Below, piece after piece: positions 1 to 64,000 of a stretch of 64,000 bases of DNA. Both the position numbers and the translations under genes were made by a program. The notes under the pieces are model-generated. The model made no database searches. It had not been told where the DNA came from and worked only from the letters and a program-made list of their open reading frames with translations. Source of the DNA: Kineococcus rubinsiae (GTDB taxonomy: Bacteria; Actinomycetota; Actinomycetes; Actinomycetales; Kineococcaceae); NCBI RefSeq assembly GCF_011839805.1, contig NZ_VWPY01000017.1, positions 1 to 64,000 on the forward strand, given 5' to 3'. Positions within the stretch are counted from its first letter, which is position 1. Each line of letters starts with the position of its first letter.

Positions 1-2075
1 GGCGCCAGCTGCTCGCCGCGCTGCCCCTGCTCGGCCGGCGCGGCGGCAGCGCCCTGGAGGGCGCGTGGCGGCAGCTGCTGCTCGCCGAGGCGGAGGTGCA
101 GCAGGGCCGGACCCGGGCCGCGGCGCGCCGGGTGCGGCGCGCGCAGGAGCTCGGCGCGGCCCTCGACGCCCCGCTGCTCACCTACCGGGTGCTGCTCGCG
201 CAGTCCGCGGCCCGCCTCGCGCAGGGCGCGGTGGCCGACGCGGACCGCGACCGGTGGCTCGCCGGGGTCCTCGCCGAGCGGCAGGGGTGGCCGAACCTCG
301 TGCGCCGCGCGCAGCAGGCGACCCGCCAGACCCGTCCCGCGCTCCCCACGGAGGCCGGGGACGCCGCGCTCGGGCCGCTGCCCGGCTCCGGCTCGGGGCC
401 CTCGCGCACGGGGCGGGCCACCGACGCGGGCCGGCGCCGGATGCTCGCCGCCATGCGCGACGTCGGCGACGCCGCGCAGGTGCTCGACCCGCTGGACCTC
501 GTGCGCCTGGCGCTGGACCAGTCGTGCGACCTGCTGGGCGCCGACCGGGCCGTGCTGCACCTCACCGACCGCGCCGGGCGGCTCACCGTCTTCGCGGGCC
601 GCACGCGCGCGGGCACCGACCTGACGAGCGCGTCCGGCGTGCCGCAGGACGGGGCCCAGGGCGGGGCGGCGGACGGGGTGGAGGCCGTCGCGATCCACCC
701 GACCGTGCTGCGGGCGGCGCAGACGGGCCGCCCCGTCGTGCAGGGCATGCCCCCGGCCGAGGCCGCGTGGCCCGACGCGCCCGAGGACGGGCGCGGGGAC
801 GTGCCGCGCAGCGTCGTCGCCGTCCCGCTGCTCGTCCGCGGTCGCCGCACCGGCGTCCTGTCCGTCGTGAGCACCGTCGCGCAGGGGGCCTTCGGCCGCA
901 CCGACGTCGAGCTGCTGCAGCTCATCGCGGGTCAGGTGGCGCTGTCGCTGGCCACGGCCCGGGCCGCGCGCCTGGAGGTCGAGGTCCACGGGGCGCAGCG
1001 CGAGCGCGACCTCGCCGAGGCCGTGCGCCGCGTGACGGAGGAGGTCGCGGGCAGCCTCGACCTGCCCACCGTGCGCCGCCGCCTGCTGCGCGCCGCGGTG
1101 CGCGAGCTCGGGGCCGACTCCGGTGCGCTCGTGCCGGTCGGCGCCGGCGGCACGCCCGCGGACGACGGCCCCGCCCTCGTGTGCGGCGCGGGGAGGCGCG
1201 CGGAGGTCCGCGAGCAGCCGTGGGCCGGCGGCGCCGGCGCCCACCCGCTGCTGGCCCGGGCCACCACGAGCACCGGGTCCGGGCCCCTGCCTCCCGCCGT
1301 CGCGCTGCTCTTCGGCGACCCCGCCGGCGACCCCGCCGACGATCCCGCCGACGACCCCGGCAGCGGTCCCGCCACGGAGGACGCCGGTGCGGCTCCGGCC
1401 GGGCGCTGGCTCGTCGCCCCGCTGCGCGACCGGACGGGCCGCGTCACCGCGGCGCTCGTCCTGCTCGCGCGCGCCGGCGGCCTCGACGGGCGCACGCACG
1501 TGGCGGCCGCCCTGGCCGCGCCCGCGGCCGTGGCCCTGGAGAACGCGCGGCTCTTCGCCCAGGTCGAGCAGCTGGCGCGCACGGACTCCCTGACCGGTCT
1601 CGCGACCCGCGGGCACCTGCTGAGCCTCGGCGAGCAGCGCGTCGAGCGCCTCGGCGGCGGATCGCTGGCCGCGCTGATGGTCGACGTCGACCACTTCAAG
1701 GCCGTCAACGACCGCTTCGGCCACGCCACGGGCGACGAGGTCCTCGCGGCCGTGGCGGGGCGGCTGCGCCACGCGGCGCGCGACGGTGACGTGCTGGGCC
1801 GCTACGGCGGGGAGGAGTTCGCCCTGGTCGTCGCGGGGACCGGAGACGGCGCCGCCGCGCGCGAGCACGACGTGCGGCGCCTCGCGGAGCGGCTGCGCAC
1901 GGGGGTCAGCCGCACCCCCGTGGAGGTCCGCGGCGAGCGGCTGCGCGTCACCGTGAGCGTCGGGGTCGCGCTGCTGCGCGAGGGCGAGGACCTGGGCGAC
2001 GTGCTGGGCCGGGCCGACTCGGCCCTCTACGCCGCGAAGGCCGCGGGCCGCGACGCCGTGGTGCTCGCCCCGTGA
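1..2075 (+). CDS. GAF-GGDEF diguanylate cyclase, 5' end outside window
   Basis: Makes the second messenger c-di-GMP from two GTP. The frame is open from the first bases of the window, so the start lies upstream; the first in-window GTG (96) falls inside a helical, TPR-like stretch. From that GTG, two GAF-type sensor regions occupy roughly residues 135-290 and 300-485. The GGDEF domain covers about 490-655. The active-site loop is GGEEF at residues 571-575. An RxxD motif (RDGD) sits five residues before it, which is the spacing of a product-inhibition I-site. No transmembrane segment is visible, so it probably senses a cytoplasmic signal. Catalytic and inhibitory motifs both look intact. No EAL domain is present. 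Confidence 0.9.
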   Translation, partial: RQLLAALPLLGRRGGSALEGAWRQLLLAEAEVQQGRTRAAARRVRRAQELGAALDAPLLTYRVLLAQSAARLAQGAVADADRDRWLAGVLAERQGWPNLVRRAQQATRQTRPALPTEAGDAALGPLPGSGSGPSRTGRATDAGRRRMLAAMRDVGDAAQVLDPLDLVRLALDQSCDLLGADRAVLHLTDRAGRLTVFAGRTRAGTDLTSASGVPQDGAQGGAADGVEAVAIHPTVLRAAQTGRPVVQGMPPAEAAWPDAPEDGRGDVPRSVVAVPLLVRGRRTGVLSVVSTVAQGAFGRTDVELLQLIAGQVALSLATARAARLEVEVHGAQRERDLAEAVRRVTEEVAGSLDLPTVRRRLLRAAVRELGADSGALVPVGAGGTPADDGPALVCGAGRRAEVREQPWAGGAGAHPLLARATTSTGSGPLPPAVALLFGDPAGDPADDPADDPGSGPATEDAGAAPAGRWLVAPLRDRTGRVTAALVLLARAGGLDGRTHVAAALAAPAAVALENARLFAQVEQLARTDSLTGLATRGHLLSLGEQRVERLGGGSLAALMVDVDHFKAVNDRFGHATGDEVLAAVAGRLRHAARDGDVLGRYGGEEFALVVAGTGDGAAAREHDVRRLAERLRTGVSRTPVEVRGERLRVTVSVGVALLREGEDLGDVLGRADSALYAAKAAGRDAVVLAP

Positions 2076-2106
2076 CGGCGGCCGCGGCGGCGAGCGGGAA
2101 CGGGCC

Positions 2107-2820
2107 TCAGAGCAGCGTGCGCCAGTAGCTCCAGAACTCCACGCCGATCAGCGCCACCAGCAGGGCGTAGGTGAGGACGGCCGCGAGCACGCGGAACTCG
2201 ACGAGGGTCCGGGCCGCGCCCCGCAGCCCGGCGGGCACGGGCAGCAGGCCGCGGTCGAGGGAGTCCGCGGTCGTCGTCCAGAACGTCGCCACCACCACGG
2301 CCCACACGACCATGCAGTAGGGGCAGAGGGCGTGGATCGAGGTGAGGCTCTGGGTGACGAGCCAGCCCACGAACACCGCGCCCAGGGTGATGCCGACCTG
2401 GAAGCCGCGCTCCACCCAGCGCGGCAGCCGGGTGCCGGACAGCACGAGCAGGCCCAGCAGCGTCATGACGGTGAACGCCGCGATGCCCATCAGCGGGTTC
2501 GGGAAGCCGAACACCGCGGCCTGGTCGGTCTTCATGACGCTGCCGCACGAGAGGACCGGGTTGATGCTGCAGCTGGGCACGTACCCCGGGTTCTCGGCCA
2601 GCTTGAAGCGCTCGACGGTCAGGGTGAACGCCGCGACGAACCCCACGAGGCCGCCGACGGTCAGCAGCAGCCCGCGGGCGCGCACGGAGACGGGCAGGGC
2701 GGACAGGTGGCCCTCGCGCGAGGCGTCCTCGTCGAGCAGGTCGTCGTCGGCGAACAGGTCGTCGTCGGCGAGCTCGCCGTCGTCGTGCCCCCGGTCGTGG
2801 GCGGCGGTGGTGCCGGCCAT
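2107..2820 (-). CDS. Vitamin K epoxide reductase (VKOR) family membrane protein
   Basis: A 237-residue membrane thiol oxidoreductase of the type that, in actinobacteria, reoxidises a DsbA-like partner using quinone. After an acidic N-terminal tail of about 40 residues come four to five membrane segments. The two VKOR cysteine pairs are visible: a loop pair spaced C-x7-C (CSINPVLSC) and the redox CxxC (CPYC) near a membrane face. The ATG at 2818-2820 was chosen because AGGAGG stands just upstream; the much longer open frame has no support. The gene converges on the GGDEF gene, with about 30 nt between stops. No DsbA-like partner is adjacent. Confidence 0.9.
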   Translation of the reverse strand: MAGTTAAHDRGHDDGELADDDLFADDDLLDEDASREGHLSALPVSVRARGLLLTVGGLVGFVAAFTLTVERFKLAENPGYVPSCSINPVLSCGSVMKTDQAAVFGFPNPLMGIAAFTVMTLLGLLVLSGTRLPRWVERGFQVGITLGAVFVGWLVTQSLTSIHALCPYCMVVWAVVVATFWTTTADSLDRGLLPVPAGLRGAARTLVEFRVLAAVLTYALLVALIGVEFWSYWRTLL

Positions 2821-3018
2821 CGGTCCTCCTCGCGTGCGGTGCTGTCCGGTGCGGTGCTGTCCGTGCGGTCCCTCGCGGCCGGTCCCCCACCAGTGTGCGA
2901 CGTCCCGGCCCCTCCCAGGATCCTCGGCGCGCCTGGGCGCCGGCTGGACGCCCACGTCGACGGTGGCGCCCGACCCACGCCGACGACGAGCGTCCGCGGG
3001 CGCGGGGCGTGCGGGCGG

Positions 3019-3024
3019 TAGGTT
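3019..3024 (+). promoter_or_regulatory. -10 element of a probable leaderless hisN promoter
   Basis: TAGGTT lies six bases before the GTG start of hisN and no Shine-Dalgarno sequence is present. Transcription would then begin at or next to the start codon. The same arrangement recurs at several other genes in this window. Confidence 0.5.
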
Positions 3025-3030
3025 CGCGCC

Positions 3031-3900
3031 GTGCCGACCTCCCCCGCCCAGGTGAAGCGCTACGACGACGACCTGCGGCTGGCGCACGTCATCGCCGACC
3101 AGGTCGACGGGGTGACGACGGACCGCTTCAAGGCCCGCGACCTCGTCGTGGACACCAAGCCGGACCTGACGCCGGTCACGGACGCCGACCGCACGGCCGA
3201 GGAGCTGATCCGCTCCCAGCTCAAGCGGACCCGACCGCGCGACGCGGTGCTGGGCGAGGAGTTCGGGCTCGTCGGCCACGGGGCCCGGCAGTGGGTCGTG
3301 GACCCGATCGACGGCACCAAGAACTTCGTGCGCGGCGTCCCGGTGTGGGCGACGCTCATCGCGCTGCTCGACGACGGCGTCCCGGTCGTCGGCCTGGTCT
3401 CGGCGCCCGCGCTGCAGCGTCGCTGGTGGGCGGCGACGGGCTCGGGGGCCTGGACGGGGCGCAGCCTGTCGGCGGCCACGCGGATCTCCGTCAGCGGCGT
3501 CACGGACCTCGCGGACGCCTCGTTCGCGTACTCCTCCCTCGACGGCTGGGAGCAGACCGGCAGCCTCGACGCGTTCCTCGACCTGACCCGCAAGGTGTGG
3601 CGCACGCGCGGCTACGGCGACTTCTGGTCCTACATGCTGCTCGCCGAGGGCGCCGTGGACATCGCGGCCGAGCCGGACCTGCAGCTGTACGACATGGCCG
3701 CGCTCGTGCCGATCGTCACCGAGGCCGGCGGCCGCTTCACCTCCCGCGAGGGTGTCGACGGCCCGCACGGCGGCAATGCCGTCGTCAGCAACGGCCACCT
3801 GCACGAGGCGGCGCTGGCCCACCTCGGCACGGCCGCCGCGTGGGCCGGAGCCCCGGCTGGCGGCGCCGCCGGTGCGCCGGCCGGGGAGCCCGTGGAGTGA
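3031..3900 (+). CDS. hisN: Histidinol-phosphatase, inositol-monophosphatase fold
   Basis: Removes phosphate from histidinol phosphate in histidine synthesis; the fold is the Mg2+-dependent inositol monophosphatase superfamily. Metal-site motifs are visible: GEEFG near residue 71, and the DPIDGTKNF block near residue 90, whose wording resembles HisN rather than SuhB. A second metal-binding region (LYDMAALVPIVTEAGG) lies near residue 215. At 289 residues it is slightly longer than usual because of an Ala/Gly-rich tail. It starts at a GTG with a TAGGTT box just upstream, and its stop overlaps the next gene by 3 nt. An inositol-1-phosphatase role cannot be excluded. Confidence 0.82.
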   Translation: MPTSPAQVKRYDDDLRLAHVIADQVDGVTTDRFKARDLVVDTKPDLTPVTDADRTAEELIRSQLKRTRPRDAVLGEEFGLVGHGARQWVVDPIDGTKNFVRGVPVWATLIALLDDGVPVVGLVSAPALQRRWWAATGSGAWTGRSLSAATRISVSGVTDLADASFAYSSLDGWEQTGSLDAFLDLTRKVWRTRGYGDFWSYMLLAEGAVDIAAEPDLQLYDMAALVPIVTEAGGRFTSREGVDGPHGGNAVVSNGHLHEAALAHLGTAAAWAGAPAGGAAGAPAGEPVE

Positions 3901-4673
3901 GCACCGCGCCCGGGCTCGCGCCCCGCGAGCGCCGGCTGGTCGCCGCCGAGCTCGTCGTCGTCTTCGCCGTGTCCCTGGGCGCGAGCGGGCTGCGCGCGCT
4001 GGTGACGTTCGTCGGGGCCGTGACGGCCCCGCAGGCCCTGAACACGCAGACCGCGACGGTGCTCGGCAGCTACGCGCCCGACCGGCCGTGGCTGGACCTG
4101 TCCCTGCAGCTCACGCAGATCGTCACCGGCCTGGCGCCCGTCGCGCTGGTCGCCTACCTGCTCGTGCGCAGCGGGGAGTCGCTGCGCAGCATCGGCGTCG
4201 ACGGCCGTCGCCCGGGCCGCGACCTGGGGGCCGGGCTGGGGCTGGCCGCGGTCATCGGCGCCTTCGGGCTGGTGCTCTACCTGGCCTCGCAGGCCGCGGG
4301 CCTGAACCGCACGGTGGTCGCCTCGAACCTGCCCGACGTGTGGTGGGCCGTGCCGATCGCGGTGCTCGCCGCCGCGGAGAACGGGATCCTCGAGGAGGTC
4401 CTGGTCGCGGGGTTCCTGCTGCACCGGCTGGGTCAGCTGGGGGTGCGGGCCGTGCCGGCCATCGCGATCAGCGCGCTGCTGCGCGGCTCCTACCACCTCT
4501 ACCAGGGCCTCGGCGGGTTCGCCGGGAACGTGGCGATGGGCGTCGTCTTCGCGTGGATCTACCAGCGGTGGGGACGCACGGTGCCGCTGATCGTGGCGCA
4601 CACGGCCATCGACGTCGTCGCGTTCGTCGGCTACTCGCTGCTCGTCGGCAAGGTGTCCTGGCTGCCGGGCTGA
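3897..4673 (+). CDS. CPBP family intramembrane glutamic protease
   Basis: A 258-residue, about eight-pass membrane protein of the CPBP (CAAX protease and bacteriocin-processing, Abi) family. Motif 1 is the Glu pair in ILEEVLVAGF, motif 2 contains the His of SYHLYQG, and motif 3 is HTAIDV. The Arg usual in EExxxR is replaced by Ala, a departure also common in actinobacterial branches. The GTG start overlaps the hisN stop as GTGA, implying translational coupling, though no functional link to histidine synthesis is evident. The substrate is unknown. Confidence 0.8.
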   Translation: MSTAPGLAPRERRLVAAELVVVFAVSLGASGLRALVTFVGAVTAPQALNTQTATVLGSYAPDRPWLDLSLQLTQIVTGLAPVALVAYLLVRSGESLRSIGVDGRRPGRDLGAGLGLAAVIGAFGLVLYLASQAAGLNRTVVASNLPDVWWAVPIAVLAAAENGILEEVLVAGFLLHRLGQLGVRAVPAIAISALLRGSYHLYQGLGGFAGNVAMGVVFAWIYQRWGRTVPLIVAHTAIDVVAFVGYSLLVGKVSWLPG

Positions 4674-4704
4674 GGTCCCGACGCCGCGAGCCGCGACGAC
4701 CGGA

Positions 4705-4728
4705 GACGGGGGGCGCCCGCCCCCCGTC
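4705..4728. terminator. Bidirectional hairpin between convergent genes
   Basis: GACGGGGGGCG and CGCCCCCCGTC form an 11-bp perfect stem with a 2-nt tip, between the CPBP gene and the opposing VOC gene. There is no clear T tract, as is usual in very GC-rich genomes. Confidence 0.55.
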
Positions 4729-4752
4729 CCGGGCTCGTCAGCCCCGTGCGGG

Positions 4753-5184
4753 TCAGCTCTGGACGGGCGGCAGCACGTCCAGCACCCAGGTCACGCCGAA
4801 GCGGTCGGTGACCATGCCGTACAGGGGCGAGAAGCCGGCCGGGGCCAGGCCGGCGCGGACCGTCCCGCCGACGACCAGGGCGTCCCAGCACGCGGTGAGC
4901 TCCGCGGCGTCCGTGCCGCGCACCGAGACGTAGACGGCGTCCGTGCCCGCGTCGTGGGCCCGCCCCGGGGGCACGTCGAAGGCCATGAGGGAGAACCCGC
5001 TCGGCGCGCTGACGCCGCCCCACTTCAGCTGCGTCCCGACGGCGCCGTCGGCGGTGTCCCGCTCGTCCCCGCCCTGGGCGAAGGTGAAGGACAGGACCTC
5101 GCCGCCGAAGACCGCGGCGTAGAAGGCGAGGGCCTCGGGGGCCTGGCCGCGGAAGTTCAGGTGCGTGGTGGTGGTGATGCTCAC
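4753..5184 (-). CDS. VOC/glyoxalase superfamily (PhnB-like) protein
   Basis: A 143-residue single-domain protein of the vicinal-oxygen-chelate fold. It opens with THLNFRGQAPEALAFYAAVFGG, shown here only as a family signature (THLNFRG, then FYAAVFGG), and ends with the DRFGVTWVLDV strand typical of the PhnB/YjdN group. The GTG at 5182-5184 is preceded by AGGAG. It is divergent from a WYL regulator, an arrangement often seen for small stress-linked VOC proteins. Its substrate cannot be read from sequence. Confidence 0.85.
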   Translation of the reverse strand: MSITTTTHLNFRGQAPEALAFYAAVFGGEVLSFTFAQGGDERDTADGAVGTQLKWGGVSAPSGFSLMAFDVPPGRAHDAGTDAVYVSVRGTDAAELTACWDALVVGGTVRAGLAPAGFSPLYGMVTDRFGVTWVLDVLPPVQS

Positions 5185-5204
5185 GGGGGCTCCTCGGTGC
5201 GTCC

Positions 5205-5263
5205 GGCCACCCGGGCGGTGGCCACGAGGAGACGGTGTCGCCAGAAGAGGACAGGGCGTGTCC
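5205..5263. promoter_or_regulatory. Two inverted repeats in the VOC/WYL divergent promoter region
   Basis: A perfect 19-bp palindrome, GGCCACC-CGGGC-GGTGGCC, spans 5205-5223. A second one, GGACA-GGGCG-TGTCC, spans 5249-5263. Both lie in the 102-bp gap between the divergent genes, so they are candidate operators for the WYL regulator. Confidence 0.45.
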
Positions 5264-5286
5264 GCCACCTGCCGCATCCTGAGGAC

Positions 5287-6309
5287 GTGACCGAGAAGAA
5301 CGGGACGTCGGCGCGGCTGCTCACGCTGCTCTCGCTGCTGCAGGCCCGCCGGGACTGGCCCGGCGCCACGCTGGCCCAGCGCCTCGACGTGACTCCCCGC
5401 ACGGTGCGCCGCGACGTCGACCGGCTGCGCACGCTGGGCTACCCGGTGCAGGCGTTCAAGGGCCCTGACGGCGGCTACCGCCTGGGCGCGGGCACCGAGC
5501 TCCCGCCGCTGCTGTTCGACGACGAGCAGGCCGTCGCCCTGGCCGTCGCCCTGCAGCTCGCGGCCACCGGCGGCGCGGCCGTCGGCGAGGCGGCCGCCCG
5601 CGCCCTCACGACCGTCCGACAGGTCCTGCCGGCCCGGCTCCGCCACCGCGTGGACGCCGTCCGGGTCACCCCGGTGCCCCCGGCCGCCGCCCCCGACGTC
5701 GAGCCGGCGGTCCTCGTCGCCCTGACCACCGCCGTGCGCACCCGCGAGGTGCTGCGCTTCGGGTACGCGGACGGCAGCCCCTCGGACGCCGCCGCTTCGA
5801 ACGGCACCGCCCCGGACGACGCCCCGCGCCGGCGGGCGGAGCCGCACCACCTCGTCGCCCGGGGCGGGCGCTGGTACCTCGTGGGGTGGGACCTCGACCG
5901 CGGGGCGTGGCGCACCTACCGCGCCGACCGGATCACCCCGCTGGTGCCGACGGGGCCGCGTTTCACCCCCCGCGAGCTGCCCGGCGGGGACGTCGCGACC
6001 TTCGTGCGCGCCGCGTTCAAGGGCTCCCCCGACGGCGTCGACGCCTGGCCCTGCACGGGAACGGTCGAGCTCGCGCTGCCCGCCGCGCGGGTGAGCCCCT
6101 TCGCGGGCGACGGCACCGTGGAGGCGCTGGGGCCCGACCGCTGCCGGCTCACGCTGGGCGCGTGGTCGTGGGTGGGGGTCGCGGCCGCGGTGGCCCGCTT
6201 CGACGCCGACGTCCTCGCCGTCGGCCCCGCGGAGCTCGCCGGGGCGTTCCGGACCCTGTCGGACCGGTGCGCCGCGGCCGCGCTCGCCGGCCCGGGCGGC
6301 GGAGCCTGA
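5287..6309 (+). CDS. YafY-type HTH-WYL transcriptional regulator
   Basis: A 340-residue DNA-binding regulator. A DeoR-like winged helix occupies about residues 8-65 (recognition helix in VTPRTVRRDVDRLR). The WYL domain is about 140-235, with the name-giving W-Y-L at 196-198, followed by a WCX-type C-terminal domain. WYL domains bind small ligands or nucleic acid. The start is the first GTG after the palindromes, without an obvious ribosome binding site. It is transcribed away from the VOC gene, so it probably controls itself and that gene. Confidence 0.87.
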   Translation: MTEKNGTSARLLTLLSLLQARRDWPGATLAQRLDVTPRTVRRDVDRLRTLGYPVQAFKGPDGGYRLGAGTELPPLLFDDEQAVALAVALQLAATGGAAVGEAAARALTTVRQVLPARLRHRVDAVRVTPVPPAAAPDVEPAVLVALTTAVRTREVLRFGYADGSPSDAAASNGTAPDDAPRRRAEPHHLVARGGRWYLVGWDLDRGAWRTYRADRITPLVPTGPRFTPRELPGGDVATFVRAAFKGSPDGVDAWPCTGTVELALPAARVSPFAGDGTVEALGPDRCRLTLGAWSWVGVAAAVARFDADVLAVGPAELAGAFRTLSDRCAAAALAGPGGGA

Positions 6310-6318
6310 GAGGACCGC

Positions 6319-7413
6319 TCAGCCGCCTGCGCCGAGGACGTCCGCGGTGGCGACGGGTGCGTCGGCGGCGACGGCCATCCGGGAGCGGCGGGCGGTCGAG
6401 CGGCGCACGACGAGCTCCGGCTCGAAGACGACCTGCTGCGGGGCCCGGCCCTCGACCTGCGCGAGCAGCAGCTCCACCGCGGTGCGCCCGAGCAGCTGCC
6501 GGGGCTGGCGGACCGACGTCAGCGGCACGGTGGCCGTGGCCGCGAAGCCGATGTCGTCGTAGCCGACGATGGCGAGGTCGTCGGGCACCCGGACCCCGCG
6601 GCGCACGCACTCGTTGAGCACGCCCAGGGCGAGCAGGTCGTTGGCGCAGAAGACGGCGCTCGCGCGGGTCCCGGCGGGTTCGGCCAGCAGCTGCGCCGCG
6701 GCCTGCGACCCGGCGCGCACGGACATGCCGCTGGAGCGCACCTCCTGCACCTCCCCCGCCGCCGCGACGGCCAGGCGCAGGCCGTGCCGGCGGTCGTCGA
6801 CCTGCTGCAGACCGGGCGGCACGCCGACGAAGGCGACGCGGCGGTGCCCCGCCCCGAGCAGGTGCTCCCCGGCGAGCCGGCCGCCGAGCACGTCGTCGAC
6901 CGCGACCGAGGGGTGCTCGGGCGTGGCCGAAACGCGGTCGACGAGGACCAGGGGCGTGCCGTGGGACCGCACGTCGCGCAGCGCGGTGGTGGGGGTGCCG
7001 CTGACCGGGGTCAGCAGCACCCCCAGGACCCGCTGCTGGTCCAGGCGGTGCAGGTGCCGGGCCTCGCGCTCGGCGGAGTTCGCGCTGTTGCACATGACGA
7101 CGAGCGCGTCGTGCTGCTCGGCGAGCTCCTCCGCCCCGGCGATGACGTCGGTGAAGAAGGGGTTCGCGACGTCGAGGACCACCATGGCGATCGTCCGGCT
7201 GACCCCGGCGCGCAGCTGGCGCGCCGACTCGTTGCGGACGAACCCCAGCTCGTCGATGGCCTGCTGCACGCGGGTGCGCAACTGCTCGGACACGACCTCC
7301 GGCCGGTTGAGCACGTTGCTCACCGTGCCCAGCGAGACCCCGGCCCGCCGGGCGACCTCCTTGACCGTCGCCACGGGCTCAGGGTCCCACCCCGTCGCAC
7401 CCGGCACGCTCAC
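6319..7413 (-). CDS. LacI-family repressor of the rhamnoside operon
   Basis: A 364-residue regulator with an N-terminal LacI helix-turn-helix (VKEVARRAGVSLGTVSNVLN, about residues 17-36) and hinge helix, followed by a periplasmic-binding-protein-like effector domain. It is the last gene of the leftward rhamnoside operon, 10 nt after the second rhamnosidase. It is the obvious candidate to bind the TGACACGTTTCA operators in the 15.8-16.0 kb intergenic region, with rhamnose or a rhamnoside as inducer (inferred). A second GTG 13 codons in (codon at 7372-7374) is an alternative start closer to the conserved domain. Confidence 0.88.
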   Translation of the reverse strand: MSVPGATGWDPEPVATVKEVARRAGVSLGTVSNVLNRPEVVSEQLRTRVQQAIDELGFVRNESARQLRAGVSRTIAMVVLDVANPFFTDVIAGAEELAEQHDALVVMCNSANSAEREARHLHRLDQQRVLGVLLTPVSGTPTTALRDVRSHGTPLVLVDRVSATPEHPSVAVDDVLGGRLAGEHLLGAGHRRVAFVGVPPGLQQVDDRRHGLRLAVAAAGEVQEVRSSGMSVRAGSQAAAQLLAEPAGTRASAVFCANDLLALGVLNECVRRGVRVPDDLAIVGYDDIGFAATATVPLTSVRQPRQLLGRTAVELLLAQVEGRAPQQVVFEPELVVRRSTARRSRMAVAADAPVATADVLGAGG

Positions 7414-7423
7414 GAGGTGACCC

Positions 7424-9682
7424 TCACACCGCGACGGCCACGTGGTGCTCGCCGGCGGCCAGCTCCTCCTCGTCCCGGCCGGGCAGCCGCAGGACGGCGG
7501 TCGTCCCCGCGGGCACGGTGACGTCGACGGCCAGCTCGCCGCCCTCGATCCGCCACGCGACGGCGAGGCGGCCGTGCGGGGTCTCCAGGGCCGCGCTCGC
7601 CCAGGTGAGCCCGCCGCCGGGCTGCGGCGCGACGAGCGCGCGGGAGTATCCGGGCGCCAGCGGGGACAGCCCCGTGATCGTCCGGTGCATCCAGTCCGCG
7701 ACGGCCCCGAGCGCGTAGTGGTTGAAGCTCGTCATCTGCCCGGGGTTGATCGAGCCGTCGGGCAGCATCGAGTCCCACCGCTCCCAGACCGTGGTGGCCC
7801 CCATCGTGACGGGGTACAGCCACGACGGGCACTCCTGCTCCAGCAGCAGCCGGTAGGCGGTGTCGAGGTGGCCGGTGCTGGACAGCGCCCCGGTGACGAA
7901 GGGGGTTCCCGCGAAACCCGTCGACACGCGGAAGCCGGCCTTCTCGGCGAGCTCCGCGAGGCGGTTCCCCGCCCAGGCGAGCTGCTCCCCGCCGAGCAGG
8001 CCGAACTCGATGGCCAGCGCGTAGACGGTCGCGCAGTCGCTGCGCACCAGGCCCTGCGCGTCGACGTAGTGCTCGCCGAACGCCTCGTGCACCCGCCGCG
8101 CCAGGGCGTCGAAGCGGGCCGCGTCCTCGTCGTGGCCGAGGATGCGCGCGGCGTCGGCCGTCGTGGACGCGGAGCGGAACAGGCACGCCGTCGCGACGAC
8201 GCCCTTGTCCGCCTTGGCGTCGGCCGGGCTGTCGGCCGGCGCGTCGGGGTCGAGCCAGTCGCCGAACTGGAAGCCGGTGTCCCACAGGCCCGTGGGCGAG
8301 AGCAGCGACTCGACGCGGTCGACGTGCGCCACCATCGCCGGGTAGTTCTCGGCGAGCAGCTCGTCGTCGCCGTAGGCCTGGTGCAGCGCCCACGGCACCC
8401 AGACGGCGGCGTCGGACCAGACGGCGGTGCTGTCGGGGTCCGGGAACTCCGGCGGGTGCTCCATGTACTTCAGGACGTCGGGGATGACGAAAGGCACCAT
8501 CCCGTCCGCCGCGCGCTGCTCGGCGTCGAGGTCGCGCAGCCAGTCGCGCAGGAAGTCCTTGGCGTCGTACAGGTAGGCCGCGGTGGGTGCGAACGCCGCG
8601 AGGTCACCGGTCCAGCCGAGGCGCTCGTCGCGCTGCGGGCAGTCCGTCGGGACGTCGAGGAAGTTCCCCTTGGTGCCCCAGACCACGTTGCGGTGCAGCT
8701 GGTTGACGAGCTCGTCGGAGCACTCGAACTCGCCGGTGCGGCGCAGCTGCGAGTGCACGACGACGGCCTCGAGGTCGCCGGCGCCGAGCTCCCCCGGCCA
8801 GCCCTCGACCTCGGCGTAGCGGAAGCCGTGGAAGGTGAACGTGGGCTCGAACACGTCCTCGCCGCCCGAGAGCACGAACCGGTCGGTGGCCTCGGCGCTG
8901 CGCAGCGGCCGCACGCCGAGCTCGCCGTGCTCCAGCACCTCGGCGTGGCGCAGCGTGATCGTCGTGCCGGCCTCGCCGCGCACCGTGAACCGCAGCCAGC
9001 CGACGAGGTTCTGCCCGAAGTCGACGAGGGTCTTCCCGGCGGGCGAGGTCCAGACCTCCTTCGCGGGCAGCACCTCCTGCCGGCGCACGGGCGGGCCGAC
9101 GTGCTCGGTCAGGACGGCCGGGTCGAACTCGAGCGCGCGCACGCCGCCCCAGCCCTCGTCCGAGGCGCCGACGGTGGCCCAGGCGGGGTCGTGGCGGCGG
9201 GCGTCGATCGACTGGCCGTCGTAGAGGTCGTTGGCCGTCACCGCCGAGGCGTGCGACGCCCAGTCGGTGTCGGTGACGACGACCTGCGTGGCGCCGTCGG
9301 CGAACTCCACCTCGAGCTGGGCGAACCCGCCGAGGTCGTCGCCGTAGAACCCGCCGCGGCCGGTCCAGCCGAGGCGCCCGCGCGACCAGCCGTTGCCGAG
9401 CGCGAGGCCGAGGACGTGCTCCCCGCCGCCCGCCAGGGCCGCGGTCACGTCGTGGCTGCGGTAGCGCAGCCGCCACTCGTAGCTGCTCCAGCCGGGGCTG
9501 AGGACGTCGTCGGAGACGGGACGACCGTCCAGGTGCGTCTCGACGACGCCGCGGGCCGTGACGTGCAGGACGGCGCGGCGCACCTCCCCGTGGCCCTCGT
9601 CGAGGGTGAAGCGGCGCCGCAGCAGCGGCGCACCGTCGTGGTCGGCGTCGGCGGCGATCATCGTGGCCTGCCAGGTCGGCAT
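7424..9682 (-). CDS. Alpha-L-rhamnosidase, GH78
   Basis: Hydrolyses terminal alpha-L-rhamnose from rhamnosides. It has 752 residues; N-terminal beta-sandwich domains come first, then the (alpha/alpha)6 catalytic barrel. The GH78 general-acid region DCPQRDERLGWTGD lies near residues 345-358. The second catalytic region, ERWDSMLPDGS, runs into NPGQMTSFNHYALG. No signal peptide is seen, so it acts on imported glycosides. The ATG is preceded by GGAGGA. It is a paralogue of the next gene upstream, sharing nearly identical catalytic blocks but clearly diverged elsewhere, which suggests different linkage preferences (inferred). Confidence 0.93.
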   Translation of the reverse strand: MPTWQATMIAADADHDGAPLLRRRFTLDEGHGEVRRAVLHVTARGVVETHLDGRPVSDDVLSPGWSSYEWRLRYRSHDVTAALAGGGEHVLGLALGNGWSRGRLGWTGRGGFYGDDLGGFAQLEVEFADGATQVVVTDTDWASHASAVTANDLYDGQSIDARRHDPAWATVGASDEGWGGVRALEFDPAVLTEHVGPPVRRQEVLPAKEVWTSPAGKTLVDFGQNLVGWLRFTVRGEAGTTITLRHAEVLEHGELGVRPLRSAEATDRFVLSGGEDVFEPTFTFHGFRYAEVEGWPGELGAGDLEAVVVHSQLRRTGEFECSDELVNQLHRNVVWGTKGNFLDVPTDCPQRDERLGWTGDLAAFAPTAAYLYDAKDFLRDWLRDLDAEQRAADGMVPFVIPDVLKYMEHPPEFPDPDSTAVWSDAAVWVPWALHQAYGDDELLAENYPAMVAHVDRVESLLSPTGLWDTGFQFGDWLDPDAPADSPADAKADKGVVATACLFRSASTTADAARILGHDEDAARFDALARRVHEAFGEHYVDAQGLVRSDCATVYALAIEFGLLGGEQLAWAGNRLAELAEKAGFRVSTGFAGTPFVTGALSSTGHLDTAYRLLLEQECPSWLYPVTMGATTVWERWDSMLPDGSINPGQMTSFNHYALGAVADWMHRTITGLSPLAPGYSRALVAPQPGGGLTWASAALETPHGRLAVAWRIEGGELAVDVTVPAGTTAVLRLPGRDEEELAAGEHHVAVAV

Positions 9683-9726
9683 GGGTCCTCCGTGCTCGGG
9701 GTGCGGATGGTGCGGGGTCGAACGGT

Positions 9727-9786
9727 TCAGGGGCTGGTCGGTCAGGGGCTGGTCGGTCAGGGGCTGGTCGGTCAGGGGTCGGGCGG
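9727..9786. repeat. 15-bp tandem repeat between the two rhamnosidase genes
   Basis: Three perfect copies of TCAGGGGCTGGTCGG lie at 9727-9771, followed by a degenerate fourth (9772-9786); the stop codon region of the upstream gene (from 9787) looks like a partial fifth. On the minus strand each unit begins in the frame of that stop and places another TGA every 15 nt, giving a row of in-frame backup stops. Confidence 0.85.
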
Positions 9787-12435
9787 TCAGGGGGTGGTCT
9801 CGAAGCGGTGCCGGCCCGCGCCGACCTCGCTGACCCCCCGGCCGGGGAGGTCCACGACGGCGCGCACGCCGAGCGGCACGTCGACGTCGACGACGAGGCG
9901 CTCCCCCGTGCGCCGCCAGCCGACGGCCGCGGTGCCGTAGGGCGTCTCGTGCCGCGCCGACGCCGACGCCAGGCCCGCGCCGGGGCGCGGGCGGACCAGG
10001 AGCGTGCGGTAGCCGGGGGCCGCGGGGGCGAGCCCGGCGACGGTGCGGTGCATCCAGTCGGCGACCGAGCCGAGCGCGTAGTGGTTGAAGCTCGTCATCT
10101 GCCCCGGGTTCACGCTGCCGTCGGGCAGCATCGAGTCCCACCGCTCCCACGTCGTCGTGGCGCCCATCTCGACCTGGTAGAGCCAGGACGGGCACCCGGT
10201 CTCGGTGAGCAGGGCGTGCGCCGTCTCGTCGTGGCCGGTCAGCGTGAGCGCGTCGGCCACGAGGTTCACACCGGCGAACCCCGTGCCCACCCGGTGCCCC
10301 TCCTCGGCGACGAGGTCGGCGAGGCGCTTGCCCGCGGCCTCGCGGTCGTCGGCGGGCAGCAGGTCGAACACCAGCGCGAGCGCGCAGGCGGTCTGGGCGT
10401 CGCTGCTCAGGCGACCGCCGGGGCGCAGGTGCGCGGCCGCGAACGCGGCCCGGACCTCCTGCGCCAGCGCGCCGTAGCGCGCGGCGTCGGCCGCCTCGCC
10501 GAGCACGTCCGCGATGACCGCGAGGGTGCGCGCGGAGTGGGCGAAGTACGCCGTCGCCACGAGGTAGCGGTCGGTGCGGGCGGCGGCCGGGTCGTCCGGG
10601 GGCGCGGCCGGGTCGAGCCAGTCGCCGAGCTGCAACCCGGTGTCCCACAGCCGCCCCGGCCCCGCGAGGCGCTCGACGAGGTCCACCCAGCGGCGGGCGC
10701 TGTCGTACTGCCGGCGCAGGACCCCGGTGTCGCCGTAGCGCTCGTGCAGGACCGCGGGCAGCAGGACGGCGACGTCGCCCCACACGGCCCCGGGCTGCGG
10801 GGGTTCCCAGAAGCCGGCCGGCACGCGCGGGACGTACCAGGGCACGGTGCCGTCGGGCAGCTGCTCGGCGGCGACGTCGGCGAGCCAGCTCGCCAGGAAC
10901 CCCTGGCAGTCGTAGAGGAACGCGGCCGTCGGGCCGAACACCTGGATGTCGCCGGTCCAGCCCAGCCGCTCGTCGCGCTGCGGGCAGTCGGTGGGCAGGT
11001 CGACGAAGTTCGAGCGCAGGCTCCAGACGACGTTCTCGTGCAACCGCTCCAGCCGCGCGTCCGAGCACGCGAACCACCCCGTGCGCCGCAGGTCGGAGTG
11101 CAGCACGCGCGCGACGACGTCGCCCTCGGAGAGGCTCCCGGGCCAGCCGGTGACCTCGGCGTAGCGGAACCCGTGGACGGTGAACCGGGGTTCCCAGACC
11201 TCCCCCGCGGGGTCGCCGGACAGGACGTAGGTGTCGGTGGCGGCGGCGGAGCGCAGGGGGCGCGTGCACAGCTCGCCGTCCTGCAGCACCTCGGCGTGGC
11301 GCAGCCGCACCCGGTCGCCGGCGCGGCCGCGCACGCGGATCCGCAGCCGCCCCGTGAGGTTCTGCCCGAAGTCGAGGACGGTCGCCCCCGCGGGGCTGGT
11401 GAGCACGGCGACGGGCAGGAGCTCCCGCGTGCAGCGCACGGGTGGGCCGTCCGCCGCGACCAGGGTGGCCGGGTCGCGCTCGTAGGGGCGCACCCCCGCC
11501 CAGGCGGTGTCGTCGAAGCCGGGGGTCGAGAACCCCGGCACGGCCAGCCGCGCGTCGAAGTCCTCGCCGTCGTAGAGGTTGCTCGCCAGCAGCGGGCCGT
11601 GGGCGGCCCGCCAGCCCACCCCGTCGGCGTCGGGACCCGTCGCGACGACGACGCGACGACCGTCGGCGAGGTCGACCTCGAGCTGGGCCAGGAGCGCGGT
11701 CCGCTCGCCGTAGAGGTTGCGGACCCCGCCGCGGATGCCGAAGCGGCCGCGGTACCAGCCGTCCGCGAGCCACGCCCCCAGGGCGTTGGGCCCCTCGTGC
11801 AGCAGCGCGGTCACGTCGTGGGTGCGGTGGCGCAGCCGGGTGCCGTAGCTGGTCCACCCCGGGGCGAGCTCTTCCTCGCCCACGCGCCGGCCGTTCAGCT
11901 CCACCTCGGCGAGGCCGTGGGCGCTGAGGTGCAGGCGGGCGCGGAGCACCGGCGCGGGCAGGTCGAACCCACGGCGCAGCAGGGCCGGCCGGTGGTCGCT
12001 GGGCTCGGTGTCGACGTCCTCGTCCCAGTCGGGCCCGACGGGCACGGCGACCCAGTCGGCAGCCTCCAGCAGCCCGGTCTCGAGCTCCAGCGGGACGCTG
12101 AACGCGGTCGGCTCGGCCGCGTCCGCGCTCCAGGCCCGCACCTCCACCCGCACCCGCTGCCGCGAGCCGAGGGCCGCCGCGGGCCAGGGCACGAGGACGC
12201 TCTCCGCCGAGGCGAGCCGCCCGCTCGTCCAGGGCTCGCCCCCGCTCCCCGAGGCAGCGGCGGCCGGCACGGGCGTGACGCGCACCTCGTAGGCCTCCTG
12301 GCCCCAGTCCAGGCCGCCGTCCGCGGTGGCGCGCGCGGTCCAGGACAGGCGTGGCCGCGGGGAACCCAGCCCGAGCGGGGGCTGGCCGTGCTCGGCGCGC
12401 AGGTCGGTGAGGACGACGTCGGAGCGGGAGGGCAT
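9787..12435 (-). CDS. Alpha-L-rhamnosidase, GH78
   Basis: An 882-residue GH78 enzyme, longer at the N-terminus than its neighbour. That region (LRAEHGQPPLGLGSPRPRLSW) is the usual opening domain of GH78 proteins and is missing from the 7.4-9.7 kb paralogue. Catalytic signatures are DCPQRDERLGWTGD and ERWDSMLPDGSVNPGQM. There is no signal peptide, so it is cytoplasmic. It sits just downstream of the permease genes, in the same operon. Two paralogues suggest successive trimming of rhamnose-containing oligosaccharides or flavonoid/saponin glycosides; the natural substrate is inferred, not seen. Confidence 0.93.
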   Translation of the reverse strand: MPSRSDVVLTDLRAEHGQPPLGLGSPRPRLSWTARATADGGLDWGQEAYEVRVTPVPAAAASGSGGEPWTSGRLASAESVLVPWPAAALGSRQRVRVEVRAWSADAAEPTAFSVPLELETGLLEAADWVAVPVGPDWDEDVDTEPSDHRPALLRRGFDLPAPVLRARLHLSAHGLAEVELNGRRVGEEELAPGWTSYGTRLRHRTHDVTALLHEGPNALGAWLADGWYRGRFGIRGGVRNLYGERTALLAQLEVDLADGRRVVVATGPDADGVGWRAAHGPLLASNLYDGEDFDARLAVPGFSTPGFDDTAWAGVRPYERDPATLVAADGPPVRCTRELLPVAVLTSPAGATVLDFGQNLTGRLRIRVRGRAGDRVRLRHAEVLQDGELCTRPLRSAAATDTYVLSGDPAGEVWEPRFTVHGFRYAEVTGWPGSLSEGDVVARVLHSDLRRTGWFACSDARLERLHENVVWSLRSNFVDLPTDCPQRDERLGWTGDIQVFGPTAAFLYDCQGFLASWLADVAAEQLPDGTVPWYVPRVPAGFWEPPQPGAVWGDVAVLLPAVLHERYGDTGVLRRQYDSARRWVDLVERLAGPGRLWDTGLQLGDWLDPAAPPDDPAAARTDRYLVATAYFAHSARTLAVIADVLGEAADAARYGALAQEVRAAFAAAHLRPGGRLSSDAQTACALALVFDLLPADDREAAGKRLADLVAEEGHRVGTGFAGVNLVADALTLTGHDETAHALLTETGCPSWLYQVEMGATTTWERWDSMLPDGSVNPGQMTSFNHYALGSVADWMHRTVAGLAPAAPGYRTLLVRPRPGAGLASASARHETPYGTAAVGWRRTGERLVVDVDVPLGVRAVVDLPGRGVSEVGAGRHRFETTP

Positions 12436-12475
12436 GGGGTTCCGTTCGCGAGGTGCGGGAGGGGGACGGAGGCCG

Positions 12476-13402
12476 TCAGCCCTTGACGGCGCCGGAGGTC
12501 AGGCCGGCGACGATCTGGCGGTTGAAGAACAGGTACAGCAGGAGCATCGGGATCGTGATGAGCAGGATGTCGGTGAACAGGAGGTTGTAGGAGGAGAGGT
12601 TCTGGCTCTGGAAGTTGAAGAGCGTCAGCTGCACCGTGGCCCCGGCGTCGCCGGGAAGGAAGTACAGCGGGTTCTGGAAGTCGTTGAACACCGCGACCGA
12701 CTGGACGAGGATCACCGTCACCATGACGGGTCGCAGCAGCGGCAGGACGACCCGGAAGAACAGCCGCAGCGGGCCGGCCCCGTCGAGGACGGCCGCCTCG
12801 TCGAGCTCCTTGGGGATCGTCGAGATGAAGGCCCGGAACAGCAGGATGGTGAAGGAGAGGCCGAAGGCGATCTCCACGAGGATCAGCCCCGGCATCGTGG
12901 CGAACAGCCCGAAGCGCTGCAGCACCCAGATGGTCGGCACGATGGCCGGCGGCATGATGAGCCCCGTCAGCACGAGGAAGTTGATGAGCCCTGTCCACCG
13001 GGAGACGCGCCGCTGCAGGACGAAGGCGACCATCGACCCGAGCACGACGAGCGCCGTGACGCTGACCAGCGTCAGGACGACCGAGTTGATGAAGGCGATG
13101 ACGAGGATGTAGTCCCGCGTCTGCAGCACCTGCACCACGTTGTCCCACAGCTGGAAGTTCCGCGGCCAGGCGAACCGGAACTCCGAGGCCTGGGTCGCGT
13201 CCATGGCCGCCGTGAGCAGGATGAAGGCGAACGGCACGAGGAACACGACCACGCTGACGACGATCGCCAGGGACCCCACGCCGTAGCGGTAGAGCGCGCT
13301 GCGCGCCCCGCCGACGCGCCCCGCGGGAGGCACGGTGGTGGGCACGGGCGCCGGGCCGGTCCCGGCGACGGAGGGGGTGGGCGGGGTGACCGTGGAGCTC
13401 AC
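12476..13402 (-). CDS. Sugar ABC transporter permease, MalG type
   Basis: An inner-membrane permease of 308 residues with six predicted membrane segments after a Pro-rich N-terminus. The EAA loop that docks to the ATPase is visible as DEAAVLDGAGPLRLFFRVVLP. Its GTG start overlaps the stop of the MalF-type permease by 4 nt, so the pair is translationally coupled and forms a heterodimeric channel. No ATP-binding subunit is encoded in the cluster; such CUT1 systems often share an MsiK-like ATPase encoded elsewhere. Confidence 0.9.
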   Translation of the reverse strand: MSSTVTPPTPSVAGTGPAPVPTTVPPAGRVGGARSALYRYGVGSLAIVVSVVVFLVPFAFILLTAAMDATQASEFRFAWPRNFQLWDNVVQVLQTRDYILVIAFINSVVLTLVSVTALVVLGSMVAFVLQRRVSRWTGLINFLVLTGLIMPPAIVPTIWVLQRFGLFATMPGLILVEIAFGLSFTILLFRAFISTIPKELDEAAVLDGAGPLRLFFRVVLPLLRPVMVTVILVQSVAVFNDFQNPLYFLPGDAGATVQLTLFNFQSQNLSSYNLLFTDILLITIPMLLLYLFFNRQIVAGLTSGAVKG

Positions 13403-14304
13403 AGCTCGACCTCCTTGCGCGCCAGGAGGCGCGTCAGCGGCAGCACGATGGCGATGACGGCGATGAAGAGGATCACGTTGCCCGCGGTCGAGAGCCCGTA
13501 GAACCCGGCCTGGTACTGCTTGTAGATGACGGAGGCGATGACGTCGGAGGTGAACCCCGGTCCGCCGCGGGTCATGCTCCAGATGAGGTCGAAGGAGCGC
13601 AGCCCGCCGATGAGGGACAGCGTCACCACCGTGGACGTGGCCGGCCAGGACAGCGGGAAGATGACGTTGCGGAACAGCGTCCACGAGCCGGCGCCGTCGA
13701 CGCGGGCGGCCTCGTAGTACTCCTTGGGGATGGAGACGATCCCGGCCATGTAGATGAGGGTCGCCAGGCCGACGCCCTTCCAGACGTCGACGAGCGCCAC
13801 CGAGAGCAGGGCGATCGAGGGGTCGACCAGCCAGCCCGGCCCGTCGATGCCGATGAACCCCAGGGCCGCGTTGATGGCGCCCTTGCTCGGGTTCATCAGC
13901 ACCTGGAAGGTGATGCCGACCCCGACCGTGGAGACGAGGACGGGGAAGAACACGACCGCGCGCAGGTAGCCGCGGCCCAGGATCTGGCTGGTCAGGAGCA
14001 TGCCGAGCGCCAGCCCGAGCACGACCTTGGCGCCCGACGTCAGCGCCGCGTAGATGAAGGTGTTGACGAAGCCCTTCGTCAGCGCCGGCTCCCGGAAGAA
14101 CTGCACGAAGTTGTCGAAGCCGATGAACTCGGAGGAGAAGATGGTCCACCGGGTGAGCGCGAAGTAGAACGACGCGACCGTGGGGACCAGGAAGAGCACG
14201 CCGTAGATGACGGCCGCGGGCAGGTAGAACCAGCCCGGGTAGGGGCTCCGGCCGCGCCGCCGGCGGGCGGGCGCGGGTGGGGCCGCGCGCAGTGTCGTCG
14301 CCAT
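13399..14304 (-). CDS. Sugar ABC transporter permease, MalF type
   Basis: A CUT1-family permease of 301 residues with six membrane segments; the N-terminus carries an Arg-rich cytoplasmic stretch before the first helix. The EAA motif appears as EYYEAARVDGAGSWTLFRNVIFP. It lies between the substrate-binding lipoprotein gene and its MalG-type partner, and works with both to import a rhamnoside or rhamnose-containing oligosaccharide (inferred from context). Confidence 0.9.
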   Translation of the reverse strand: MATTLRAAPPAPARRRRGRSPYPGWFYLPAAVIYGVLFLVPTVASFYFALTRWTIFSSEFIGFDNFVQFFREPALTKGFVNTFIYAALTSGAKVVLGLALGMLLTSQILGRGYLRAVVFFPVLVSTVGVGITFQVLMNPSKGAINAALGFIGIDGPGWLVDPSIALLSVALVDVWKGVGLATLIYMAGIVSIPKEYYEAARVDGAGSWTLFRNVIFPLSWPATSTVVTLSLIGGLRSFDLIWSMTRGGPGFTSDVIASVIYKQYQAGFYGLSTAGNVILFIAVIAIVLPLTRLLARKEVEL

Positions 14305-14332
14305 GCTCAGACCTCTTCCTCTCCTCGGCCCG

Positions 14333-14356
14333 CCCCCGGCCCGGAGGGGCCGGGGG
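14333..14356 (-). terminator. Hairpin between the binding-protein and permease genes
   Basis: CCCCCGGCCC and GGGCCGGGGG form a perfect 10-bp stem with a GGAG loop, directly after the solute-binding protein gene. Such intercistronic hairpins commonly lower expression of the permeases relative to the binding protein by partial termination or by protecting the mRNA 3' end. Confidence 0.55.
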
Positions 14357-14383
14357 TCCTCGTGGTGCTCAGGGCGTACCGCT

Positions 14384-15718
14384 TCACCAGCCTTCGAGCC
14401 CCAGCTGCTGCGCCTGCTTCTCCACGTCCTGGTCGTAGAGCGCCGCCCCGTCGGCGGCCGGGCGGATGCCGGAGCCGATCTCGACGGTGATCTGCTCGAG
14501 GTTCGGGCCCTTCACCGGGGAGAGGAACTCCAGGGCCGGGGACTGCGCGTCGGCGTCGAAGTAGGCCTGCACGTCCTTGGTCACCTGGGGCACGTCGGCG
14601 GGCAGCTCGCAGCCGTCCACGAGGTAGGGGCCGGTGGGGGCGGAGGCCGAGGTGAGGGCGTCGCAGCCCGCCGGGCTGGCGATGAACCCCAGCAGCTTCT
14701 TGGCCGCGTCGAGCTTGGCGCCCGTGGTCGTCTTGGGCACGTAGACCGCGTTGGGGTACCAGGCGGTGAGGCCGTTGGTGGCGGCGTCGTCGCCGGGGAG
14801 GGCGAAGAAGCCGATGTCGCCCAGCTTGTCGGGGGCGATCGACTGCAGCGTGCTGACGTTGGCGCTGAGGATGGGGTACATGGCGCCGGTGCCGTCGGCC
14901 AGCTGGCGCATGCCGTCCTCGAGCTTGATGGAGGCGAAGTCCGCGTTCTCGTAGCCGGCGTCGTGCACGTCCTGCAGGTGCTGGAAGCCCTTGACGGCGT
15001 TCGGGTCCCCCGCGTACTTCGCCTTGTTGGCGGTGTAGTTCTCCGCCCACTGCGGGTCGGCGGCCGCGACGTTGTGGAAGTCGCCGAGCACGAACAGCTG
15101 CGACGTCCAGGTGTCCTGGTAGGTCTGGATGACCGGGGCGATCCCCGCGGCCTTGATCGTCGCGGAGGCCGCCATGAAGTCGGCCCAGGTCTTCGGCACC
15201 TGCAGCCCGAGCTTGTCGAAGACCGCGCGGTTGTACATGACGCCGCCGCCGAAGGCCGTCCCGTAGGGGACGCCGTAGACGTCCTTGCCGACCGAGACCT
15301 GCGGGGTGAAGGCCTCCTGGACGGCACCCACGGACGCGTCCCCGGTCAGCGGGGCGAGGTTGTTGGCCGGGGCGATCTGCTGGAACAGGGACCCGGAGTT
15401 GTAGTCGAAGACGTCGGGCATCGTCCCGGTCTGCAGCCGGGTCTTCACGAGGTTGTCGCCGTCGGCGCCGGCGGGGCGGGCGTCGAGCTTGACCGTGATG
15501 TCGGGGTTGGCGTCCTCGAAGGCCGCGACGACGGCCTTCGCGGTGGCCTGGGCCGCCTCGTCGGTGCCGGTCAGCCACGTGATGGTGGTGCCGCCGGCGC
15601 TGTTGCCGGCGTCGGAGGACCCCAGGCTGCCCGCGCTGCAGGCCGTCAGCGCCAGCGGCGCGAGGGCGAGGACGGCGAGGCCCTTGAGGGTCCACGAACG
15701 GGTGGGTCGGAGTGCCAC
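14384..15718 (-). CDS. Extracellular solute-binding lipoprotein, sugar ABC transporter
   Basis: A 444-residue lipoprotein that captures the sugar outside the membrane. The signal peptide ends in the lipobox LTAC near residue 26. Two alpha/beta lobes of the family-1 solute-binding type follow. The GTG at 15716-15718 is chosen because GAGGAG stands 7-8 nt upstream; an in-frame ATG further upstream would overlap the promoter. It is the first gene of the leftward operon and lies about 90 nt downstream of a well-placed promoter and LacI operator. Confidence 0.92.
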   Translation of the reverse strand: MALRPTRSWTLKGLAVLALAPLALTACSAGSLGSSDAGNSAGGTTITWLTGTDEAAQATAKAVVAAFEDANPDITVKLDARPAGADGDNLVKTRLQTGTMPDVFDYNSGSLFQQIAPANNLAPLTGDASVGAVQEAFTPQVSVGKDVYGVPYGTAFGGGVMYNRAVFDKLGLQVPKTWADFMAASATIKAAGIAPVIQTYQDTWTSQLFVLGDFHNVAAADPQWAENYTANKAKYAGDPNAVKGFQHLQDVHDAGYENADFASIKLEDGMRQLADGTGAMYPILSANVSTLQSIAPDKLGDIGFFALPGDDAATNGLTAWYPNAVYVPKTTTGAKLDAAKKLLGFIASPAGCDALTSASAPTGPYLVDGCELPADVPQVTKDVQAYFDADAQSPALEFLSPVKGPNLEQITVEIGSGIRPAADGAALYDQDVEKQAQQLGLEGW

Positions 15719-15790
15719 GGGGAGTCTCCTCGTCGAGACGGCCGCCCGGCCGGTGCGGCGGGGCGGTGTGCTGGTGTGGCGCCGAGGTGG

Positions 15791-15802
15791 TGACACGTTT
15801 CA
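15791..15802. promoter_or_regulatory. LacI-type operator O1
   Basis: TGACACGTTTCA is a near-palindrome with the central CG typical of LacI-family operators. It lies 17-28 nt downstream of the leftward -10 box, just past the predicted transcription start, where a bound repressor would block elongation. Its exact reverse complement occurs at 15949-15960. Confidence 0.75.
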
Positions 15803-15818
15803 ATCGGCGATGGCTAGG

Positions 15819-15847
15819 ACGGTAGGAGCGAGTCCCGGACCCGTCAA
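15819..15847 (-). promoter_or_regulatory. Promoter of the leftward rhamnoside operon
   Basis: On the minus strand, TTGACG (15842-15847) and TACCGT (15819-15824) are separated by exactly 17 bp. Transcription would start near 15812 and run into operator O1. Confidence 0.65.
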
Positions 15848-15894
15848 GCGCCTCCACCGAACCGTGACCTTGCTCCCCCGCGCGGTCGTGGTAT

Positions 15895-15908
15895 GGAAGG
15901 CGCTTTCC
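15895..15908. promoter_or_regulatory. Additional LacI-type palindrome
   Basis: GGAAGGCGCTTTCC is a 14-bp palindrome with one mismatched pair and a central CG. It lies midway between the divergent promoters and differs in sequence from O1/O2, so a second LacI-family regulator may bind here. Confidence 0.4.
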
Positions 15909-15945
15909 GACTCCGAGGGTCGTGGGAGGCGGCTCGCGGGACCGG

Positions 15946-15975
15946 TTGTGAAACGTGTCAACCTGTCGCTACCGT
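15946..15975 (+). promoter_or_regulatory. Promoter of the rightward rhamnose operon with operator O2
   Basis: TTGTGA (15946-15951) and TACCGT (15970-15975), spaced 18 bp, form a plausible promoter. Operator O2, TGAAACGTGTCA (15949-15960), overlaps the -35 box and spacer. O2 is the exact reverse complement of O1, so both directions should respond to one repressor. Confidence 0.65.
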
Positions 15976-16009
15976 GAGCGCAGCGTCCCCCCGACGGAGT
16001 GAGGTCCAG

Positions 16010-17176
16010 ATGACATCCCAGGAAGCCGTGCTGGCGGCCCTGAGCCGGCAGACGATCGAGCTGCCCTCGTGGGCGTTCGGCAACTCCGGGACCCGGTTCA
16101 AGGTCTTCGGCACGCCCGGGACCCCCCGCGACCCGTTCGAGAAGGTCAGCGACGCGGCCCAGGTGCACCGGTACACCGGCATCGCGCCCCGCGTCTCCCT
16201 GCACGTGCCGTGGGACCGGGTGGACGACTACGGCAAGCTCGCGGCCCACGCGGCCGACGTCGGGGTGTCCATCGGGATGGTGAACTCCAACCTGTTCCAG
16301 GACGACGACTACAAGTTCGGCTCCCTCACCCACGCCGACCCGGCGGTGCGCGCCAAGGCCGTCGCGCACCACGCCGAGTGCGTCGACGTCATGCGGGCGA
16401 CGGGTTCCAAGGAGCTCAAGCTCTGGCTGCCCGACGGCACCAACTACCCGGGCCAGGACGACCTGCGCGACCGCCAGGACCGCCTCGCCGACTCGCTGCA
16501 GCAGGTCTACGCGCTGCTCGACGAGGACATGCGGATGGTGCTGGAGTACAAGTTCTTCGAGCCGGCGTTCTACCACACCGACATCCCCGACTGGGGCACC
16601 TCGCTGCTGCACTGCATGGCCCTGGGCGACCGCGCGAACGTCGTCCTCGACACCGGTCACCACGCGCCGGGCACCAACATCGAGTTCATCGTCGTGCAGC
16701 TGCTGCGCGCCGGCCGCCTCGGCGCCTTCGACTTCAACTCGCGGTTCTACGCCGACGACGACCTCATGGCGGGGGCGGCGGACCCGTTCCAGCTGTTCCG
16801 CATCATGTACGAGATCGTCCGCTCGGACGCGCTGCGGCCGGAGTCGGGCGTGAACTTCATGCTCGACCAGTGCCACAACGTCGAGGAGAAGATCCCCGGC
16901 CAGATCCGCTCGGTGACCAACGTCCAGCAGGCGACGGCGAAGGCCCTGCTCGTCGACCGCGACGCGCTGCGCGAGGCGCAGCGGGCCGGGAACGTGCTGG
17001 CCGCCAACGACGTCCTCATGGACGCCTACGCGACCGACGTGCGCCCGCTGCTGGCGCAGCTGCGCGAGTCGATGGGCCTGGCCCCGGACCCGATGGCGGC
17101 CTACCTCGCCTCGGGCTACGCGGAGCAGACCGCCGCCGACCGCGTCGGCGGCCACCAGGCCGGCTGGGGAGCGTGA
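16010..17176 (+). CDS. rhaI: L-rhamnose isomerase, RhaI type
   Basis: Converts L-rhamnose to L-rhamnulose. The 388-residue protein is a metal-dependent TIM-barrel isomerase of the Pseudomonas/Bacillus RhaI type, not E. coli RhaA. Metal-ligand stretches are recognisable in MVLEYKFFEPAFYHTD, VVLDTGHHAPGTN and FDFNSRFYADDDLM. The ATG is preceded by GGAG. It is the first gene of the rightward operon, and its TGA overlaps the next ATG by 1 nt. Confidence 0.93.
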   Translation: MTSQEAVLAALSRQTIELPSWAFGNSGTRFKVFGTPGTPRDPFEKVSDAAQVHRYTGIAPRVSLHVPWDRVDDYGKLAAHAADVGVSIGMVNSNLFQDDDYKFGSLTHADPAVRAKAVAHHAECVDVMRATGSKELKLWLPDGTNYPGQDDLRDRQDRLADSLQQVYALLDEDMRMVLEYKFFEPAFYHTDIPDWGTSLLHCMALGDRANVVLDTGHHAPGTNIEFIVVQLLRAGRLGAFDFNSRFYADDDLMAGAADPFQLFRIMYEIVRSDALRPESGVNFMLDQCHNVEEKIPGQIRSVTNVQQATAKALLVDRDALREAQRAGNVLAANDVLMDAYATDVRPLLAQLRESMGLAPDPMAAYLASGYAEQTAADRVGGHQAGWGA

Positions 17177-19233
17177 TGGCCGACCTCGTCGGCGGGCCCG
17201 TGGTCGGGGAGCTGCTGGCGCGCTCGCACGCGCTCGGCTCTGACCCGCGGTTCACCAACTACGCCGGGGGCAACACCTCGGCCAAGGGCACGGCGCCGGA
17301 CCCGGTGACGGGTGAGGACGTCGAGCTGCTGTGGGTCAAGGGGTCCGGGGGCGACCTGGGCACGCTCACCGAGCAGGGCCTCGCCGTCCTGCGCCTGGAC
17401 CGCGTGCGCGCCCTGCGCGGGGTGTACGCGGGGCTGGAGCGCGAGGACGAGATGGTCGCCGCCTTCGACTACTGCCTGCACGGCAAGGGCGGTGCGGCCC
17501 CGTCGATCGACACGGCCATGCACGCCCTCGTCGACACCGCCCACGTCGACCACCTGCACCCCGACTCCGGCATCGCGATCGCCTGCGCCGCCGACGGCGA
17601 GGAGCTGACGCGGACGGTCTACGGCGCGAGGGTCGTGTGGGTGCCGTGGCGCCGTCCCGGCTTCCAGCTCGGGCTGGACATCGCCGCGATCCAGCAGGAG
17701 AACCCGGACGCCGTCGGCTGCGTCCTCGGCGGGCACGGCATCACGGCCTGGGGCGCCACGAGCGCCGAGGCGGAGGCGAACTCCCGCTGGATCATCGAGA
17801 CGGCCGAGGCGCACCTCGCGGAGCACTCGCGCCCCGAGCCGTTCGGCCCCGTCCTGCCCGGCTACGAGGCGCTGCCCGTGGAGCAGCGGCGGGCCCGGGC
17901 CGCGGCCCTCGCGCCGGTCCTGCGGGGCATCGCCTCGCACGACAAGCCGCAGGTCGGGCACTTCACCGACGCCACGGTCGTGCTGGAGTTCCTCTCCCGC
18001 GCCGAGCACCCCCGCCTCGCGGGCCTGGGCACGTCCTGCCCGGACCACTTCCTGCGCACGAAGGTCAAGCCCCTGCTGCTCGACCTGCCGCCCTCGGCGA
18101 CGGTCGAGGAGTGCACGGCCCGCCTCGCGGAGCTGCACGAGGCCTACCGCGCCGACTACCAGGCCTACTACGACCGCCACGCGAGCCCGAACTCCCCCGC
18201 GATCCGCGGCGCGGACCCGCTGGTCGTCCTGGTGCCCGGCGTCGGGATGTTCACCTACGGCAAGGACGGCCAGACCGCCCGCGTCGCCGGTGAGTTCTAC
18301 GTCAACGCCATCAACGTCATGCGCGGCGCCGAGGGCGTCTCCACCTACGCCCCCATCGACGAGGCGGAGAAGTTCCGCATCGAGTACTGGGCGCTGGAGG
18401 AGGCCAAGCTCGCCCGGATGCCGGCGCCGAAGCCGCTGGCCACCCGCATCGCCCTGGTGACCGGCGCCGCCTCGGGCATCGGCAAGGCCATCGCGACCCG
18501 CCTGGCGGCCGAGGGCGCCTGCGTCGTCGTCGCCGACCTCGACCTCGCCAAGGCGCAGGCCGCCGCGGCCGAGATCGCCGGCCCGCGCGGCACCGACGTC
18601 GCGGTCGGCGTGGCCGCGGACGTCTCCGACGCCGCCGCGGTCGCCGCCGCCGTCGACGAGGTCCTGCTCGCCTTCGGCGGCCTCGACCTGGTCGTCAACA
18701 ACGCGGGGCTCTCGATCTCCAAGCCGCTGCTGGAGACCACGGAGAGGGACTGGGACCTGCAGCACGACGTGATGGCCAAGGGGGCGTTCCTCGTCTCCCA
18801 GGCCGCGGCGCGGGTCCTCATCGCGCAGGGCCTGGGCGGGGACATCGTCTACATCTCTTCGAAGAACTCCGTGTTCGCGGGGCCGAACAACATCGCCTAC
18901 TCCGCGGTGAAGGCCGACCAGGCCCACCAGGTGCGGCTGCTGGCCGCGGAGCTCGGCGGGCACGGCATCAAGGTCAACGGCATCAACCCCGACGGCGTCG
19001 TGCGCGGGTCCGGCATCTTCGCCGGTGGCTGGGGTGCGCAGCGGGCCAAGGTGTACGGCGTGCCCGAGGAGGAGCTCGGCGCGTACTACGCGCAGCGGAC
19101 CCTGCTCAAGCGCGAGGTGCTGCCCGAGCACGTCGCGAACGCGGTCGTCGTGCTGACGGCCGGGGAGCTCTCGCACACGACCGGCCTGCACATCCCCGTG
19201 GACGCGGGCGTCGCCGCCGCGTTCCTGCGCTAG
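17176..19233 (+). CDS. rhaEW: Bifunctional rhamnulose-1-phosphate aldolase / lactaldehyde dehydrogenase
   Basis: A natural fusion of 685 residues. The N-terminal class II aldolase domain (about 1-410) splits rhamnulose-1-phosphate into DHAP and L-lactaldehyde; its zinc-binding His cluster is visible in HVDHLHPDSG. The C-terminal short-chain dehydrogenase (about 425-685) has the nucleotide-binding TGAASGIG, an NNAG motif and the YSAVK catalytic Tyr/Lys. It is thought to oxidise or reduce the lactaldehyde. Such RhaEW-type fusions are known in other bacteria. It is translationally coupled to rhaI. Confidence 0.93.
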   Translation: MADLVGGPVVGELLARSHALGSDPRFTNYAGGNTSAKGTAPDPVTGEDVELLWVKGSGGDLGTLTEQGLAVLRLDRVRALRGVYAGLEREDEMVAAFDYCLHGKGGAAPSIDTAMHALVDTAHVDHLHPDSGIAIACAADGEELTRTVYGARVVWVPWRRPGFQLGLDIAAIQQENPDAVGCVLGGHGITAWGATSAEAEANSRWIIETAEAHLAEHSRPEPFGPVLPGYEALPVEQRRARAAALAPVLRGIASHDKPQVGHFTDATVVLEFLSRAEHPRLAGLGTSCPDHFLRTKVKPLLLDLPPSATVEECTARLAELHEAYRADYQAYYDRHASPNSPAIRGADPLVVLVPGVGMFTYGKDGQTARVAGEFYVNAINVMRGAEGVSTYAPIDEAEKFRIEYWALEEAKLARMPAPKPLATRIALVTGAASGIGKAIATRLAAEGACVVVADLDLAKAQAAAAEIAGPRGTDVAVGVAADVSDAAAVAAAVDEVLLAFGGLDLVVNNAGLSISKPLLETTERDWDLQHDVMAKGAFLVSQAAARVLIAQGLGGDIVYISSKNSVFAGPNNIAYSAVKADQAHQVRLLAAELGGHGIKVNGINPDGVVRGSGIFAGGWGAQRAKVYGVPEEELGAYYAQRTLLKREVLPEHVANAVVVLTAGELSHTTGLHIPVDAGVAAAFLR

Positions 19234-19252
19234 CGCGCGGGCGGGGGACGAC

Positions 19253-20713
19253 ATGTCCGTCCACGTCGCGGTCGACCTCGGCGCCTCCAGCGGCCGGGTG
19301 ATGCTCGGATCGGCCGCCCAGGCCGGGTCCGGCAGCTCCTCGGGGCGTCACCTGGCGCTGGAGGAGGTGCACCGCTTCCCCAACGGGGCGGTGCCCGTCG
19401 CCGGCCGGCTGCACACCGACGCCGTCGGGCTGTGGCGCGAGGTCCTCGCGGGCCTCGGCGCCGTGGCCCGGCACCCGCGGGGCGCCGCCGCGGTCTCGGT
19501 GGGCGTGGACACCTGGGCCGTCGACTACGGCCTGCTGGCCGCCGACGGCAGCCTGCTCGGCACACCGCGGCACTACCGCGACCCGCGCACCGACGGGGTC
19601 GCCGAGACGGTGTTCGCGCGGATGCCCGCCGCGGAGCTGTACCGCCGCAACGGGCTGCAGCACCTGCCGTTCACGACCGTGTACCAGCTGATCGCCGAGG
19701 GGCGGGGGCCGCTGCTCGGCGTCGCGGACCGGCTGCTGCTGATCCCGGACCTGCTGGGGTTCTGGCTGTCGGGGGTCCAGGGGGCGGAGGCCACCAACGC
19801 CTCCACCACCGGCCTCGCCGACGTGCGCACGGGCCGGTGGGCCGACGACCTCGTGGCGCTGGCGGGGGTCCCCGCCTCCCTGCTGCCGCCGGTCCACGAC
19901 CCGGGCACCGTGCTGGGCGGGCTGCGTCCCGACGTCCTCGCGGAGACGGGGTTGCCCGCGGGGCTGCAGCTCGTCGCGGTCGGCTCGCACGACACCGCCT
20001 CGGCCGTCGTGGCCGTCCCGGCCCGCGACGAGCGCTTCGCCTACATCGCCTGCGGCACCTGGGGTCTGGTCGGCGTGGAGCTCGCCGACCCGGTGCTGAC
20101 CGCGGACTCCTTCGCCGCGAACTTCACCAACGAGCGCGGCGTCGACGGGCGGATCCGCTACCTGCGCAACGTCATGGGCCTGTGGGTGCTGCAGCAGTGC
20201 GTCGCGGAGTGGACGAGCGCGGAGGGGCCGCAGGACCTCGCGGCGCTCCTGGCGGCCGCGGCCGCGGTGCCGACCGGCGGGCCCGTCGTGGACATCGACG
20301 ACCCGCGCTTCCTGCCGCCCGGCCCGATGGTTGCCCGCGTGCGCGCCGCGGCCGCCGAGACCGGCGCCCGTCCCCCGCAGGAGCCGGCGGAGGTGGTGCG
20401 CTGCGTCCTGGAGAGCCTCGCGGAGGCGTTCGCGCGCGCGGTGGCCGACGCCGTGCGGCTGTCGGGGCACGACGTGGACGTCGTCCACCTCGTCGGCGGC
20501 GGCGCCCGCAACGAGCTGCTGTGCCGGCTCACCGCCGACGCGTGCGGGCTGCCCGTCGTCGCGGGTCCCGTGGAGGCCACGGCGCTGGGCAACGTCCTGG
20601 TCCAGGCCCGGGCGCACGGCGACCTCACCGGGTCGCTGGAGGAGCTGCGGGCGCTCGTCCGCGACACCACGGAACCCGTCCGGCACCTGCCCGGGACGGT
20701 CCTCGCCCGCTGA
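19253..20713 (+). CDS. rhaB: Rhamnulokinase
   Basis: Phosphorylates L-rhamnulose to L-rhamnulose-1-phosphate with ATP. A 486-residue FGGY-family kinase: the N-terminal phosphate loop is VDLGASSGRV, the substrate region is GVDTWAVDYGLL, and the ATP-domain motif CGTWGLVGVE lies in the second half. It starts 19 nt after the fused aldolase gene in the same operon. With rhaI and the fusion it completes rhamnose conversion to DHAP and a three-carbon product. Confidence 0.93.
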   Translation: MSVHVAVDLGASSGRVMLGSAAQAGSGSSSGRHLALEEVHRFPNGAVPVAGRLHTDAVGLWREVLAGLGAVARHPRGAAAVSVGVDTWAVDYGLLAADGSLLGTPRHYRDPRTDGVAETVFARMPAAELYRRNGLQHLPFTTVYQLIAEGRGPLLGVADRLLLIPDLLGFWLSGVQGAEATNASTTGLADVRTGRWADDLVALAGVPASLLPPVHDPGTVLGGLRPDVLAETGLPAGLQLVAVGSHDTASAVVAVPARDERFAYIACGTWGLVGVELADPVLTADSFAANFTNERGVDGRIRYLRNVMGLWVLQQCVAEWTSAEGPQDLAALLAAAAAVPTGGPVVDIDDPRFLPPGPMVARVRAAAAETGARPPQEPAEVVRCVLESLAEAFARAVADAVRLSGHDVDVVHLVGGGARNELLCRLTADACGLPVVAGPVEATALGNVLVQARAHGDLTGSLEELRALVRDTTEPVRHLPGTVLAR

Positions 20714-20735
20714 GCCGCCCCCGGCCCCGCCGGTC

Positions 20736-21632
20736 TCAGCCGGGCAGCACGACCACGGGGACCGGGGAGTGCCGCAGGATCTTCGTGGCCCGCGACCCCA
20801 GGAACACGCGCGCGACCGGGCCCGCGGGCCGGGTGCCGACGACCAGCAGGTCGCCGGGCACCCACTCCACGGCGTCCACGGCCTCCCGCCAGCCGCGCCC
20901 CGCCACCACCTCGGCGGGGACGTCGGCGCCCAGGACCCCCGCGGCGCGCAACGACTCCAGGCCCGCGCGGGCCTGGTCGCTCCACGCCGCCAGCACCTCG
21001 TCCTCGGCGCCCGGGCCGTTGGCCGCGGGGACGGTGGTGCGCCCGCGCACGGCGAGCGAGACGACGCGCAGCGGCACCCGCAGCCCGGCGGCGAGCGCCT
21101 GCGCCCGGACGACCCCGTCGGCGTCGCGGCGCCCCGAGGCGGCGAACGTGACGCGCCCGAGGCGCGAGCCCCCTCCCCCGGGCAGCGCGGCCGGTTCGCG
21201 GTAGCCCCGCGGGGCCAGGGCCAGCGGCACGGGTGAGGAGTGCAGCAGCCGGTCGGCGGTCGAGCCGACGACGACCTGCCCGAGCTGGCCGTCGGCGGAG
21301 GAGCCGAGGACGAGGGTGGCCGCGCCCAGGTCGGCGGCGAGGTCCACCAGCGCGGCCGAGACCGAGCGGCCCACGCGGTGGTGCACCTCGACGCCCACGT
21401 CCGGCGCGACCTGCGCCAGGTGCGCGCGCGCGGAGTCGGCGGCCGTGGTCGCCAGCTGCTGCGACCAGGACCGGAACCCCTCGTCGGGGCGGGGTGAGGC
21501 GTCGGTGTCCCACGGCTTCGGGACGACCGTGGCCACGGCGAGCTTCACGCCGAGCCCGCGGGCCAGGACGGCGCCGAGCTGCAGCGTCGCCCGGCCGCCC
21601 TTCTCGGGCAGGTACGCGGCGAGGACCGTCAC
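20736..21632 (-). CDS. Tandem universal stress protein
   Basis: A 298-residue protein with two UspA folds (about 1-145 and 155-298). The nucleotide-binding glycine pattern appears in both halves, as LVLGSSADGQLGQVVVGST and LLVVGTRPAGPVARVFLGS. The GTG start overlaps the stop of the DUF2200 gene by 4 nt. It is probably involved in stress or dormancy physiology; no specific ligand can be assigned. Confidence 0.9.
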   Translation of the reverse strand: MTVLAAYLPEKGGRATLQLGAVLARGLGVKLAVATVVPKPWDTDASPRPDEGFRSWSQQLATTAADSARAHLAQVAPDVGVEVHHRVGRSVSAALVDLAADLGAATLVLGSSADGQLGQVVVGSTADRLLHSSPVPLALAPRGYREPAALPGGGGSRLGRVTFAASGRRDADGVVRAQALAAGLRVPLRVVSLAVRGRTTVPAANGPGAEDEVLAAWSDQARAGLESLRAAGVLGADVPAEVVAGRGWREAVDAVEWVPGDLLVVGTRPAGPVARVFLGSRATKILRHSPVPVVVLPG

Positions 21633-22024
21633 CGCGCTCCCGCGTCACCGGCGGCGCTGCTGCCGGCCGGTGCGGTGCTGCCCCGCAGGACGGACGTCAT
21701 CTTCTTCCCCCGGGCCACCTCGTCGACCAGCTTGTCCATCCACCGGATCCGCTGCATGAGCGGGTCCTCGATCTCCTCGACCCGGATGCCGCAGATCAGC
21801 CCGGTGATCTCCGCGGCGTGGGGGTTGAGGCCCGGGGCCTCGGCGAAGAAGGTCTCCAGGTCGGTCCCGGCCGCGAGGACGGCGTCGAGACCCGCTGCGT
21901 CGTAGCCGGTCAGCCAGCAGACGACCCGGTCGACGTCCTCCTTCGCCCGGCCCTTGCGCTCCACCTTCGCCACGTAGTGCGGGTAGATGCTGGCGAGGCT
22001 GACCCCGAAGATGCGGTGGCTCAC
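21629..22024 (-). CDS. DUF2200 domain protein
   Basis: A 131-residue soluble protein that matches DUF2200 over most of its length (opening HRIFGVSLASIYPHYVAKVE, later EIEDPLMQRIRWMDKLVDE). The function is unknown. The GTG start follows a GGGGAG ribosome binding site. It forms a two-gene operon with the universal stress protein downstream. The C-terminal 20 residues are Ala/Gly/Ser-rich and outside the domain. Confidence 0.85.
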   Translation of the reverse strand: MSHRIFGVSLASIYPHYVAKVERKGRAKEDVDRVVCWLTGYDAAGLDAVLAAGTDLETFFAEAPGLNPHAAEITGLICGIRVEEIEDPLMQRIRWMDKLVDEVARGKKMTSVLRGSTAPAGSSAAGDAGAR

Positions 22025-22145
22025 GGTGACTCCCCAGGACGTCGCGCGCCGACGCTCGGTCGACCTCGCCGCGAGGTTAGCGCTGCCGGACCCGCGACGG
22101 CTCGGGGTGATCCGCTGGACCCGCCCGGAGCAGTGACCCCGACGT

Positions 22146-22538
22146 TCAGCCCAGGACCTCCACCTCGCAGGTGGAGCCCGGCGCACGGGACAGCCGGGCG
22201 TCGGCGGTGACCAGGACGACGCCCAGCAGCTCGGCCAGCGCGACGTAGGCGGCGTCGCAGCTCGTGACCGTGTGGTGCAGCTCCCAGCAGCGGTGCAGCA
22301 GGGGGCGGTGGGCGACGCGGCGCAGGGGCAGGTCGACGAGGTCGCCCAGCGCCAGCGCGGCGCGGCGCTCGGGCAGGCGACCCCCGAGCGCGGCGCGACG
22401 CAGGACCGAGGCCACCTCCAGGTCGATCACCCCGGGTGCCGTCAGGACCTCTCCCCGCAGGCGGTCCCGGGCCCGGTCGCCGTCGCCGCCGTCGTCAGCG
22501 AGGGCGGGGGCGAGGACGCTGGCGTCAACGACGATCAC
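22146..22538 (-). CDS. PIN-domain toxin, VapC/FitB-like
   Basis: A 130-residue PIN-fold ribonuclease. The four acidic positions expected of an active VapC are present: Asp in VVDASVL, Glu in DLEVASVLRRA, Asp in TSCDAAYVAL and Asp in VTADARL. The start overlaps the antitoxin gene by 14 nt, so expression is coupled. RNA target unknown. VapC-like enzymes usually cleave tRNA or rRNA, but that is family knowledge, not shown here. Confidence 0.87.
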   Translation of the reverse strand: MIVVDASVLAPALADDGGDGDRARDRLRGEVLTAPGVIDLEVASVLRRAALGGRLPERRAALALGDLVDLPLRRVAHRPLLHRCWELHHTVTSCDAAYVALAELLGVVLVTADARLSRAPGSTCEVEVLG

Positions 22539-22755
22539 GGTCGTCGTGCACCGCCTGCACCGCGTCCCGGAAGGACAGGCTGCCACCGGCTCGTCCGCCC
22601 GCTCGTTCGAGCACCTCGTCGAGGGTGGGGGTGCCGGCCTCCTCGACGAGCCTGGCGAGGAGGTACTCCTGCAAGGACTGGTGGGCGAGAGCAGCGCGGT
22701 GGCGGAGGACGGCGTGCGTCTCGACGGGGACGTCCTTGATCTGAACGCTCGGCAT
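22525..22755 (-). CDS. FitA/VapB-like ribbon-helix-helix antitoxin
   Basis: A 76-residue antitoxin. The N-terminal MPSVQIKDVP with ETHAVLRHRAALAHQSLQEYL is the FitA-type ribbon-helix-helix DNA-binding fold; the C-terminal half would wrap the PIN toxin. The ATG at 22753-22755 is preferred because family members begin at that residue; an in-frame ATG six codons upstream also exists. Neither has a clear ribosome binding site. It is expected to repress its own promoter. Confidence 0.82.
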   Translation of the reverse strand: MPSVQIKDVPVETHAVLRHRAALAHQSLQEYLLARLVEEAGTPTLDEVLERAGGRAGGSLSFRDAVQAVHDDRDRR

Positions 22756-22772
22756 GGCGCCATTCGGCGCCA
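22755..22772. promoter_or_regulatory. Inverted repeat overlapping the antitoxin start
   Basis: TGGCGCC-ATTC-GGCGCCA has perfect 7-bp arms and lies across both candidate antitoxin start codons. It could be the antitoxin's own operator or an mRNA hairpin controlling initiation. Confidence 0.45.
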
Positions 22773-22870
22773 TGACTGCCGGTGAGCAACACTGTGGTGG
22801 CGTGTGACCCGGGCCACACCAGCGGGCCGAGGCTCAAGGACCCCCCTCGCGGCCGACGAGACACAGGCAC

Positions 22871-23536
22871 GTGCCCGTTCTCTCCTTGATCTCCTTCCTC
22901 GGCCTCGTCGCCGCCGCGCTCGGCATCCTCACCGGCCTCCCGCAGGTGGTGCGCCTGGTGCGCACACCGGACGCGAGCGGCCTGTCCTACTCCTCGGCCG
23001 TGCTGGGCGTGCTGTCGTCCGCCACCTGGCTGACCTACGGCGTGATGCTGCTCGACCCGGCGCAGCTGCTCGCCAACGTCCCCGGCGTGACGTGCGCCGT
23101 GGTGACCGCGGTGCTGTCGGCGCGGCGCCTCGGGCTGCGGCTCGCGCGCACCTGGCAGGCCTGCGCCGCCTGGGCGCTCGTCGTCGCGGCCGCCGCGGTG
23201 CTCGGCGGCCCGGCGGTCGTCGGGATGGCCGCGACCGTCGTGTCGCTGGTGAAGATGCTGCCCCAGGTGCGCACCGTGCTGCGCCGCGAACCCCTCACGG
23301 GTCTCGCGCCGGCCACGTTCTTCCTCACCCAGGTGTCCGCCACGACCTGGACCGTCTACGGCCTGGCCACCGGCCAGGTGTCCGTCGTCGTGTGCTCGCT
23401 CGTGTCCGTCGTGCTGGCGGGCGTCGTGCTGTCGCGCCGCTGCCCGCCCCGCGCCGTGGTCCGCGCCCTGCACCACGGCCGCTGGGGCGTCCCGGGCCGC
23501 CTGCTGGTCCGCCCGGTGATGATGCTCGCGGCCTGA
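22871..23536 (+). CDS. PQ-loop / SWEET-like membrane protein
   Basis: A 221-residue membrane protein with about seven helices and two PQ-loop motifs, TGLPQVVRL near residue 22 and KMLPQVRTV near residue 128. It is an internally duplicated triple-helix bundle, like eukaryotic SWEETs and unlike single-unit bacterial SemiSWEETs. Transport of sugars or amino acids is possible. The GTG start has no convincing ribosome binding site. Isolated between a toxin module and a GNAT gene. Confidence 0.75.
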   Translation: MPVLSLISFLGLVAAALGILTGLPQVVRLVRTPDASGLSYSSAVLGVLSSATWLTYGVMLLDPAQLLANVPGVTCAVVTAVLSARRLGLRLARTWQACAAWALVVAAAAVLGGPAVVGMAATVVSLVKMLPQVRTVLRREPLTGLAPATFFLTQVSATTWTVYGLATGQVSVVVCSLVSVVLAGVVLSRRCPPRAVVRALHHGRWGVPGRLLVRPVMMLAA

Positions 23537-23563
23537 GCCCCACCCCCTGGGCCGGCTGCACCC

Positions 23564-24079
23564 TCAGCGCTGCTTGGCGAGGTGCGCCAGCGGCACGCCG
23601 CGGTCGTCGACGCTGGTGCCCGTGCGGACGTAGCCGGCCCGCTCGTAGCGCGCGACGTTCGCGTCGCTGTCGCCCCCGGTGAACAGCCGGAACTCGGTGA
23701 CCGCCTGCGGCGCAGCGGACTCCACGGCGGCGAGCAGGCGCGTGCCGATGCCCTGCCGCTCCTGGTCGGGCGCCACCGCGAGGCGCCCGACGTGGCCGAG
23801 CGCCCCGTCGACCCGCAGCCGCACAGCCCCCACCAGCCGGGGGCCGCGCACGGCCACGAGGCACACGACGTCGTCCGCGGCGATCGCGGCCCGGACCGCG
23901 GCCAGGTCCTCCCGCAGCGGCGGCAGCGACGGGTCGCCGTAGCGCTGCGCCTCGGCGACGAACGCGGCGCGCTGCACCGTGAGCACCTCCCCCGCGTCCG
24001 CCGCGACGGCCGGACGCACCACGACCCCGGCGGGCGCACCCGCCGGGGTCGTCGCGTCCTGCGACGGGGTGGGACTCAC
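23564..24079 (-). CDS. GNAT family N-acetyltransferase
   Basis: A 171-residue acyl-CoA transferase. The acetyl-CoA pyrophosphate loop is visible as APDQERQGIGTRLL near residue 110, flanked by LGHVGRLAV and the C-terminal YERAGYVRTG. The substrate is unknown. Its GTG overlaps the stop of the G6PDH-like gene by 4 nt, so it is co-translated as the second gene of that operon. Confidence 0.87.
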   Translation of the reverse strand: MSPTPSQDATTPAGAPAGVVVRPAVAADAGEVLTVQRAAFVAEAQRYGDPSLPPLREDLAAVRAAIAADDVVCLVAVRGPRLVGAVRLRVDGALGHVGRLAVAPDQERQGIGTRLLAAVESAAPQAVTEFRLFTGGDSDANVARYERAGYVRTGTSVDDRGVPLAHLAKQR

Positions 24080-25500
24080 CCGAGGAACCACGTCCCGGGC
24101 TCGGCGAGGCGCTCGACGTCGTCCGGGCCCCAGGTCCCCTCGCGGTACGGCAGCACGGCCGGGCGGTGGTTCGAGAAGTCCTCGATCGCGGTCCACGCCG
24201 CGCGCAGCCCCTCGACGCCCGTGAACAGCGAGCGGTCGCCCGACAGCACGTGGTGGATGAGGTGCACGTAGGGCAGCGAGGCGTGCCGGCCGTCGATGCC
24301 GTCCAGCGGCAGCGTCGTGGTCGCCTGCGAGAGACCGCCTTCGACGCCGGGGGTGCGGACGGTGACGGCGACGTCGATCGCGCCGCCCTCGAGCAGGGAG
24401 AAGCTCACGCTCGTGGGCCGGCCGGCGACCTGCTCGCCCGCGTACGGGCCGTCGACCGGGGGCTTGAGCACCAGGGTGATGCGCTGCTCGTCGGCGGCCA
24501 TCTTCTTGCCCGAGCGCAGGAGGAAGGGGACGCCGGCCCAGGCGTCGTCGTCGATCCACAGCCGGCACGCGGCGAGGGTGTCGGTGACCGAGTCGTCCGG
24601 GACGCCGTCGATGTCGGTGTACCCCTCGAACTGCCCGAGCACGACCTCGTGCGGGTCCAGGGCGCGGAACCGGGTGAGGGCGGCGTCGCGGGCCTCCTGC
24701 AGCGCACCGGCGCTGAGGTCGGCCGGCGGGTGCAGCGCGACGGTCGCCGCCATCTGGAACAGGTGGGTGACGATCATGTCGAGGAAGGCGCCCGTGGCGT
24801 CGTAGAACGACGCGCGCTGGGCGACGTCCAGGGTCTCGGCGATGTCGATCTGCACCGCGGAGACGTGCTCGGCGTTCCAGATCGCGCTCAGCCACGGGTT
24901 GGCGAAGCGCGCGTGCACGATGTTCTGCACGGCCTCGAAGGCCAGGAAGTGGTCGATCCGGTAGACCTGCGCCTCGTCGAAGACGCGCTGCACCTCGGCG
25001 TCGAGCTCCTCGAAGGAGGCCAGCGACGTCCCGTAGGGCTTCTCGTAGACGACGCGCGAGCCCTCGACGAGGCCGTGGGTGTCCAGGGCCTTCGTCAGGT
25101 CCAGGAAGGCCCCCGGCGGGATGGCCAGGTAGTGCACCAGCTGGACGTCGGTGCCGAGCTCGCCGCGGGCCTCGCCCAGGACGTCGAGGAGGCTGCCCGG
25201 GTCGGCGGACTCGAAGCCGCCGCCGGCGAAGCGGAGGTTCTGCGAGAACTCCTCCCACGGCCCGTCGGACGGCTGGGGGCCGAACTCCTCCAGCGCCTCG
25301 CGCACGTGGGTCTTGAAGTCCTCGTGCGACTTGTCACCGCGGCCGTTGCCGACGATGAGCCACCGCTCGGGCAGCAGCCCCTGGCGGGCCAGGTCGAAGA
25401 AGGCGGGCAGGACGAGCCTGCGGGCGAGGTCCCCCGTGGCTCCGTACATGACGAAGATCGTCGGCGGGGACTGGTCCGGGGTCTGCGGCGTCGCGGTCAC
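24076..25500 (-). CDS. Glucose-6-phosphate dehydrogenase family protein, variant active site
   Basis: A 474-residue G6PDH-fold enzyme with the N-terminal dinucleotide motif (GATGDLARRLV), the EKPYG block and the RIDHF segment containing the conserved Asp-His pair. The catalytic His region MIVTHLFQM is also present. In canonical enzymes the signature reads RIDHYLGKE; here it is RIDHFLAFE, so the substrate-binding Lys is Phe. It may use another sugar or have altered affinity. Length is near family normal. The start is probably leaderless: TACCGT lies seven bases upstream. No other pentose-phosphate gene is adjacent. Confidence 0.82.
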   Translation of the reverse strand: MTATPQTPDQSPPTIFVMYGATGDLARRLVLPAFFDLARQGLLPERWLIVGNGRGDKSHEDFKTHVREALEEFGPQPSDGPWEEFSQNLRFAGGGFESADPGSLLDVLGEARGELGTDVQLVHYLAIPPGAFLDLTKALDTHGLVEGSRVVYEKPYGTSLASFEELDAEVQRVFDEAQVYRIDHFLAFEAVQNIVHARFANPWLSAIWNAEHVSAVQIDIAETLDVAQRASFYDATGAFLDMIVTHLFQMAATVALHPPADLSAGALQEARDAALTRFRALDPHEVVLGQFEGYTDIDGVPDDSVTDTLAACRLWIDDDAWAGVPFLLRSGKKMAADEQRITLVLKPPVDGPYAGEQVAGRPTSVSFSLLEGGAIDVAVTVRTPGVEGGLSQATTTLPLDGIDGRHASLPYVHLIHHVLSGDRSLFTGVEGLRAAWTAIEDFSNHRPAVLPYREGTWGPDDVERLAEPGTWFLG

Positions 25501-25507
25501 ACCCCGA

Positions 25508-25544
25508 ACGGTATTGCCCCCGCCCGCGTGCTGCCGGGTAGGGT
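25508..25544. promoter_or_regulatory. Back-to-back promoters for the G6PDH-like gene and the trp leader
   Basis: Minus strand: TACCGT (25508-25513) lies 7 nt before the G6PDH GTG. Plus strand: TAGGGT (25539-25544) lies 7 nt before the leader-peptide GTG, with TTGCCC (25514-25519) as a possible but wide-spaced -35. Both transcripts would be leaderless. Confidence 0.45.
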
Positions 25545-25551
25545 GCTGCCC

Positions 25552-25629
25552 GTGAACACCGCCCGCTCCGCCGCCCCCGCCCCGCGCGGGTCCCGCGGTG
25601 CGTGGTGGTGGGTGTCGGCGGTCGCCTGA
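25552..25629 (+). CDS. trpL: Tryptophan leader peptide
   Basis: A 25-codon ORF with three consecutive Trp codons (25603-25611, residues 18-20) five codons before its TGA. It stands 91 nt ahead of a TrpE-TrpG fusion. This is the classic design of a ribosome-mediated attenuator: stalling at Trp codons when charged tRNA-Trp is scarce favours an antiterminator. A comparable leader with three Trp codons has been described for an anthranilate synthase gene of Streptomyces venezuelae. The start is GTG, directly after a -10 box. Confidence 0.85.
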   Translation: MNTARSAAPAPRGSRGAWWWVSAVA

Positions 25630-25641
25630 CGCTCACCCGTC

Positions 25642-25674
25642 CCAGGTGCCCGCCTCGTCGCGGAGGCCACCTGG
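25642..25674 (+). promoter_or_regulatory. Candidate trp attenuator hairpin
   Basis: CCAGGT/ACCTGG (25642-25647, 25669-25674) with an inner GCCTC/GAGGC (25652-25656, 25663-25667) makes a two-part stem after the leader stop. A competing pairing is GGGTG (25610-25614, overlapping the Trp codons) with CACCC (25634-25638). There is no strong T tract. Confidence 0.6.
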
Positions 25675-25720
25675 ACCCTCCTCGACGACCGGTCACGCCG
25701 AACCCGCCGAGGAGAACCCC

Positions 25721-27694
25721 TTGACCAGCACGCCCCCCGCCGAAGCGCTCGTCGCCGGCCTGCTCGCCGCGCCCGAGCGCCCCTTCGCGCTGCTGCGGCG
25801 CCTCGACCCGCGCACGGGCTCCCCCGGCCCCGTCGAGGTCCTCACCGGGCCGGTCATCGAGGTCGAGCACCTCGCGGACGTCCCGCTGCCCACCGGGGCC
25901 GTCGCCGGCGGCCGCCGCGACGCCCTGGCCCTGGTGCCCTTCCGGCAGATCCGCGAGCGCGGCTTCGAGGTCCACGACGACGGCACCCCCCTGCTCGTGC
26001 TCCAGGTGGAGCAGGCGGAGGAGCTGGCCGTGGAGGACGCGCTGCGGGCGCTGCCCGACGAGGAGGTGCGGCTGCGCGACGTCGCGCCCGACCTCGACGA
26101 CGACGCCTACGCCGACGTGGTCCGCCGCATCATCGCCTCGGAGATCGCCGAGGGCTCCGGGGCCAACTTCGTCATCCGCCGCGACGTCGACGCCGTCATC
26201 GACGGGTTCTCCCCCGCCACCGCGCTCAGCCTGTTCCGCCGCCTCCTGGTCGCCGAGCAGGGCGCCTACTGGACGTTCGTCGTGCACACCGGCCGCCAGG
26301 CCGACGGCAGCGCGGGGCGCACCCTGGTCGGCGCCAGCCCCGAGGTCCACGTCCGGATGGCCCGCGGCGAGGTCGTCATGAACCCGATCAGCGGCACCTA
26401 CCGCTACCCCGCGACCGGCCCGGACGCCGACGGCATCGTGGAGTTCCTCACCGACCCCAAGGAGGTCGAGGAGCTGTTCATGGTGGTCGACGAGGAGCTC
26501 AAGATGATGTGCTCCGTCGGCGACCTCGGCGGCACCGTCCACGGTCCGTACCTGCGGGAGATGGCGAACCTCGCCCACACCGAGTTCGAGATCCGCGGCC
26601 AGAGCACCCTGGACTCCCGGGAGGTGCTGCGCCAGACCATGTTCGCGGCCACCGTGACGGGCAGCCCGCTGCAGAGCGCCTGCCGGGTGATCCGCCGCTT
26701 CGAGCCCTCGGGGCGCGGCTACTACGCCGGGGCGCTGGCGCTGCTGGGCCGCGACGCCGACGGCGCGCAGACGCTCGACTCCCCCATCCTCATCCGCACG
26801 GCCGACGTCCGGCCCGACGCCGACGGCACCGGCCGCGTCCGCGTCTCCGTGGGCGCCACGCTGGTGCGCGGCTCCACCCCCGAGGGGGAGGTCGCGGAGA
26901 CGCACGCCAAGTCCGCGGGCGTCCTGCGCGCGCTCGGGGCCCTGCCGCCGCTGCAGCGCGCGACCGACGCCTCGGGGGCCCCGGCGCGCCGGGTGCCGCT
27001 CGCCGCGGACCCGCGGGTCGCCGGCCTGCTCGCCTCCCGCCGCGACCGGCTCGCGCGGTTCTGGCTGGAACCGCAGGCGCAGACGGCCGGCAGCGCCCTG
27101 GGCGACGCGCTCGTCGTCGACGCCGAGGACACGTTCACGTCGATGCTCGTGCACCTGCTGGCCTCCGCCGGCCTGCGCGCCCGCGTCGTGCGCTACGACG
27201 ACCCGGCGCTGGACGCGGAGATCGCCGCGCACCGCGGCCTGGTCGTGCTCGGCCCCGGGCCCGGTGACCCCGAGGACGCCTCCGACCCGCGGATCGCCCG
27301 CCTGCAGGGTCTCGCGCAGCAGCTCGCCGCGGCGGCGCAGTCGGGCGGCAACCCCGTCCTCGGGCTGTGCCTGGGTCACCAGCTGCTCTCCGGGACGCTC
27401 GGACTCCCGCTGCGCCGCAAGGACGCCCCGCACCAGGGGACGCAGCTGGAGGTCGACGTGTTCGGCCGACCGGCCACCGTGGGGTTCTACAACTCCTTCA
27501 CCGCGCGCGTCGACGCAGGCAGCGTCGCGGACCTGCGCGAGCGCGGCGTCGAGGTGAGCGAGGGCCCGGCCGGCGAGGTCGTCGCCGTGCGCGGCCCGGG
27601 TTTCGCGGGCATCCAGTTCCACCCCGAGTCCGTCCTCACCCTGGAGGGCCCGGAGGTCCTGCGCCGCGTCGTGGAACCGCTGCTGACGCGGTAA
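25721..27694 (+). CDS. Fused anthranilate synthase (TrpE-TrpG type)
   Basis: Converts chorismate and glutamine to anthranilate, or an aminodeoxyisochorismate-type product. The 657-residue fusion has a chorismate-binding domain (about 130-430; GTYRYPATGPDAD and the EELKMMCSVGDLGG region) joined to a class I glutamine amidotransferase domain (about 460-657). The nucleophile Cys550 lies in GLCLGHQ, and His634 and Glu636 in FHPES. The start is TTG at 25721, fixed by GAGGAGA six bases before it. The fused form resembles PhzE-like and actinobacterial anthranilate synthases; the Trp-codon leader argues for a tryptophan-linked role. Confidence 0.9.
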   Translation: MTSTPPAEALVAGLLAAPERPFALLRRLDPRTGSPGPVEVLTGPVIEVEHLADVPLPTGAVAGGRRDALALVPFRQIRERGFEVHDDGTPLLVLQVEQAEELAVEDALRALPDEEVRLRDVAPDLDDDAYADVVRRIIASEIAEGSGANFVIRRDVDAVIDGFSPATALSLFRRLLVAEQGAYWTFVVHTGRQADGSAGRTLVGASPEVHVRMARGEVVMNPISGTYRYPATGPDADGIVEFLTDPKEVEELFMVVDEELKMMCSVGDLGGTVHGPYLREMANLAHTEFEIRGQSTLDSREVLRQTMFAATVTGSPLQSACRVIRRFEPSGRGYYAGALALLGRDADGAQTLDSPILIRTADVRPDADGTGRVRVSVGATLVRGSTPEGEVAETHAKSAGVLRALGALPPLQRATDASGAPARRVPLAADPRVAGLLASRRDRLARFWLEPQAQTAGSALGDALVVDAEDTFTSMLVHLLASAGLRARVVRYDDPALDAEIAAHRGLVVLGPGPGDPEDASDPRIARLQGLAQQLAAAAQSGGNPVLGLCLGHQLLSGTLGLPLRRKDAPHQGTQLEVDVFGRPATVGFYNSFTARVDAGSVADLRERGVEVSEGPAGEVVAVRGPGFAGIQFHPESVLTLEGPEVLRRVVEPLLTR

Positions 27695-27703
27695 ACGACG
27701 GAA

Positions 27704-27744
27704 CGGTCGTGAACGCCCCCGCGCGCGGGCGGCGTCCACGACCG
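27704..27744. terminator. Bidirectional terminator hairpin
   Basis: CGGTCGTG (27704-27711) pairs with CACGACCG (27737-27744), with inner ACGCC/GGCGT. It lies between the convergent trpEG and HNH genes. Confidence 0.65.
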
Positions 27745-27796
27745 GCAGCGGGACTCGCGCCGCTCCAGCGCGACCACCGTCCACGTCCGGACGTGG

Positions 27797-29245
27797 CTAC
27801 GCGGGATCTCCGGCGCGCAGGGCCGTGGCCAGCTCTCGGGTGAGTCGACGATCCGCCGGATAGGTGTTGTGAACCCAGGGCTGCGGTACGGGGTTCTCCG
27901 GCCACCGAGGGTCGCGGTGGATCCAGCGAGCTTCGACGGTGCGATCCGGACGGAGCCGAACCTCCAGGTGGCGGGCGTGCCAGCTGCGGTGGTGCGTCGG
28001 GCACAGCAGGACCATCGTGTCGAGGTCGCTCGTGCCGCCGTCCTCCCACGCGGGGAAGTGGTGCGCTTCGCACGCCCACGGGGCGGTCGTGCAGCCCGGA
28101 GCAGCGCAACCACCATCACGGACCGCGAGGGCGGTCCGCTGGCTTCGCGTGGCCAGACGGGTGCTGCGACCGAGGTCCAGGACTGCACCGGCAGGAGCCG
28201 TCAGAACGCGCTGGAACGTCGCATCGCAGACCAGGTAGCCCAGGGTCGCGGTGGAGACCGGCCCGAAACCCTCTGCAGCGCCGCTGGTGTGTGCCGTGCG
28301 GTGTTGCACTGCCGCCTGCACGTCCGCCACCGTCGCGACCACCGAGACCCGTGCGGTCTCGGCCAAGGCCGGCTCCGAGACGGCCGCGCCGCGCTGCACG
28401 AGGGTGACGAAGGCGTCGGCGTCGCGTTGCCGCTTCGAGCGGGGGTCGCGCACCCGTTCACCGTCTTCGGTGACCTGTGCCGGCAGAGGAGCCGATGCAG
28501 CGTTGAGCGCCTGCCTCACGATCACGGTCGCCGTCTCGTCCAGGTCCACCGTGACCCGGCACGTGCCGTCGCTGAGTGAGCCGAACACGAGTCCGCGTCG
28601 GCTGGCTGCGTCGGGGTCGTGGAAGGCCCGGTCCTCGTGGTCGGGATCGATCGTGAGGACCAGCTCGCGCGCCAAATGGGCGGCCACACCCGGGCTGTAC
28701 CTCGCGGCGTTGCGGGTGAGGTGGGCGTCCAGGAGTTCTGCGGTGCGGTGCTCCACGACTTCACCTGTGACCACATCGGTCAGGGTTGTCATCCCCCGCC
28801 GGGTGGTGGTCGGGATCCGACCGAGGGCGGTGACGGCGACGTCCAGGTGGGCGCGTGAAGCCTCGCCCGCGGCGAGGGCGTCACCGAGGTGCTGCAACGC
28901 GCCTCGGTCCCCGTCGACCCCACCGATCCGCCCGTCCCAGGTCACCGACGGATCCGTGACCTTCGCGGCCTCCACATCACGCCGGGCCTGACCGCGCGGC
29001 AGTCGGTTCGGGGCGCACGCCAGGAAGGTCGCCACCTCCGACGAGGGAGACCCGACCTCGCCCAGGACTCGCAAGAGGTGCAGGTAGGCCGCGTCTGCCT
29101 GGTGCCGCACCCTCAGGAAGGAGGTCACCGCGTCCTGCGCAGAGGTCACCGAGAAGGTCGAGGCCGTGCTCTCCAGCACCTCCGACAGCGCCGACCGCAG
29201 CGCTGCGAGCGACTGCTCCAGCGGCTGCCCATCGGTCCACGTCAT
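27797..29245 (-). CDS. DUF222-HNH endonuclease domain protein (13E12-repeat type)
   Basis: A 482-residue protein: a DUF222 region covers most of the chain and an HNH nuclease domain sits near residues 385-435. There, two cysteines in CAAPGC precede CEAHH, with a final LCPTHHRSWH. This family is often multicopy in actinobacteria (13E12 repeats) and sometimes mobile. A perfect SOS box stands between its -10 box and the start, so it should be DNA-damage inducible. It uses a less GC-biased composition than its neighbours, consistent with acquisition. Whether it cuts DNA is not shown. Confidence 0.88.
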   Translation of the reverse strand: MTWTDGQPLEQSLAALRSALSEVLESTASTFSVTSAQDAVTSFLRVRHQADAAYLHLLRVLGEVGSPSSEVATFLACAPNRLPRGQARRDVEAAKVTDPSVTWDGRIGGVDGDRGALQHLGDALAAGEASRAHLDVAVTALGRIPTTTRRGMTTLTDVVTGEVVEHRTAELLDAHLTRNAARYSPGVAAHLARELVLTIDPDHEDRAFHDPDAASRRGLVFGSLSDGTCRVTVDLDETATVIVRQALNAASAPLPAQVTEDGERVRDPRSKRQRDADAFVTLVQRGAAVSEPALAETARVSVVATVADVQAAVQHRTAHTSGAAEGFGPVSTATLGYLVCDATFQRVLTAPAGAVLDLGRSTRLATRSQRTALAVRDGGCAAPGCTTAPWACEAHHFPAWEDGGTSDLDTMVLLCPTHHRSWHARHLEVRLRPDRTVEARWIHRDPRWPENPVPQPWVHNTYPADRRLTRELATALRAGDPA

Positions 29246-29251
29246 GTTCGC

Positions 29252-29274
29252 ATCCTACTCGAACGTGTGTTCGA
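29252..29274 (-). promoter_or_regulatory. SOS (LexA) box and -10 of the HNH gene
   Basis: TCGAACGTGTGTTCGA (29259-29274) is a perfect match to the actinobacterial LexA consensus TCGAAC-N4-GTTCGA. The -10 TAGGAT lies at 29252-29257, six bases before the ATG. LexA would sit in the promoter spacer. Confidence 0.85.
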
Positions 29275-29524
29275 ACGATAGCGAACCCTCTGTGCTGCAA
29301 CGGTTCCACAACAGGGCGTGGCTGTCCCATCGTGGAGACTCGTCCTGTCGACGACGCCGAGGAGGCGGGTCCGACGCAGGCAGCTGAGGCACCCGGCGGA
29401 CGGCCACCGTCAGAGGCGGTAGTCGGGACCGCGACTCGAACCAAGGGGCCTCGAGCAGCGGACCCCGAAGCGCCTCCCGTCCGGCGACCGACAACACCAC
29501 CGCGGGCGCCGCGTGGCAGCCGGC

Positions 29525-30130
29525 TCACTCCGTGGTGGGGCGCGTCGCCTTCTGCGGGTAGATCGTCTCGCCGCGGGCGAGCATCGCCACGAAACCGGCG
29601 ATCTTGCGCTCCCGGGTCTCGGCCCTCTTCACGGCGCCGACGCGGTGGACCAGCGCGAACCGGTTCGTCTTCGTCAGCACGTCGAACATCGCCTGGGCCG
29701 CCGGGTCGGCGGCGATCGCGGCCGCGAAGTCCGCCGGGACCTCGGACTCCGACGGCGGCGCGTACGCCGCGGCCCACCGGCCGTCCGCCCGGGCGGCCTC
29801 CACCGCGGCCAGGCCGGCGGGGCGCATGAGGCCCGCCGCCTCCAGCCGGGCCACGTTCGCGACGTTGCGCTGCGACCAGGAGCTCCGCCGTCCCCGCGGG
29901 GTGAACCGGATCGACGACGTCTCCTCATCGCGCTTGCGGCCCTGCCCGTCGATCCACCCGAAGCACAGCCCCTCGTCCACGGCCTGCTGCCACGTCAGCG
30001 TGGTCGTGGTGCCGCCCTTGCGGGTGAGCGCCAGCCACACCCCGGGTGACGTGGCGTGGTGCTCGGCCAGCCAGTGCCGCAACGCCTGCGCGTCGGCGAC
30101 CACGAGCTCCGCCAGCTCGGCCGGGCTCAC
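29525..30130 (-). CDS. YdeI/OmpD-associated family protein
   Basis: A 201-residue soluble protein of the YdeI/OmpD-associated family. Family signatures include WLAEHHATSPGVWLALTRK near the start, LCFGWIDGQGRKRDEE in the middle and the C-terminal KRAETRERKIAGFVAML. The biochemical role is unknown. The GTG overlaps the stop of the response-regulator gene by 4 nt, so it is the third gene of that operon. The 279 bp between it and the HNH start hold only the SOS promoter; I see no other gene there. Confidence 0.83.
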   Translation of the reverse strand: MSPAELAELVVADAQALRHWLAEHHATSPGVWLALTRKGGTTTTLTWQQAVDEGLCFGWIDGQGRKRDEETSSIRFTPRGRRSSWSQRNVANVARLEAAGLMRPAGLAAVEAARADGRWAAAYAPPSESEVPADFAAAIAADPAAQAMFDVLTKTNRFALVHRVGAVKRAETRERKIAGFVAMLARGETIYPQKATRPTTE

Positions 30131-30843
30131 GTCGGCTCCTGCCCCGGCGTCACCAGGCCCGTCTCGTAGCCGAGGACGACGGCCTGCACCCGGTCGCGCA
30201 GGCCGAGCTTGGTGAGGATCCGGCTGACGTGGGTCTTCGTCGTCTGCTCGGCGATGAACAGCTCGCCCGCGATCTCCTGGTTCGACAGCCCCCGCGCGAT
30301 CAGCACGAACACCTCGCGCTCGCGGGGCGTGAGGTCGGCGAGCCGGGAGGGTTCCGCAGGGGGCCGGGCCCGCGTCGAGACGAAGTGCTCGATGAGGCGC
30401 CGGGTGATCCCCGGGGCCAGCAGCGAGTCCCCGGCCGCGACGGCGCGGACCGCGTCCAGCAGGGCCTGCGGCGTCGCGTCCTTGAGCAGGAACCCGCTCG
30501 CGCCGGCCCGCAGCGCCTCAAAGACGTAGTCGTCGATGTCGAACGTCGTGAGGATGAGGATCCGGGGCCGCTCCGCGCCCCCGCGACCGTCCCCGGACGC
30601 CTCGCCCTCCACCTCGTCGGGGAAGTCGGCGAGGATGCGGCGGGTCGCCTCCAGCCCGTCGAGCACGGGCATCCGCACGTCCATGAGGACGACGTCGGGC
30701 CGCGTGGCCCGCACGACCTCCACAGCCTGCGCCCCGTCGGCGGCCTCGCCCACGACCTCGACGTCGGGCTGCGCGGCGAGCAGCGCCCCGAACCCGGCCC
30801 GGATCATCGCCTGGTCGTCCACCACGACGGCCCTGATGCTCAC
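30127..30843 (-). CDS. NarL/LuxR-family response regulator
   Basis: A 238-residue two-component regulator. The receiver domain (1-135) has the phosphoacceptor Asp55 (LMDVRMP) and the conserved Lys in FLLKDA. A LuxR helix-turn-helix occupies about 170-230 (LTPREREVFVLIARGLSNQEIA). An unusual Gly/Glu-rich insertion of about 16 residues interrupts the receiver after residue 75. The start GTG 30841-30843 fits the family N-terminus; a GTG nine bases upstream is possible. It is paired with the histidine kinase upstream. Confidence 0.92.
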   Translation of the reverse strand: MSIRAVVVDDQAMIRAGFGALLAAQPDVEVVGEAADGAQAVEVVRATRPDVVLMDVRMPVLDGLEATRRILADFPDEVEGEASGDGRGGAERPRILILTTFDIDDYVFEALRAGASGFLLKDATPQALLDAVRAVAAGDSLLAPGITRRLIEHFVSTRARPPAEPSRLADLTPREREVFVLIARGLSNQEIAGELFIAEQTTKTHVSRILTKLGLRDRVQAVVLGYETGLVTPGQEPT

Positions 30844-30874
30844 GGCGTCCACCGCTCCCCGACGACCCGGTCGC

Positions 30875-32257
30875 TCACGACCCGCCCCCTCGCTCGTGCG
30901 GGTGCAGCGGGATCTCCGCCAGCACCGAGAAACCTCCGTCGTCGGTGGGGCCGCACGCCACGGACCCGCCGAGCAGGACCGCCCGCTCCCGCATGCCGAC
31001 CAGCCCGTGGCCGCCGTCGTCGAGCTCACCCACCGTCTCGCCGCTGCCCGCGGCCGGGGGGCCGTTGCGGACCGAGACGACGACGCGGCGCCGCCCCGCC
31101 TCCCCCAGCAGGTGCAGCCGGACGTCCACGTGGGCGCCGTGCGCGTGCCGCACCACGTTGGCGAGCGCCTCCTGCACGATGCGGTGCACCACGAGGCCCA
31201 CCGAGGACGGCAGCTCGGTGCGGCGCAGCGCCTCCGCCACCTCGACGTCGACGACGCAGCCGGCGCGGCGGGCCCCGGCGGCCAGCCCCTCGACGTCGGC
31301 GAGCCCCGGCTGCGGCGTCAGCGGCGACGTCCCGGACTCCTCGCGCAGCACCCCGAGCAGCGTCCGCATCTCCCGCAGCGCCGTGCGGGCCTGCGCGGCG
31401 ATGTCGTCGAACTCGGCGCGCACCGTGTCGTCGAGACCGGGGATCCGGTAGGTGGCCGTCGTGGCCTGCACCTGGACCACGGACATGCTGTGGGCCACCA
31501 CGTCGTGCAGCTCCCGGGCGATGCGGTTGCGCTCCTCGACCACGACCCGGCGCGACTGCTCCAGCTCGGTCGCCCGGCGGTACGCCGCGAGCTGCATGCG
31601 CGTGGTGATGCGGGCCCCGATCGCCACGGACAGCACGAGCACCAGCGCGGAGTTCGAGCTGTAGACCACCAGGTCGGCGCCGTGGCTCGCGGCCCCGCGG
31701 CTGCCGACGTGCGGGCCCATGAACTCGGCGACGCCGATGGACAGCAGGATGCTCGACCACCACGTGAACAACCCGAGCCGGCCGAACCCCCGCAGCCCCA
31801 GCACGGCGATGACCGAGCAGGACGCGAGCAGGCTGGTCACCGACCACGGCCACGGCCACTCCCCCGGCGCCGACACGACCGGCAGCAGCACGGACGTGGC
31901 GAGCAGCAGGCCCACGGCCACCGACGGCCGCCGCACCGCGAGCGGGATCGACACCACCTGCAGCGTCGTCAGCACGAAGGACAGCGCGAGCGGGACCTCG
32001 TACAGCTCACCGGTCACGGGCACGCCGACGCAGAGCAGGACGATGGCCAGGCCGATCGGGACCGGCCACGGGAAGAGGGTGGCCAGGAACGCCTCGCGGC
32101 GCGCACGCAGCAGCTCGCGGTTCTCGGCCCGCGCGGCGCGCCAGTCGTGCAGCCGCTCGGCCGTGCTCGGGCGCAGCGCGCGCTCGCGGGCCCGGGCCGC
32201 GCGCGCCTCGGGCGAGCGGCGGCGCGGCAGCGTCGTGAAGGTCGACCGCCCAGCCAC
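30875..32257 (-). CDS. Sensor histidine kinase (HisKA_3 family)
   Basis: A 460-residue membrane kinase. An Arg-rich N-terminal stretch of 60 residues precedes about five or six membrane helices (65-220). The dimerisation/phosphoacceptor domain carries His251 in ARELHDVVAHS. The ATP-binding domain ends with GHGLVGMRERAVLLGG. There is no large extracytoplasmic loop, so it probably senses membrane state or an intramembrane signal. It phosphorylates the adjacent NarL-type regulator. Confidence 0.9.
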   Translation of the reverse strand: MAGRSTFTTLPRRRSPEARAARARERALRPSTAERLHDWRAARAENRELLRARREAFLATLFPWPVPIGLAIVLLCVGVPVTGELYEVPLALSFVLTTLQVVSIPLAVRRPSVAVGLLLATSVLLPVVSAPGEWPWPWSVTSLLASCSVIAVLGLRGFGRLGLFTWWSSILLSIGVAEFMGPHVGSRGAASHGADLVVYSSNSALVLVLSVAIGARITTRMQLAAYRRATELEQSRRVVVEERNRIARELHDVVAHSMSVVQVQATTATYRIPGLDDTVRAEFDDIAAQARTALREMRTLLGVLREESGTSPLTPQPGLADVEGLAAGARRAGCVVDVEVAEALRRTELPSSVGLVVHRIVQEALANVVRHAHGAHVDVRLHLLGEAGRRRVVVSVRNGPPAAGSGETVGELDDGGHGLVGMRERAVLLGGSVACGPTDDGGFSVLAEIPLHPHERGGGS

Positions 32258-32387
32258 GTCCGTCCCCCTCCGCCGTGCCGCCCCCGTGACCTCCGGGAGT
32301 GCGACGGTACCCGCGGCACCCGCACGGGTGGCGACCCCTTCCCGGCCCGGGACCTGCCACTAGGGTCGAAGCGGGGGGAAGCGGTTC

Positions 32388-32912
32388 ATGACGACGTTCT
32401 TGGTCCTGGCCATCGTGGGCGGCGGGCTCTGCCTGCTGTCCTTCCTCGTCGACGGCGTGTTCGAGGCGCTCGACGTGGACATCGCGGGCGGGTTCCTGTC
32501 CCTCACCTCCCTCTCCGGTGCCGTCGCCTTGTTCGGCCTGTCCGGCTTCCTCGCGGTCGAGTCGTTCGGCTGGAGCGGGTCGGCCGCCGCGGGCCTCGGC
32601 GCCGCCGTCGCGCTCGTGACCCTCGTCGCGGTCGGCTCCCTCGTCCGGCTGCTGCGGCGCGAGGAGCCCGAGACCTCGGTGGCCATCGTCGGCAGCCGCG
32701 GCCACGTCACCACCCGCGTCCCGCCCGGCGGCTACGGCGAGGTCCACCTCGTCCTGGCCGGGACGACGGTCAAGCGGACCGCCACCGCGGCCGGCCCGCT
32801 GGACCGGGGCACCCGCGTCGAGGTCCTCGCCGAACTGTCCGCGACGGCCGTGCGGGTCGTCCCGCTGGACGTCGAGGGTCCCGCCACCACCACCCGAGAG
32901 GAACCCTCGTGA
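32388..32912 (+). CDS. NfeD-like membrane protein
   Basis: A 174-residue protein with three to four membrane segments (about 1-85) followed by a small OB-like beta domain (95-160), the short NfeD architecture. Its stop overlaps the flotillin GTG by 4 nt; NfeD-like proteins and flotillins are commonly co-encoded and act together on membrane organisation. A TAGGGT box (32361-32366) and a GGGGGGAAG ribosome binding site precede the ATG. Confidence 0.82.
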   Translation: MTTFLVLAIVGGGLCLLSFLVDGVFEALDVDIAGGFLSLTSLSGAVALFGLSGFLAVESFGWSGSAAAGLGAAVALVTLVAVGSLVRLLRREEPETSVAIVGSRGHVTTRVPPGGYGEVHLVLAGTTVKRTATAAGPLDRGTRVEVLAELSATAVRVVPLDVEGPATTTREEPS

Positions 32913-34468
32913 CCTTCCTGACCCCCGGCCTCATCGCCGTCGCGGCGGCCGTCGTCGTCGTCCTGCTGCTGGCCGCGGCGATCGTGCGCCGCTACCGCAT
33001 CGCCGGGCCGTCCGAGGCGTTCGTCGTCGTCGGCAAGAAGGGCCGCCCGGTCACCAACCCAGAGACCGGCAAGATCTCCACCGACCTCTCGGGGCAGAAG
33101 GTCGTCATGGGCGGCGGCATCTTCGTCCTGCCGTTCGTGCAGCAGGCCTACTCGCTCTCGCTGGCCTCGCGCCGCATCTCGGTGCAGATCCGCGGCGCCG
33201 TGTCCGCCAAGGGCATCCGGTTGAACCTCGACGGCGTGGCCATCATCAAGGTCGGCGGCACGGAGGACTCCGTGCGCGCCGCGGCCCAGCGGTTCCTGCA
33301 CCAGCAGAAGGAGATCGAGTCCTTCACGCAGGAGGTGCTGGCCGGTTCCCTGCGCTCCATCGTCGGCACCCTGACGGTGGACGAGATCATCCGCGACCGC
33401 GCGGCCTTCGCCAGCCGGGTCGCGGAGGAGGCCGAGAGCTCGCTGACCAACCAGGGCCTCGTGCTCGACACGTTCCAGATCCAGGACGTCACCGACGAGG
33501 TGAACTACCTGCGCGACCTGGGCCGCCCCGAGGCCGCGATCGCCGCGCAGAACGCCGCCATCGCCGAGGCGAACTCGCTGCAGGAGTCCCAGCAGGCGCA
33601 GGCCCGCGCGAGCGAGAAGGTGTCCGCCAGCCAGCGCGACCTCGCCCTGCGCCAGGCCGAGTTCAAGGCGGAGACCGACACGGCCGAGGCCCGCGCGGCC
33701 GCCGCCGGTGTCCTCGCCAAGGCCGCCCGCGACCAGGAGGTCCTCCTGGAGCAGGAGCGCGTCGCCGAGCGCCAGGCCGCGCTGACGGAGCGGCAGCTGG
33801 ACACCGAGGTCCGCAAGCCGGCCGACGCGCGGCGCTACGACGCCGAGCAGCAGGCCCAGGCGCGCCGGAACTCCGAGATCTTCGAGGCCGAGGCGAAGAA
33901 GGCCTCCGACATCGCCAACGCCGAGGCGCAGGCCCGCCGCGTGGAGCTGTCCGCAACTGCGGAGGCGAACCGCGTCCGGCTGGCGGCCGAGGCCGACGCC
34001 CTGCGCGTGCGCCTCGCGGGTGAGGCGGAGCTGCAGCGCCGCACCGCGCTCGCCTCCGCCACCCGGCTCGAGGGCGAGGCCGAGGGTGCCGCGATCCGCT
34101 CCCGCGGCGAGGCGGAGGCCGAGACGATGCGCCTGCGCGCAGACGCGTTCGAGCAGTACGGCGACGCGGCCCTCGCGCAGATGGTCACCGACGTCCTGCC
34201 CCAGGTGGCCCACGAGCTGGCCGCCCCCATGGCGGCCATCAGCGACCTCACGGTCATCTCCACCGACGGCGCCTCGGCGCTCTCGCGCAACGTCACGGCC
34301 AACCTCAGCGAGACCCTGGAGCTCGTGCGGCGCACCACCGGCCTCGACGTCCGCTCGCTGCTCGGAGGCCTGACGCCGGAGTCGGCCACCGCCCGGACGG
34401 AGCACCGCGACGGGGTCGCCGCACCGCCCGCCCCCACGCCGGCGCTGCACCCGGACCCGGCCGCCTGA
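32909..34468 (+). CDS. Flotillin-like SPFH (band 7) protein
   Basis: A 519-residue membrane scaffold protein: an N-terminal membrane anchor (residues 5-28), an SPFH domain (about 35-200), then a long Ala/Glu-rich coiled coil (about 205-420) and a variable C-terminus. The AE-rich repeats are the flotillin hallmark. Flotillins organise ordered membrane microdomains; the bacterial clients here are unknown. Translationally coupled to the NfeD-like gene. Confidence 0.9.
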   Translation: MTFLTPGLIAVAAAVVVVLLLAAAIVRRYRIAGPSEAFVVVGKKGRPVTNPETGKISTDLSGQKVVMGGGIFVLPFVQQAYSLSLASRRISVQIRGAVSAKGIRLNLDGVAIIKVGGTEDSVRAAAQRFLHQQKEIESFTQEVLAGSLRSIVGTLTVDEIIRDRAAFASRVAEEAESSLTNQGLVLDTFQIQDVTDEVNYLRDLGRPEAAIAAQNAAIAEANSLQESQQAQARASEKVSASQRDLALRQAEFKAETDTAEARAAAAGVLAKAARDQEVLLEQERVAERQAALTERQLDTEVRKPADARRYDAEQQAQARRNSEIFEAEAKKASDIANAEAQARRVELSATAEANRVRLAAEADALRVRLAGEAELQRRTALASATRLEGEAEGAAIRSRGEAEAETMRLRADAFEQYGDAALAQMVTDVLPQVAHELAAPMAAISDLTVISTDGASALSRNVTANLSETLELVRRTTGLDVRSLLGGLTPESATARTEHRDGVAAPPAPTPALHPDPAA

Positions 34469-34478
34469 GCGCCGGCCC

Positions 34479-34495
34479 GACGCCGCGGGGGCGTC
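34479..34495. terminator. Hairpin between flotillin and the opposing isomerase gene
   Basis: GACGCC and GGCGTC form a 6-bp stem with a 5-nt G-rich loop in the 51-bp convergent gap. Confidence 0.35.
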
Positions 34496-34519
34496 TCCGG
34501 AGGGTGGGGCGCCGAGGCG

Positions 34520-35494
34520 TCACCGCACCCGGGAGGCGTCCCGCCCGGCGTCGAGGTCGATGCGCAGGTCCGGCTGGCCGACGGGCCCACCGAGGCCGGG
34601 CACGGTCGCCAGCAGGTGCTCGCGCGCCCGCTCGGCCGCCTCGCGGTGCACGGCGTCGTGGTCGTACAGCTCGACGCTGAGCCAGCCGGCGAAGTCGCTC
34701 TCGGCCAGCGCCTGCCCGACCGAGCGGAAGTCGACGTCGCCGTCACCGGGCACGAGGTGGGCGTGCACGCGGCCCGCGATGTCCTCGACCTGCAGGTGGC
34801 GGGTGATCGGCAGGTGGCGCGCGAGGGAGGCCAGCGGGTCGTCCTCGACGACGACCGTGTGGCCGAGGTCCTGGCTGAGCCAGAGGCTGTCGCTGCCCGT
34901 GCGGGCGATGACCGCCGCGGCCTCGCCGTTGGTCTGGACGTGGAAGCCGGGCTCCGGCTCCATGCCGAGGACGGTGGCGCCCGCAGGCAGGCCCGCCGCG
35001 TCGAGCTCGGCGGCGAGGACCTCGAGCAGCTCCGCGATGCCGTCGTCGAGCCAGCGGTCGGCCTGCGCGGCGGCCACCGCCGGGTGGCGGCTGCCCGTCG
35101 AGAACGCCACCAGGGGCACCCCGGCGCGGACGCCGATGCGGATGCCGCGGCGCAGCAGGTCCAGGCGGCGGGCCCGCTCGGCCGGGTCCGGGTCCACGAG
35201 CGCCGGCTCGAAGGGCAGCTCGCTCAGCAGGTGCGGGTCGCCGGTGGCGAGGCTGCAGGCGACGAGGCCCGTCTCGTCGAGGACCCGGCGCAGCGCGTCG
35301 GCCTCGGCGTCGCCGAAGGACCAGGGGTCGACGTGCTGGCCGTTGAGGGACAGCTCGATCCCGTCGTAGCCGCGGTCCGCGAGCACGCGGACGGCGTCCG
35401 GCAGCGTGGCCGAGCGCAGGCCGTTGGCGTTGTAGGCGAGCCGCAGCGGTGCGGCCGGGCCGTCGCCGGGGCGGGGCGTGGGAGAGGGGGGCAC
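34520..35494 (-). CDS. Sugar phosphate isomerase/epimerase-like TIM barrel protein
   Basis: A 324-residue xylose-isomerase-like TIM barrel (AP-endonuclease-2 superfamily). Recognisable strands include RLAYNANGL, GYDGIELSLNGQH, GMEPEPGFHV and GWLSVELYDHDA, whose Glu/His/Asp residues would bind a divalent metal. Substrate unknown. The GTG at 35492-35494 has GGAG seven bases upstream; an in-frame GTG at 35558-35560 would add a Pro-rich tail but lies in an operator-like repeat. It is divergent from the YcaO operon across a shared regulatory region, so it probably belongs to that pathway. Confidence 0.78.
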   Translation of the reverse strand: MPPSPTPRPGDGPAAPLRLAYNANGLRSATLPDAVRVLADRGYDGIELSLNGQHVDPWSFGDAEADALRRVLDETGLVACSLATGDPHLLSELPFEPALVDPDPAERARRLDLLRRGIRIGVRAGVPLVAFSTGSRHPAVAAAQADRWLDDGIAELLEVLAAELDAAGLPAGATVLGMEPEPGFHVQTNGEAAAVIARTGSDSLWLSQDLGHTVVVEDDPLASLARHLPITRHLQVEDIAGRVHAHLVPGDGDVDFRSVGQALAESDFAGWLSVELYDHDAVHREAAERAREHLLATVPGLGGPVGQPDLRIDLDAGRDASRVR

Positions 35495-35554
35495 AGCGGG
35501 CTCCGTCTCGTCGGGGGAAGGCGCTGGGGCTGGAGGAGGAGGGGCGCGCCGCGG

Positions 35555-35673
35555 CGTCACGTCGTCCGTGTCGTGACGGGGTGCGCGGGGGTGCGCCGGG
35601 CGTTCAGCGTGCCACCGCCGTCCGCCGGACGCGCGGTCGAACCCCCCGTCGTGACGGTGAGGGATTCGTCACG
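35555..35673. promoter_or_regulatory. Paired 7-mer inverted repeats in the shared control region of the YcaO locus
   Basis: Two sites use the same 7-mer. CGTCACG-N10-CGTGACG spans 35555-35578, and CGTGACG-N10-CGTCACG spans 35650-35673. Half-site spacing (17 bp between starts) is identical and the two sites are exactly 95 bp apart. A dimeric regulator binding both would control the divergent isomerase and the seven-gene operon together. No regulator gene is present in the operon. Confidence 0.55.
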
Positions 35674-35770
35674 TCGGCCCCTCCGGGGTTTCGGCGTGCG
35701 CGCGGACGCGCGGCGGCACAAGGTGGCTCCTCGACGTGCAGAACGCGCGCGCTGCCCCGGAGGCTCGACG

Positions 35771-36730
35771 ATGACGACGACCACGCCCGATCCCACGCGC
35801 ACCGACCCGCCCGCCCTGCCCGCGCTGGAACCCGTCGTCGGGCTCCTGCGGGAGATCGGCGACCTCAAGCGCCTGCGCGACGCCGGGGGCACCGGTTCCC
35901 TCGCCGACCGCGCGTTCCTGCGCTCCTGGCGGCGCCTGGTCGCCGGGCAGGACGTCGAGCAGGTCGCCGTGAGCGAGACCGCGCGGGCCCTGGCGGCCGC
36001 CCGGCTCGGGGGGATCGACGCGGCGGTGCTGCGGCTCGCGGGGCTCTCGCCCGAGGACGTCCGGGTCGTGCTGCGGCGCAGCGTGGATGCCGCGCTGGCG
36101 ACGACCGGGGAAACTCTCGGAGAACTCTCCGACGTGCTGGCCGCCGTGGGCGCCGACGCGTCCCCCGGCGCCGGGCTGCCGACCCCGCCGCCGTTCGCGG
36201 TGGCCCTGGTCCACCAGCCCCGCGCGGGAGCCACCCACCCGACGCGCCCGCGCGTCCTCGTGGAACCCCCCGAGAGCCACGGGGACCACTGCTTCGTCAC
36301 GGCGATCTACTCCGCACTCCTCGCCCCCTCGCAGGGCGTCAGCCGGGGGGACGCGTTCCTCGTCGCGCTCGCCCACCACCTGCCGAACGCGGACCTGCCC
36401 GACGCGGGGTTCGGCGGTGAGCTCCTCCTCGGGGAACACCTGCCGGCCGTCTTCGCGACCCTCACGGAACGCTCCCTCGCCCAGCTGCCGAACGCGCTCT
36501 CGGCCCGCCTGCGCGAACTCCTGCCGACCCGCGAGACCACGGCGACGCCGCTGGGCCGGGTGTTCAACGCGGCCGACGTCCTGGACCGCGTGCTGCAGGT
36601 CCACCACCACGCGCGGGCCGCGGCGTTCACGGCCGAGCAGGCGCTGGACGACCTCGACCTGGTCCACCCCGGGCCGGTGCAGGGCTTCCAGCTGCAGGTG
36701 CTGAGCGACGCGGGCCTCCCCGTCCGGTGA
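35771..36730 (+). CDS. HD-superfamily-like protein, first gene of the YcaO operon
   Basis: A 319-residue, all-helical soluble protein. The pattern resembles an HD-type metal-dependent phosphohydrolase: His173 (GDHC), the pair His202-His203 (LAHHLPNADLPD) where HD proteins have His-Asp, and Asp269 (NAADVLD). The exact substrate and even catalytic competence are uncertain. The ATG follows GGAGG. Its end overlaps the methyltransferase start as GTGA. I recognise the family only by this residue pattern. Confidence 0.55.
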   Translation: MTTTTPDPTRTDPPALPALEPVVGLLREIGDLKRLRDAGGTGSLADRAFLRSWRRLVAGQDVEQVAVSETARALAAARLGGIDAAVLRLAGLSPEDVRVVLRRSVDAALATTGETLGELSDVLAAVGADASPGAGLPTPPPFAVALVHQPRAGATHPTRPRVLVEPPESHGDHCFVTAIYSALLAPSQGVSRGDAFLVALAHHLPNADLPDAGFGGELLLGEHLPAVFATLTERSLAQLPNALSARLRELLPTRETTATPLGRVFNAADVLDRVLQVHHHARAAAFTAEQALDDLDLVHPGPVQGFQLQVLSDAGLPVR

Positions 36731-37839
36731 CCCCCACGACGTGGCCGGTCGTCGACGGCATCCCGTTCCAGCGCGCCGGGCGCGAGGTGCTCGCCGCCGC
36801 GGTCGTGGACCTGCTGGACGGCGGCGACCCGGCCGGCGCCCGCGCGCTGCTGCTGCGCGACGCCGACGACTGGTGGGACGAGGCCCCGCCCACGCTGGCC
36901 GAGGCGAGCGCCGCGGCGGGGGCGGCGACCCTCTCCGAGGCGACGCTGCACCTGCGTCTGGGACGCGTCGGGGACTACCTGCGCTACCGCTGGTCGGACC
37001 CGGCGTTCCTCGCGGGGCTCGGGCTTCTGCGCCGTGCGTGGCCCGGCGCGGGCCCCGGCGGCCTGCCGGTCGTCGAGGTCGCGGCCGGCACCGGCGTCCT
37101 GCTGCGCGAGCTGGCCCTGCGCGGGGTGCAGCGCCTCACGGGGGTCGACGTCGTGCACGCCAAGCTGTGGCTGGCCCGCCGCTTCGTGCTCGACGACCTG
37201 CCGGCGGACGCCGACGTGGACCTCGTCGTCGCGGACGCCGCGCACCCGTGGCCGCCGGCGCTCGCCCCGCAGCTGGACGCCGCGGCCGACCGGGTCGTGG
37301 TGTGCCACGACGCGTTCTACTTCCTGCCCGACCCGCCCTCGACCGCCGCCCGGCTGCGGGCGCTGGCCGGGGACGGCGGCTGCGTGGTGGTCGGCGCGGT
37401 CCCGAACGGGCTGCTGCCCCGGGTCGGGGGCGGCGCGCGCCTGTCCCCGCAGGACCTGCTGGACCTCTTCCCCGGCGCTGAGCTGCACGACGACGCCGAG
37501 CTGGCCGCCGAGGTCACCGGGGGCCCGCCGGCCCCCGCCCGGACGCCGGCGGAGCTCGCGGAGGCGGTCACCGTCTCCGCCGTCCTGCGCGCCCCGGGCT
37601 GGCGCGCGCGCCCCGACGCCCCCGACCTCGGCCTGCCCGTCCCCGGCCGGGTGCTGCGCCCCAACCCCCTCTACAGCGCGGACGGCGAGCTGCGCTGGCC
37701 GTCCCCGCGCTACGCGGCCGACTACGCCGAGCGCTGCGGCTACCTGCCGCCGCGGCTGCCCGCGGCGGCCGACCTGGCCGCCGACCCCGTGACCTGGGCG
37801 CGCCGCCGCGTCCTCCTCGACCTCCCGGAGCACTGGTGA
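36727..37839 (+). CDS. SAM-dependent methyltransferase-like protein
   Basis: A 370-residue protein with a Rossmann methyltransferase core. Motif I is VVEVAAGTGVLLREL (about 115-129), then a motif-II-like GVDVVHAKLWLA, and DLVVADAAHPWP and VVVCHDAFYFLPDPPSTAARL. The C-terminal 120 residues are an extra domain not typical of small methyltransferases. Substrate unknown. It starts at a GTG overlapping the preceding stop and is coupled in the same way to the next gene. Confidence 0.7.
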   Translation: MTPTTWPVVDGIPFQRAGREVLAAAVVDLLDGGDPAGARALLLRDADDWWDEAPPTLAEASAAAGAATLSEATLHLRLGRVGDYLRYRWSDPAFLAGLGLLRRAWPGAGPGGLPVVEVAAGTGVLLRELALRGVQRLTGVDVVHAKLWLARRFVLDDLPADADVDLVVADAAHPWPPALAPQLDAAADRVVVCHDAFYFLPDPPSTAARLRALAGDGGCVVVGAVPNGLLPRVGGGARLSPQDLLDLFPGAELHDDAELAAEVTGGPPAPARTPAELAEAVTVSAVLRAPGWRARPDAPDLGLPVPGRVLRPNPLYSADGELRWPSPRYAADYAERCGYLPPRLPAAADLAADPVTWARRRVLLDLPEHW

Positions 37840-38927
37840 CCCCCTCCCCCGTCCCGCCCCCGCCCGTCCCGCCGGAGCCGGGCGCCACGACCGGCTGGGT
37901 GATCGCCGGCGCCGGCTGGGTCGCGCGCGACCACATGGCGCCCGCCCTGGCCGCGTCGCCCACCAGCCGCGTCGTGGCCGTCGTCGACCGCGACCCCGCC
38001 GCGGCGCGCGAGCTCGCCGCCCGCTTCGAGGGTGCCCGGGCCGCGACCGACCTGGGCGAGGCCTTCGCCACCCCCGGCGCGCAGGTGGCCTACGTCGCCA
38101 CCCCCAACCACGCCCACCGCGAGGTGGTCGCCGCCGCGGCCGCCGCGGGGCTCGCCGTCCTGTGCGAGAAGCCGCTCGCGGCCACCCTGGCCGACGCGGC
38201 CGACCTGGTCGCGGCCTGCGAGGCCGCGGGGGTGCTGGCCGCCACGGCCTTCGACCAGCGCTGGCACCCGGCCCACCGGGCGGCCGCGGAGCTGATCGCC
38301 GGGGGCCGTCTCGGCACCGTCACCTCGGTCCGCATCATCTACGGCTGCTGGCTCCCGCCGGACTGGGCGCCGCCCGGCAGCACGACCGGGGACAACTGGC
38401 GGGTGGACCCGGCGCGGGCGGGCGGCGGCGCCTACGTGGACCTGGCCCCGCACGGCCTCGACCTCGTGGGGGCGCTGCTCGGGGAGGACGTCGAGCGGGC
38501 GACCACCCACCTGCAGCACCGCGTGCACGACTACGCCGTCGACGACGGGTCGGTGCTCGTCGGCAGCACCGCCTCGGGGGTGCTCGTGAGCATCGCGAAC
38601 TCCTTCAACACCGTCGAGACGCTGCCGCGGCGCCGCCTGGAGGTCGTGGGCACCGCGGGCCAGCTGGTCGCGACCGACACCATGGGGCAGACCGCGGGCG
38701 GCCGCCTCGAACTGCTCGACGCCGCGACGGGCGCCGCGAGCGACGTGCCGTTCGACGGCGTCACCACGCCGTTCGCCGCGCAGGTGCGGGCCGTCGAGCG
38801 GGCGCTGTCGGGCGAGACCCCCTGGCCGTTCCCCCTGGCCCGCGACCTGCGCCTGCTGCAGCTGCTCACCGACGCCCTGCCCCCCGTCCCCACCCCGAGC
38901 CACAGCGCCCTGGAGGTCTCCCCGTGA
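37836..38927 (+). CDS. Gfo/Idh/MocA family oxidoreductase
   Basis: A 363-residue NAD(P)-dependent sugar or cyclitol dehydrogenase. The N-terminal Rossmann fold has VIAGAGWVARDH (about 22-33); the catalytic Lys lies in LCEKPLA (about residue 112). The C-terminal alpha/beta domain includes GGGAYVDLAPHGLDL with a conserved His. Such enzymes oxidise or reduce hydroxyls on sugars, inositols or related rings. It is the third gene of the coupled operon, implying a sugar-like intermediate. Confidence 0.88.
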   Translation: MTPSPVPPPPVPPEPGATTGWVIAGAGWVARDHMAPALAASPTSRVVAVVDRDPAAARELAARFEGARAATDLGEAFATPGAQVAYVATPNHAHREVVAAAAAAGLAVLCEKPLAATLADAADLVAACEAAGVLAATAFDQRWHPAHRAAAELIAGGRLGTVTSVRIIYGCWLPPDWAPPGSTTGDNWRVDPARAGGGAYVDLAPHGLDLVGALLGEDVERATTHLQHRVHDYAVDDGSVLVGSTASGVLVSIANSFNTVETLPRRRLEVVGTAGQLVATDTMGQTAGGRLELLDAATGAASDVPFDGVTTPFAAQVRAVERALSGETPWPFPLARDLRLLQLLTDALPPVPTPSHSALEVSP

Positions 38928-39856
38928 CCGGACCGAACGACTCCCACGCGCTGCGCGACGTCCGCAGCGCCGCCCTGGCACCGCTGCCCACGCGCGCGCA
39001 CCGCAGCCACGTCGCCTACTCCTGCACCAACTGCGGGCACTGGCAGCGGTGGTTCCCGACGGCGCCGCCGCCCGCGTGCCCGGTCTGCTCCGACGTCCGC
39101 AACGAGCTGCCCGAGGGCGGTTTCGGGTTCCGCACCGCCGCCGAGGTCGACGCGCTCGTGACGACGTCCTGGCGCGAGGCCGTGCCCGGGGTGCAGGAGT
39201 TCTGGTGCGACCCCGTCGTCGGGCTGGGTTCCCACGGCTGGGTCCTCGACACCGCCGACGGCCTGCTCGCGTTCGAGGCCGCGCCCTGGTACTCCGCCGA
39301 CGCCCTCGCGGAGCTGCGGCGGCGCGGCGGGCTGCGGGTCCTCGCCTCCAGCCACGTCCACGGGTTCGGCGGGCTCTGGCAGCTGCAGGACGAGCTGGAC
39401 CCGCCGGTGGTCTCCGTCGGCGTCGAGGACCTGGTCTGGACGAAGTCGTTCCGGGTGACGTGGCCGGCCGACGAGCAGCTGGAGCTCGCGCCCGGGATCA
39501 CCATGCACCGCACGGGAGGTCACTTCCCCGGCCACCACGTCCTGCACGACGCCGACCGCGGCCTGCTGTTCTGCGGGGACTCCCTGAAGATCGACCTGGC
39601 CGAGGACGGCAGCGCCCGCGCGCTGAGCGCGCACAAGGCGTTCCACGCGCAGATCCCCCTCTCGCGCGCCGAGCTGCGGCACATGCGGGAGGTGATCGGC
39701 GCGCTGGAGTTCGAGACGGTGTTCAGCCCGTTCGAGTTCGCGGCCGTGACCACCGCGCACGTGCGCGCCCTCATCGACCACATGCTGGCCGCGCCGCCGT
39801 CCGCGGCCCCCGTGCCGATGGACGTCCTGTCGACCCCCCGGACGGTGTTCGCGTGA
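38924..39856 (+). CDS. Metallo-beta-lactamase-fold protein with N-terminal zinc ribbon
   Basis: A 310-residue protein. Residues 30-60 hold a four-Cys zinc ribbon (C34-x2-C37, C52-x2-C55). The MBL fold follows, but the first metal motif is HVHGFG (144-149) rather than HxHxDH, so the Asp and third His are missing. Later ligands look kept: His200/His204 in GGHFPGHH and Asp219 in FCGDS. It might bind one metal or have lost hydrolase activity. Zinc-ribbon fusion to MBL resembles rubredoxin-like redox arrangements, but a role here is unknown. Confidence 0.75.
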   Translation: MTGPNDSHALRDVRSAALAPLPTRAHRSHVAYSCTNCGHWQRWFPTAPPPACPVCSDVRNELPEGGFGFRTAAEVDALVTTSWREAVPGVQEFWCDPVVGLGSHGWVLDTADGLLAFEAAPWYSADALAELRRRGGLRVLASSHVHGFGGLWQLQDELDPPVVSVGVEDLVWTKSFRVTWPADEQLELAPGITMHRTGGHFPGHHVLHDADRGLLFCGDSLKIDLAEDGSARALSAHKAFHAQIPLSRAELRHMREVIGALEFETVFSPFEFAAVTTAHVRALIDHMLAAPPSAAPVPMDVLSTPRTVFA

Positions 39857-41442
39857 GCGGCACCGGGACCCGCCCGCTGGTGAACCCCCACCCGGTCGAC
39901 GACCGCACCGAGCACCCCGTCACGGCGGACTTCCGCGCGGCCTGCGGGCCGCTGGACGCGTTCGAGTTCCCGACCTACCTGCTGGACACGGTCGGGATCC
40001 CGAGCTGGTGGACGATCGCCCGCACCGCCGGGAGCTCGGACCCCGGGCACGGCTACGGCGCCGACGACGCCGACGCGCGCCGCTCCAGCTGGGGCGAGTC
40101 CGCCGAGATCGGGCTGCTGCGCAAGCGGATCGCCGGGCTCGAGCACCGGCGCGCCAGCTACGCCGACCTCGTCGCGCAGGAGGGGGTCCGGGCCGTCGTC
40201 GACCCGCCGACCCTCTGCCTGGACGCCGGCGCGCCGTACTCCCCGGACGCCGAGCTGACGTGGCTCCCGCTGCAGCGCTTCCGCACCGGGGAGCGCGTGT
40301 GGGCCCCCGCCGACGTCGTGCTGCGCGACGCCGACGCCCTGCCGCCCGGGTTCCGCGACGACCTGCCGCACCTCGTGACGCGCATGGGCAACGGCCTCGG
40401 CGCCGGGGACACGCTGCCCCGCGCGGTCGCCCACGGCCTCGGCGAGCTCCTGCAGCGCGACGGCAACGGCACGCGGTTCCGCGCCCTGGACACCGGGGCC
40501 GTGCTCGACCTGGGCCCGGGCGACTCCGCCGTGGCCGACCCGGCCACGCGCGAGGCGCTGCGGCGGTTGCGCAGCGCCGGCGTCGACGTGCGGGCCAAGC
40601 TCGCGAACACCTCCTTCGGCATCGTCAACGTGACCGTCGTCGGCGCCGACGCCGACCCGCTGCAGCCGGTCATGGTCACCGCGGCCGGCGAGGCCGCGCA
40701 CCCCGACCGGGAGGTCGCGCTGCGCAAGGCCGTGCTGGAGTTCGCCGCGGCCCGCTCCCGCAAGGCGTTCACCCACGGCTCGCTGGCCGCCGTCGCGGAG
40801 ATCTCCCCCGCCGGGTACCTGGACACCTACGCCGCCGACCCGGCCGGGTCCGAACCCCGGGCGCTGCAGGGGATGCTGCGCTGGCTGGGCCTCGGCGCGG
40901 ACGAGCTGCGCGCCCTGCTGGAACCCGTCGTGCTCGCCGAGCGCTCCCGGGTCCCCTTCACCTCGCTGCCGACGTGGTCGGCGCCCGCGGGCTCCGACCC
41001 GCAGCGCGCCCTCTGCGACCACCTCGTGGCGACGCTGGAGGCCGAGGGGTTCGACGTCCTCGTCCTCGACTGCTCCGACGACGAGCAGGCGGGGGTGGCC
41101 GTCGCGCGGGTCGTCGTCCCCGGCCTCGAGGTGGAGATCATGAGCTACGGGCGCATCGGCGAGCGCGGCGCGGCCGACCTCCTCGCCCGCGGTGACGGGC
41201 GCACCGGGCTGCACGGCATCGTCGGCCTCGGCGTCCCCGGCGCGGCCGGGGTGCCCGGCACCGCGGCCCCCGTCCACCTGAGCGACGCTGCGGCGCAGCG
41301 CCTCGGCGGTCCCGTCTGGCTGGACCGCGCGGCCGTCGACCGGGTGGTCGGCGACCTGTACCCGCTGTACCGCGAACCCGCCCTGCACGCCGCCGCGGTG
41401 GCCCGGGAGCGGGGCTGGACCCCGGCAGGAGGAACCCGGTGA
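39853..41442 (+). CDS. YcaO-domain protein
   Basis: A 529-residue YcaO-fold enzyme. Diagnostic blocks are GNGLGAGDTLPRAVAHGLGE (179-198, with Glu198 followed by LLQRD) and EVALRKAVLEFAAARSR (287-303), which would contribute ATP/Mg ligands; VVPGLEVE lies near 421. Known YcaO enzymes phosphorylate an amide oxygen to make azolines, amidines or thioamides. The Pro-rich C-terminus of azoline-forming YcaOs is absent, as are E1-like, TfuA and precursor-peptide genes nearby. The sugar-enzyme context suggests a non-standard substrate (inferred). Confidence 0.82.
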   Translation: MSGTGTRPLVNPHPVDDRTEHPVTADFRAACGPLDAFEFPTYLLDTVGIPSWWTIARTAGSSDPGHGYGADDADARRSSWGESAEIGLLRKRIAGLEHRRASYADLVAQEGVRAVVDPPTLCLDAGAPYSPDAELTWLPLQRFRTGERVWAPADVVLRDADALPPGFRDDLPHLVTRMGNGLGAGDTLPRAVAHGLGELLQRDGNGTRFRALDTGAVLDLGPGDSAVADPATREALRRLRSAGVDVRAKLANTSFGIVNVTVVGADADPLQPVMVTAAGEAAHPDREVALRKAVLEFAAARSRKAFTHGSLAAVAEISPAGYLDTYAADPAGSEPRALQGMLRWLGLGADELRALLEPVVLAERSRVPFTSLPTWSAPAGSDPQRALCDHLVATLEAEGFDVLVLDCSDDEQAGVAVARVVVPGLEVEIMSYGRIGERGAADLLARGDGRTGLHGIVGLGVPGAAGVPGTAAPVHLSDAAAQRLGGPVWLDRAAVDRVVGDLYPLYREPALHAAAVARERGWTPAGGTR

Positions 41443-42752
41443 GGATCTGCTTCGTCAGCCGCCGCTACTGGCCCGCCGTCTCGGGCATGAGCGTCTACGC
41501 CGAGAAGCTGCTCGAGGAGCTCGTGCGCCGCGGCCACGACGTCGTCCTCGTGTCGCAGTTCCGGGGTGACGCGGCGGGCAGCGCCGTCTACGGCGGCGGG
41601 CCGCCCCCGCCCGACCGCGTCCCCGCCGGGGTGCGGGCGATCGGGCTGGAGGCCCTCGGCGAGCAGCGCGTGTCGCAGGGACAGCCGGCGGACTTCGCCG
41701 CCGACGTGGCGACCATGCGGGACACGGTCCTGCGCCTGCACGCCGAGGAGCCCTTCGACCTGCTGCACGCCCAGTACGCCTGGCCCGTGGGCATGGCCGT
41801 CCTGGAGGCGGCGACGGAGCTCGGCCTGCCCTCCGTCGTCAGCGTGCAGGGCGGCGACGGGCACTGGGTGGGTCTCTGCTGCCCCGAGCACTCCACGGGC
41901 ATCCGCACCGTCCTGGACCGCGCGGACGCCGTCCTCATCGGCTCGCAGTCCTTCGCCGACGAGGTCGTCGAGCACCACGGCACCGACCCGGAGCGGTTCA
42001 CGCTGCTCGGCGGGGCGACGGACACGACGGCGTTCTCCCCCGCCGACGAGGACGACCTCGGTCGCCCCGACCACGACGGCGACGGGGTGACGACGCTGCT
42101 GTTCCACGGCCGCGTCGACCGCCGCAAGGGCGTCCTGGACCTGCTGCACGCCCTGGCGGCGCTGCGGGCGCGGGGCCGCGCGGTGCGCCTCGTCGTCTCG
42201 GGCATCGGCCCCGACGTCGCCGCCGTGGCGGAGCTCGTCACCCAGCTGGGCCTCGAGGACGCCGTCGAGCAGCGCGGGTACGTCGCCTACGCCGACGCCC
42301 CCGACGTCTACCGGGCGGCCGACGTCTTCGTCTCCCCCACCCAGTCGGAGGGGTTCTCCAACACCATCCTCGAGGCGATGGCCGCGGGCCTGCCCGTCGT
42401 GACGACCCGCTCCGTCGGGGTCGTCGACTGCGTGCGGCACCGCGAGAACGGCCTGCTGCACGAGGTCGGCGACGTCGAGGGCCTCGTCGACGCGCTCACC
42501 GCGCTGCTCGACGACCCCGCGCTCGGGCCGAAGCTCGCGACGCAGGCGCTGCAGGAGGTCCGCGACGTCTGGTCGTGGCCCGCGCTGACGGGCCGCATCG
42601 AGGCCGTCTACGCCCGCCTGGCCGGCACCGCTCCGGACACGTCCTGGACGGCGCTGCCCGTGCCGGAGCGCCCGACGAGCCGGGGGCGCGGGATCGAGCC
42701 GGGCCCCTCGGCCGAGCCGTGCCGCTTCCTGGCCGCCCCCCACCTGCTGTGA
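41439..42752 (+). CDS. Glycosyltransferase family 4 (GT-B fold)
   Basis: A 437-residue retaining GT4 enzyme. The N-terminal domain opens RICFVSRRYWPAVSGMSVYAE. The C-terminal nucleotide-sugar domain carries LFHGRVDRRKG and the EX7E block in SEGFSNTILEAMAAGLPVV (about residues 305-323). The last 40 residues are a Pro-rich extension. Family GT4 includes MshA and BshA, and the next gene is a PIG-L deacetylase, an MshA/MshB-like pairing. Donor and acceptor are unknown. Coupled by GTGA overlap on both sides. Confidence 0.88.
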   Translation: MRICFVSRRYWPAVSGMSVYAEKLLEELVRRGHDVVLVSQFRGDAAGSAVYGGGPPPPDRVPAGVRAIGLEALGEQRVSQGQPADFAADVATMRDTVLRLHAEEPFDLLHAQYAWPVGMAVLEAATELGLPSVVSVQGGDGHWVGLCCPEHSTGIRTVLDRADAVLIGSQSFADEVVEHHGTDPERFTLLGGATDTTAFSPADEDDLGRPDHDGDGVTTLLFHGRVDRRKGVLDLLHALAALRARGRAVRLVVSGIGPDVAAVAELVTQLGLEDAVEQRGYVAYADAPDVYRAADVFVSPTQSEGFSNTILEAMAAGLPVVTTRSVGVVDCVRHRENGLLHEVGDVEGLVDALTALLDDPALGPKLATQALQEVRDVWSWPALTGRIEAVYARLAGTAPDTSWTALPVPERPTSRGRGIEPGPSAEPCRFLAAPHLL

Positions 42753-43507
42753 CGACACCTGCGGTGGGTCGGCCCGGGGCGGCGGGACCGCTGCCCGGGG
42801 CGGCGCGGGTCGCCGCGGTGTCCCCGCACCTGGACGACGCCGCCTTCTCGGCGGGAGGGCTCCTGGCGGGGCTCGCCGCGGCGGGCGCCGACGTGTGCGT
42901 CGTGACGGTGTTCACCGCGAGCGTCCCGGACCCGACGGGGTTCGCCCTGGCCTGCCAGCTGGACAAGGGCCTCGCCGCGGACGTCGACTACCTCGCCCTG
43001 CGCCGGGCCGAGGACGTCGCCGCGACGGCGGCGCTCGGCGTGCGCCACCGCCACCTGCCGCTGCGCGAGGCCCCGCACCGGGGCTACGAGAGCGCACCCG
43101 CCCTGTTCGGGCCGGTCGTGGCCGCGGACGACGTGGGGCCGGAGGCGGTCGCGGAAGCCGTGGCGGCCGCGCTGGCGGAGGAGTTCCCCGGGGGGCTCGA
43201 CCTGCTCCTCGGACCGCAGGCCCTGGGCGGGCACGTCGACCACCGCCACGTGCGCGACGCCCTGCCGCTGCTCGCGGCGCGCCTGGGCGTCGTCCGTTCC
43301 GCGTGGGCCGACACGCCGTACCTGCTGCGCGCCGGGGCGGACGCCCCCGACGGCACCGCCCGGCCGCCGGCGCCCGCCGAGCTCGCCGCGAAGGTGGCGG
43401 CCTGCGCCGCCTACCCGACGCAGCTGGGGTTCCAGTTCTCGGGCGTGGACGCGATGGCCGAGGCCCTGCGGGGCACGCCCGAGTTCTTCACCGCCGCCGT
43501 GGCCTGA
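42749..43507 (+). CDS. PIG-L/LmbE family deacetylase
   Basis: A 252-residue zinc-dependent N-acetylglucosamine-type deacetylase. The metal/catalytic motif is SPHLDD (25-30), and the second metal motif is GGHVDHRHV in the C-terminal half. Relatives (MshB, BshB, PIG-L) remove acetyl from GlcNAc-linked substrates, typically after a GT4 step like the preceding gene. It is the last gene of the seven-gene operon, ending 7 nt from a convergent gene. Confidence 0.87.
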   Translation: MTTPAVGRPGAAGPLPGAARVAAVSPHLDDAAFSAGGLLAGLAAAGADVCVVTVFTASVPDPTGFALACQLDKGLAADVDYLALRRAEDVAATAALGVRHRHLPLREAPHRGYESAPALFGPVVAADDVGPEAVAEAVAAALAEEFPGGLDLLLGPQALGGHVDHRHVRDALPLLAARLGVVRSAWADTPYLLRAGADAPDGTARPPAPAELAAKVAACAAYPTQLGFQFSGVDAMAEALRGTPEFFTAAVA

Positions 43508-43514
43508 GCCGGGC

Positions 43515-44072
43515 TCAGGCGCTGCGGCGCAGCTCCTCCACCACCGCGGCCCGGGCCGTCTCCCGGTCGAGGACGACACCGCTGCGGCGCAGGGCCCGGT
43601 TCGCGGCCGAGTCCCCCGGCGCCAGGATCCCCAGCAGGAGGTGCTCGGTGCCGAGGTAGCCGTGGCCGAGCGACTGCGCCTCCCGCAGCGACTGCTCCAG
43701 CACCTTCTTCGCCGGCGCCGTGAACCGCAGGTGGTCGGTGCCGAACCAGCGCCCGAGCCGGCCGCGCTGGCGCCGCGACGGACGGTCCAGGGCGCCGGGG
43801 CCGAAGACCTCCTCGGCGCGGCGGCGGACCTCGCCGAGGTCGATCCCGAGCGCCGACAGGGCCTCGCCCGGGTCCTCGCCGCGGACGACGGCCTCGCGCA
43901 CGGCGGGCAGGTCGGCGCCGGCACCGCGCAGCACGGCGGCGGCGACGCCGCCGGTGCCGAACAGGGCCAGCAGCAGGTGCTGGTCACCGACCTCGTGGTG
44001 CCCGAGGTCGCGGGCGACCGCCTGGGCGGCCACGACGACCTCGCGGGCCTGGGTCGTGAAGCGCTCGAACAT
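43515..44072 (-). CDS. Clp N-terminal (repeat) domain protein without ATPase
   Basis: A 185-residue protein made of two Clp_N repeats only (about 1-70 and 105-180; both contain the GHxYLGTEHLLLG-type helix, as HHEVGDQHLLLALFG and GHGYLGTEHLLLGIL). It lacks AAA+ domains, so it is not a chaperone by itself; it could act as an adaptor or decoy for ClpC. It is co-transcribed with the small HTH protein upstream, a pairing widespread in actinobacteria. Confidence 0.87.
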   Translation of the reverse strand: MFERFTTQAREVVVAAQAVARDLGHHEVGDQHLLLALFGTGGVAAAVLRGAGADLPAVREAVVRGEDPGEALSALGIDLGEVRRRAEEVFGPGALDRPSRRQRGRLGRWFGTDHLRFTAPAKKVLEQSLREAQSLGHGYLGTEHLLLGILAPGDSAANRALRRSGVVLDRETARAAVVEELRRSA

Positions 44073-44099
44073 GCGGGGACTCCTTCCGGTGGGGGCCCG

Positions 44100-44312
44100 T
44101 CAGGGCCGGGAGGCGTGCTTGCGGTGCACGGTCTGCTTCGACACCCCGAGGGCGCCGGCGATGGCCGCCCACGACCACCCGAGGTCGCGGGCCCGGGCCA
44201 CCTGGAGGTCCTCGAGGCGCTCGAGGAGCTGCCGCAGGGCGGCCACGGCGCGCAGGCCGACGGCCGGGTCGGGGTCGGTGCCCGCGCTGAGGAGGTCGGC
44301 TGGTCCGGTCAT
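44100..44312 (-). CDS. Small helix-turn-helix regulator
   Basis: A 70-residue protein whose C-terminal half is a helix-turn-helix (ARDLGWSWAAIAGALGVSKQTVHRKH). The N-terminal half is an Ala/Leu-rich helix, probably for dimerisation. It is the first gene of a two-gene operon with the Clp_N protein. Two copies of a GTCAxCA-x2-TGCTGAC palindrome immediately upstream are probable autoregulatory operators. Confidence 0.82.
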   Translation of the reverse strand: MTGPADLLSAGTDPDPAVGLRAVAALRQLLERLEDLQVARARDLGWSWAAIAGALGVSKQTVHRKHASRP

Positions 44313-44314
44313 GA

Positions 44315-44358
44315 GTCAGCATGTGCTGACGGGCGCGCGGTTGTCAACAGATGCTGAC
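44315..44358. promoter_or_regulatory. Two palindromic operators upstream of the HTH-ClpN operon
   Basis: GTCAGCATGTGCTGAC (44315-44330) and GTCAACAGATGCTGAC (44343-44358) share arms GTCARCA/TGCTGAC and are 28 bp apart, start to start. The first lies 3 nt before the HTH start codon. Confidence 0.7.
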
Positions 44359-44393
44359 GATCGAGGGGCCACCGGTCCGCGCCGGGGCCCACC

Positions 44394-44399
44394 TAGGCT
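44394..44399 (+). promoter_or_regulatory. -10 of a leaderless promoter for the threonine-aldolase-like gene
   Basis: TAGGCT ends six bases before the GTG at 44406, with no ribosome binding site. Confidence 0.45.
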
Positions 44400-44405
44400 G
44401 GCCGG

Positions 44406-45560
44406 GTGACGACCAGCACCGACGCCGACCGCGCCCGGCGCGCCGTGCGCGCAGCCACCCGCGTCCTCGACCACCCCCTCGGCTCGGCCTCGCTGCGGGA
44501 GCGGCTGGACGAGGTCGCCGCGGCGGCCGGCGCCGTCGCCGACCTCGACGCGCCGGTGGACGTCTACGGCGGCGGGGTCGTGGCCGACCTGGAGCGGCGC
44601 GTGGCGGACCTGCTCGGCACCGAGGGTGCGGTCTTCTTCCCCACCGGCACCATGGCCCAGCAGGTCGCGCTGCGCAGCTGGGCGCAGCGCAGCGGCCGCC
44701 GCGGGGTGGCCCTGCACGCCCTGTCGCACCCGCAGGTCCACGAGGCCGACGCGCTCGTCCGGGTCGCCGGCCTCGAACCCGTGCACGTCACCACCGCCCC
44801 GCGCCCGATCAGCGCGGCCGACGTGCGGGCGCTGCCCGAGCCGGTCGGGACGCTGATGATCGAGCTGCCGCTGCGCGACGCCGGGTTCGTCCTGCCGGAG
44901 TGGGAGGAGCTGGTCGAGGTCACCGCCGCGGCCCACGACAGCGGCGCCCACGTGCACCTCGACGGGGCCCGCCTGTGGGAGTGCACGACGCACTTCGGCC
45001 GGAGCCTGCCCGAGATCGCCGCGCTGGCCGACAGCGTGTACGTCTCGTTCTACAAGTCGCTGCGCGGGCTGTCGGGAGCCGCCCTCGCGGGCCCGGCGGA
45101 CCTCGTCGAGCAGGCCCGGCTCTGGCGGCACCGCTACGGCGGCAACGTCTTCCAGCAGTTCCCGGCCGCGCTCACCGCCCTCGACGGCCTGGACCGGGAA
45201 CTGCCGCGGCTGCCGTCCCAGGTCGCCCACGCGCGCCTGGTCGCGCAGGCGCTCGCGCAGGAGCTGAGCGGCCCGGGGGCGGCCGTGCACCCTGCCGTCC
45301 CGCACACCCACCAGTTCCAGGTCTGGCTGCCCCACCCCGCGGCCGTGCTCGGCGAGGCCGCCACCCGACAGGCCGAGCAGACCGGCACGGCGCTGTTCAC
45401 CCGGCCGTGGCGCGAACCCGGCCTGCCGCCGGGCACCGCGTGCACCGAGGTCACGGTGGCCGGGCCGGGGCTGGCGTGGAGCGAGCAGGACGTGCGCGCC
45501 GCGGCGCGGGAGTTCCTCGCCCTCGTCGCGACGGTGGCCGCCGAGGGCCCGCCGGCCTGA
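44406..45560 (+). CDS. Threonine aldolase-family PLP enzyme
   Basis: A 384-residue fold-type I PLP enzyme of the beta-eliminating lyase / low-specificity threonine aldolase family, cleaving beta-hydroxy amino acids to glycine and an aldehyde. The cofactor Lys is in SFYKSLRG (near 219); HLDGARLWE holds the Asp that pairs with the pyridine nitrogen. FFPTGTMAQQ is the phosphate-binding region. The start is leaderless. Physiological substrate not determined by sequence. Confidence 0.85.
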   Translation: MTTSTDADRARRAVRAATRVLDHPLGSASLRERLDEVAAAAGAVADLDAPVDVYGGGVVADLERRVADLLGTEGAVFFPTGTMAQQVALRSWAQRSGRRGVALHALSHPQVHEADALVRVAGLEPVHVTTAPRPISAADVRALPEPVGTLMIELPLRDAGFVLPEWEELVEVTAAAHDSGAHVHLDGARLWECTTHFGRSLPEIAALADSVYVSFYKSLRGLSGAALAGPADLVEQARLWRHRYGGNVFQQFPAALTALDGLDRELPRLPSQVAHARLVAQALAQELSGPGAAVHPAVPHTHQFQVWLPHPAAVLGEAATRQAEQTGTALFTRPWREPGLPPGTACTEVTVAGPGLAWSEQDVRAAAREFLALVATVAAEGPPA

Positions 45561-45570
45561 GCGGCGCCGG

Positions 45571-46707
45571 TCAGGCGGGGAAGCGGGCGAGCCCCTCCAG
45601 CACGTCGGCGCGGGCGCCCGCGAGCGAGACGCGGACCCAGCCCTCGCCGTGGGCCCCGAACGCCGTGCCGGGCGCGACGGCGACGCGCCGGGTGCGCAGG
45701 AACTCCTCGCACCAGGCCTCGACGTCGCCCCCGCTGGCGTGGGAGACGTCGACCCACAGGTAGAACGCGCCCTCGGGGCGGTGGAACCGCAGGCCCTCGC
45801 GCTGCAGCAGGTCGCACGCCGCCACCACCGTGGCCCGGTAGTGCTCGCGGGCGTCCTCCACGACCCCCTGGTCGCCGTCGAGGGCGGCCAGGGCCGCGCG
45901 CTGCGCCGGGACGTTCACGCAGCTGACGACGGCCTCCTGCGCGCTGCGCAGCATCGGGGCCCACGCGAGGGGCGCGACGAACCAGCCCACCCGCGCCCCC
46001 GTGAGGGCGTAGGTCTTGGAGAAGGAGAACACCGACAGCACGCGGCCGTCGGGGTCGAGCGTGGCCGCGCTGACGTGGGGCACGCCGTAGGTGAACCGCT
46101 CGTACACCTCGTCGCTGATCACCCAGAGGTCGTGGCGGGCGGCGACCTCGACCAGGTCGCGCAGCACCGGGGCGGGGTGGACGACCCCGAGCGGGTTCGA
46201 CGGGGAGTTCACCAGCAGCACCCGGGTGCGCGGGGTGATCGCCGCCTCGAGGTCGGCGAGGTCCGGCTGGAACCCCGTCGCGGGGTCGAGCCGGTACGGC
46301 ACGGGCACGGCCCCGACGTGGCGGGCGGCCATCGAGAAGTTCGTGTACCCGGGATCGGGGACGAGGACCTCCTCCCCCGCGTCGAGGGTCAGCGACATCG
46401 CCTGGTGCAACGCCTGCATCCCGCCGGCCGTCACCCACACCTGCTCGGGGTCGACCTCCAGGTCGTTGTCGCGCAGCAGCTTGCGGGCGATCGCGGCCCG
46501 CAGCTCGGGGAGGCCGCCGTTGGCGGTGTAGCGGGTCTCGTCGGCCTCCCAGGCCCGCGCGCCCGCCGCGAGGACGTGCGGCGCCACGGCCAGGCCGGGT
46601 TCCCCGACGTGCAGGTGGATCACGTCGTCCTGGCCGACGGCGAGCTCGAAGATCCTCCGGATGCCGGAGGCGGGGATGTCCAGGGCGTGGGGGGCGATGC
46701 GGGGCAC
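45571..46707 (-). CDS. Class I/II PLP-dependent aminotransferase
   Basis: A 378-residue aspartate-aminotransferase-superfamily enzyme (fold type I). Recognised segments are HVGEPGLAVAPHVL near the start, NSPSNPLGVVHP, the Tyr/Asp region ISDEVYERFTY and the PLP Lys in SFSKTYALTGARVGW. The final Arg for the alpha-carboxylate is in VRVSLAGARA. It converges on the threonine-aldolase-like gene with 10 nt between. The start GTG has no close alternative. Specificity unknown. Confidence 0.9.
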   Translation of the reverse strand: MPRIAPHALDIPASGIRRIFELAVGQDDVIHLHVGEPGLAVAPHVLAAGARAWEADETRYTANGGLPELRAAIARKLLRDNDLEVDPEQVWVTAGGMQALHQAMSLTLDAGEEVLVPDPGYTNFSMAARHVGAVPVPYRLDPATGFQPDLADLEAAITPRTRVLLVNSPSNPLGVVHPAPVLRDLVEVAARHDLWVISDEVYERFTYGVPHVSAATLDPDGRVLSVFSFSKTYALTGARVGWFVAPLAWAPMLRSAQEAVVSCVNVPAQRAALAALDGDQGVVEDAREHYRATVVAACDLLQREGLRFHRPEGAFYLWVDVSHASGGDVEAWCEEFLRTRRVAVAPGTAFGAHGEGWVRVSLAGARADVLEGLARFPA

Positions 46708-46809
46708 CCGCCGATGCTGCCACCCGGACCGCGCGCGCCCCGGCAGCACCCCGCGCGCGCGGCGTGCGCAGAGATCACCCTCCGCACCCGCGCCTCGTAG
46801 GCTGACGGG

Positions 46810-48981
46810 GTGAGCGAGGAGGCGGACGACGCCGGGCACGGCGGACCGGCGGCCCGCGGGGTGCCCGAGGTGGCCCTGGAGCTCGCGCTGCCGAGCGTCG
46901 TGCACGACTACCCCGCCGCCGTGCTGCTGGTCGAGACCGCCTCCGGCCAGGTCGTGTACGTCAACGACCTCGCCCGGGAGCTCGCCCCCCACGTCAGCCT
47001 GCCCGTCGACGTGGAGGACTGGTCGCACGCGGCGGGCCTGCAGGTCGCCTCCGGCGACGCCCTCGGCGCCAGCAGCACCCCCCTCTCGCACGTCGCGGCC
47101 GGGGACCCCGGGAGCGGGCGCCAGGTCAGCGCCGCGCTGCGCTCGCAGGCCACCCGGGCCCGCGAGGCGCTGTGGGCCATCGGGATCCCCCTGCTGGGAG
47201 CACCCGAACCCCTGCGGGCGCGCTCGCTGCTGGTGCTGATGCCGCTGCGCTTCCCCGACGCCGTCGCCGGGGTGCAGGCCGCCGCCGCGACCGACCGGGC
47301 GCGCGGCTCGGTGCTGGCGAGCGGGCTCGCCGTCGCCATCAGCGACCCCACGGCCCCCGACGACCCGCTGATCTGGGTCAGCCCCAGCTTCGAGCAGCTC
47401 ACCGGCTACACCGGCGCCGAGGTGGTCGGCCGCAACTGCCGCTTCCTGCAGGGCGCCGACACGGACCCCGAGGCGGTCGCCCACCTGCGCCGGGGCCTCG
47501 CCGCGCAGGAGACCGTGAGCCAGACCCTGGTGAACTACCGCCACGACGGGTCCGCGTTCTACAACCACCTCGTGATCTCCCCCGTCTTCGACGCGGCCGG
47601 GACGCTCACGCACCACGTCAGCGTCCAGAGCGACGTCACCGGGCAGGTCGTCGCCGCCCGCGAGCGGGACGTCGCGCGGGCCGACGCCGAGCGGGCCCAA
47701 CGGGCGCAGGCGGCGGCGGAGGAGGCCCGGGCGGCCGCGGAGGTCGCCGGACGCTTCGGCCGGCTGCTGCTGACGCTGAGCGAGTCGCTGACCGCCACCG
47801 TGACCCTGGAGGAGGTCGCCGCGACCATCGGCGACGTCATCGCCACCGAGTTCGGGGCCACCGGTGGCGGGTTGCTGCTCCCCGACCCCACCCGGGACGG
47901 CCCGGACCCGCAGGACGCGCCCGTCGGCCCCGCTGCAGCCCGGTCCCGCGCCGCGTGGGAGCGGGACGAGCCGGCGGCCCTGGCCACGCGCACGCGGCAG
48001 GCGGTCTTCCGCGCCGACGAGCGGGCCTCGCTCGCCGGCGCGAGCGGGACGCCCACCCGGGCCGCGAGCGCCCACCTGCCGCTGGTCGCGGGGCACGACG
48101 TCGTCGGCGTCCTCTTCCTGCACTGGGACCGGCCCCACGAGCTGCCCGTGCAGCAGCAGGACGCGCTGCGGGCGCTCGCGCGCTACACAGCCCAGGCGGT
48201 GCAGCGCGCGACGCTGATCACCGAGCGGCGCGGCACCGCGGAGGTGCTGCAGCGCTCGCTGCTGACCCGGCTGCCCGCGTCGGAGCACCTGCAGCTGCGC
48301 GCCCGCTACGTGCCCGCCGCGGCCGGGGAGCAGGTCGGCGGGGACTGGTACGACGCCGTCGCGCTCCCCGGCGGCTCCACCACCGTCGTCATCGGCGACG
48401 TGACGGGGCACGACATGGCCGCCGCGGCCCACATGGGCCAGCTGCGGGGCCTGCTGCGCGCCTACGCCGTCGACCGGCGGGAGTCCCCCGCCGCGACCGT
48501 CTCCCGCCTGGACCGCGCGCTCGCCGCGCTGGACCTGGAGGGGCTCGCCACCCTGGTCGTGGCCCACGTCGAGCCGCCGGGCGGGGACGGGAACGAGGAC
48601 GGGGGCGGGCCGAGCCGGCTGCGCTGGACCAACGCGGGGCACCCGCCCCCGGTGCTGCTGCACGCCGACGGGACCACCGAGGTCCTGGAGGGGGACCCCG
48701 AGCTGCTCATCGGCCTCTTCCCGGACACCCCCCGCAGCGACCGGGTCCACCTGCTGCCGCCCGGCTCGACCCTGCTGCTCTACACCGACGGGCTCATCGA
48801 GCACCGCGGGCGCAGCATCGACGACGGGATCGCGGACCTGCGCCGCGTCCTCGCCACCTGCGCGGGGTGCGACCCGGACGAGCTGCTGGACCACGTCCTG
48901 CGGGAGCTGGTCGGCGACGCGCCGGAGGACGACTGCGCCCTGCTGGCCGTGCGCCTGCCGTTCGCCGCACCTGCAGGATGA
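46810..48981 (+). CDS. LOV-GAF-PP2C (SpoIIE-type) photoreceptor phosphatase
   Basis: A 723-residue sensor phosphatase. An N-terminal PAS-like region (about 25-150) is followed by a LOV domain (about 160-285) with the flavin-adduct motif GRNCRFLQG; the photoactive Cys is residue 210. A short coiled coil, a GAF domain (about 315-465) and a PP2C/SpoIIE domain (485-720) follow, with metal Asp residues in GGDWYDA and VIGDVTGHD and a final LLLYTDGLIE. It should dephosphorylate an anti-sigma-factor antagonist in response to blue light. The start is leaderless (TAGGCT six bases upstream). Confidence 0.9.
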   Translation: MSEEADDAGHGGPAARGVPEVALELALPSVVHDYPAAVLLVETASGQVVYVNDLARELAPHVSLPVDVEDWSHAAGLQVASGDALGASSTPLSHVAAGDPGSGRQVSAALRSQATRAREALWAIGIPLLGAPEPLRARSLLVLMPLRFPDAVAGVQAAAATDRARGSVLASGLAVAISDPTAPDDPLIWVSPSFEQLTGYTGAEVVGRNCRFLQGADTDPEAVAHLRRGLAAQETVSQTLVNYRHDGSAFYNHLVISPVFDAAGTLTHHVSVQSDVTGQVVAARERDVARADAERAQRAQAAAEEARAAAEVAGRFGRLLLTLSESLTATVTLEEVAATIGDVIATEFGATGGGLLLPDPTRDGPDPQDAPVGPAAARSRAAWERDEPAALATRTRQAVFRADERASLAGASGTPTRAASAHLPLVAGHDVVGVLFLHWDRPHELPVQQQDALRALARYTAQAVQRATLITERRGTAEVLQRSLLTRLPASEHLQLRARYVPAAAGEQVGGDWYDAVALPGGSTTVVIGDVTGHDMAAAAHMGQLRGLLRAYAVDRRESPAATVSRLDRALAALDLEGLATLVVAHVEPPGGDGNEDGGGPSRLRWTNAGHPPPVLLHADGTTEVLEGDPELLIGLFPDTPRSDRVHLLPPGSTLLLYTDGLIEHRGRSIDDGIADLRRVLATCAGCDPDELLDHVLRELVGDAPEDDCALLAVRLPFAAPAG

Positions 48982-49003
48982 GCAGGGCGGCGTCGCCGGG
49001 CGG

Positions 49004-49993
49004 TCAGGCCGCGACGGACTCCATCGCCTCGGCGAGCAGCACGACCGAGCGCAGGCGGGCCTGCGTGTCGCGCGCCTGGTGGGCGACGATCAGCTCGTCG
49101 GCGTCGGCCACCGTCCGGAACTCCTCGAGGTACCTGCGGACCTCCGACGGGGTGCCGACGGCCGAGTAGGTCTGCATCTGGCGCACGTGCTGCCCCGCGG
49201 CGGAGGCCATCAGCTGGTCGACCTCGGCCTCGGAGAAGGTGCGGCCGCGCCCGAACAGCGACGTCGCGAACGTGCGCAGCACCTGCTCGCGGGCCTCGTG
49301 GGCCTGCTCCGCCGTGTCGGCGGCCACGACGTTGACGCCCGCGATGACGTGCGGGCGCTCCAGCTGCTCCGAGGGGCGGAACTCGCTGCGGTAGGCCGCG
49401 ACGGCGGCACCGAGGGACTGGGGCGCGAAGTGCGACGCGAAGGCGTAGGGCAGGCCCAGGGCGGCGGCGAGGCGGGCCCCGAAGGTCGAGGAGCCCAGGA
49501 CGTACAGCGGCACGTGCGAGCCGTTGCCGGGGACCGCGGTCACGCCGGGCACGCGCGAGTGGCCCGCGAGGTAGGCGCGCAGCTCCTGCACGTCCTCCGG
49601 GAAGGACGCCGAGGCGGCCGGGTCGCGGCGCAGCGCGTACGTCGTCGCCTCGTCGGAGCCGGGCGCGCGGCCCAGGCCGAGGTCGATGCGCCCCGGGTAC
49701 ATGGCCTCGAGGGTGCCGAACTGCTCGGCCACGGTCAGCGGGGAGTGGTTGGGCAGCATGACGCCGCCCGAGCCCAGCCGGATCGTGCTGGTGTGCGCGC
49801 CGACGTGGGCGATGACCACCGAGGGGGCCGAGGACGCGATGGTCGCCATGTTGTGGTGCTCGGCGTACCAGACGCGGCCGTAGCCGTGCTCCTCCGCCGT
49901 CTGCGCGAGCGCGACGCTCGCCGCGATGCTCTGGCTCGCCGACTCCCCGGGCGCGATGGGGGCGAGGTCCAGGATCGAGAGCGGCAGGGACAT
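49004..49993 (-). CDS. LLM-class (luciferase-like) flavin-dependent monooxygenase
   Basis: A 329-residue TIM-barrel flavin oxidoreductase of the MsnO8/bacterial luciferase-like group. Typical segments: LPLSILDLAPI at the start, RVWYAEHHNM, RLGSGGVMLPNHSPL and the GRIDLGLGRAPG loop. FMN or F420 could serve; the MsnO8 group usually uses reduced FMN. The ATG at 49991-49993 is preceded by AAGAGG; a longer frame exists without support. Substrate unknown. Confidence 0.87.
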   Translation of the reverse strand: MSLPLSILDLAPIAPGESASQSIAASVALAQTAEEHGYGRVWYAEHHNMATIASSAPSVVIAHVGAHTSTIRLGSGGVMLPNHSPLTVAEQFGTLEAMYPGRIDLGLGRAPGSDEATTYALRRDPAASASFPEDVQELRAYLAGHSRVPGVTAVPGNGSHVPLYVLGSSTFGARLAAALGLPYAFASHFAPQSLGAAVAAYRSEFRPSEQLERPHVIAGVNVVAADTAEQAHEAREQVLRTFATSLFGRGRTFSEAEVDQLMASAAGQHVRQMQTYSAVGTPSEVRRYLEEFRTVADADELIVAHQARDTQARLRSVVLLAEAMESVAA

Positions 49994-50150
49994 CGGGCGA
50001 CCTCTTCCGGTGGTGCGGTGGCTGGTGGTGCCGGTGACGAACACCCGGCACGGTGCCCCGACCTCCTCGGCAACCAGGGGCCGCCGCCTGCTGTTCCCAC
50101 CGGGGAGCCCGCCGGCGCCCCGGCCGCGGCCCTGAGGACGCCGGGAACGA

Positions 50151-50182
50151 CGAAGGCCCGGACCGTGAGGTCCGGGCCTTCG
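50151..50182 (-). terminator. Terminator of the first initiator tRNA unit
   Basis: CGAAGGCCCGGACC-GTGA-GGTCCGGGCCTTCG: a perfect 14-bp stem 7 nt past the tRNA 3' end (minus strand). Confidence 0.8.
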
Positions 50183-50189
50183 TCTGGAG

Positions 50190-50263
50190 TAGCGGGGGCA
50201 GGATTTGAACCTGCGACCTCTGGGTTATGAGCCCAGCGAGCTACCGAGCTGCTCCACCCCGCG
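50190..50263 (-). tRNA. Initiator tRNA-Met (CAU), copy 1
   Basis: A 74-nt cloverleaf on the minus strand. The anticodon is CAT inside CTGGGCTCATAACCCAG, with the three G-C pairs in the anticodon stem that mark an initiator tRNA. Position 1 (C) faces T at 72, an unpaired end as in initiators. The T-loop reads GGTTCAAATCC. No CCA is encoded. Its sequence is identical to the copy at 50391-50464. Confidence 0.93.
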
Positions 50264-50274
50264 TCGCACCCAGA

Positions 50275-50303
50275 ACGTTACGGGACGACGGCCGCCACAC
50301 CAA
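50275..50303 (-). promoter_or_regulatory. Promoter of initiator tRNA copy 1
   Basis: On the minus strand, TTGGTG (50298-50303), a 17-bp spacer and TAACGT (50275-50280); the -10 ends 11 nt before the mature tRNA 5' end. Confidence 0.6.
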
Positions 50304-50350
50304 ATCGCGGGGACGGGTGCGCGCAGCCGGCTGGGCGGGGCTGGGAACGA

Positions 50351-50382
50351 CGAAGGCCCGGACCGTGTGGTCCGGGCCTTCG
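50351..50382 (-). terminator. Terminator of the second initiator tRNA unit
   Basis: CGAAGGCCCGGACC-GTGT-GGTCCGGGCCTTCG: the same 14-bp stem as the other unit with one loop change. Confidence 0.8.
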
Positions 50383-50390
50383 CCATGGAG

Positions 50391-50464
50391 TAGCGGGGGC
50401 AGGATTTGAACCTGCGACCTCTGGGTTATGAGCCCAGCGAGCTACCGAGCTGCTCCACCCCGCG
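50391..50464 (-). tRNA. Initiator tRNA-Met (CAU), copy 2
   Basis: Identical in all 74 positions to the copy 201 bp away. It has the same initiator marks: the GGG/CCC anticodon stem and a C1 facing T72 mismatch. It has its own promoter and terminator, so the two are separate transcription units of a tandem duplication. Confidence 0.93.
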
Positions 50465-50475
50465 TCGCAACGACG

Positions 50476-50504
50476 ACCTTACGCGACGCGGGGTGGAGCG
50501 CCAA
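50476..50504 (-). promoter_or_regulatory. Promoter of initiator tRNA copy 2
   Basis: On the minus strand, TTGGCG (50499-50504), a 17-bp spacer and TAAGGT (50476-50481), again 11 nt from the tRNA 5' end. Confidence 0.6.
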
Positions 50505-50527
50505 ATCCGTTCTCGGGCAGCCGGTGC

Positions 50528-53500
50528 TCAGGGCGTCGGCGTCGCCGAGGGGGTGGCGGCCGGGGTGGCGGCGGGGCTCGAGGACGGCGAGGCCGAGGGG
50601 CTCGCCGTCGGGGTCGTCCCGGCGGCGGCCTCCAGCCGCGTCTGGGCCTGGGTGGCCGCGGTCACGGCGTCGGAGAGCCGGGTCTGCGCCTGCCCGTACG
50701 CCGTGAAGTCGCCCGCCGCGAGGGCCGCGGCGGAGTCGGTGATCGCCTGCCGGGCCGTGGTCAGCGCCGCGTCCAGCTGCTGCTGGGCGGTCTGGTCGGC
50801 GGCCGGCGCGGTCGGGGAGGCCGACGGGGACGGGCTCGCCCCCGGGGTCGTCGACGGCGCGCCCTCGTCGCCCGCCGAGGCGCCCGACTCGCCCTGGAAC
50901 ACCTGGTTGAGCGCGTCGTCCAGGGTGTCGCCGATGCCGATCTGCTCGCCGAAGACGGCCACGACCTTCCGCAGCTGCGGGAAGGAGTTGTCGCCGGTGC
51001 TCTGCGCGTAGACGGGCTCCACGTAGAGCAGGCCGCCGCCGACGGGCAGCGTCAGCAGGTTGCCGTTGATGACCTTCGAGTTGGCGCCCAGCTGCAGCAG
51101 CCGGGTCGCCTCGGCGACCTGCGCGTTGGACTGGATGTTGTTCTGCACCTGCACGGGGCCCGGCACGGTGGAGGACTGCGGCAGCTCGAGCAGGCGGATC
51201 TTGCCGTAGTCGTCGTTCTTCCGGCCGGCCGTCGCCCCCGCGTTGGAGTTCACCGCGGCGAAGCCCGTGAGGATCTGGCTGCCCGAGCCGGTGGCGTTGC
51301 GCAGCGGCACGTAGTTCGTCGTGAGGCTGAACGACGACGTGCTCGTCCCCGGCATCTGCAGCGTCAGGTAGTACGGCGGCTGGGCCGGGGCCGCGACGCC
51401 CTCGGCGGTGTCCGTCGTGGGGTCGCCGGGCACGTCCCAGAAGTCCTGGCCGGTGAGGAAGGAGCTCGCGTCCGTCACGTGGTAGCGGGCGAGCACCTCG
51501 CGCTGGACCTTGAACATGTCCTGCGGGTAGCGCAGGTGGCTCATGAGGTCGCCGTCCACCTTCGACAGCGGCTCGACGGCCTGCGGGAAGGCCTTCATCC
51601 AGGCCTGCAGCACCGGGTCCTGGTCGTCCCACGCGTACAGGGTGACGGCGCCGGTGTAGGCGTCGACGGTGGCCTTGACCGAGTTCCGGACGTAGTTCAC
51701 GGTCCGGTCCTGCAGGGCCTGCACGCTGTTCTGCGTCTGCGTCAGCGAGTCCTGCGTGACGTCGCCGAGCGCGGTCGTCGCCGAGTACGGGTAGGACGCG
51801 GACGTCGTGTACCCGTCCAGCAGCCAGAGGACCTTGCCGTCGACGACCGCCGGGTAGGCGTCGCCGTCCAGCGTCAGCCAGGGCGCGACCTTCTCGACGC
51901 GCTCGCGGGGCGTGCGGTCGTAGAGGATCTTCGACTGCGCGTTGACCGAGGACGACAGCAGGATGTTCTGGTCGCCGAACTTCAGCGCGTAGGCGGCCTT
52001 CTGCAGCAGGTTGCCGACGTCCACGCCGCCCCCACCGCCGTACGTGGTGGTCGCGTAGCCCTGGGCGCTGTTGTCCGGGTAGTCGATCTCGACCGGGCTC
52101 TTGGAGGCCGGGCCGCCGACGACGGAGTAGTCGGTCGTCTTCTCGCCGAAGTAGATCCGCGGCTCGTAGGCCCCGAGCTCCCCCGCGGACGGGATGTTGG
52201 ACTCGAAGTAGCTGGGCCGGCCGTCCGGGGCCCGCGAGTTGCCGCGGGCCGCGACGACGCCGTAGCCGTGGGTGTAGACGGTGTGCTCGTTGACCCAGTT
52301 GCGCTGGGCCGGCCCCAGCCCGGCGAGGTTCAGCTCGCGGGCCGCGATGACCGTGTCCTGGCTCTTGCCCTCCAGGGCGTAGCGGTCGACGTCCAGGGTC
52401 TCGGGGAAGGCGTAGTAGTTGCGCTGGCCCTGCGTCTGCTGGAAGGCCGCGGACACGATCGAGGGGTCCAGCAGCCGGATGCCCGGGATCGTCTGGGCGT
52501 CGGCGCGCAGCTGGCCCTGCGTCACGGTCGTGTCGGCGACGTACTCGCTGACCTCGCTGTCCGCGACGTCGTAGGCGTCGCGCGTGGCGGTGATGTTCTT
52601 CTGCACGTAGGTCTGCTCCAGGGCCTGCCGGTTCGGCGTCACCTGGAAGCGCTGCACGGCCCACGGGTAGATGCCCCCGACGGCGATGGCGCTGACCACG
52701 AGCAGGGCGGTGCCGAGCCCGGGCAGGCGCCACGAGGCGCCGACCGCCGCGGCCACGAACAGGAAGGCCACCAGGACCGCGACGATCGCGAGGATCGCCT
52801 TGGCCGGCAACACCGCGTGCACGTCGGTGTAGCTGGGCCCGACGACGCCCTGGATGTTGATGTGCGTCGACGGCGACGTCATGAGCTCGTAGCGGTCCAG
52901 CCAGTAGCCGGCCCCGCGCAGCAGCAGGAACAGCGCGGCGAGGACGGCGAGGTGGATGCGCGCGGCGCGCGTGGTGCGGGGGCCGCCGCCGGACAGGCGC
53001 AGCCCGCCGTAGAGGTAGTGCGTGGCCAGCGCGGCGACGCCGCCGAGCACGACGGCCGCCGACAGGAAGCTCACGAGGAAGCCCACCCACGGCAGCGTGA
53101 AGACGTAGAAGCCGTTGTCCATCCCGAACTGCGCGTCCTTCGTGCCGAAGTCCACGCGGTTGAGGAAGAGCAGCAGCGTCTGCCACTGGCTCATCGCGAC
53201 GGATCCGCCGAACAGGCCCGTCGCCACGGACAGCACGATCACCACGAGGCGGCGCAGCGGCTCCAGGGACTCGCGGTAGCGGTCCAGGCCGGCCTGTTCG
53301 TTGGAGATCGGCGCGTAGATCGGGCGGCTGCGGTAGCCGACGGTCAGCGACACCGCGACGGCCGCGGCCAGCAGCCCGCCGCCGACGGCGAACAGCGCGA
53401 GCTGCAGCCACAGCTTGGTCGTGAAGGTCTGGAGGAAGCCCAGCTGGTCGTACCACCAGACGTCGGTGACCACGCGGGCGGCGACGACGACGGCGACGAG

Positions 53501-53593
53501 GATGCCGGCCAGGACGAGCACGGTCGGCAGGAGTGCCCCGCGACGTCGCCGGCGCAGGACGGGCCGGGACGGCGGGCGCGAAGGGAAGCTCAC
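50528..53593 (-). CDS. UPF0182 family membrane protein
   Basis: A 1021-residue protein conserved across actinobacteria. Seven membrane segments lie in the first 340 residues. A large extracytoplasmic region follows (about 340-900), rich in Tyr, Asn and Gln (for example GGGGGVDVGNLLQKAAYALKF near 520), then a Pro/Ser/Thr-Ala tail. The function is unknown. The GTG start lies near a TAAGTT box eight bases upstream. Its neighbours, PPA1309 and the PDZ-S16 protease, are the usual neighbours in this phylum. Confidence 0.9.
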   Translation of the reverse strand: MSFPSRPPSRPVLRRRRRGALLPTVLVLAGILVAVVVAARVVTDVWWYDQLGFLQTFTTKLWLQLALFAVGGGLLAAAVAVSLTVGYRSRPIYAPISNEQAGLDRYRESLEPLRRLVVIVLSVATGLFGGSVAMSQWQTLLLFLNRVDFGTKDAQFGMDNGFYVFTLPWVGFLVSFLSAAVVLGGVAALATHYLYGGLRLSGGGPRTTRAARIHLAVLAALFLLLRGAGYWLDRYELMTSPSTHINIQGVVGPSYTDVHAVLPAKAILAIVAVLVAFLFVAAAVGASWRLPGLGTALLVVSAIAVGGIYPWAVQRFQVTPNRQALEQTYVQKNITATRDAYDVADSEVSEYVADTTVTQGQLRADAQTIPGIRLLDPSIVSAAFQQTQGQRNYYAFPETLDVDRYALEGKSQDTVIAARELNLAGLGPAQRNWVNEHTVYTHGYGVVAARGNSRAPDGRPSYFESNIPSAGELGAYEPRIYFGEKTTDYSVVGGPASKSPVEIDYPDNSAQGYATTTYGGGGGVDVGNLLQKAAYALKFGDQNILLSSSVNAQSKILYDRTPRERVEKVAPWLTLDGDAYPAVVDGKVLWLLDGYTTSASYPYSATTALGDVTQDSLTQTQNSVQALQDRTVNYVRNSVKATVDAYTGAVTLYAWDDQDPVLQAWMKAFPQAVEPLSKVDGDLMSHLRYPQDMFKVQREVLARYHVTDASSFLTGQDFWDVPGDPTTDTAEGVAAPAQPPYYLTLQMPGTSTSSFSLTTNYVPLRNATGSGSQILTGFAAVNSNAGATAGRKNDDYGKIRLLELPQSSTVPGPVQVQNNIQSNAQVAEATRLLQLGANSKVINGNLLTLPVGGGLLYVEPVYAQSTGDNSFPQLRKVVAVFGEQIGIGDTLDDALNQVFQGESGASAGDEGAPSTTPGASPSPSASPTAPAADQTAQQQLDAALTTARQAITDSAAALAAGDFTAYGQAQTRLSDAVTAATQAQTRLEAAAGTTPTASPSASPSSSPAATPAATPSATPTP

Positions 53594-53700
53594 GACTCAG
53601 CAACTTACAAGGGGTGCTCCGGGTGCCCACCAGGACGCATCGTGACCGTCTCGTTGCTCACACCGGGTCGGCCTCCGCGGGCGTGACAGCATGGGCGCCC

Positions 53701-54285
53701 GTGAGCGAGACCACCACGACCGACCCGCGGCCGACCCCGGACTCCGGGGGGCTCTGGCGCGCCGTCGCCGAGATCGAGCGCCACGTGGCCTCCGACGGCT
53801 GGGGCGCCCCCGTGCGCCTCTTCGCGCTCGTGCGCACCGCCGAGGCCCTGCGCCGCGACCCGTCCCTGGCCGACCGGCTGCCCGCCAACGTGGTCGACGA
53901 CGCGCGCGCCGACCCCGGCCACCTCACCTCGGTGGAGCAGGAGGGCGTGCCCGAGGTCGGCGACCTCGACGACCTCCTCGGCCAGCTCGCCTGGCCCGCG
54001 GGCGTCGACGGCGCCGCCGTGGTCGTCGAGCGCATCCTCGTGCCGCCGGACGCCGAGGCCGAGGTGCGCGCCGCGGTCGGCTCCGAGGACGACCGGGCCC
54101 GCGCCAGCGCCCTGGCCGCCCACCCCGCCGCCGAGGACGTCCGCATCGCCGTCGGCGTGCTGCGCGACGGCCGACACGAGTGCGCGGTCCGGAGCCGGTC
54201 GAAGGACTCCGACGGCGAGGTCCGCACGGGCGCCGACCTCGTCCCGGGCCTGGTCAGCGCGCTGCAGGCGACGCTCGAGGACTGA
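53701..54285 (+). CDS. PPA1309 family protein
   Basis: A 194-residue soluble protein of the PPA1309 family, which is limited to actinobacteria and has no known function. Segments typical of the family: LWRAVAEIERHVASDGW, RLFALVRTAEALRRDP, VEQEGVP and AAHPAAEDVRIAVGVLRDG. It is divergent from UPF0182 and converges on the PDZ-S16 protease gene, a conserved three-gene neighbourhood. Confidence 0.85.
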   Translation: MSETTTTDPRPTPDSGGLWRAVAEIERHVASDGWGAPVRLFALVRTAEALRRDPSLADRLPANVVDDARADPGHLTSVEQEGVPEVGDLDDLLGQLAWPAGVDGAAVVVERILVPPDAEAEVRAAVGSEDDRARASALAAHPAAEDVRIAVGVLRDGRHECAVRSRSKDSDGEVRTGADLVPGLVSALQATLED

Positions 54286-54297
54286 GCGGGCGGGGCG

Positions 54298-55470
54298 TCA
54301 GCCGCAGGTCGCCAGGCCCGCGCCGCGGCCCGCGCCGATCGCCTCCACGGCCGTGCGCGCCCCGTCGAGGGTCTCGATCGGCACGACCGTGATGCCGGCG
54401 GGGGTCGCCCCGGCCACCTGCGGGCACTCCGCGGCGGGGGCCAGGAACCAGCGCGCCCCCTCGGCCCGGGCGCCGAGGACCTTCTGGCGCAGACCGCCGA
54501 TGACGCCCACCGTGCCGTCGACGGCGATGGTCCCGGTGCCCGCGATGTGCTGCCCGCCCGTCATGGAGCCGGGCGTGAGCTCGTCGACGATGCCCAGCGC
54601 GAACATCGTCCCCGCGCTGGGGCCGCCGACGTCGTCGATGGCGATGTCGATGGAGAACGGGAACGTGTAGTCGACCTCGGGGGCGACCCCGAGGCGCGTG
54701 GCGCCCTCGACGGCGTAGGTCGTCGTCGACACGGTCCTCGCCTCCTCTCCGCGGCGGATCCCCAGCCGGACGTCGGCGTCCGGGGCGAGCGCCGTCACCG
54801 CGGCGCGCAGGGCCGCGAAGTCCGCGACGGTGCTCCCGTCCAGGGACGTGATGACGTCGCCGGGGCGCAGCACGTCGGCCGCGGGCGCGGCGGGGTCGAC
54901 GGAGGCGACGCGCAGGGTGGTCGTGCTCGGGACCGGGATGCCCAGCTCGGTGAGCGCGGCGACCTTGGCGCTCTCCTGCGACCCCGTCATCTCGGCGCTG
55001 CTCTCCGCGTCGGCCTGCTGCTGCGTCTGCTCCGGCGGGAAGTACGCGGCGCGCGGCACGACGCTGACGTCGGGGTCGCGCCAGTCCACGAGCAGCTCCG
55101 GCAGGTCCATCTCCAGGCCCGGGCCGCCGCGCAGGGAGACGGTCGTGAAGTCCAGCTCGCCGTCGGTCGGGTAGGTCGGGGCGCCCGTGATGGTGATGAG
55201 GCCCTTCGACGCCGACGACGGGGCCGCGGTGACGTCGCGCACGGGGCCGGGGCTCAGCGCCACGTACGGCACGGGCAGCAGCGTGAGCAGGCACGCCAGC
55301 AGGACCGTGGTCACGGCGGAGGCGGCGAGCAGGACGTTGCGGGCCGCGACGGCCGGGTCGGCCGGTGCGCCGGTGGACGTGGCGGGCTCGGGCGTCCCGG
55401 AGGGTGCCCCGGGCGGTCCCGCCTCGGAGGCCCCCCGCTCGGACGGCCCCGTCGGCGTCGCTCGCTGCAC
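54298..55470 (-). CDS. PDZ-S16 (YlbL/Lon-like) membrane-anchored serine protease
   Basis: A 390-residue protein: a Pro-rich N-terminus, one membrane helix (about 45-68), a PDZ domain (about 185-260) and a Lon-type S16 protease domain (about 265-375). The Ser-Lys dyad is visible as Ser in GGPSAG and Lys in GLRQKVLGA. It lies on the outer face of the membrane. The GTG start has no strong ribosome binding site. Substrates unknown. Confidence 0.9.
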   Translation of the reverse strand: MQRATPTGPSERGASEAGPPGAPSGTPEPATSTGAPADPAVAARNVLLAASAVTTVLLACLLTLLPVPYVALSPGPVRDVTAAPSSASKGLITITGAPTYPTDGELDFTTVSLRGGPGLEMDLPELLVDWRDPDVSVVPRAAYFPPEQTQQQADAESSAEMTGSQESAKVAALTELGIPVPSTTTLRVASVDPAAPAADVLRPGDVITSLDGSTVADFAALRAAVTALAPDADVRLGIRRGEEARTVSTTTYAVEGATRLGVAPEVDYTFPFSIDIAIDDVGGPSAGTMFALGIVDELTPGSMTGGQHIAGTGTIAVDGTVGVIGGLRQKVLGARAEGARWFLAPAAECPQVAGATPAGITVVPIETLDGARTAVEAIGAGRGAGLATCG

Positions 55471-55631
55471 CGCCCCACCGTAGGTCAGCCGACCGCACGC
55501 TCCGTCGCCGCGGCGGGTGGCGCCACCCGCGCGGACGCGGGGGTGTGGAACGCGGACCCCCGGCCGTTCGTCGGTCTGGACGCGGGGGGGCCAGAATGGA
55601 GGCGACCCCGGCAGAGCACTGGAGGAGCGAC

Positions 55632-57176
55632 GTGGACCAGCGAGGCGACGACGGGCCCGAGGGCCCCGACGACGACCGGAACCACGAGGGCTCGCAGGAC
55701 GAGGGCTCCGTGGACCGACCGGAGCGCGGTGGCCAGCCCGGCTTCCGCCCGTCCGGCACCCCCGGGCCGACCGGCGGGAGCTCCGGCTCCGGCAACCCGC
55801 TCGAGGACCTGCTCGGCCCGCTGTTCGCGGGCGGCGGCATCCCGGGCGGCGGCCTGCCCGGTGGCCTGCCCCCGGGCTTCGGGGCCGGCATCCCCGGCCT
55901 CGGCGAGGGCTTCGACCCGGCGATGATGGGCCAGGTCCTCGGGCAGCTGCAGAAGTTCCTGTCCAGCTCCGGCGACTCCCCCGTCAACTGGGAGGTCGCG
56001 CACGACGTGGCCCGCCAGGCCGCCGCGCAGGCCGGCGACGCGACGCCCGGGGCGGCCGACCGCCGCGCCGTCGACGACGCGCTGCACGTGGCCGATCTCT
56101 GGCTGGACGGCGTGACGGAGATGGACCAGCCGAGCGCGACCACCGAGTCGTGGAGCCGCGCCGAGTGGGTCGAGCGGACCATGCCGGTGTGGCGCCAGCT
56201 CGTCGAGCCCGTCGCCGCCAACGTCGCCACCGCCATGGCGGAGGCCATGACGCAGCAGGCGCCGCCGGAGATGGCCGCCATGCTCGGCTCGGCCGGGCAG
56301 ATGCTGCGCCAGGTCGGCGGCGGCGTGTTCGGCATGCAGGTCGGCCAGGCCATCGGGACGCTCGCGGGCGAGGTGCTCAGCACCACCGACATCGGGCTGC
56401 CCCTGGCCCCCGCGGGCCACGCGGCCCTGCTGCCCGCCAACCTCGCGGCCTTCGCGGAGGGCCTCGAGGTGCCGCTGGACGAGGTGCGGCGCTACGTCGC
56501 GCTGCGCGAGGCCGCCCACCAGCGGCTGTTCGCGCACGTCCCGTGGCTGCGCTCGCACCTGCTGGGCACGGTGGAGAGCTTCGCCCGCGGCATCCGCGTC
56601 GACGGCGAGCGCATCGCCGAGGCCGCGAGCCAGGTCGACCCCGCCAACCCGGAGTCGCTGCAGGAGGCGCTGTCCTCCGGCATCTTCGAGCCCGAGAGCA
56701 CGCCCGAGCAGAAGGCCGCGCTCGCCCGGCTGGAGACCGCGCTCGCGCTGGTCGAGGGCTGGGTCGACCACGTGGTCGACGAGGCCGCGGCCCGGGTCCT
56801 GCCCCACGCCGCGGCGCTGCGGGAGACCGTCCGCCGCCGCCGGGCCACAGGTGGCCCGGCCGAGCACGCCTTCGCGGTGCTCGTGGGCCTGGAGCTGCGC
56901 CCGCGCCGCGCCCGCGAGGCGGCCGCGCTGTGGGAGCTGCTGGAGCAGCGGGCCGGGGCCGCGGGCCGCGACGCCGTCTGGGACCACCCGGACCTGCTGC
57001 CGACGGCCGCGGACCTCGACGACCCGGCGGCCTTCGCCGACCGGCGCACGGGTGCCGCGGTGGGCGGGCAGCCCGCCGACGACGACATCGACGCCGCCCT
57101 GCGGCAGCTGCTGGACGACGACGGCCCCCGCGGTGACGGGACGGGCGACACCCCGGACGGACCGCCGCAGGCCTGA
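55632..57176 (+). CDS. Zinc-dependent metalloprotease (DUF2342 family)
   Basis: A 514-residue protein of the actinobacterial DUF2342 family. The first 95 residues are acidic, then Gly/Pro-rich. The conserved helical core starts at MMGQVLGQLQKFL. The putative zinc motif is EAAHQRLF near residue 298, with acidic EGWVDHVVDEAAA near 377 as a further ligand region. The GTG at 55632 follows GGAGGAG; an upstream ATG (55596) in frame is less likely. Substrates unknown. Confidence 0.85.
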   Translation: MDQRGDDGPEGPDDDRNHEGSQDEGSVDRPERGGQPGFRPSGTPGPTGGSSGSGNPLEDLLGPLFAGGGIPGGGLPGGLPPGFGAGIPGLGEGFDPAMMGQVLGQLQKFLSSSGDSPVNWEVAHDVARQAAAQAGDATPGAADRRAVDDALHVADLWLDGVTEMDQPSATTESWSRAEWVERTMPVWRQLVEPVAANVATAMAEAMTQQAPPEMAAMLGSAGQMLRQVGGGVFGMQVGQAIGTLAGEVLSTTDIGLPLAPAGHAALLPANLAAFAEGLEVPLDEVRRYVALREAAHQRLFAHVPWLRSHLLGTVESFARGIRVDGERIAEAASQVDPANPESLQEALSSGIFEPESTPEQKAALARLETALALVEGWVDHVVDEAAARVLPHAAALRETVRRRRATGGPAEHAFAVLVGLELRPRRAREAAALWELLEQRAGAAGRDAVWDHPDLLPTAADLDDPAAFADRRTGAAVGGQPADDDIDAALRQLLDDDGPRGDGTGDTPDGPPQA

Positions 57177-57200
57177 GACGGGGCCGACGGGGCGCGCGGC

Positions 57201-57839
57201 TCAGCCGGTCGCGCGCCCCCGGCGCCCCACCACGACCGTCTCCGCCGTCGCGTCGTGGCGGGCCAGGGCCGCCACCGGCGGGTCGTCCTCCTCGAGGAGG
57301 TCGTCGAGACCCTCGCCGCTGTCCGGGCGGCCCGCCGCGAAGTCCATCCCGGCGAGGAACCCCCGTGCCCGCTCGGTGCGGGGGTAGGCCTCCAGCAGCG
57401 CCCAGAAGTGCCGGCTGTGGGTCGGCACGAGCAGGTGCGCGAGCTCGTGGACCAGGACGTAGTCCAGGACCCAGCCGGGCATCCCCTGCAGCCGGGTCGA
57501 CAGCCGGATGCTCGCGTCGGCGGGCGTGCAGGAACCCCACCGGTTCAGCTGGTTCTCGACCCACACCACGCTGGACGGCTGCGCCAGGTCGGCCAGGTAG
57601 CGCCGCGACAGCTCCTGCGCGCGCTGCAGCAGGACGTCCTCGTCCGGGTTGCGGCGGCGGTCGGCGGCCTCGAGCCGCGCCACCATCCGCTCGACCCAGT
57701 CGCGCTCCTCGGCGGGCGTGAAGAGGGCAGGGATGAGGACGACGGTGCGCTCACCGTCGCGGTAGGCAGACACCGTGCGGGTGCGACGGCGGCTGCGACG
57801 CACCTCCACGCCGTCCACCCCCGGCAGGGTACTCGTCAC
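57201..57839 (-). CDS. YgjP/M48-like metallopeptidase
   Basis: A 212-residue zinc peptidase of the YgjP (WLM-related) family. The zinc-binding HELAH lies near residue 134 in YVLVHELAHLLVPTHS, with a downstream HFW and Glu; the preceding NRWGSC block is the family hallmark. The GTG start at 57837-57839 abuts a small inverted repeat (GCCCTC and GAGGGC). It converges on the DUF2342 protease gene. Confidence 0.87.
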   Translation of the reverse strand: MTSTLPGVDGVEVRRSRRRTRTVSAYRDGERTVVLIPALFTPAEERDWVERMVARLEAADRRRNPDEDVLLQRAQELSRRYLADLAQPSSVVWVENQLNRWGSCTPADASIRLSTRLQGMPGWVLDYVLVHELAHLLVPTHSRHFWALLEAYPRTERARGFLAGMDFAAGRPDSGEGLDDLLEEDDPPVAALARHDATAETVVVGRRGRATG

Positions 57840-58026
57840 GCCCTCGTTCGAGGAGGGCTTTCCCACACCCGGTGACCACGCCGGAGCGCTCCGCTGCCCC
57901 GGTGCGCCCGGACGCGCGTCCGGGCGCCGGCCCGCGCGCGCCGACGGGCCGCTCACGCGCGTTGAGGGCACCATGGCGCGCAAGGGCCACCGGACGGACC
58001 GGGGCGTCAGGACTTCAGGAGGAACG

Positions 58027-58185
58027 ATGGCCGACACGTACCAGGGCGAGTTCTACTGCGTGAAGTGCAAGGAGAAGCGCGAGGCCGAGGGCGACATCGT
58101 CGAGACGAACGGCCGCCGCATGGCGAAGGGCAAGTGCCCCGTGTGCGGCACGAACCTCAACCGCATCCTCGGCAAGGCCTCTTGA
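58027..58185 (+). CDS. DUF5679 zinc-ribbon small protein
   Basis: A 52-residue protein with two CxxC knuckles (CVKC at 11-14 and CPVC at 37-40), a single zinc ribbon, and a Lys/Arg-rich linker. DUF5679 proteins are small and uncharacterised in actinobacteria. The ATG follows AGGAGGAACG. A 17-bp perfect terminator follows directly. Confidence 0.85.
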   Translation: MADTYQGEFYCVKCKEKREAEGDIVETNGRRMAKGKCPVCGTNLNRILGKAS

Positions 58186-58207
58186 CCCACCCGGCGAGAG
58201 CCGACCT

Positions 58208-58253
58208 CGTGCCGCTGGCCGCGACCCCCTCCGGGTTCGCGGCCAGCGGCACG
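58208..58253 (+). terminator. Strong intrinsic-type hairpin after DUF5679
   Basis: Arms of 17 nt (58208-58224 and 58237-58253) are perfectly complementary with a 12-nt loop. It lies 23 nt after the DUF5679 stop. Confidence 0.8.
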
Positions 58254-58365
58254 TCCGGCCGGTGCTCGGGTGCGGGCGCCGGGGGCAGGAGCCGTGCGAC
58301 CTGTGGACGGCGCAGCCTGTGGACGGCGGCGGGAGTGGCGGCCCGCACTGCGTGAGGGTGGGCGC

Positions 58366-59460
58366 ATGGCCGCTCCCGACCTCTCGCTCACCGGTGTCCC
58401 GCTGGCCGTCCGCCCCGGACGGCGCCTGCAGGTGGGGTCGTCGCCGCGCTCCGGCAGCGTGGTCGGCCCGCTGGAGCGCGACGAGGTCGAGGCGCTGCTC
58501 GCCCTGGCGGTGCACGGGCCCACCAGCGCGACCGCGGCCGGGGCCCGCCGCGCGGCGGCGCTGCTGCGGGAGCTCACCGTGTCGGGGGCCGTGCTGCCGG
58601 GCCGGCTCGCGGCCGGCGTGCGGCGGCTGAGCCCGGGACCGACGAGCCGGTGGGTGCCCGACGCGGTGGCCTGGGCCGCCTACGACCCGGACGGGCCACC
58701 GGGCCCCGAGCGGCTGGCCGCCCGCCGGCGGCGCCGGGTCGCGGTGGTCGGGGCCGGGCGCACGGGCGCGGGCCTGGCCGCCGTGCTGTCCGCCGCCGGG
58801 ATCGGCCGCGTCGTCGCGGAGGACGGCCGGCTCGTCGCGGAGGCCGACGTCTCCCCCGCGGGACTGCGCGCCGAGCACGTGGGCAGCCGCCGCGGGAGCG
58901 CGGCGGAGCAGGTCGCCGCGGAGGTGGCGGTGCCGCACCCGGTGCGACGCCCCGGGCGCCGGGCGGCACGCGAGGACGACGGTCCCGGCCGGGACGGGCC
59001 GGCCGACCTCGTCGTCCTCGTCGACCACCACGCCGCCCGCTCGGCGAGCGCGCAGCAGCTGCTCGCCCAGGACGTCCCCCACCTGTCGGTGGTGGTGCGC
59101 GACACCGACGCGGTGGTCGGGCCGCTCGTGCTGCCCGGGCGCACGGCGTGCCTGCGGTGCCTGGACCTGCACCGCACCGACGCCGACCCGGGGTGGCCGC
59201 TGGCCCTCGACCAGCTGTCCACCGCCGCCCTCTCCCCCACCGCGGCCGGCACGGCTCACGAGGAGACGGCGACGGCCACGCTGCTGGCCGGGCTCGTCGC
59301 CCTGCAGGTGCTGGCGCACCTGGACGGGCTCACCCCCCTCGCCCGCGGCGCGACGCTGGAGGTGCTGCTGCCCGAGGGCGTGGTGCAGGTGCGGCGGTGG
59401 CTCCCGCACCCGGAGTGCGGGTGCGTCGACCTGCCGCTGCCCGGGACCGCGGCCGGCTGA
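58366..59460 (+). CDS. ThiF/E1-like family protein
   Basis: A 364-residue protein. The central nucleotide fold carries VAVVGAGRTGAG near 127, and paired Cys motifs (CLRC near 265 and CGC near the C-terminus) resemble the zinc site of E1-like ThiF/MoeB proteins. The N-terminal 120 residues are a separate Ala/Arg-rich domain. The catalytic Arg and Asp of adenylating E1 enzymes are not obvious, so activity is doubtful. It is often found beside uvrD2 and whiB7 in actinobacteria. The ATG at 58366 was preferred over a GTG five codons earlier. Confidence 0.7.
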   Translation: MAAPDLSLTGVPLAVRPGRRLQVGSSPRSGSVVGPLERDEVEALLALAVHGPTSATAAGARRAAALLRELTVSGAVLPGRLAAGVRRLSPGPTSRWVPDAVAWAAYDPDGPPGPERLAARRRRRVAVVGAGRTGAGLAAVLSAAGIGRVVAEDGRLVAEADVSPAGLRAEHVGSRRGSAAEQVAAEVAVPHPVRRPGRRAAREDDGPGRDGPADLVVLVDHHAARSASAQQLLAQDVPHLSVVVRDTDAVVGPLVLPGRTACLRCLDLHRTDADPGWPLALDQLSTAALSPTAAGTAHEETATATLLAGLVALQVLAHLDGLTPLARGATLEVLLPEGVVQVRRWLPHPECGCVDLPLPGTAAG

Positions 59461-59506
59461 GGAACCCCCCGGCCGGCCGCGGCCCGTGAGCGGGGCCGGC
59501 GGTTCC
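59461..59506. terminator. Inverted repeat between the ThiF-like gene and the small minus-strand gene
   Basis: GGAACC (59461-59466) pairs with GGTTCC (59501-59506), with GC-rich pairing in between. It sits in the convergent gap. Confidence 0.5.
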
Positions 59507-59511
59507 CGCCC

Positions 59512-59685
59512 TCAGGCGGGGACCAGCGCCAGCTGCTCGGCCCGCTCGGCCAGGCGCTCGGCCCGCCGGGCGGCGACCTCGGCCTGGCGCCGGGCGCGCA
59601 GGGCCCGGGCCCGGCGCACGCGGTCAGCGGTGCGCAGGCCCTCCACGAGGCGCTCGCGGACGAGCGCCTCCTCGACGTACGACAT
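59512..59685 (-). CDS. Small Arg/Ala-rich protein of unknown function
   Basis: A 57-residue protein beginning MSYVEEALVRERLVEGLR and continuing as an amphipathic, Arg/Ala/Glu-rich helix. A GAGGAGAT ribosome binding site stands before the ATG, which supports it as a real gene. No domain is recognised. It could be a coiled coil or nucleic-acid-binding helix. It lies downstream of whiB7 on the same strand, with a repeat array between. Confidence 0.55.
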   Translation of the reverse strand: MSYVEEALVRERLVEGLRTADRVRRARALRARRQAEVAARRAERLAERAEQLALVPA

Positions 59686-59914
59686 CTCGATCTCCTCGGA
59701 TCGCCCGGCCGGCCTCGGCCGGTGCGGGTGCTGGTGTTCGGCAGGGCGCGTCACCCGGCCGGCCGACGGTCTCGGCGGCCGGTCCGGGGACGCGGAGGAA
59801 CCCCGGCCGCGGCCCCCGGCGGTGCGGGGGGCGACGGCGTGGTCCCGGGAGGTTCCCGTGCGGGTCCCTCGTCGTGGTCCCCCTCACGGGGTTCCGGTGC
59901 TGGTGGTGCTCGTG

Positions 59915-59974
59915 GTGCGGTCGGTGCTGGTGCGCTCGGTGCTGGTGCGGCCGGGGCTGGTTCGGCCGGGCTGC
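59915..59974. repeat. 15-bp tandem repeat just past the whiB7 stop
   Basis: Units GTGCGGTCGGTGCTG, GTGCGCTCGGTGCTG and GTGCGGCCGGGGCTG plus a degenerate fourth, with the last unit 10 nt from the whiB7 stop codon. It has the same 15-bp period, and a shared GGTCGGT core, as the array at 9727-9786. Confidence 0.7.
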
Positions 59975-59984
59975 GGAGGCCCGG

Positions 59985-60257
59985 TCAGGCCGCGACGGGG
60001 TGCTTGCGCGGGCGTCCGCGGGGACGCTTGCGCGCGACGACCGTCCCGCCCAGGACGAGCTGGCCGCCCCAGACGCCCCAGGGCTCGTTCCGCTCGAGAG
60101 CGCCTGCGAGGCAGGCGGTCGCGAGCGGACACCCGGTGCAGAGCGACTTGGCGAGCTCGACGTCCTCGGGCGACTCGGCGAACCAGAGCTCGGCGTCGAA
60201 GCGGCGGCACGCCAGGTTCCCCAGCGTCTCCTCGTCCAGTGCCTGGTGGCGCGTCAC
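59985..60257 (-). CDS. whiB7: WhiB7-type iron-sulfur transcriptional regulator
   Basis: Binds a [4Fe-4S] cluster and the housekeeping sigma factor to switch on intrinsic antibiotic resistance. The 90-residue protein has the four cluster Cys (17, 40, 43, 49), GVWGG (61-65) and a C-terminal RGRPRK AT-hook (81-86), the feature that separates WhiB7 from other WhiB proteins. The GTG at 60255-60257 follows GGAGGGAGG; an in-frame upstream ATG would add a low-complexity tail. The whiB7-uvrD2-mycoredoxin order matches the mycobacterial locus. Confidence 0.88.
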   Translation of the reverse strand: MTRHQALDEETLGNLACRRFDAELWFAESPEDVELAKSLCTGCPLATACLAGALERNEPWGVWGGQLVLGGTVVARKRPRGRPRKHPVAA

Positions 60258-60451
60258 GTCGCCTCCCTCCTCGCGGTGCGTGGTGCTGGTGTTCACGGTG
60301 GTTCCCTGGTCCGGGGAGTTCCGGCCGGCATCGCCGTGCGTGCGGAACTCCTGCGTCTGGCGGTGGGCGGGCCGGTCGCTCGTCGTCGTCATCTCTGGTG
60401 CATCTCTCGCGTGGGGTGGAACTTCCGGGAGAGAGCCCGCAGACGCAGAGA

Positions 60452-60483
60452 GGCCGCGGACCCGGTGTTCGGGATCCGCGGCC
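60452..60483 (-). promoter_or_regulatory. Attenuator hairpin in the whiB7 leader
   Basis: GGCCGCGGA/TCCGCGGCC arms (9 bp) with inner CCC/GGG and a one-base bulge; on the minus strand it is followed by a pyrimidine-rich tract (CTCTCTGCGTCT). It lies 20 nt after the stop of the upstream ORF and about 195 nt before whiB7. Confidence 0.7.
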
Positions 60484-60503
60484 TGGGAGACCGGTCGCTG
60501 CTG

Positions 60504-60701
60504 CTAGACCGGTGGTGCCAGGTTCGTGGTCCCCGAGGACGGGAGGGTGGTGGAGTCGAAGCCGGTGACGGCACGACGGGCGCCCGGCAGCGGACGCACT
60601 CCACCCGTGGAGTGACCGGAGGTGGTCGCGGGGATGCGCTCCCGCAGGCAGGAGGCCGGGGCCGCGACGACGACACCGGTCGAGATCTCGTTGCTGTCCA
60701 T
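60504..60701 (-). CDS. Upstream ORF in the whiB7 leader
   Basis: A 65-codon ORF (start ATG 60699-60701, stop TAG) beginning MDSNEISTGVVVAAP. The ribosome binding site GGAAGGGGG precedes it. Its stop lies directly before the attenuator hairpin. whiB7 genes in other actinobacteria are controlled by translated upstream ORFs that sense ribosome stalling; this ORF fits that role, although its peptide sequence is not recognised. Pausing on it would prevent termination and let whiB7 be made. Confidence 0.65.
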   Translation of the reverse strand: MDSNEISTGVVVAAPASCLRERIPATTSGHSTGGVRPLPGARRAVTGFDSTTLPSSGTTNLAPPV

Positions 60702-60766
60702 CGTGGCTGCCCCCTTCCTGCGTTCGCCGCGCGGTGCCCGTGTGCACCGCCCGTGGGCGTGCTCCG

Positions 60767-60806
60767 ACTGTAGGGCTACCCGGCCCGGGGCGACAACGCC
60801 TTTTAC
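60767..60806 (-). promoter_or_regulatory. whiB7 promoter with AT-rich activator element
   Basis: On the minus strand: TTGTCG (60791-60796), 18-bp spacer, TACAGT (60767-60772). GTAAAA (60801-60806) lies just upstream of the -35, the position where WhiB7's AT-hook contacts its target promoters. The resulting leader is about 500 nt. Confidence 0.65.
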
Positions 60807-60850
60807 GGCGCGTTCTCCAGCGGGTTGCCGGGCGGAGGGGGTGGTGGGGG

Positions 60851-60877
60851 CGGAGTCGTTGCGCGGCAACGACTCCG
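60851..60877 (-). terminator. uvrD2 terminator
   Basis: CGGAGTCGTTGC and GCAACGACTCCG form a 12-bp stem with a 3-nt loop, 30 nt beyond the uvrD2 stop. Confidence 0.7.
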
Positions 60878-60906
60878 GCCCCGGTCCGAGGGGTCGGGGC
60901 GGGACG

Positions 60907-63009
60907 TCAGGCGGAGGTCAGGAGCGCCAGGACGTCCTGGCCCCACTTCTCCAGCTTGGTCGGGCCCACGCCCGAGATCTTCGCCAGCGCGTCCACGTCG
61001 GTGGGCATCGTCTCGGCGATCGCCGTCAGGGTGGCGTCGGTGAACACCACGTAGGCGGGCACGGAGTCCTCCCGTGCGACGCCGGAGCGCCACTCCCGCA
61101 ACCGGTCGAAGACCGCCTCGTCGAACGTCGAGGGGCACGTCGAGCAGCGGCCGAGCTTCCGCTCCGCCCCCGCGGCGAGCAGGTTCCCGCACGTGCGGCA
61201 CTTGGCCGGCCCAGCGGAGGCCTTGCGCGCCCCGCCCGAGGGCCGCTGCCGCCCGGCCCCGCCCGCGCCGGCGGCCTGCGGCCGCACGGTGTCGAGGAAG
61301 CGCGACGGCTTGCGGCTGGCGCGGCCACCGGGCGTCCGGGCGTTGGCCCACGACACGTGCAGGCCCTCCCGGGCCCGGGTCACCCCGACGTAGAGGAGCC
61401 GCCGCTCCTCCTCCACGTCGTCCGGGGTCTCAGCGAAGCTGATGGGCAGCAGGCCCTCGCACACGCCGATGAGGTGCACGACGTCCCACTCCAGGCCCTT
61501 GGCCGCGTGCAGCGACGCCAGGGTCACGCCGTCGACCGTGGGGGCGTGCTGGGCCGAGGCCCGCTCCTCCAGCTCGGCGACGAGCTCCGGCAGGCCCGCG
61601 TCGGGGCGCTTGTCCGCGAGCTCGTCGGCGAGGACGACCAGCGCCTGCAGCGACTCCCAGCGCTCGCGGACCTGACCCGCGGCCGTCGGCGACTTCTCGG
61701 TCCAGCCCGCCGAGGACAGCACGGCCCGCACCTCCCCGCCCAGCTCAGCGCCGGGCAGCGCGGAGCGCGCCGCACCCCGCAGCAGGACGATCGCGTCGCG
61801 GACCTCGCGGCGGGAGAAGAACCGCTCCCCGCCGCGCACGACGTAGCCGACGCCCGCGTCCGCGAGCGCCGCCTCCATCGCCTGGCTCTGGCCGTTGGTG
61901 CGGAACAGCACCGCGACGTCCTTGGCCGAGCGCCCGGCCCGGACCTCCGCGGCGATGCGGGCCGCGACGCCCGAGGCCTCCGCGACGTCGTCGTCGTAGG
62001 CGGTGAAGGTGGGCGCCGGGCCGGACGGCCGCTGCGCGATGAGCTCGAGGCGGGCGCGCGCGTGCTTGCCGGTGGCCTGCGAGAGCACGGCGTTGGCGAA
62101 GCCGACGACCTCGGGGGTGGAGCGGTAGTCGCGCACGAGGCGCACCACGGTCGTGCCGGGGTGGCGCTGCGGGAACTCGAGCAGGTGCTCCGGCGTCGCG
62201 CCCGCGAAGGAGTAGATGGTCTGGCTGGCGTCGCCGACCACGCAGAGGTCCTGGCGGTCCCCGCGCCACAGGTCCAGCAGCCGCTGCTGCAGCGGCGAGA
62301 CGTCCTGGTACTCGTCGACCACGAAGTGCCGGTACTGCTCGCGGACCGTCGCCGCGACGTCGGGGCGCTCGTCGAGGATGCCCGCGGTCAGCAGGAGGAC
62401 GTCCTCGAAGTCGATGACCCCGCGGTCGGTCTTGACGTCCTCGTAGGTGCGGATGAGGCGCGCGACGGTGGCGAGGTCCAGCCCGCCCGGGTCGCCGCGG
62501 CCGGCCTTGGCGGCCACCCGGACGTAGTCGTCGACGTCGACGAGCATGACCTTCGCCCACTCGACCTCGGCGGACAGGTCGCGGACGCGGGCGCGGTCGG
62601 CCGACAGGCGCAGGCGGTTGCAGGCGTCGGCGACCAGGGGCGCCTTGTGCTCGGCCAGGTGCGGGAGGCTCCCGCCGACGGCCTGCGGCCAGAAGAACTG
62701 CAGCTGGCGCAGCGCGGCCGCGTGGAAGGTCCGGGCCTGCACGCCGGCGACGCCGAGGTCGCGCAGCCGGGTACGCATCTCCCCCGCCGCGCGCGCCGTG
62801 AAGGTGACGGCGAGGACGCGGTTGGGCACGTAGGCGCCCGAGTGCACGCCGTAGGCGATGCGGTGGGTGATCGCGCGCGTCTTGCCCGTGCCCGCGCCGG
62901 CGAGGACGCAGACGGGGCCGTCGAGCGTCGTGGCGACCTGGCGCTGCTCCGGGTCGAGACCCGCGAGCACGGAGTCCGCGGACGGGGCGGTGAGGGGTGC
63001 GGCAGTCAT
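60907..63009 (-). CDS. uvrD2: ATP-dependent DNA helicase UvrD2
   Basis: A superfamily 1A helicase of 700 residues, the same length as the mycobacterial protein. It has Walker A AGAGTGKT near 37, DEYQD (motif II), QTIYSFAG, the SLHAAKGLEWD block and VTRAR. The C-terminus has a four-Cys zinc segment (CRTC and CSTC) followed by an HRDC domain (about 625-700), the UvrD2 hallmark. The ATG at 63007-63009 gives the family N-terminus; an ATG four codons upstream is also possible. It is divergent from the mycoredoxin gene. Confidence 0.92.
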   Translation of the reverse strand: MTAAPLTAPSADSVLAGLDPEQRQVATTLDGPVCVLAGAGTGKTRAITHRIAYGVHSGAYVPNRVLAVTFTARAAGEMRTRLRDLGVAGVQARTFHAAALRQLQFFWPQAVGGSLPHLAEHKAPLVADACNRLRLSADRARVRDLSAEVEWAKVMLVDVDDYVRVAAKAGRGDPGGLDLATVARLIRTYEDVKTDRGVIDFEDVLLLTAGILDERPDVAATVREQYRHFVVDEYQDVSPLQQRLLDLWRGDRQDLCVVGDASQTIYSFAGATPEHLLEFPQRHPGTTVVRLVRDYRSTPEVVGFANAVLSQATGKHARARLELIAQRPSGPAPTFTAYDDDVAEASGVAARIAAEVRAGRSAKDVAVLFRTNGQSQAMEAALADAGVGYVVRGGERFFSRREVRDAIVLLRGAARSALPGAELGGEVRAVLSSAGWTEKSPTAAGQVRERWESLQALVVLADELADKRPDAGLPELVAELEERASAQHAPTVDGVTLASLHAAKGLEWDVVHLIGVCEGLLPISFAETPDDVEEERRLLYVGVTRAREGLHVSWANARTPGGRASRKPSRFLDTVRPQAAGAGGAGRQRPSGGARKASAGPAKCRTCGNLLAAGAERKLGRCSTCPSTFDEAVFDRLREWRSGVAREDSVPAYVVFTDATLTAIAETMPTDVDALAKISGVGPTKLEKWGQDVLALLTSA

Positions 63010-63193
63010 GACGGGGCCCATCCTCTCAACCCCGCGGCGCTGCTCCGCGCAGGCACGGCGCGCCGCTGTGGACACGCCCGCCGTCCCCAGGCCCGCGACG
63101 CGGGGCGAGCCCACGGGGAAGAGCGGCGCGCGCCGCGGGGTTGGAGGGAGTGAACGCGTCGGGACCGGCCCGGCGGAGCGAGGAGAGGGCACC

Positions 63194-63448
63194 ATGCAGG
63201 CACCTGCTGCGGGCAGCGTCACGATGTTCACCACCACGTGGTGCGGGTACTGCCGCCGCCTGAAGTCGCAGATGGACCGCGAGGGCATCTCCTACTCCGA
63301 GGTCAACATCGAGGAGGTCCCGGACGCGGCCGACTTCGTCATGCGGGTCAACGGCGGCAACCAGACCGTCCCGACCCTGCTCTTCCCGGACGGCTCCGCC
63401 GCGACGAACCCGTCGGTCGCGGACGTCAAGGCCCGCCTCGCCGCCTGA
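63194..63448 (+). CDS. mrx1: Mycoredoxin-1
   Basis: An 84-residue glutaredoxin-fold protein with the active site CGYC (17-20) and the cis-Pro in VPTLLFPDG. It is the size of mycobacterial Mrx1, which reduces mycothiol-mixed disulfides. The GAGGAGAGGG ribosome binding site precedes the ATG. The whiB7-uvrD2-mrx1 order is the mycobacterial order. This implies the organism makes mycothiol (inferred). Confidence 0.88.
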   Translation: MQAPAAGSVTMFTTTWCGYCRRLKSQMDREGISYSEVNIEEVPDAADFVMRVNGGNQTVPTLLFPDGSAATNPSVADVKARLAA

Positions 63449-63493
63449 CGGCGAGCCCACGCGACACGGCAGCCTCCTGAGCGCAGCGGCCCT

Positions 63494-64000
63494 CTGAGCG
63501 CCACGTACCGGCCCACCGGCCCCGAGCAGTTCGCGGACCGGTGGGCCGTCGACGTCCCGGCCGGGGCGCGCGTCGGGGTCGACGGCGCCGTGGACGCGGA
63601 CACGAGCGCCTACGCGGGCCTGCTGGCCGACGCCCTGCGCCGGCGGGCCCGCCCCGTCCTGCAGGCCGACTGGACCGGCTTCTGGCGGCCCCGCTCGCTG
63701 CGCTACGAGTTCGGCCGCGACGACCCGGACGCCTTCCACGACGGCTGGCTCGACGTCTCGGGCCTGCACCGCGAGGTCCTCGACCCGCTGGGTGCGCCCT
63801 CGGGACGCTGGTGGGTGCCGTCGCTGCACGACCCGGCGACCGACCGCGCCTCGCGCGCCGCCCGCGAGGACGTGCCCGACGAGGCCGTCCTGGTCCTGTC
63901 CGGGCCCTTCCTCCTGCGCGACGACGTCCGCTCCGGCCTCGACCTCGTCGTGCACCTCACGACGTCGGACGCCGCCGTGCGTCGCCGCACGCCCGAGCCG
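63494..64000 (+). CDS. Uridine kinase-like protein, 3' end outside window
   Basis: Frame open to the window end (169 codons from the most upstream plausible start). The sequence resembles the uridine kinase-like proteins next to mrx1 in actinobacteria. The P-loop position reads VGVDGAVDADTSAY, so the GKT/S of Walker A is missing and ATP binding in the usual way is doubtful. No ATG, GTG or TTG precedes the conserved N-terminus in this frame back to the mrx1 stop; the only apparent start is CTG at 63494 (followed by SATYRPTG). A GTG at 63590 would cut off conserved sequence. It lies 45 nt downstream of mrx1. Confidence 0.55.
   Translation, partial: MSATYRPTGPEQFADRWAVDVPAGARVGVDGAVDADTSAYAGLLADALRRRARPVLQADWTGFWRPRSLRYEFGRDDPDAFHDGWLDVSGLHREVLDPLGAPSGRWWVPSLHDPATDRASRAAREDVPDEAVLVLSGPFLLRDDVRSGLDLVVHLTTSDAAVRRRTPEP

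Follow-up and report, generated by a model that had tools for sequence, protein, structure and literature searches.

What does a YcaO enzyme do in the company of sugar-modifying enzymes? The YcaO family has so far been known mainly for amide activation in peptides and proteins, and the question is raised by an operon of Kineococcus rubinsiae lying in the 64,000-nt stretch of DNA analysed here, referred to as the window. The ORF check of the window recovered seven genes on the plus strand (35771..43507), encoding an HD-fold protein (HD), a methyltransferase (MT), a Gfo/Idh/MocA dehydrogenase (GFO), a metallo-beta-lactamase-fold protein (MBL), YcaO, a glycosyltransferase (GT4) and a PIG-L deacetylase, every family label being supported by the Pfam search. 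The genes are connected by six 4-nt GTGA overlaps, exactly where the preliminary description had placed them. The overlaps by themselves are weak evidence, since 4 of the 17 same-strand neighbour pairs of the whole window, as delimited by a crude gene caller, overlap by 4 nt.

The neighbourhood search suggested in the preliminary description was carried out, and the families were found to co-occur far beyond the Kineococcus lineage, in three phyla. With the MBL protein as seed, a scan of 84,980 species genomes yielded 59 loci, tallied from plus-strand matches of at least 90 bits only, and 43 of them display the exact order HD-MT-GFO-MBL-YcaO-AP2-GT4-PIG-L, where AP2 is a xylose-isomerase-like protein. 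As 43 of 59 loci seeded on MBL alone share this eight-gene order, it is more than chance, and the same order in Pseudomonadota further rules out chance co-location. Methylobacterium-like genomes and plasmids (Pseudomonadota) retain the order minus MBL, which is missing in all seven such loci read; a Roseomonas plasmid (Pseudomonadota) carries all nine genes, counting an inositol-3-phosphate synthase (Ino1), and on a plasmid of Hymenobacter (Bacteroidota) the set is complete except for MT. A further search gave 22 strong matches, with the gene context read for five. The window operon has seven genes; in most other lineages the unit has nine, with MT or MBL missing in some; MT is absent from 5 of the 7 Kineococcus operons in which its place was visible. 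The named hosts include Kineococcus, Geodermatophilus, Blastococcus, Modestobacter, Methylobacterium, Roseomonas and Hymenobacter, besides Streptomyces, Micromonospora and Pseudonocardia, and many species of one genus carry the operon. The best reading is a horizontally mobile pathway, plasmid-borne in some hosts.

Where the operon is split, the remaining genes were located elsewhere in six of the seven genomes examined. Seven Actinomycetospora loci have a five-gene half operon, and the search for the other half covered five isolates and the MAG L105, with L092 left out. AP2-GT4-PIG-L are grouped at another site in all five isolates, and the other half was not found in the MAG, apart from a GT4 fragment. 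The operon of L060 is devoid of YcaO, which is present elsewhere in the same genome, and the remainder of the operon of an Acetobacteraceae MAG lies on a second contig. The content, order and co-inheritance of the gene set are thereby established. The fixed order and the joint survival of the genes after splits bind YcaO, in three phyla, to genes for inositol supply, sugar transfer and deacetylation, and this points to small-molecule chemistry for the family.

To our knowledge, the targets of almost every characterised YcaO are peptides or proteins, which favours a reading in which the operon YcaO works on a RiPP or a ribosomal protein whose gene lies outside the operon, with the sugar genes decorating it. 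The E. coli YcaO, for example, is reported to act on uL16 (PMC13063428). The preliminary description had claimed the absence of a precursor peptide, an E1-like partner, TfuA and a dehydrogenase, and the searches that follow are in line with this. The 4-nt overlaps leave no room for a precursor between the window genes. When 1,038 short frames (25-150 aa) from the 2-kb flanks of the 13 loci were compared, 81 matches were obtained, of which the complete set of between-family matches at E 1e-3 numbers 13, and several of these fall within longer genes, the epimerase gene of L102 and APP1 of L101 among them. A conserved precursor near YcaO was not found in these flanks, where a very short or divergent peptide could escape such a comparison. 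An E1-like/ThiF protein, TfuA or a flavin dehydrogenase was not detected among the eight window proteins with Pfam and NCBIfam, nor recognised by eye in the flank clusters. A RiPP product of the TOMM or thioamitide type was dismissed, as neither precursor nor partner was found. Co-inheritance with Ino1, GFO and AP2, and the divergence of the YcaO itself, also argue against a peptide or protein target, which appears very improbable.

The window YcaO (39853..41442; Pfam 170.3 bits, cut-off 25.7) has no fused E1-like domain. It was aligned to five solved YcaOs, and residues were counted in a 64-row alignment of operon YcaOs. The motif ExxER is replaced by ExxQR: all 64 sequences have Gln where E. 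coli YcaO has E202 and Lys where it has R286, and the region of E191 is variable. The positions of E75, E78, E199, R203 and E290, which we take to bind ATP and Mg2+, are unchanged in all 64, across three phyla. In a motif comparison with 14 outgroup YcaOs, 5 gave no motif match and the ExxER of L001 was taken directly from its sequence. By its sequence, the operon YcaO is a distinct subfamily. In the E. coli study, E202A is among the variants tested, and replacement of any ATP-binding residue is reported to lead to incomplete thioamidation (PMC13063428). These data, together with the changes at E202 and R286 and the non-conserved E191 region, suggest that ATP use by the operon YcaO may be altered. 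Six YcaOs of the same subfamily occur without the operon in the 12-20 kb examined around each; a tie of these solo YcaOs to polysaccharide deacetylases was rejected, as the association was too loose. Neither an aminotransferase nor an amide ligase is encoded in the operon, and nothing in it is an obvious source of an amide.

The ninth gene bears on the nature of the scaffold. A dedicated inositol-3-phosphate synthase lies directly upstream of HD in 48 of the 50 loci in which this place is in view, and is missing from the window operon. Both of its domains score above cut-off in L086 (PF07994, 213.3 bits; PF01658, 114.1 bits) and in L115 (200.4 and 111.8 bits), and the ninth genes of Roseomonas and Hymenobacter are annotated as inositol-3-phosphate synthase. 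Four operon Ino1 proteins score 34.9-45.7 bits with the mycothiol INO1 model, against a cut-off of 638, and are a separate kind. The glycosylated amino-sugar scaffold of the preliminary description is retained as to the amino sugar; since a dedicated synthase accompanies the operon, the scaffold itself is better read as a cyclitol (inositol) carrying that sugar.

In the mycothiol and bacillithiol routes, inositol phosphate is supplied, GlcNAc is transferred by a GT4 enzyme and the acetyl group is removed by a PIG-L enzyme. The solved structures nearest to the operon GT4 (41439..42752; Pfam) are 3c4q/3c48, presumably MshA, and BshA-type enzymes. The window GT4 scores 96.4 bits with the MshA model TIGR03449 (cut-off 462.5), and the sole mycothiol model listed for the window PIG-L (42749..43507; Pfam 52.0 bits) is Mca, at 19.2 bits against 277.15; no MshA, MshB or MshC equivalog was found in the window operon. 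MshC is encoded elsewhere in the same genome and scores above cut-off in each of the 12 actinobacterial hosts searched for it, which indicates that the operon runs beside mycothiol; a replacement of mycothiol was rejected, as these hosts keep MshC. The Acetobacteraceae MAG gave no MshC match above cut-off, so the operon seems not to need mycothiol. These features are in keeping with a second mycothiol-like protectant against redox, desiccation or osmotic stress, in which a YcaO-dependent amidine, rather than the work of the cysteine ligase MshC, would cap the free amine of a glucosaminyl-inositol. However, the operon has no enzyme adding cysteine or a thiol, and GFO, AP2 and MT would be superfluous, so that we hold this reading to be possible but doubtful.

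AP2 (34520..35560, minus strand; AP_endonuc_2, 118.9 bits), a TIM barrel of the sugar/inosose isomerase or dehydratase class, is divergent to the window operon and had been suspected of belonging to it. This is borne out by counterparts inside the operon, adjoining YcaO, in other lineages, and by its rank as the best match of the genome to an operon AP2 (E 5.6e-27; next, 2.7e-8). It is just 31-35% identical to the other aligned AP2 rows; the alignments of HD, MT, AP2 and PIG-L comprise 13 to 21 chosen rows, a subset of the loci. The K. siccus genome (G007), in which the operon lies near a contig end, gave no AP2 match. The nearest solved structures are IolE and then Art22, which could not be traced in the literature. 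The window AP2 scores 44.7 bits with the IolE model (cut-off 290) and ranks higher with hydroxypyruvate isomerase (57.4 against 353.45); it reaches no IolE/IolI equivalog cut-off, and AP2s of other lineages are also far below the cut-offs. GFO (37836..38927; GFO_IDH_MocA, 90.0 bits), of the NAD(P)-dependent sugar/inositol dehydrogenases, has xylose dehydrogenase Gfo6 and IolG as its nearest NCBIfam models, both far below cut-off, and neither GFO nor AP2 matches an NCBIfam equivalog.

Ino1, a Gfo/Idh enzyme, MT and GT4 would also suit a secreted inositol-aminoglycoside-like antibiotic, built by the logic of hygromycin A or of kasugamycin and fortimicin, which are inositol-derived aminocyclitols. 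The PIG-L, whose SPHLDD and HxDH motifs are conserved in the alignment, is nearest in the PDB to deacetylases of antibiotic type (6iiy, Dbv21 and teicoplanin Orf2). Hyg17 of hygromycin A, a myo-inositol dehydrogenase, belongs to the same superfamily as GFO (PMC10949010). MFS-transporter-like genes were read by eye near the operon in L102, L115, L170 and L187. Against an antibiotic stand the lack of an aminotransferase and the presence of the operon in many species of one genus; moreover, no export, resistance or regulatory family common to many loci was recognised in the actinobacterial flank clusters, whose genes come from a crude gene caller and were read by eye. An antibiotic is hence judged unlikely.

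The remaining window proteins are HD, MT and MBL. HD (35771..36730; HD_3, 26.3 bits, cut-off 22.5) has a YfbR/HDDC2-type fold and a long N-terminal helical part. The residues that align with the HD of 2cqz and 1xx7 are HH in every one of the 21 rows, and the catalytic H...HD...D of HD phosphohydrolases is absent; its phosphatase activity is doubtful owing to this dyad. Foldseek with the structure model (pLDDT 84.4) gave HD-domain proteins as best matches (best E 0.022, none at or below 0.001), and a myo-inositol-oxygenase-like enzyme was set aside, as the matches listed favour HDDC2/YfbR types. MT (36727..37839; Pfam), a class I SAM-dependent enzyme with its own N-terminal part, is nearest in the PDB to UbiG-type O-methyltransferases, sugar N,N-dimethyltransferases ranking lower. 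MBL (38924..39856; Lactamase_B) combines a CxxC...CxxC zinc ribbon, sub-threshold in Pfam, with a fold that matches the superfamily in the Foldseek search of its structure model and nothing more specific. Its hydrolase motif HxHxDH is replaced by HVHGxG in columns invariant in 9-row and 20-row alignments. Families and residue conservation are established to this extent.

Taken together, the operon probably constitutes a horizontally mobile, dedicated pathway, whose single product would be small and non-peptidic, a glucosamine unit joined to a modified inositol; all substrates and reactions, and the sequence of steps, we infer. Against it count the lack of an amide donor, the altered YcaO positions, the HH dyad of HD, the poor fit of AP2 and GFO to any equivalog, the YcaOs without the operon, the half operon of L105 and the K. 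siccus genome with no AP2 match. Inositol-3-phosphate synthase, which for Kineococcus is presumably the genome's own Ino1 of mycothiol type, would supply inositol 3-phosphate, from which HD would take the phosphate. GFO may oxidise the cyclitol to an inosose, to be isomerised or dehydrated by AP2 and methylated by MT where the lineage retains it. GT4 would then transfer GlcNAc in the manner of MshA and BshA, and PIG-L would remove the acetyl group to give a free amine. YcaO is predicted to use ATP to phosphorylate a carbonyl oxygen, of an amide or a vinylogous acid, and displacement of the activated oxygen by the amine would form an amidine- or enamine-type C-N bond, with MBL as a putative accessory enzyme. 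Allosamidin, a dimethylamino-oxazoline cyclitol, was considered, and no paper on its cluster was found, judging by titles and abstract openings.

A tentative alternative for the product is a mycosporine-type UVA sunscreen, in which GFO and AP2 would give a cyclohexenone, MT an enol ether, and YcaO, with the glucosamine amine, would take the role of MysC, the ATP-grasp enzyme of mycosporine synthesis. The kinds of operon enzymes fit these steps. Many of the named host genera, those listed above from Kineococcus to Hymenobacter, are known as sun-exposed or irradiation-tolerant, in desert, rock, phyllosphere or air, and two genes near the Roseomonas operon are annotated as 'spore photoproduct lyase family protein'. 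The argument is circumstantial; MT is missing in most visible Kineococcus operons and in Hymenobacter, and Streptomyces, Micromonospora and Pseudonocardia are not known as hosts with particular exposure to the sun. It remains rather speculative that the product of a plasmid-mobile pathway common to three phyla is a UVA sunscreen derived from inositol and bearing glucosamine, with a MysC-like YcaO that phosphorylates a small-molecule vinylogous acid for condensation with an amine; if true, YcaO would have a role outside peptides, and a natural sunscreen would be reached by a new biosynthetic route.

In short, a gene set in fixed order in three phyla appears to use inositol and an amino sugar as the building blocks of a small molecule. 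The preliminary description knew of no pathway with this set, and the literature searches turned up neither such a pathway nor a description of the metabolite behind it. The set is small and can be expressed whole, which makes the question directly testable.

As compared to the YcaOs of RiPP synthesis and protein thioamidation (LynD, TruD, E. coli YcaO and archaeal YcaOs), the operon enzyme has the family and most ATP/Mg2+ positions in common, but differs in its Gln and Lys at E202 and R286, in its variable E191 region and in that no partner protein or precursor was found for it. The mycosporine-like amino acid pathway (MysA-MysD) would need the same steps, namely a cyclitol core, an O-methyltransferase, and one ATP-dependent carbonyl activation with amine condensation. 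It is a resemblance only: Ino1 stands in the operon where that pathway has a sugar-phosphate cyclase, YcaO where it has an ATP-grasp enzyme, and GT4 and PIG-L are additional. Unlike the clusters of inositol-derived aminocyclitol antibiotics, the operon is devoid of an aminotransferase and contains a YcaO. In hygromycin A synthesis, inositol is made from glucose 6-phosphate and then met by a Gfo/Idh inositol dehydrogenase, as would be the case here (PMC10949010). With MshA/BshA and MshB/BshB the operon shares the logic of inositol phosphate supply, GT4 and PIG-L; its GT4 and PIG-L are, however, far below the mycothiol cut-offs, it lacks a cysteine ligase and an acetyltransferase, and it adds its own Ino1 family, GFO, AP2, MT, YcaO and MBL.

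The seven-gene run at 35771-43507, with a 4-nt GTGA overlap at six of six junctions, was confirmed in the sequence, and comparison with Pfam and NCBIfam upheld the domain labels assigned in the preliminary description, i.e. HD, methyltransferase (MT), Gfo/Idh/MocA (GFO), metallo-beta-lactamase fold (MBL), YcaO, GT4 and PIG-L deacetylase. All of these genes except the first start with GTG. The host genome comprises 4.88 Mb in 119 contigs, and its MBL clusters with those of Kineococcus, the closest being that of K. siccus (96% identity). YcaO is present at 73-100% identity in 8 of 11 Kineococcus genomes (the window's own counted), while G002, G004 and G010 of this genus hold only a YcaO relative of 46-48% identity, with no further operon gene beside it in the 12-20 kb examined. 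An even sample of the class (394 genomes) gave strong YcaO matches (E below 1e-80) in eight genomes, the window's own not counted; the operon is complete in four and partial on a short contig in one, and no operon genes surround YcaO in the 20 kb examined in three.

With the MBL alignment as query, 59 loci were found in a collection of 84,980 species genomes; they come from Kineococcus, Geodermatophilaceae, Frankiaceae, an uncultured Frankineae MAG, Streptomyces, Actinomycetospora, Pseudonocardia, Micromonospora and one Acetobacteraceae MAG. The exact order HD-MT-GFO-MBL-YcaO-AP2-GT4-PIG-L, where AP2 is a xylose-isomerase-like protein, was recorded by tblastn in 43 of them. The remaining 16 are seven from Actinomycetospora limited to HD-MT-GFO-MBL-YcaO, three from Kineococcus (L059 with MT, L058 without it and L057 with the MT position out of view), one operon without YcaO (L060) and five truncated by contig ends. 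The co-occurrence of these families beyond the lineage, for which a neighbourhood check had been proposed, is thus borne out in many genera, and also in Pseudomonadota and Bacteroidota. The YcaO of a Pseudonocardia MAG (L109) clusters with Geodermatophilaceae, whereas its MBL and GT4 cluster with Pseudonocardia, which suggests either a mixed assembly or replacement of a gene within the operon. The Streptomyces verrucosisporus operon is followed, on the opposite strand (L107:15732-18560), by another AP2 gene paired with one for Gfo/Idh, both assigned with Pfam, and by a sugar-binding-protein-like gene assigned by eye.

In five of five Actinomycetospora half-operon isolates, a set without L092, AP2, GT4 and PIG-L are clustered at a second genomic site; the search for this second half in the genome of the half-operon MAG L105 gave a GT4 fragment only and no AP2. 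The L060 genome carries a YcaO of the subfamily at another site, outside the operon. In the Acetobacteraceae MAG the operon is interrupted inside MBL by a contig end, and another contig holds the end of MBL followed by YcaO, AP2, GT4 and PIG-L. This reunion of the genes elsewhere in split-operon genomes is the strongest argument for one single pathway. The divergent isomerase gene of the window (34520-35560, reverse strand) also belongs with the operon, as had been thought probable: its counterpart lies inside the operon in other lineages and, despite only 31-35% identity to the in-operon AP2s, it is the top match of its own genome to an operon AP2 (E 5.6e-27; runner-up 2.7e-8). The same is true of another genome, G001; the K. 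siccus genome (G007), in which the operon is close to a contig end, gave no AP2 match.

When the genes flanking the actinobacterial loci and locus L115 were clustered, one additional family directly joined to the operon emerged, inositol-3-phosphate synthase (PF07994 and PF01658). Among the 50 loci with sufficient upstream sequence, it immediately precedes HD in 48, the exceptions being L058 (Kineococcus) and L062 (Goekera). Its closest solved structure is 7nwr. Identity with the mycothiol INO1 was rejected, as four of these proteins score 34.9 to 45.7 bits, far under the model cut-off of 638. Each Kineococcus genome tested (G000, that of the window, G001 and G007) has a single distant synthase match (27-30% identity, E about 1e-10), taken to be the mycothiol INO1. 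Other genus-crossing flank clusters among those listed are epimerase-like (13 loci) and SdhA-like (11 loci), both named by eye. No shared transporter family was recognised in these flank clusters; MFS-like genes were seen by eye close to the operon in L102, L115, L170 and L187, upstream of it in the last two.

When the YcaO of the Acetobacteraceae MAG was queried against 398 genomes of its phylum, strong matches were obtained in five, its source genome (G414) aside, and all five display INO1-HD-MT-GFO-YcaO-AP2-GT4-PIG-L in order, MBL being absent. The family of one of them has strong YcaO matches (E below 1e-120) in 22 of 199 genomes, with contexts examined for five. YcaO matches covering at least 90% of the query were also obtained on four plasmid records, at 43-80% identity. 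Plasmid p546-2 of Roseomonas haemaphysalidis carries nine of nine genes in order, the form without MBL occurs in Methylobacterium bullatum and M. aquaticum, and MT is missing from the order INO1-HD-GFO-MBL-YcaO-AP2-GT4-PIG-L of Hymenobacter volaticus (Bacteroidota), whose GFO is annotated as two pieces and whose GT4 match also falls in two. In the GT4 tree (31 rows) Pseudomonadota form a single clade (support 100/99), Actinomycetota are separated with moderate support (87/84) and Hymenobacter is one long branch. Just past the operon of the Roseomonas plasmid are two genes annotated as spore photoproduct lyase family (L186:14864-16985), preceded by an MdoH-like glucosyltransferase gene, and a gene annotated bshB1 (bacillithiol deacetylase) adjoins PIG-L on the opposite strand of the Hymenobacter plasmid (L185:13537-14271). 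Six Methylobacterium-like loci (L168-L172 and L188) share, by eye, the downstream order of a membrane protein and a PAS-domain-like protein, several with a copper-ATPase-like gene also.

The operon YcaO profile aligns with MJ1094, the YcaO of 6ci7, E. coli YcaO, LynD and TruD. The residues compared presumably have the ATP- and metal-site roles known from E. coli YcaO. Among 64 operon YcaOs from three phyla, the positions of E. coli E75, E78, E199, R203 and E290 are unchanged in every protein, Gln takes the place of E202 and Lys that of R286 in all 64, and the E191 region is variable. Gln at the E202 position also occurs in six of six solo relatives; Glu occupies it in 8 of 8 other class YcaOs scored there and in the host's second YcaO. 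Five unchanged positions and Gln at E202 indicate, on alignment evidence, a site that is largely preserved with a change at one expected metal ligand. A study on E. coli YcaO includes E202A among the variants tested and describes incomplete thioamidation when ATP-binding residues are replaced (PMC13063428). The second host YcaO (G000:C72:2312-3295; L001, L024) has a normal ExxER motif. Gln-subfamily YcaOs at L021, L022, L023, L050, L055 and L056 have no other operon genes in the stretches examined; a PF01522 polysaccharide-deacetylase-like gene is near four of them, above cut-off in L055 and L056 and below it in L021 and L022.

Regarding the other enzymes, the AlphaFold model of HD (pLDDT 84.4) has HDDC2/YfbR-kind HD-domain proteins as top Foldseek matches (best E 0.022, none at 0.001 or better), and its HD dyad is replaced by HH in 21 of 21 aligned rows. 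MBL has HVHGxG where HxHxDH is expected, a generic fold and no sequence match in PDB. The invariant acidic and His residues of AP2 are compatible with a metal site; IolE is its closest structure, and it falls below every NCBIfam cut-off. GT4 is closest to BshA and to the MshA structure 3c4q. PIG-L retains the zinc motif and is closest to the deacetylases 6iiy, Dbv21 and teicoplanin Orf2, and MT to UbiG-type enzymes, with sugar N-methyltransferases further down the match list.

HD, GFO, YcaO, AP2, GT4 and PIG-L are present in every lineage examined, except for G007 (no AP2 match) and MAG L105 (second half not found). Each of the other three, Ino1, MT and MBL, is absent from some lineage. The presence of Ino1, GFO and AP2 indicates inositol, and that of GT4 and PIG-L indicates GlcNAc converted to glucosamine, so the proposed product would be a modified inositol carrying glucosamine. 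Of these enzymes, only YcaO is expected to spend ATP on an activation step; it would phosphorylate a carbonyl oxygen, which an amine, plausibly that of glucosamine itself, may then displace. The pathway runs alongside mycothiol: of the actinobacterial hosts tested, 12 of 12 have an MshC match above cut-off, against 1 of 14 genomes used as controls, and the Acetobacteraceae MAG has none. The boldest reading, a mycosporine-like UVA sunscreen, is a lead for the product, since sun-exposed or irradiation-tolerant genera are among the hosts, for example Geodermatophilus, Modestobacter, Kineococcus, Methylobacterium, Roseomonas and Hymenobacter, and UVA-absorbing compounds were reportedly found in phyllosphere Methylobacterium in a study cited in PMC8561711; however, the Streptomyces and Micromonospora hosts weaken it.

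The earlier statement that no described pathway with this gene set is known agrees with the matches listed from the open-access literature, which contain neither an operon of this kind nor YcaO together with a cyclitol. YcaO is not mentioned in the genome-mining section of the hygromycin A paper, as far as its accessible text goes, and the inositol dehydrogenase work on hygromycin A presented there offers the closest published logic among the papers considered (PMC10949010).
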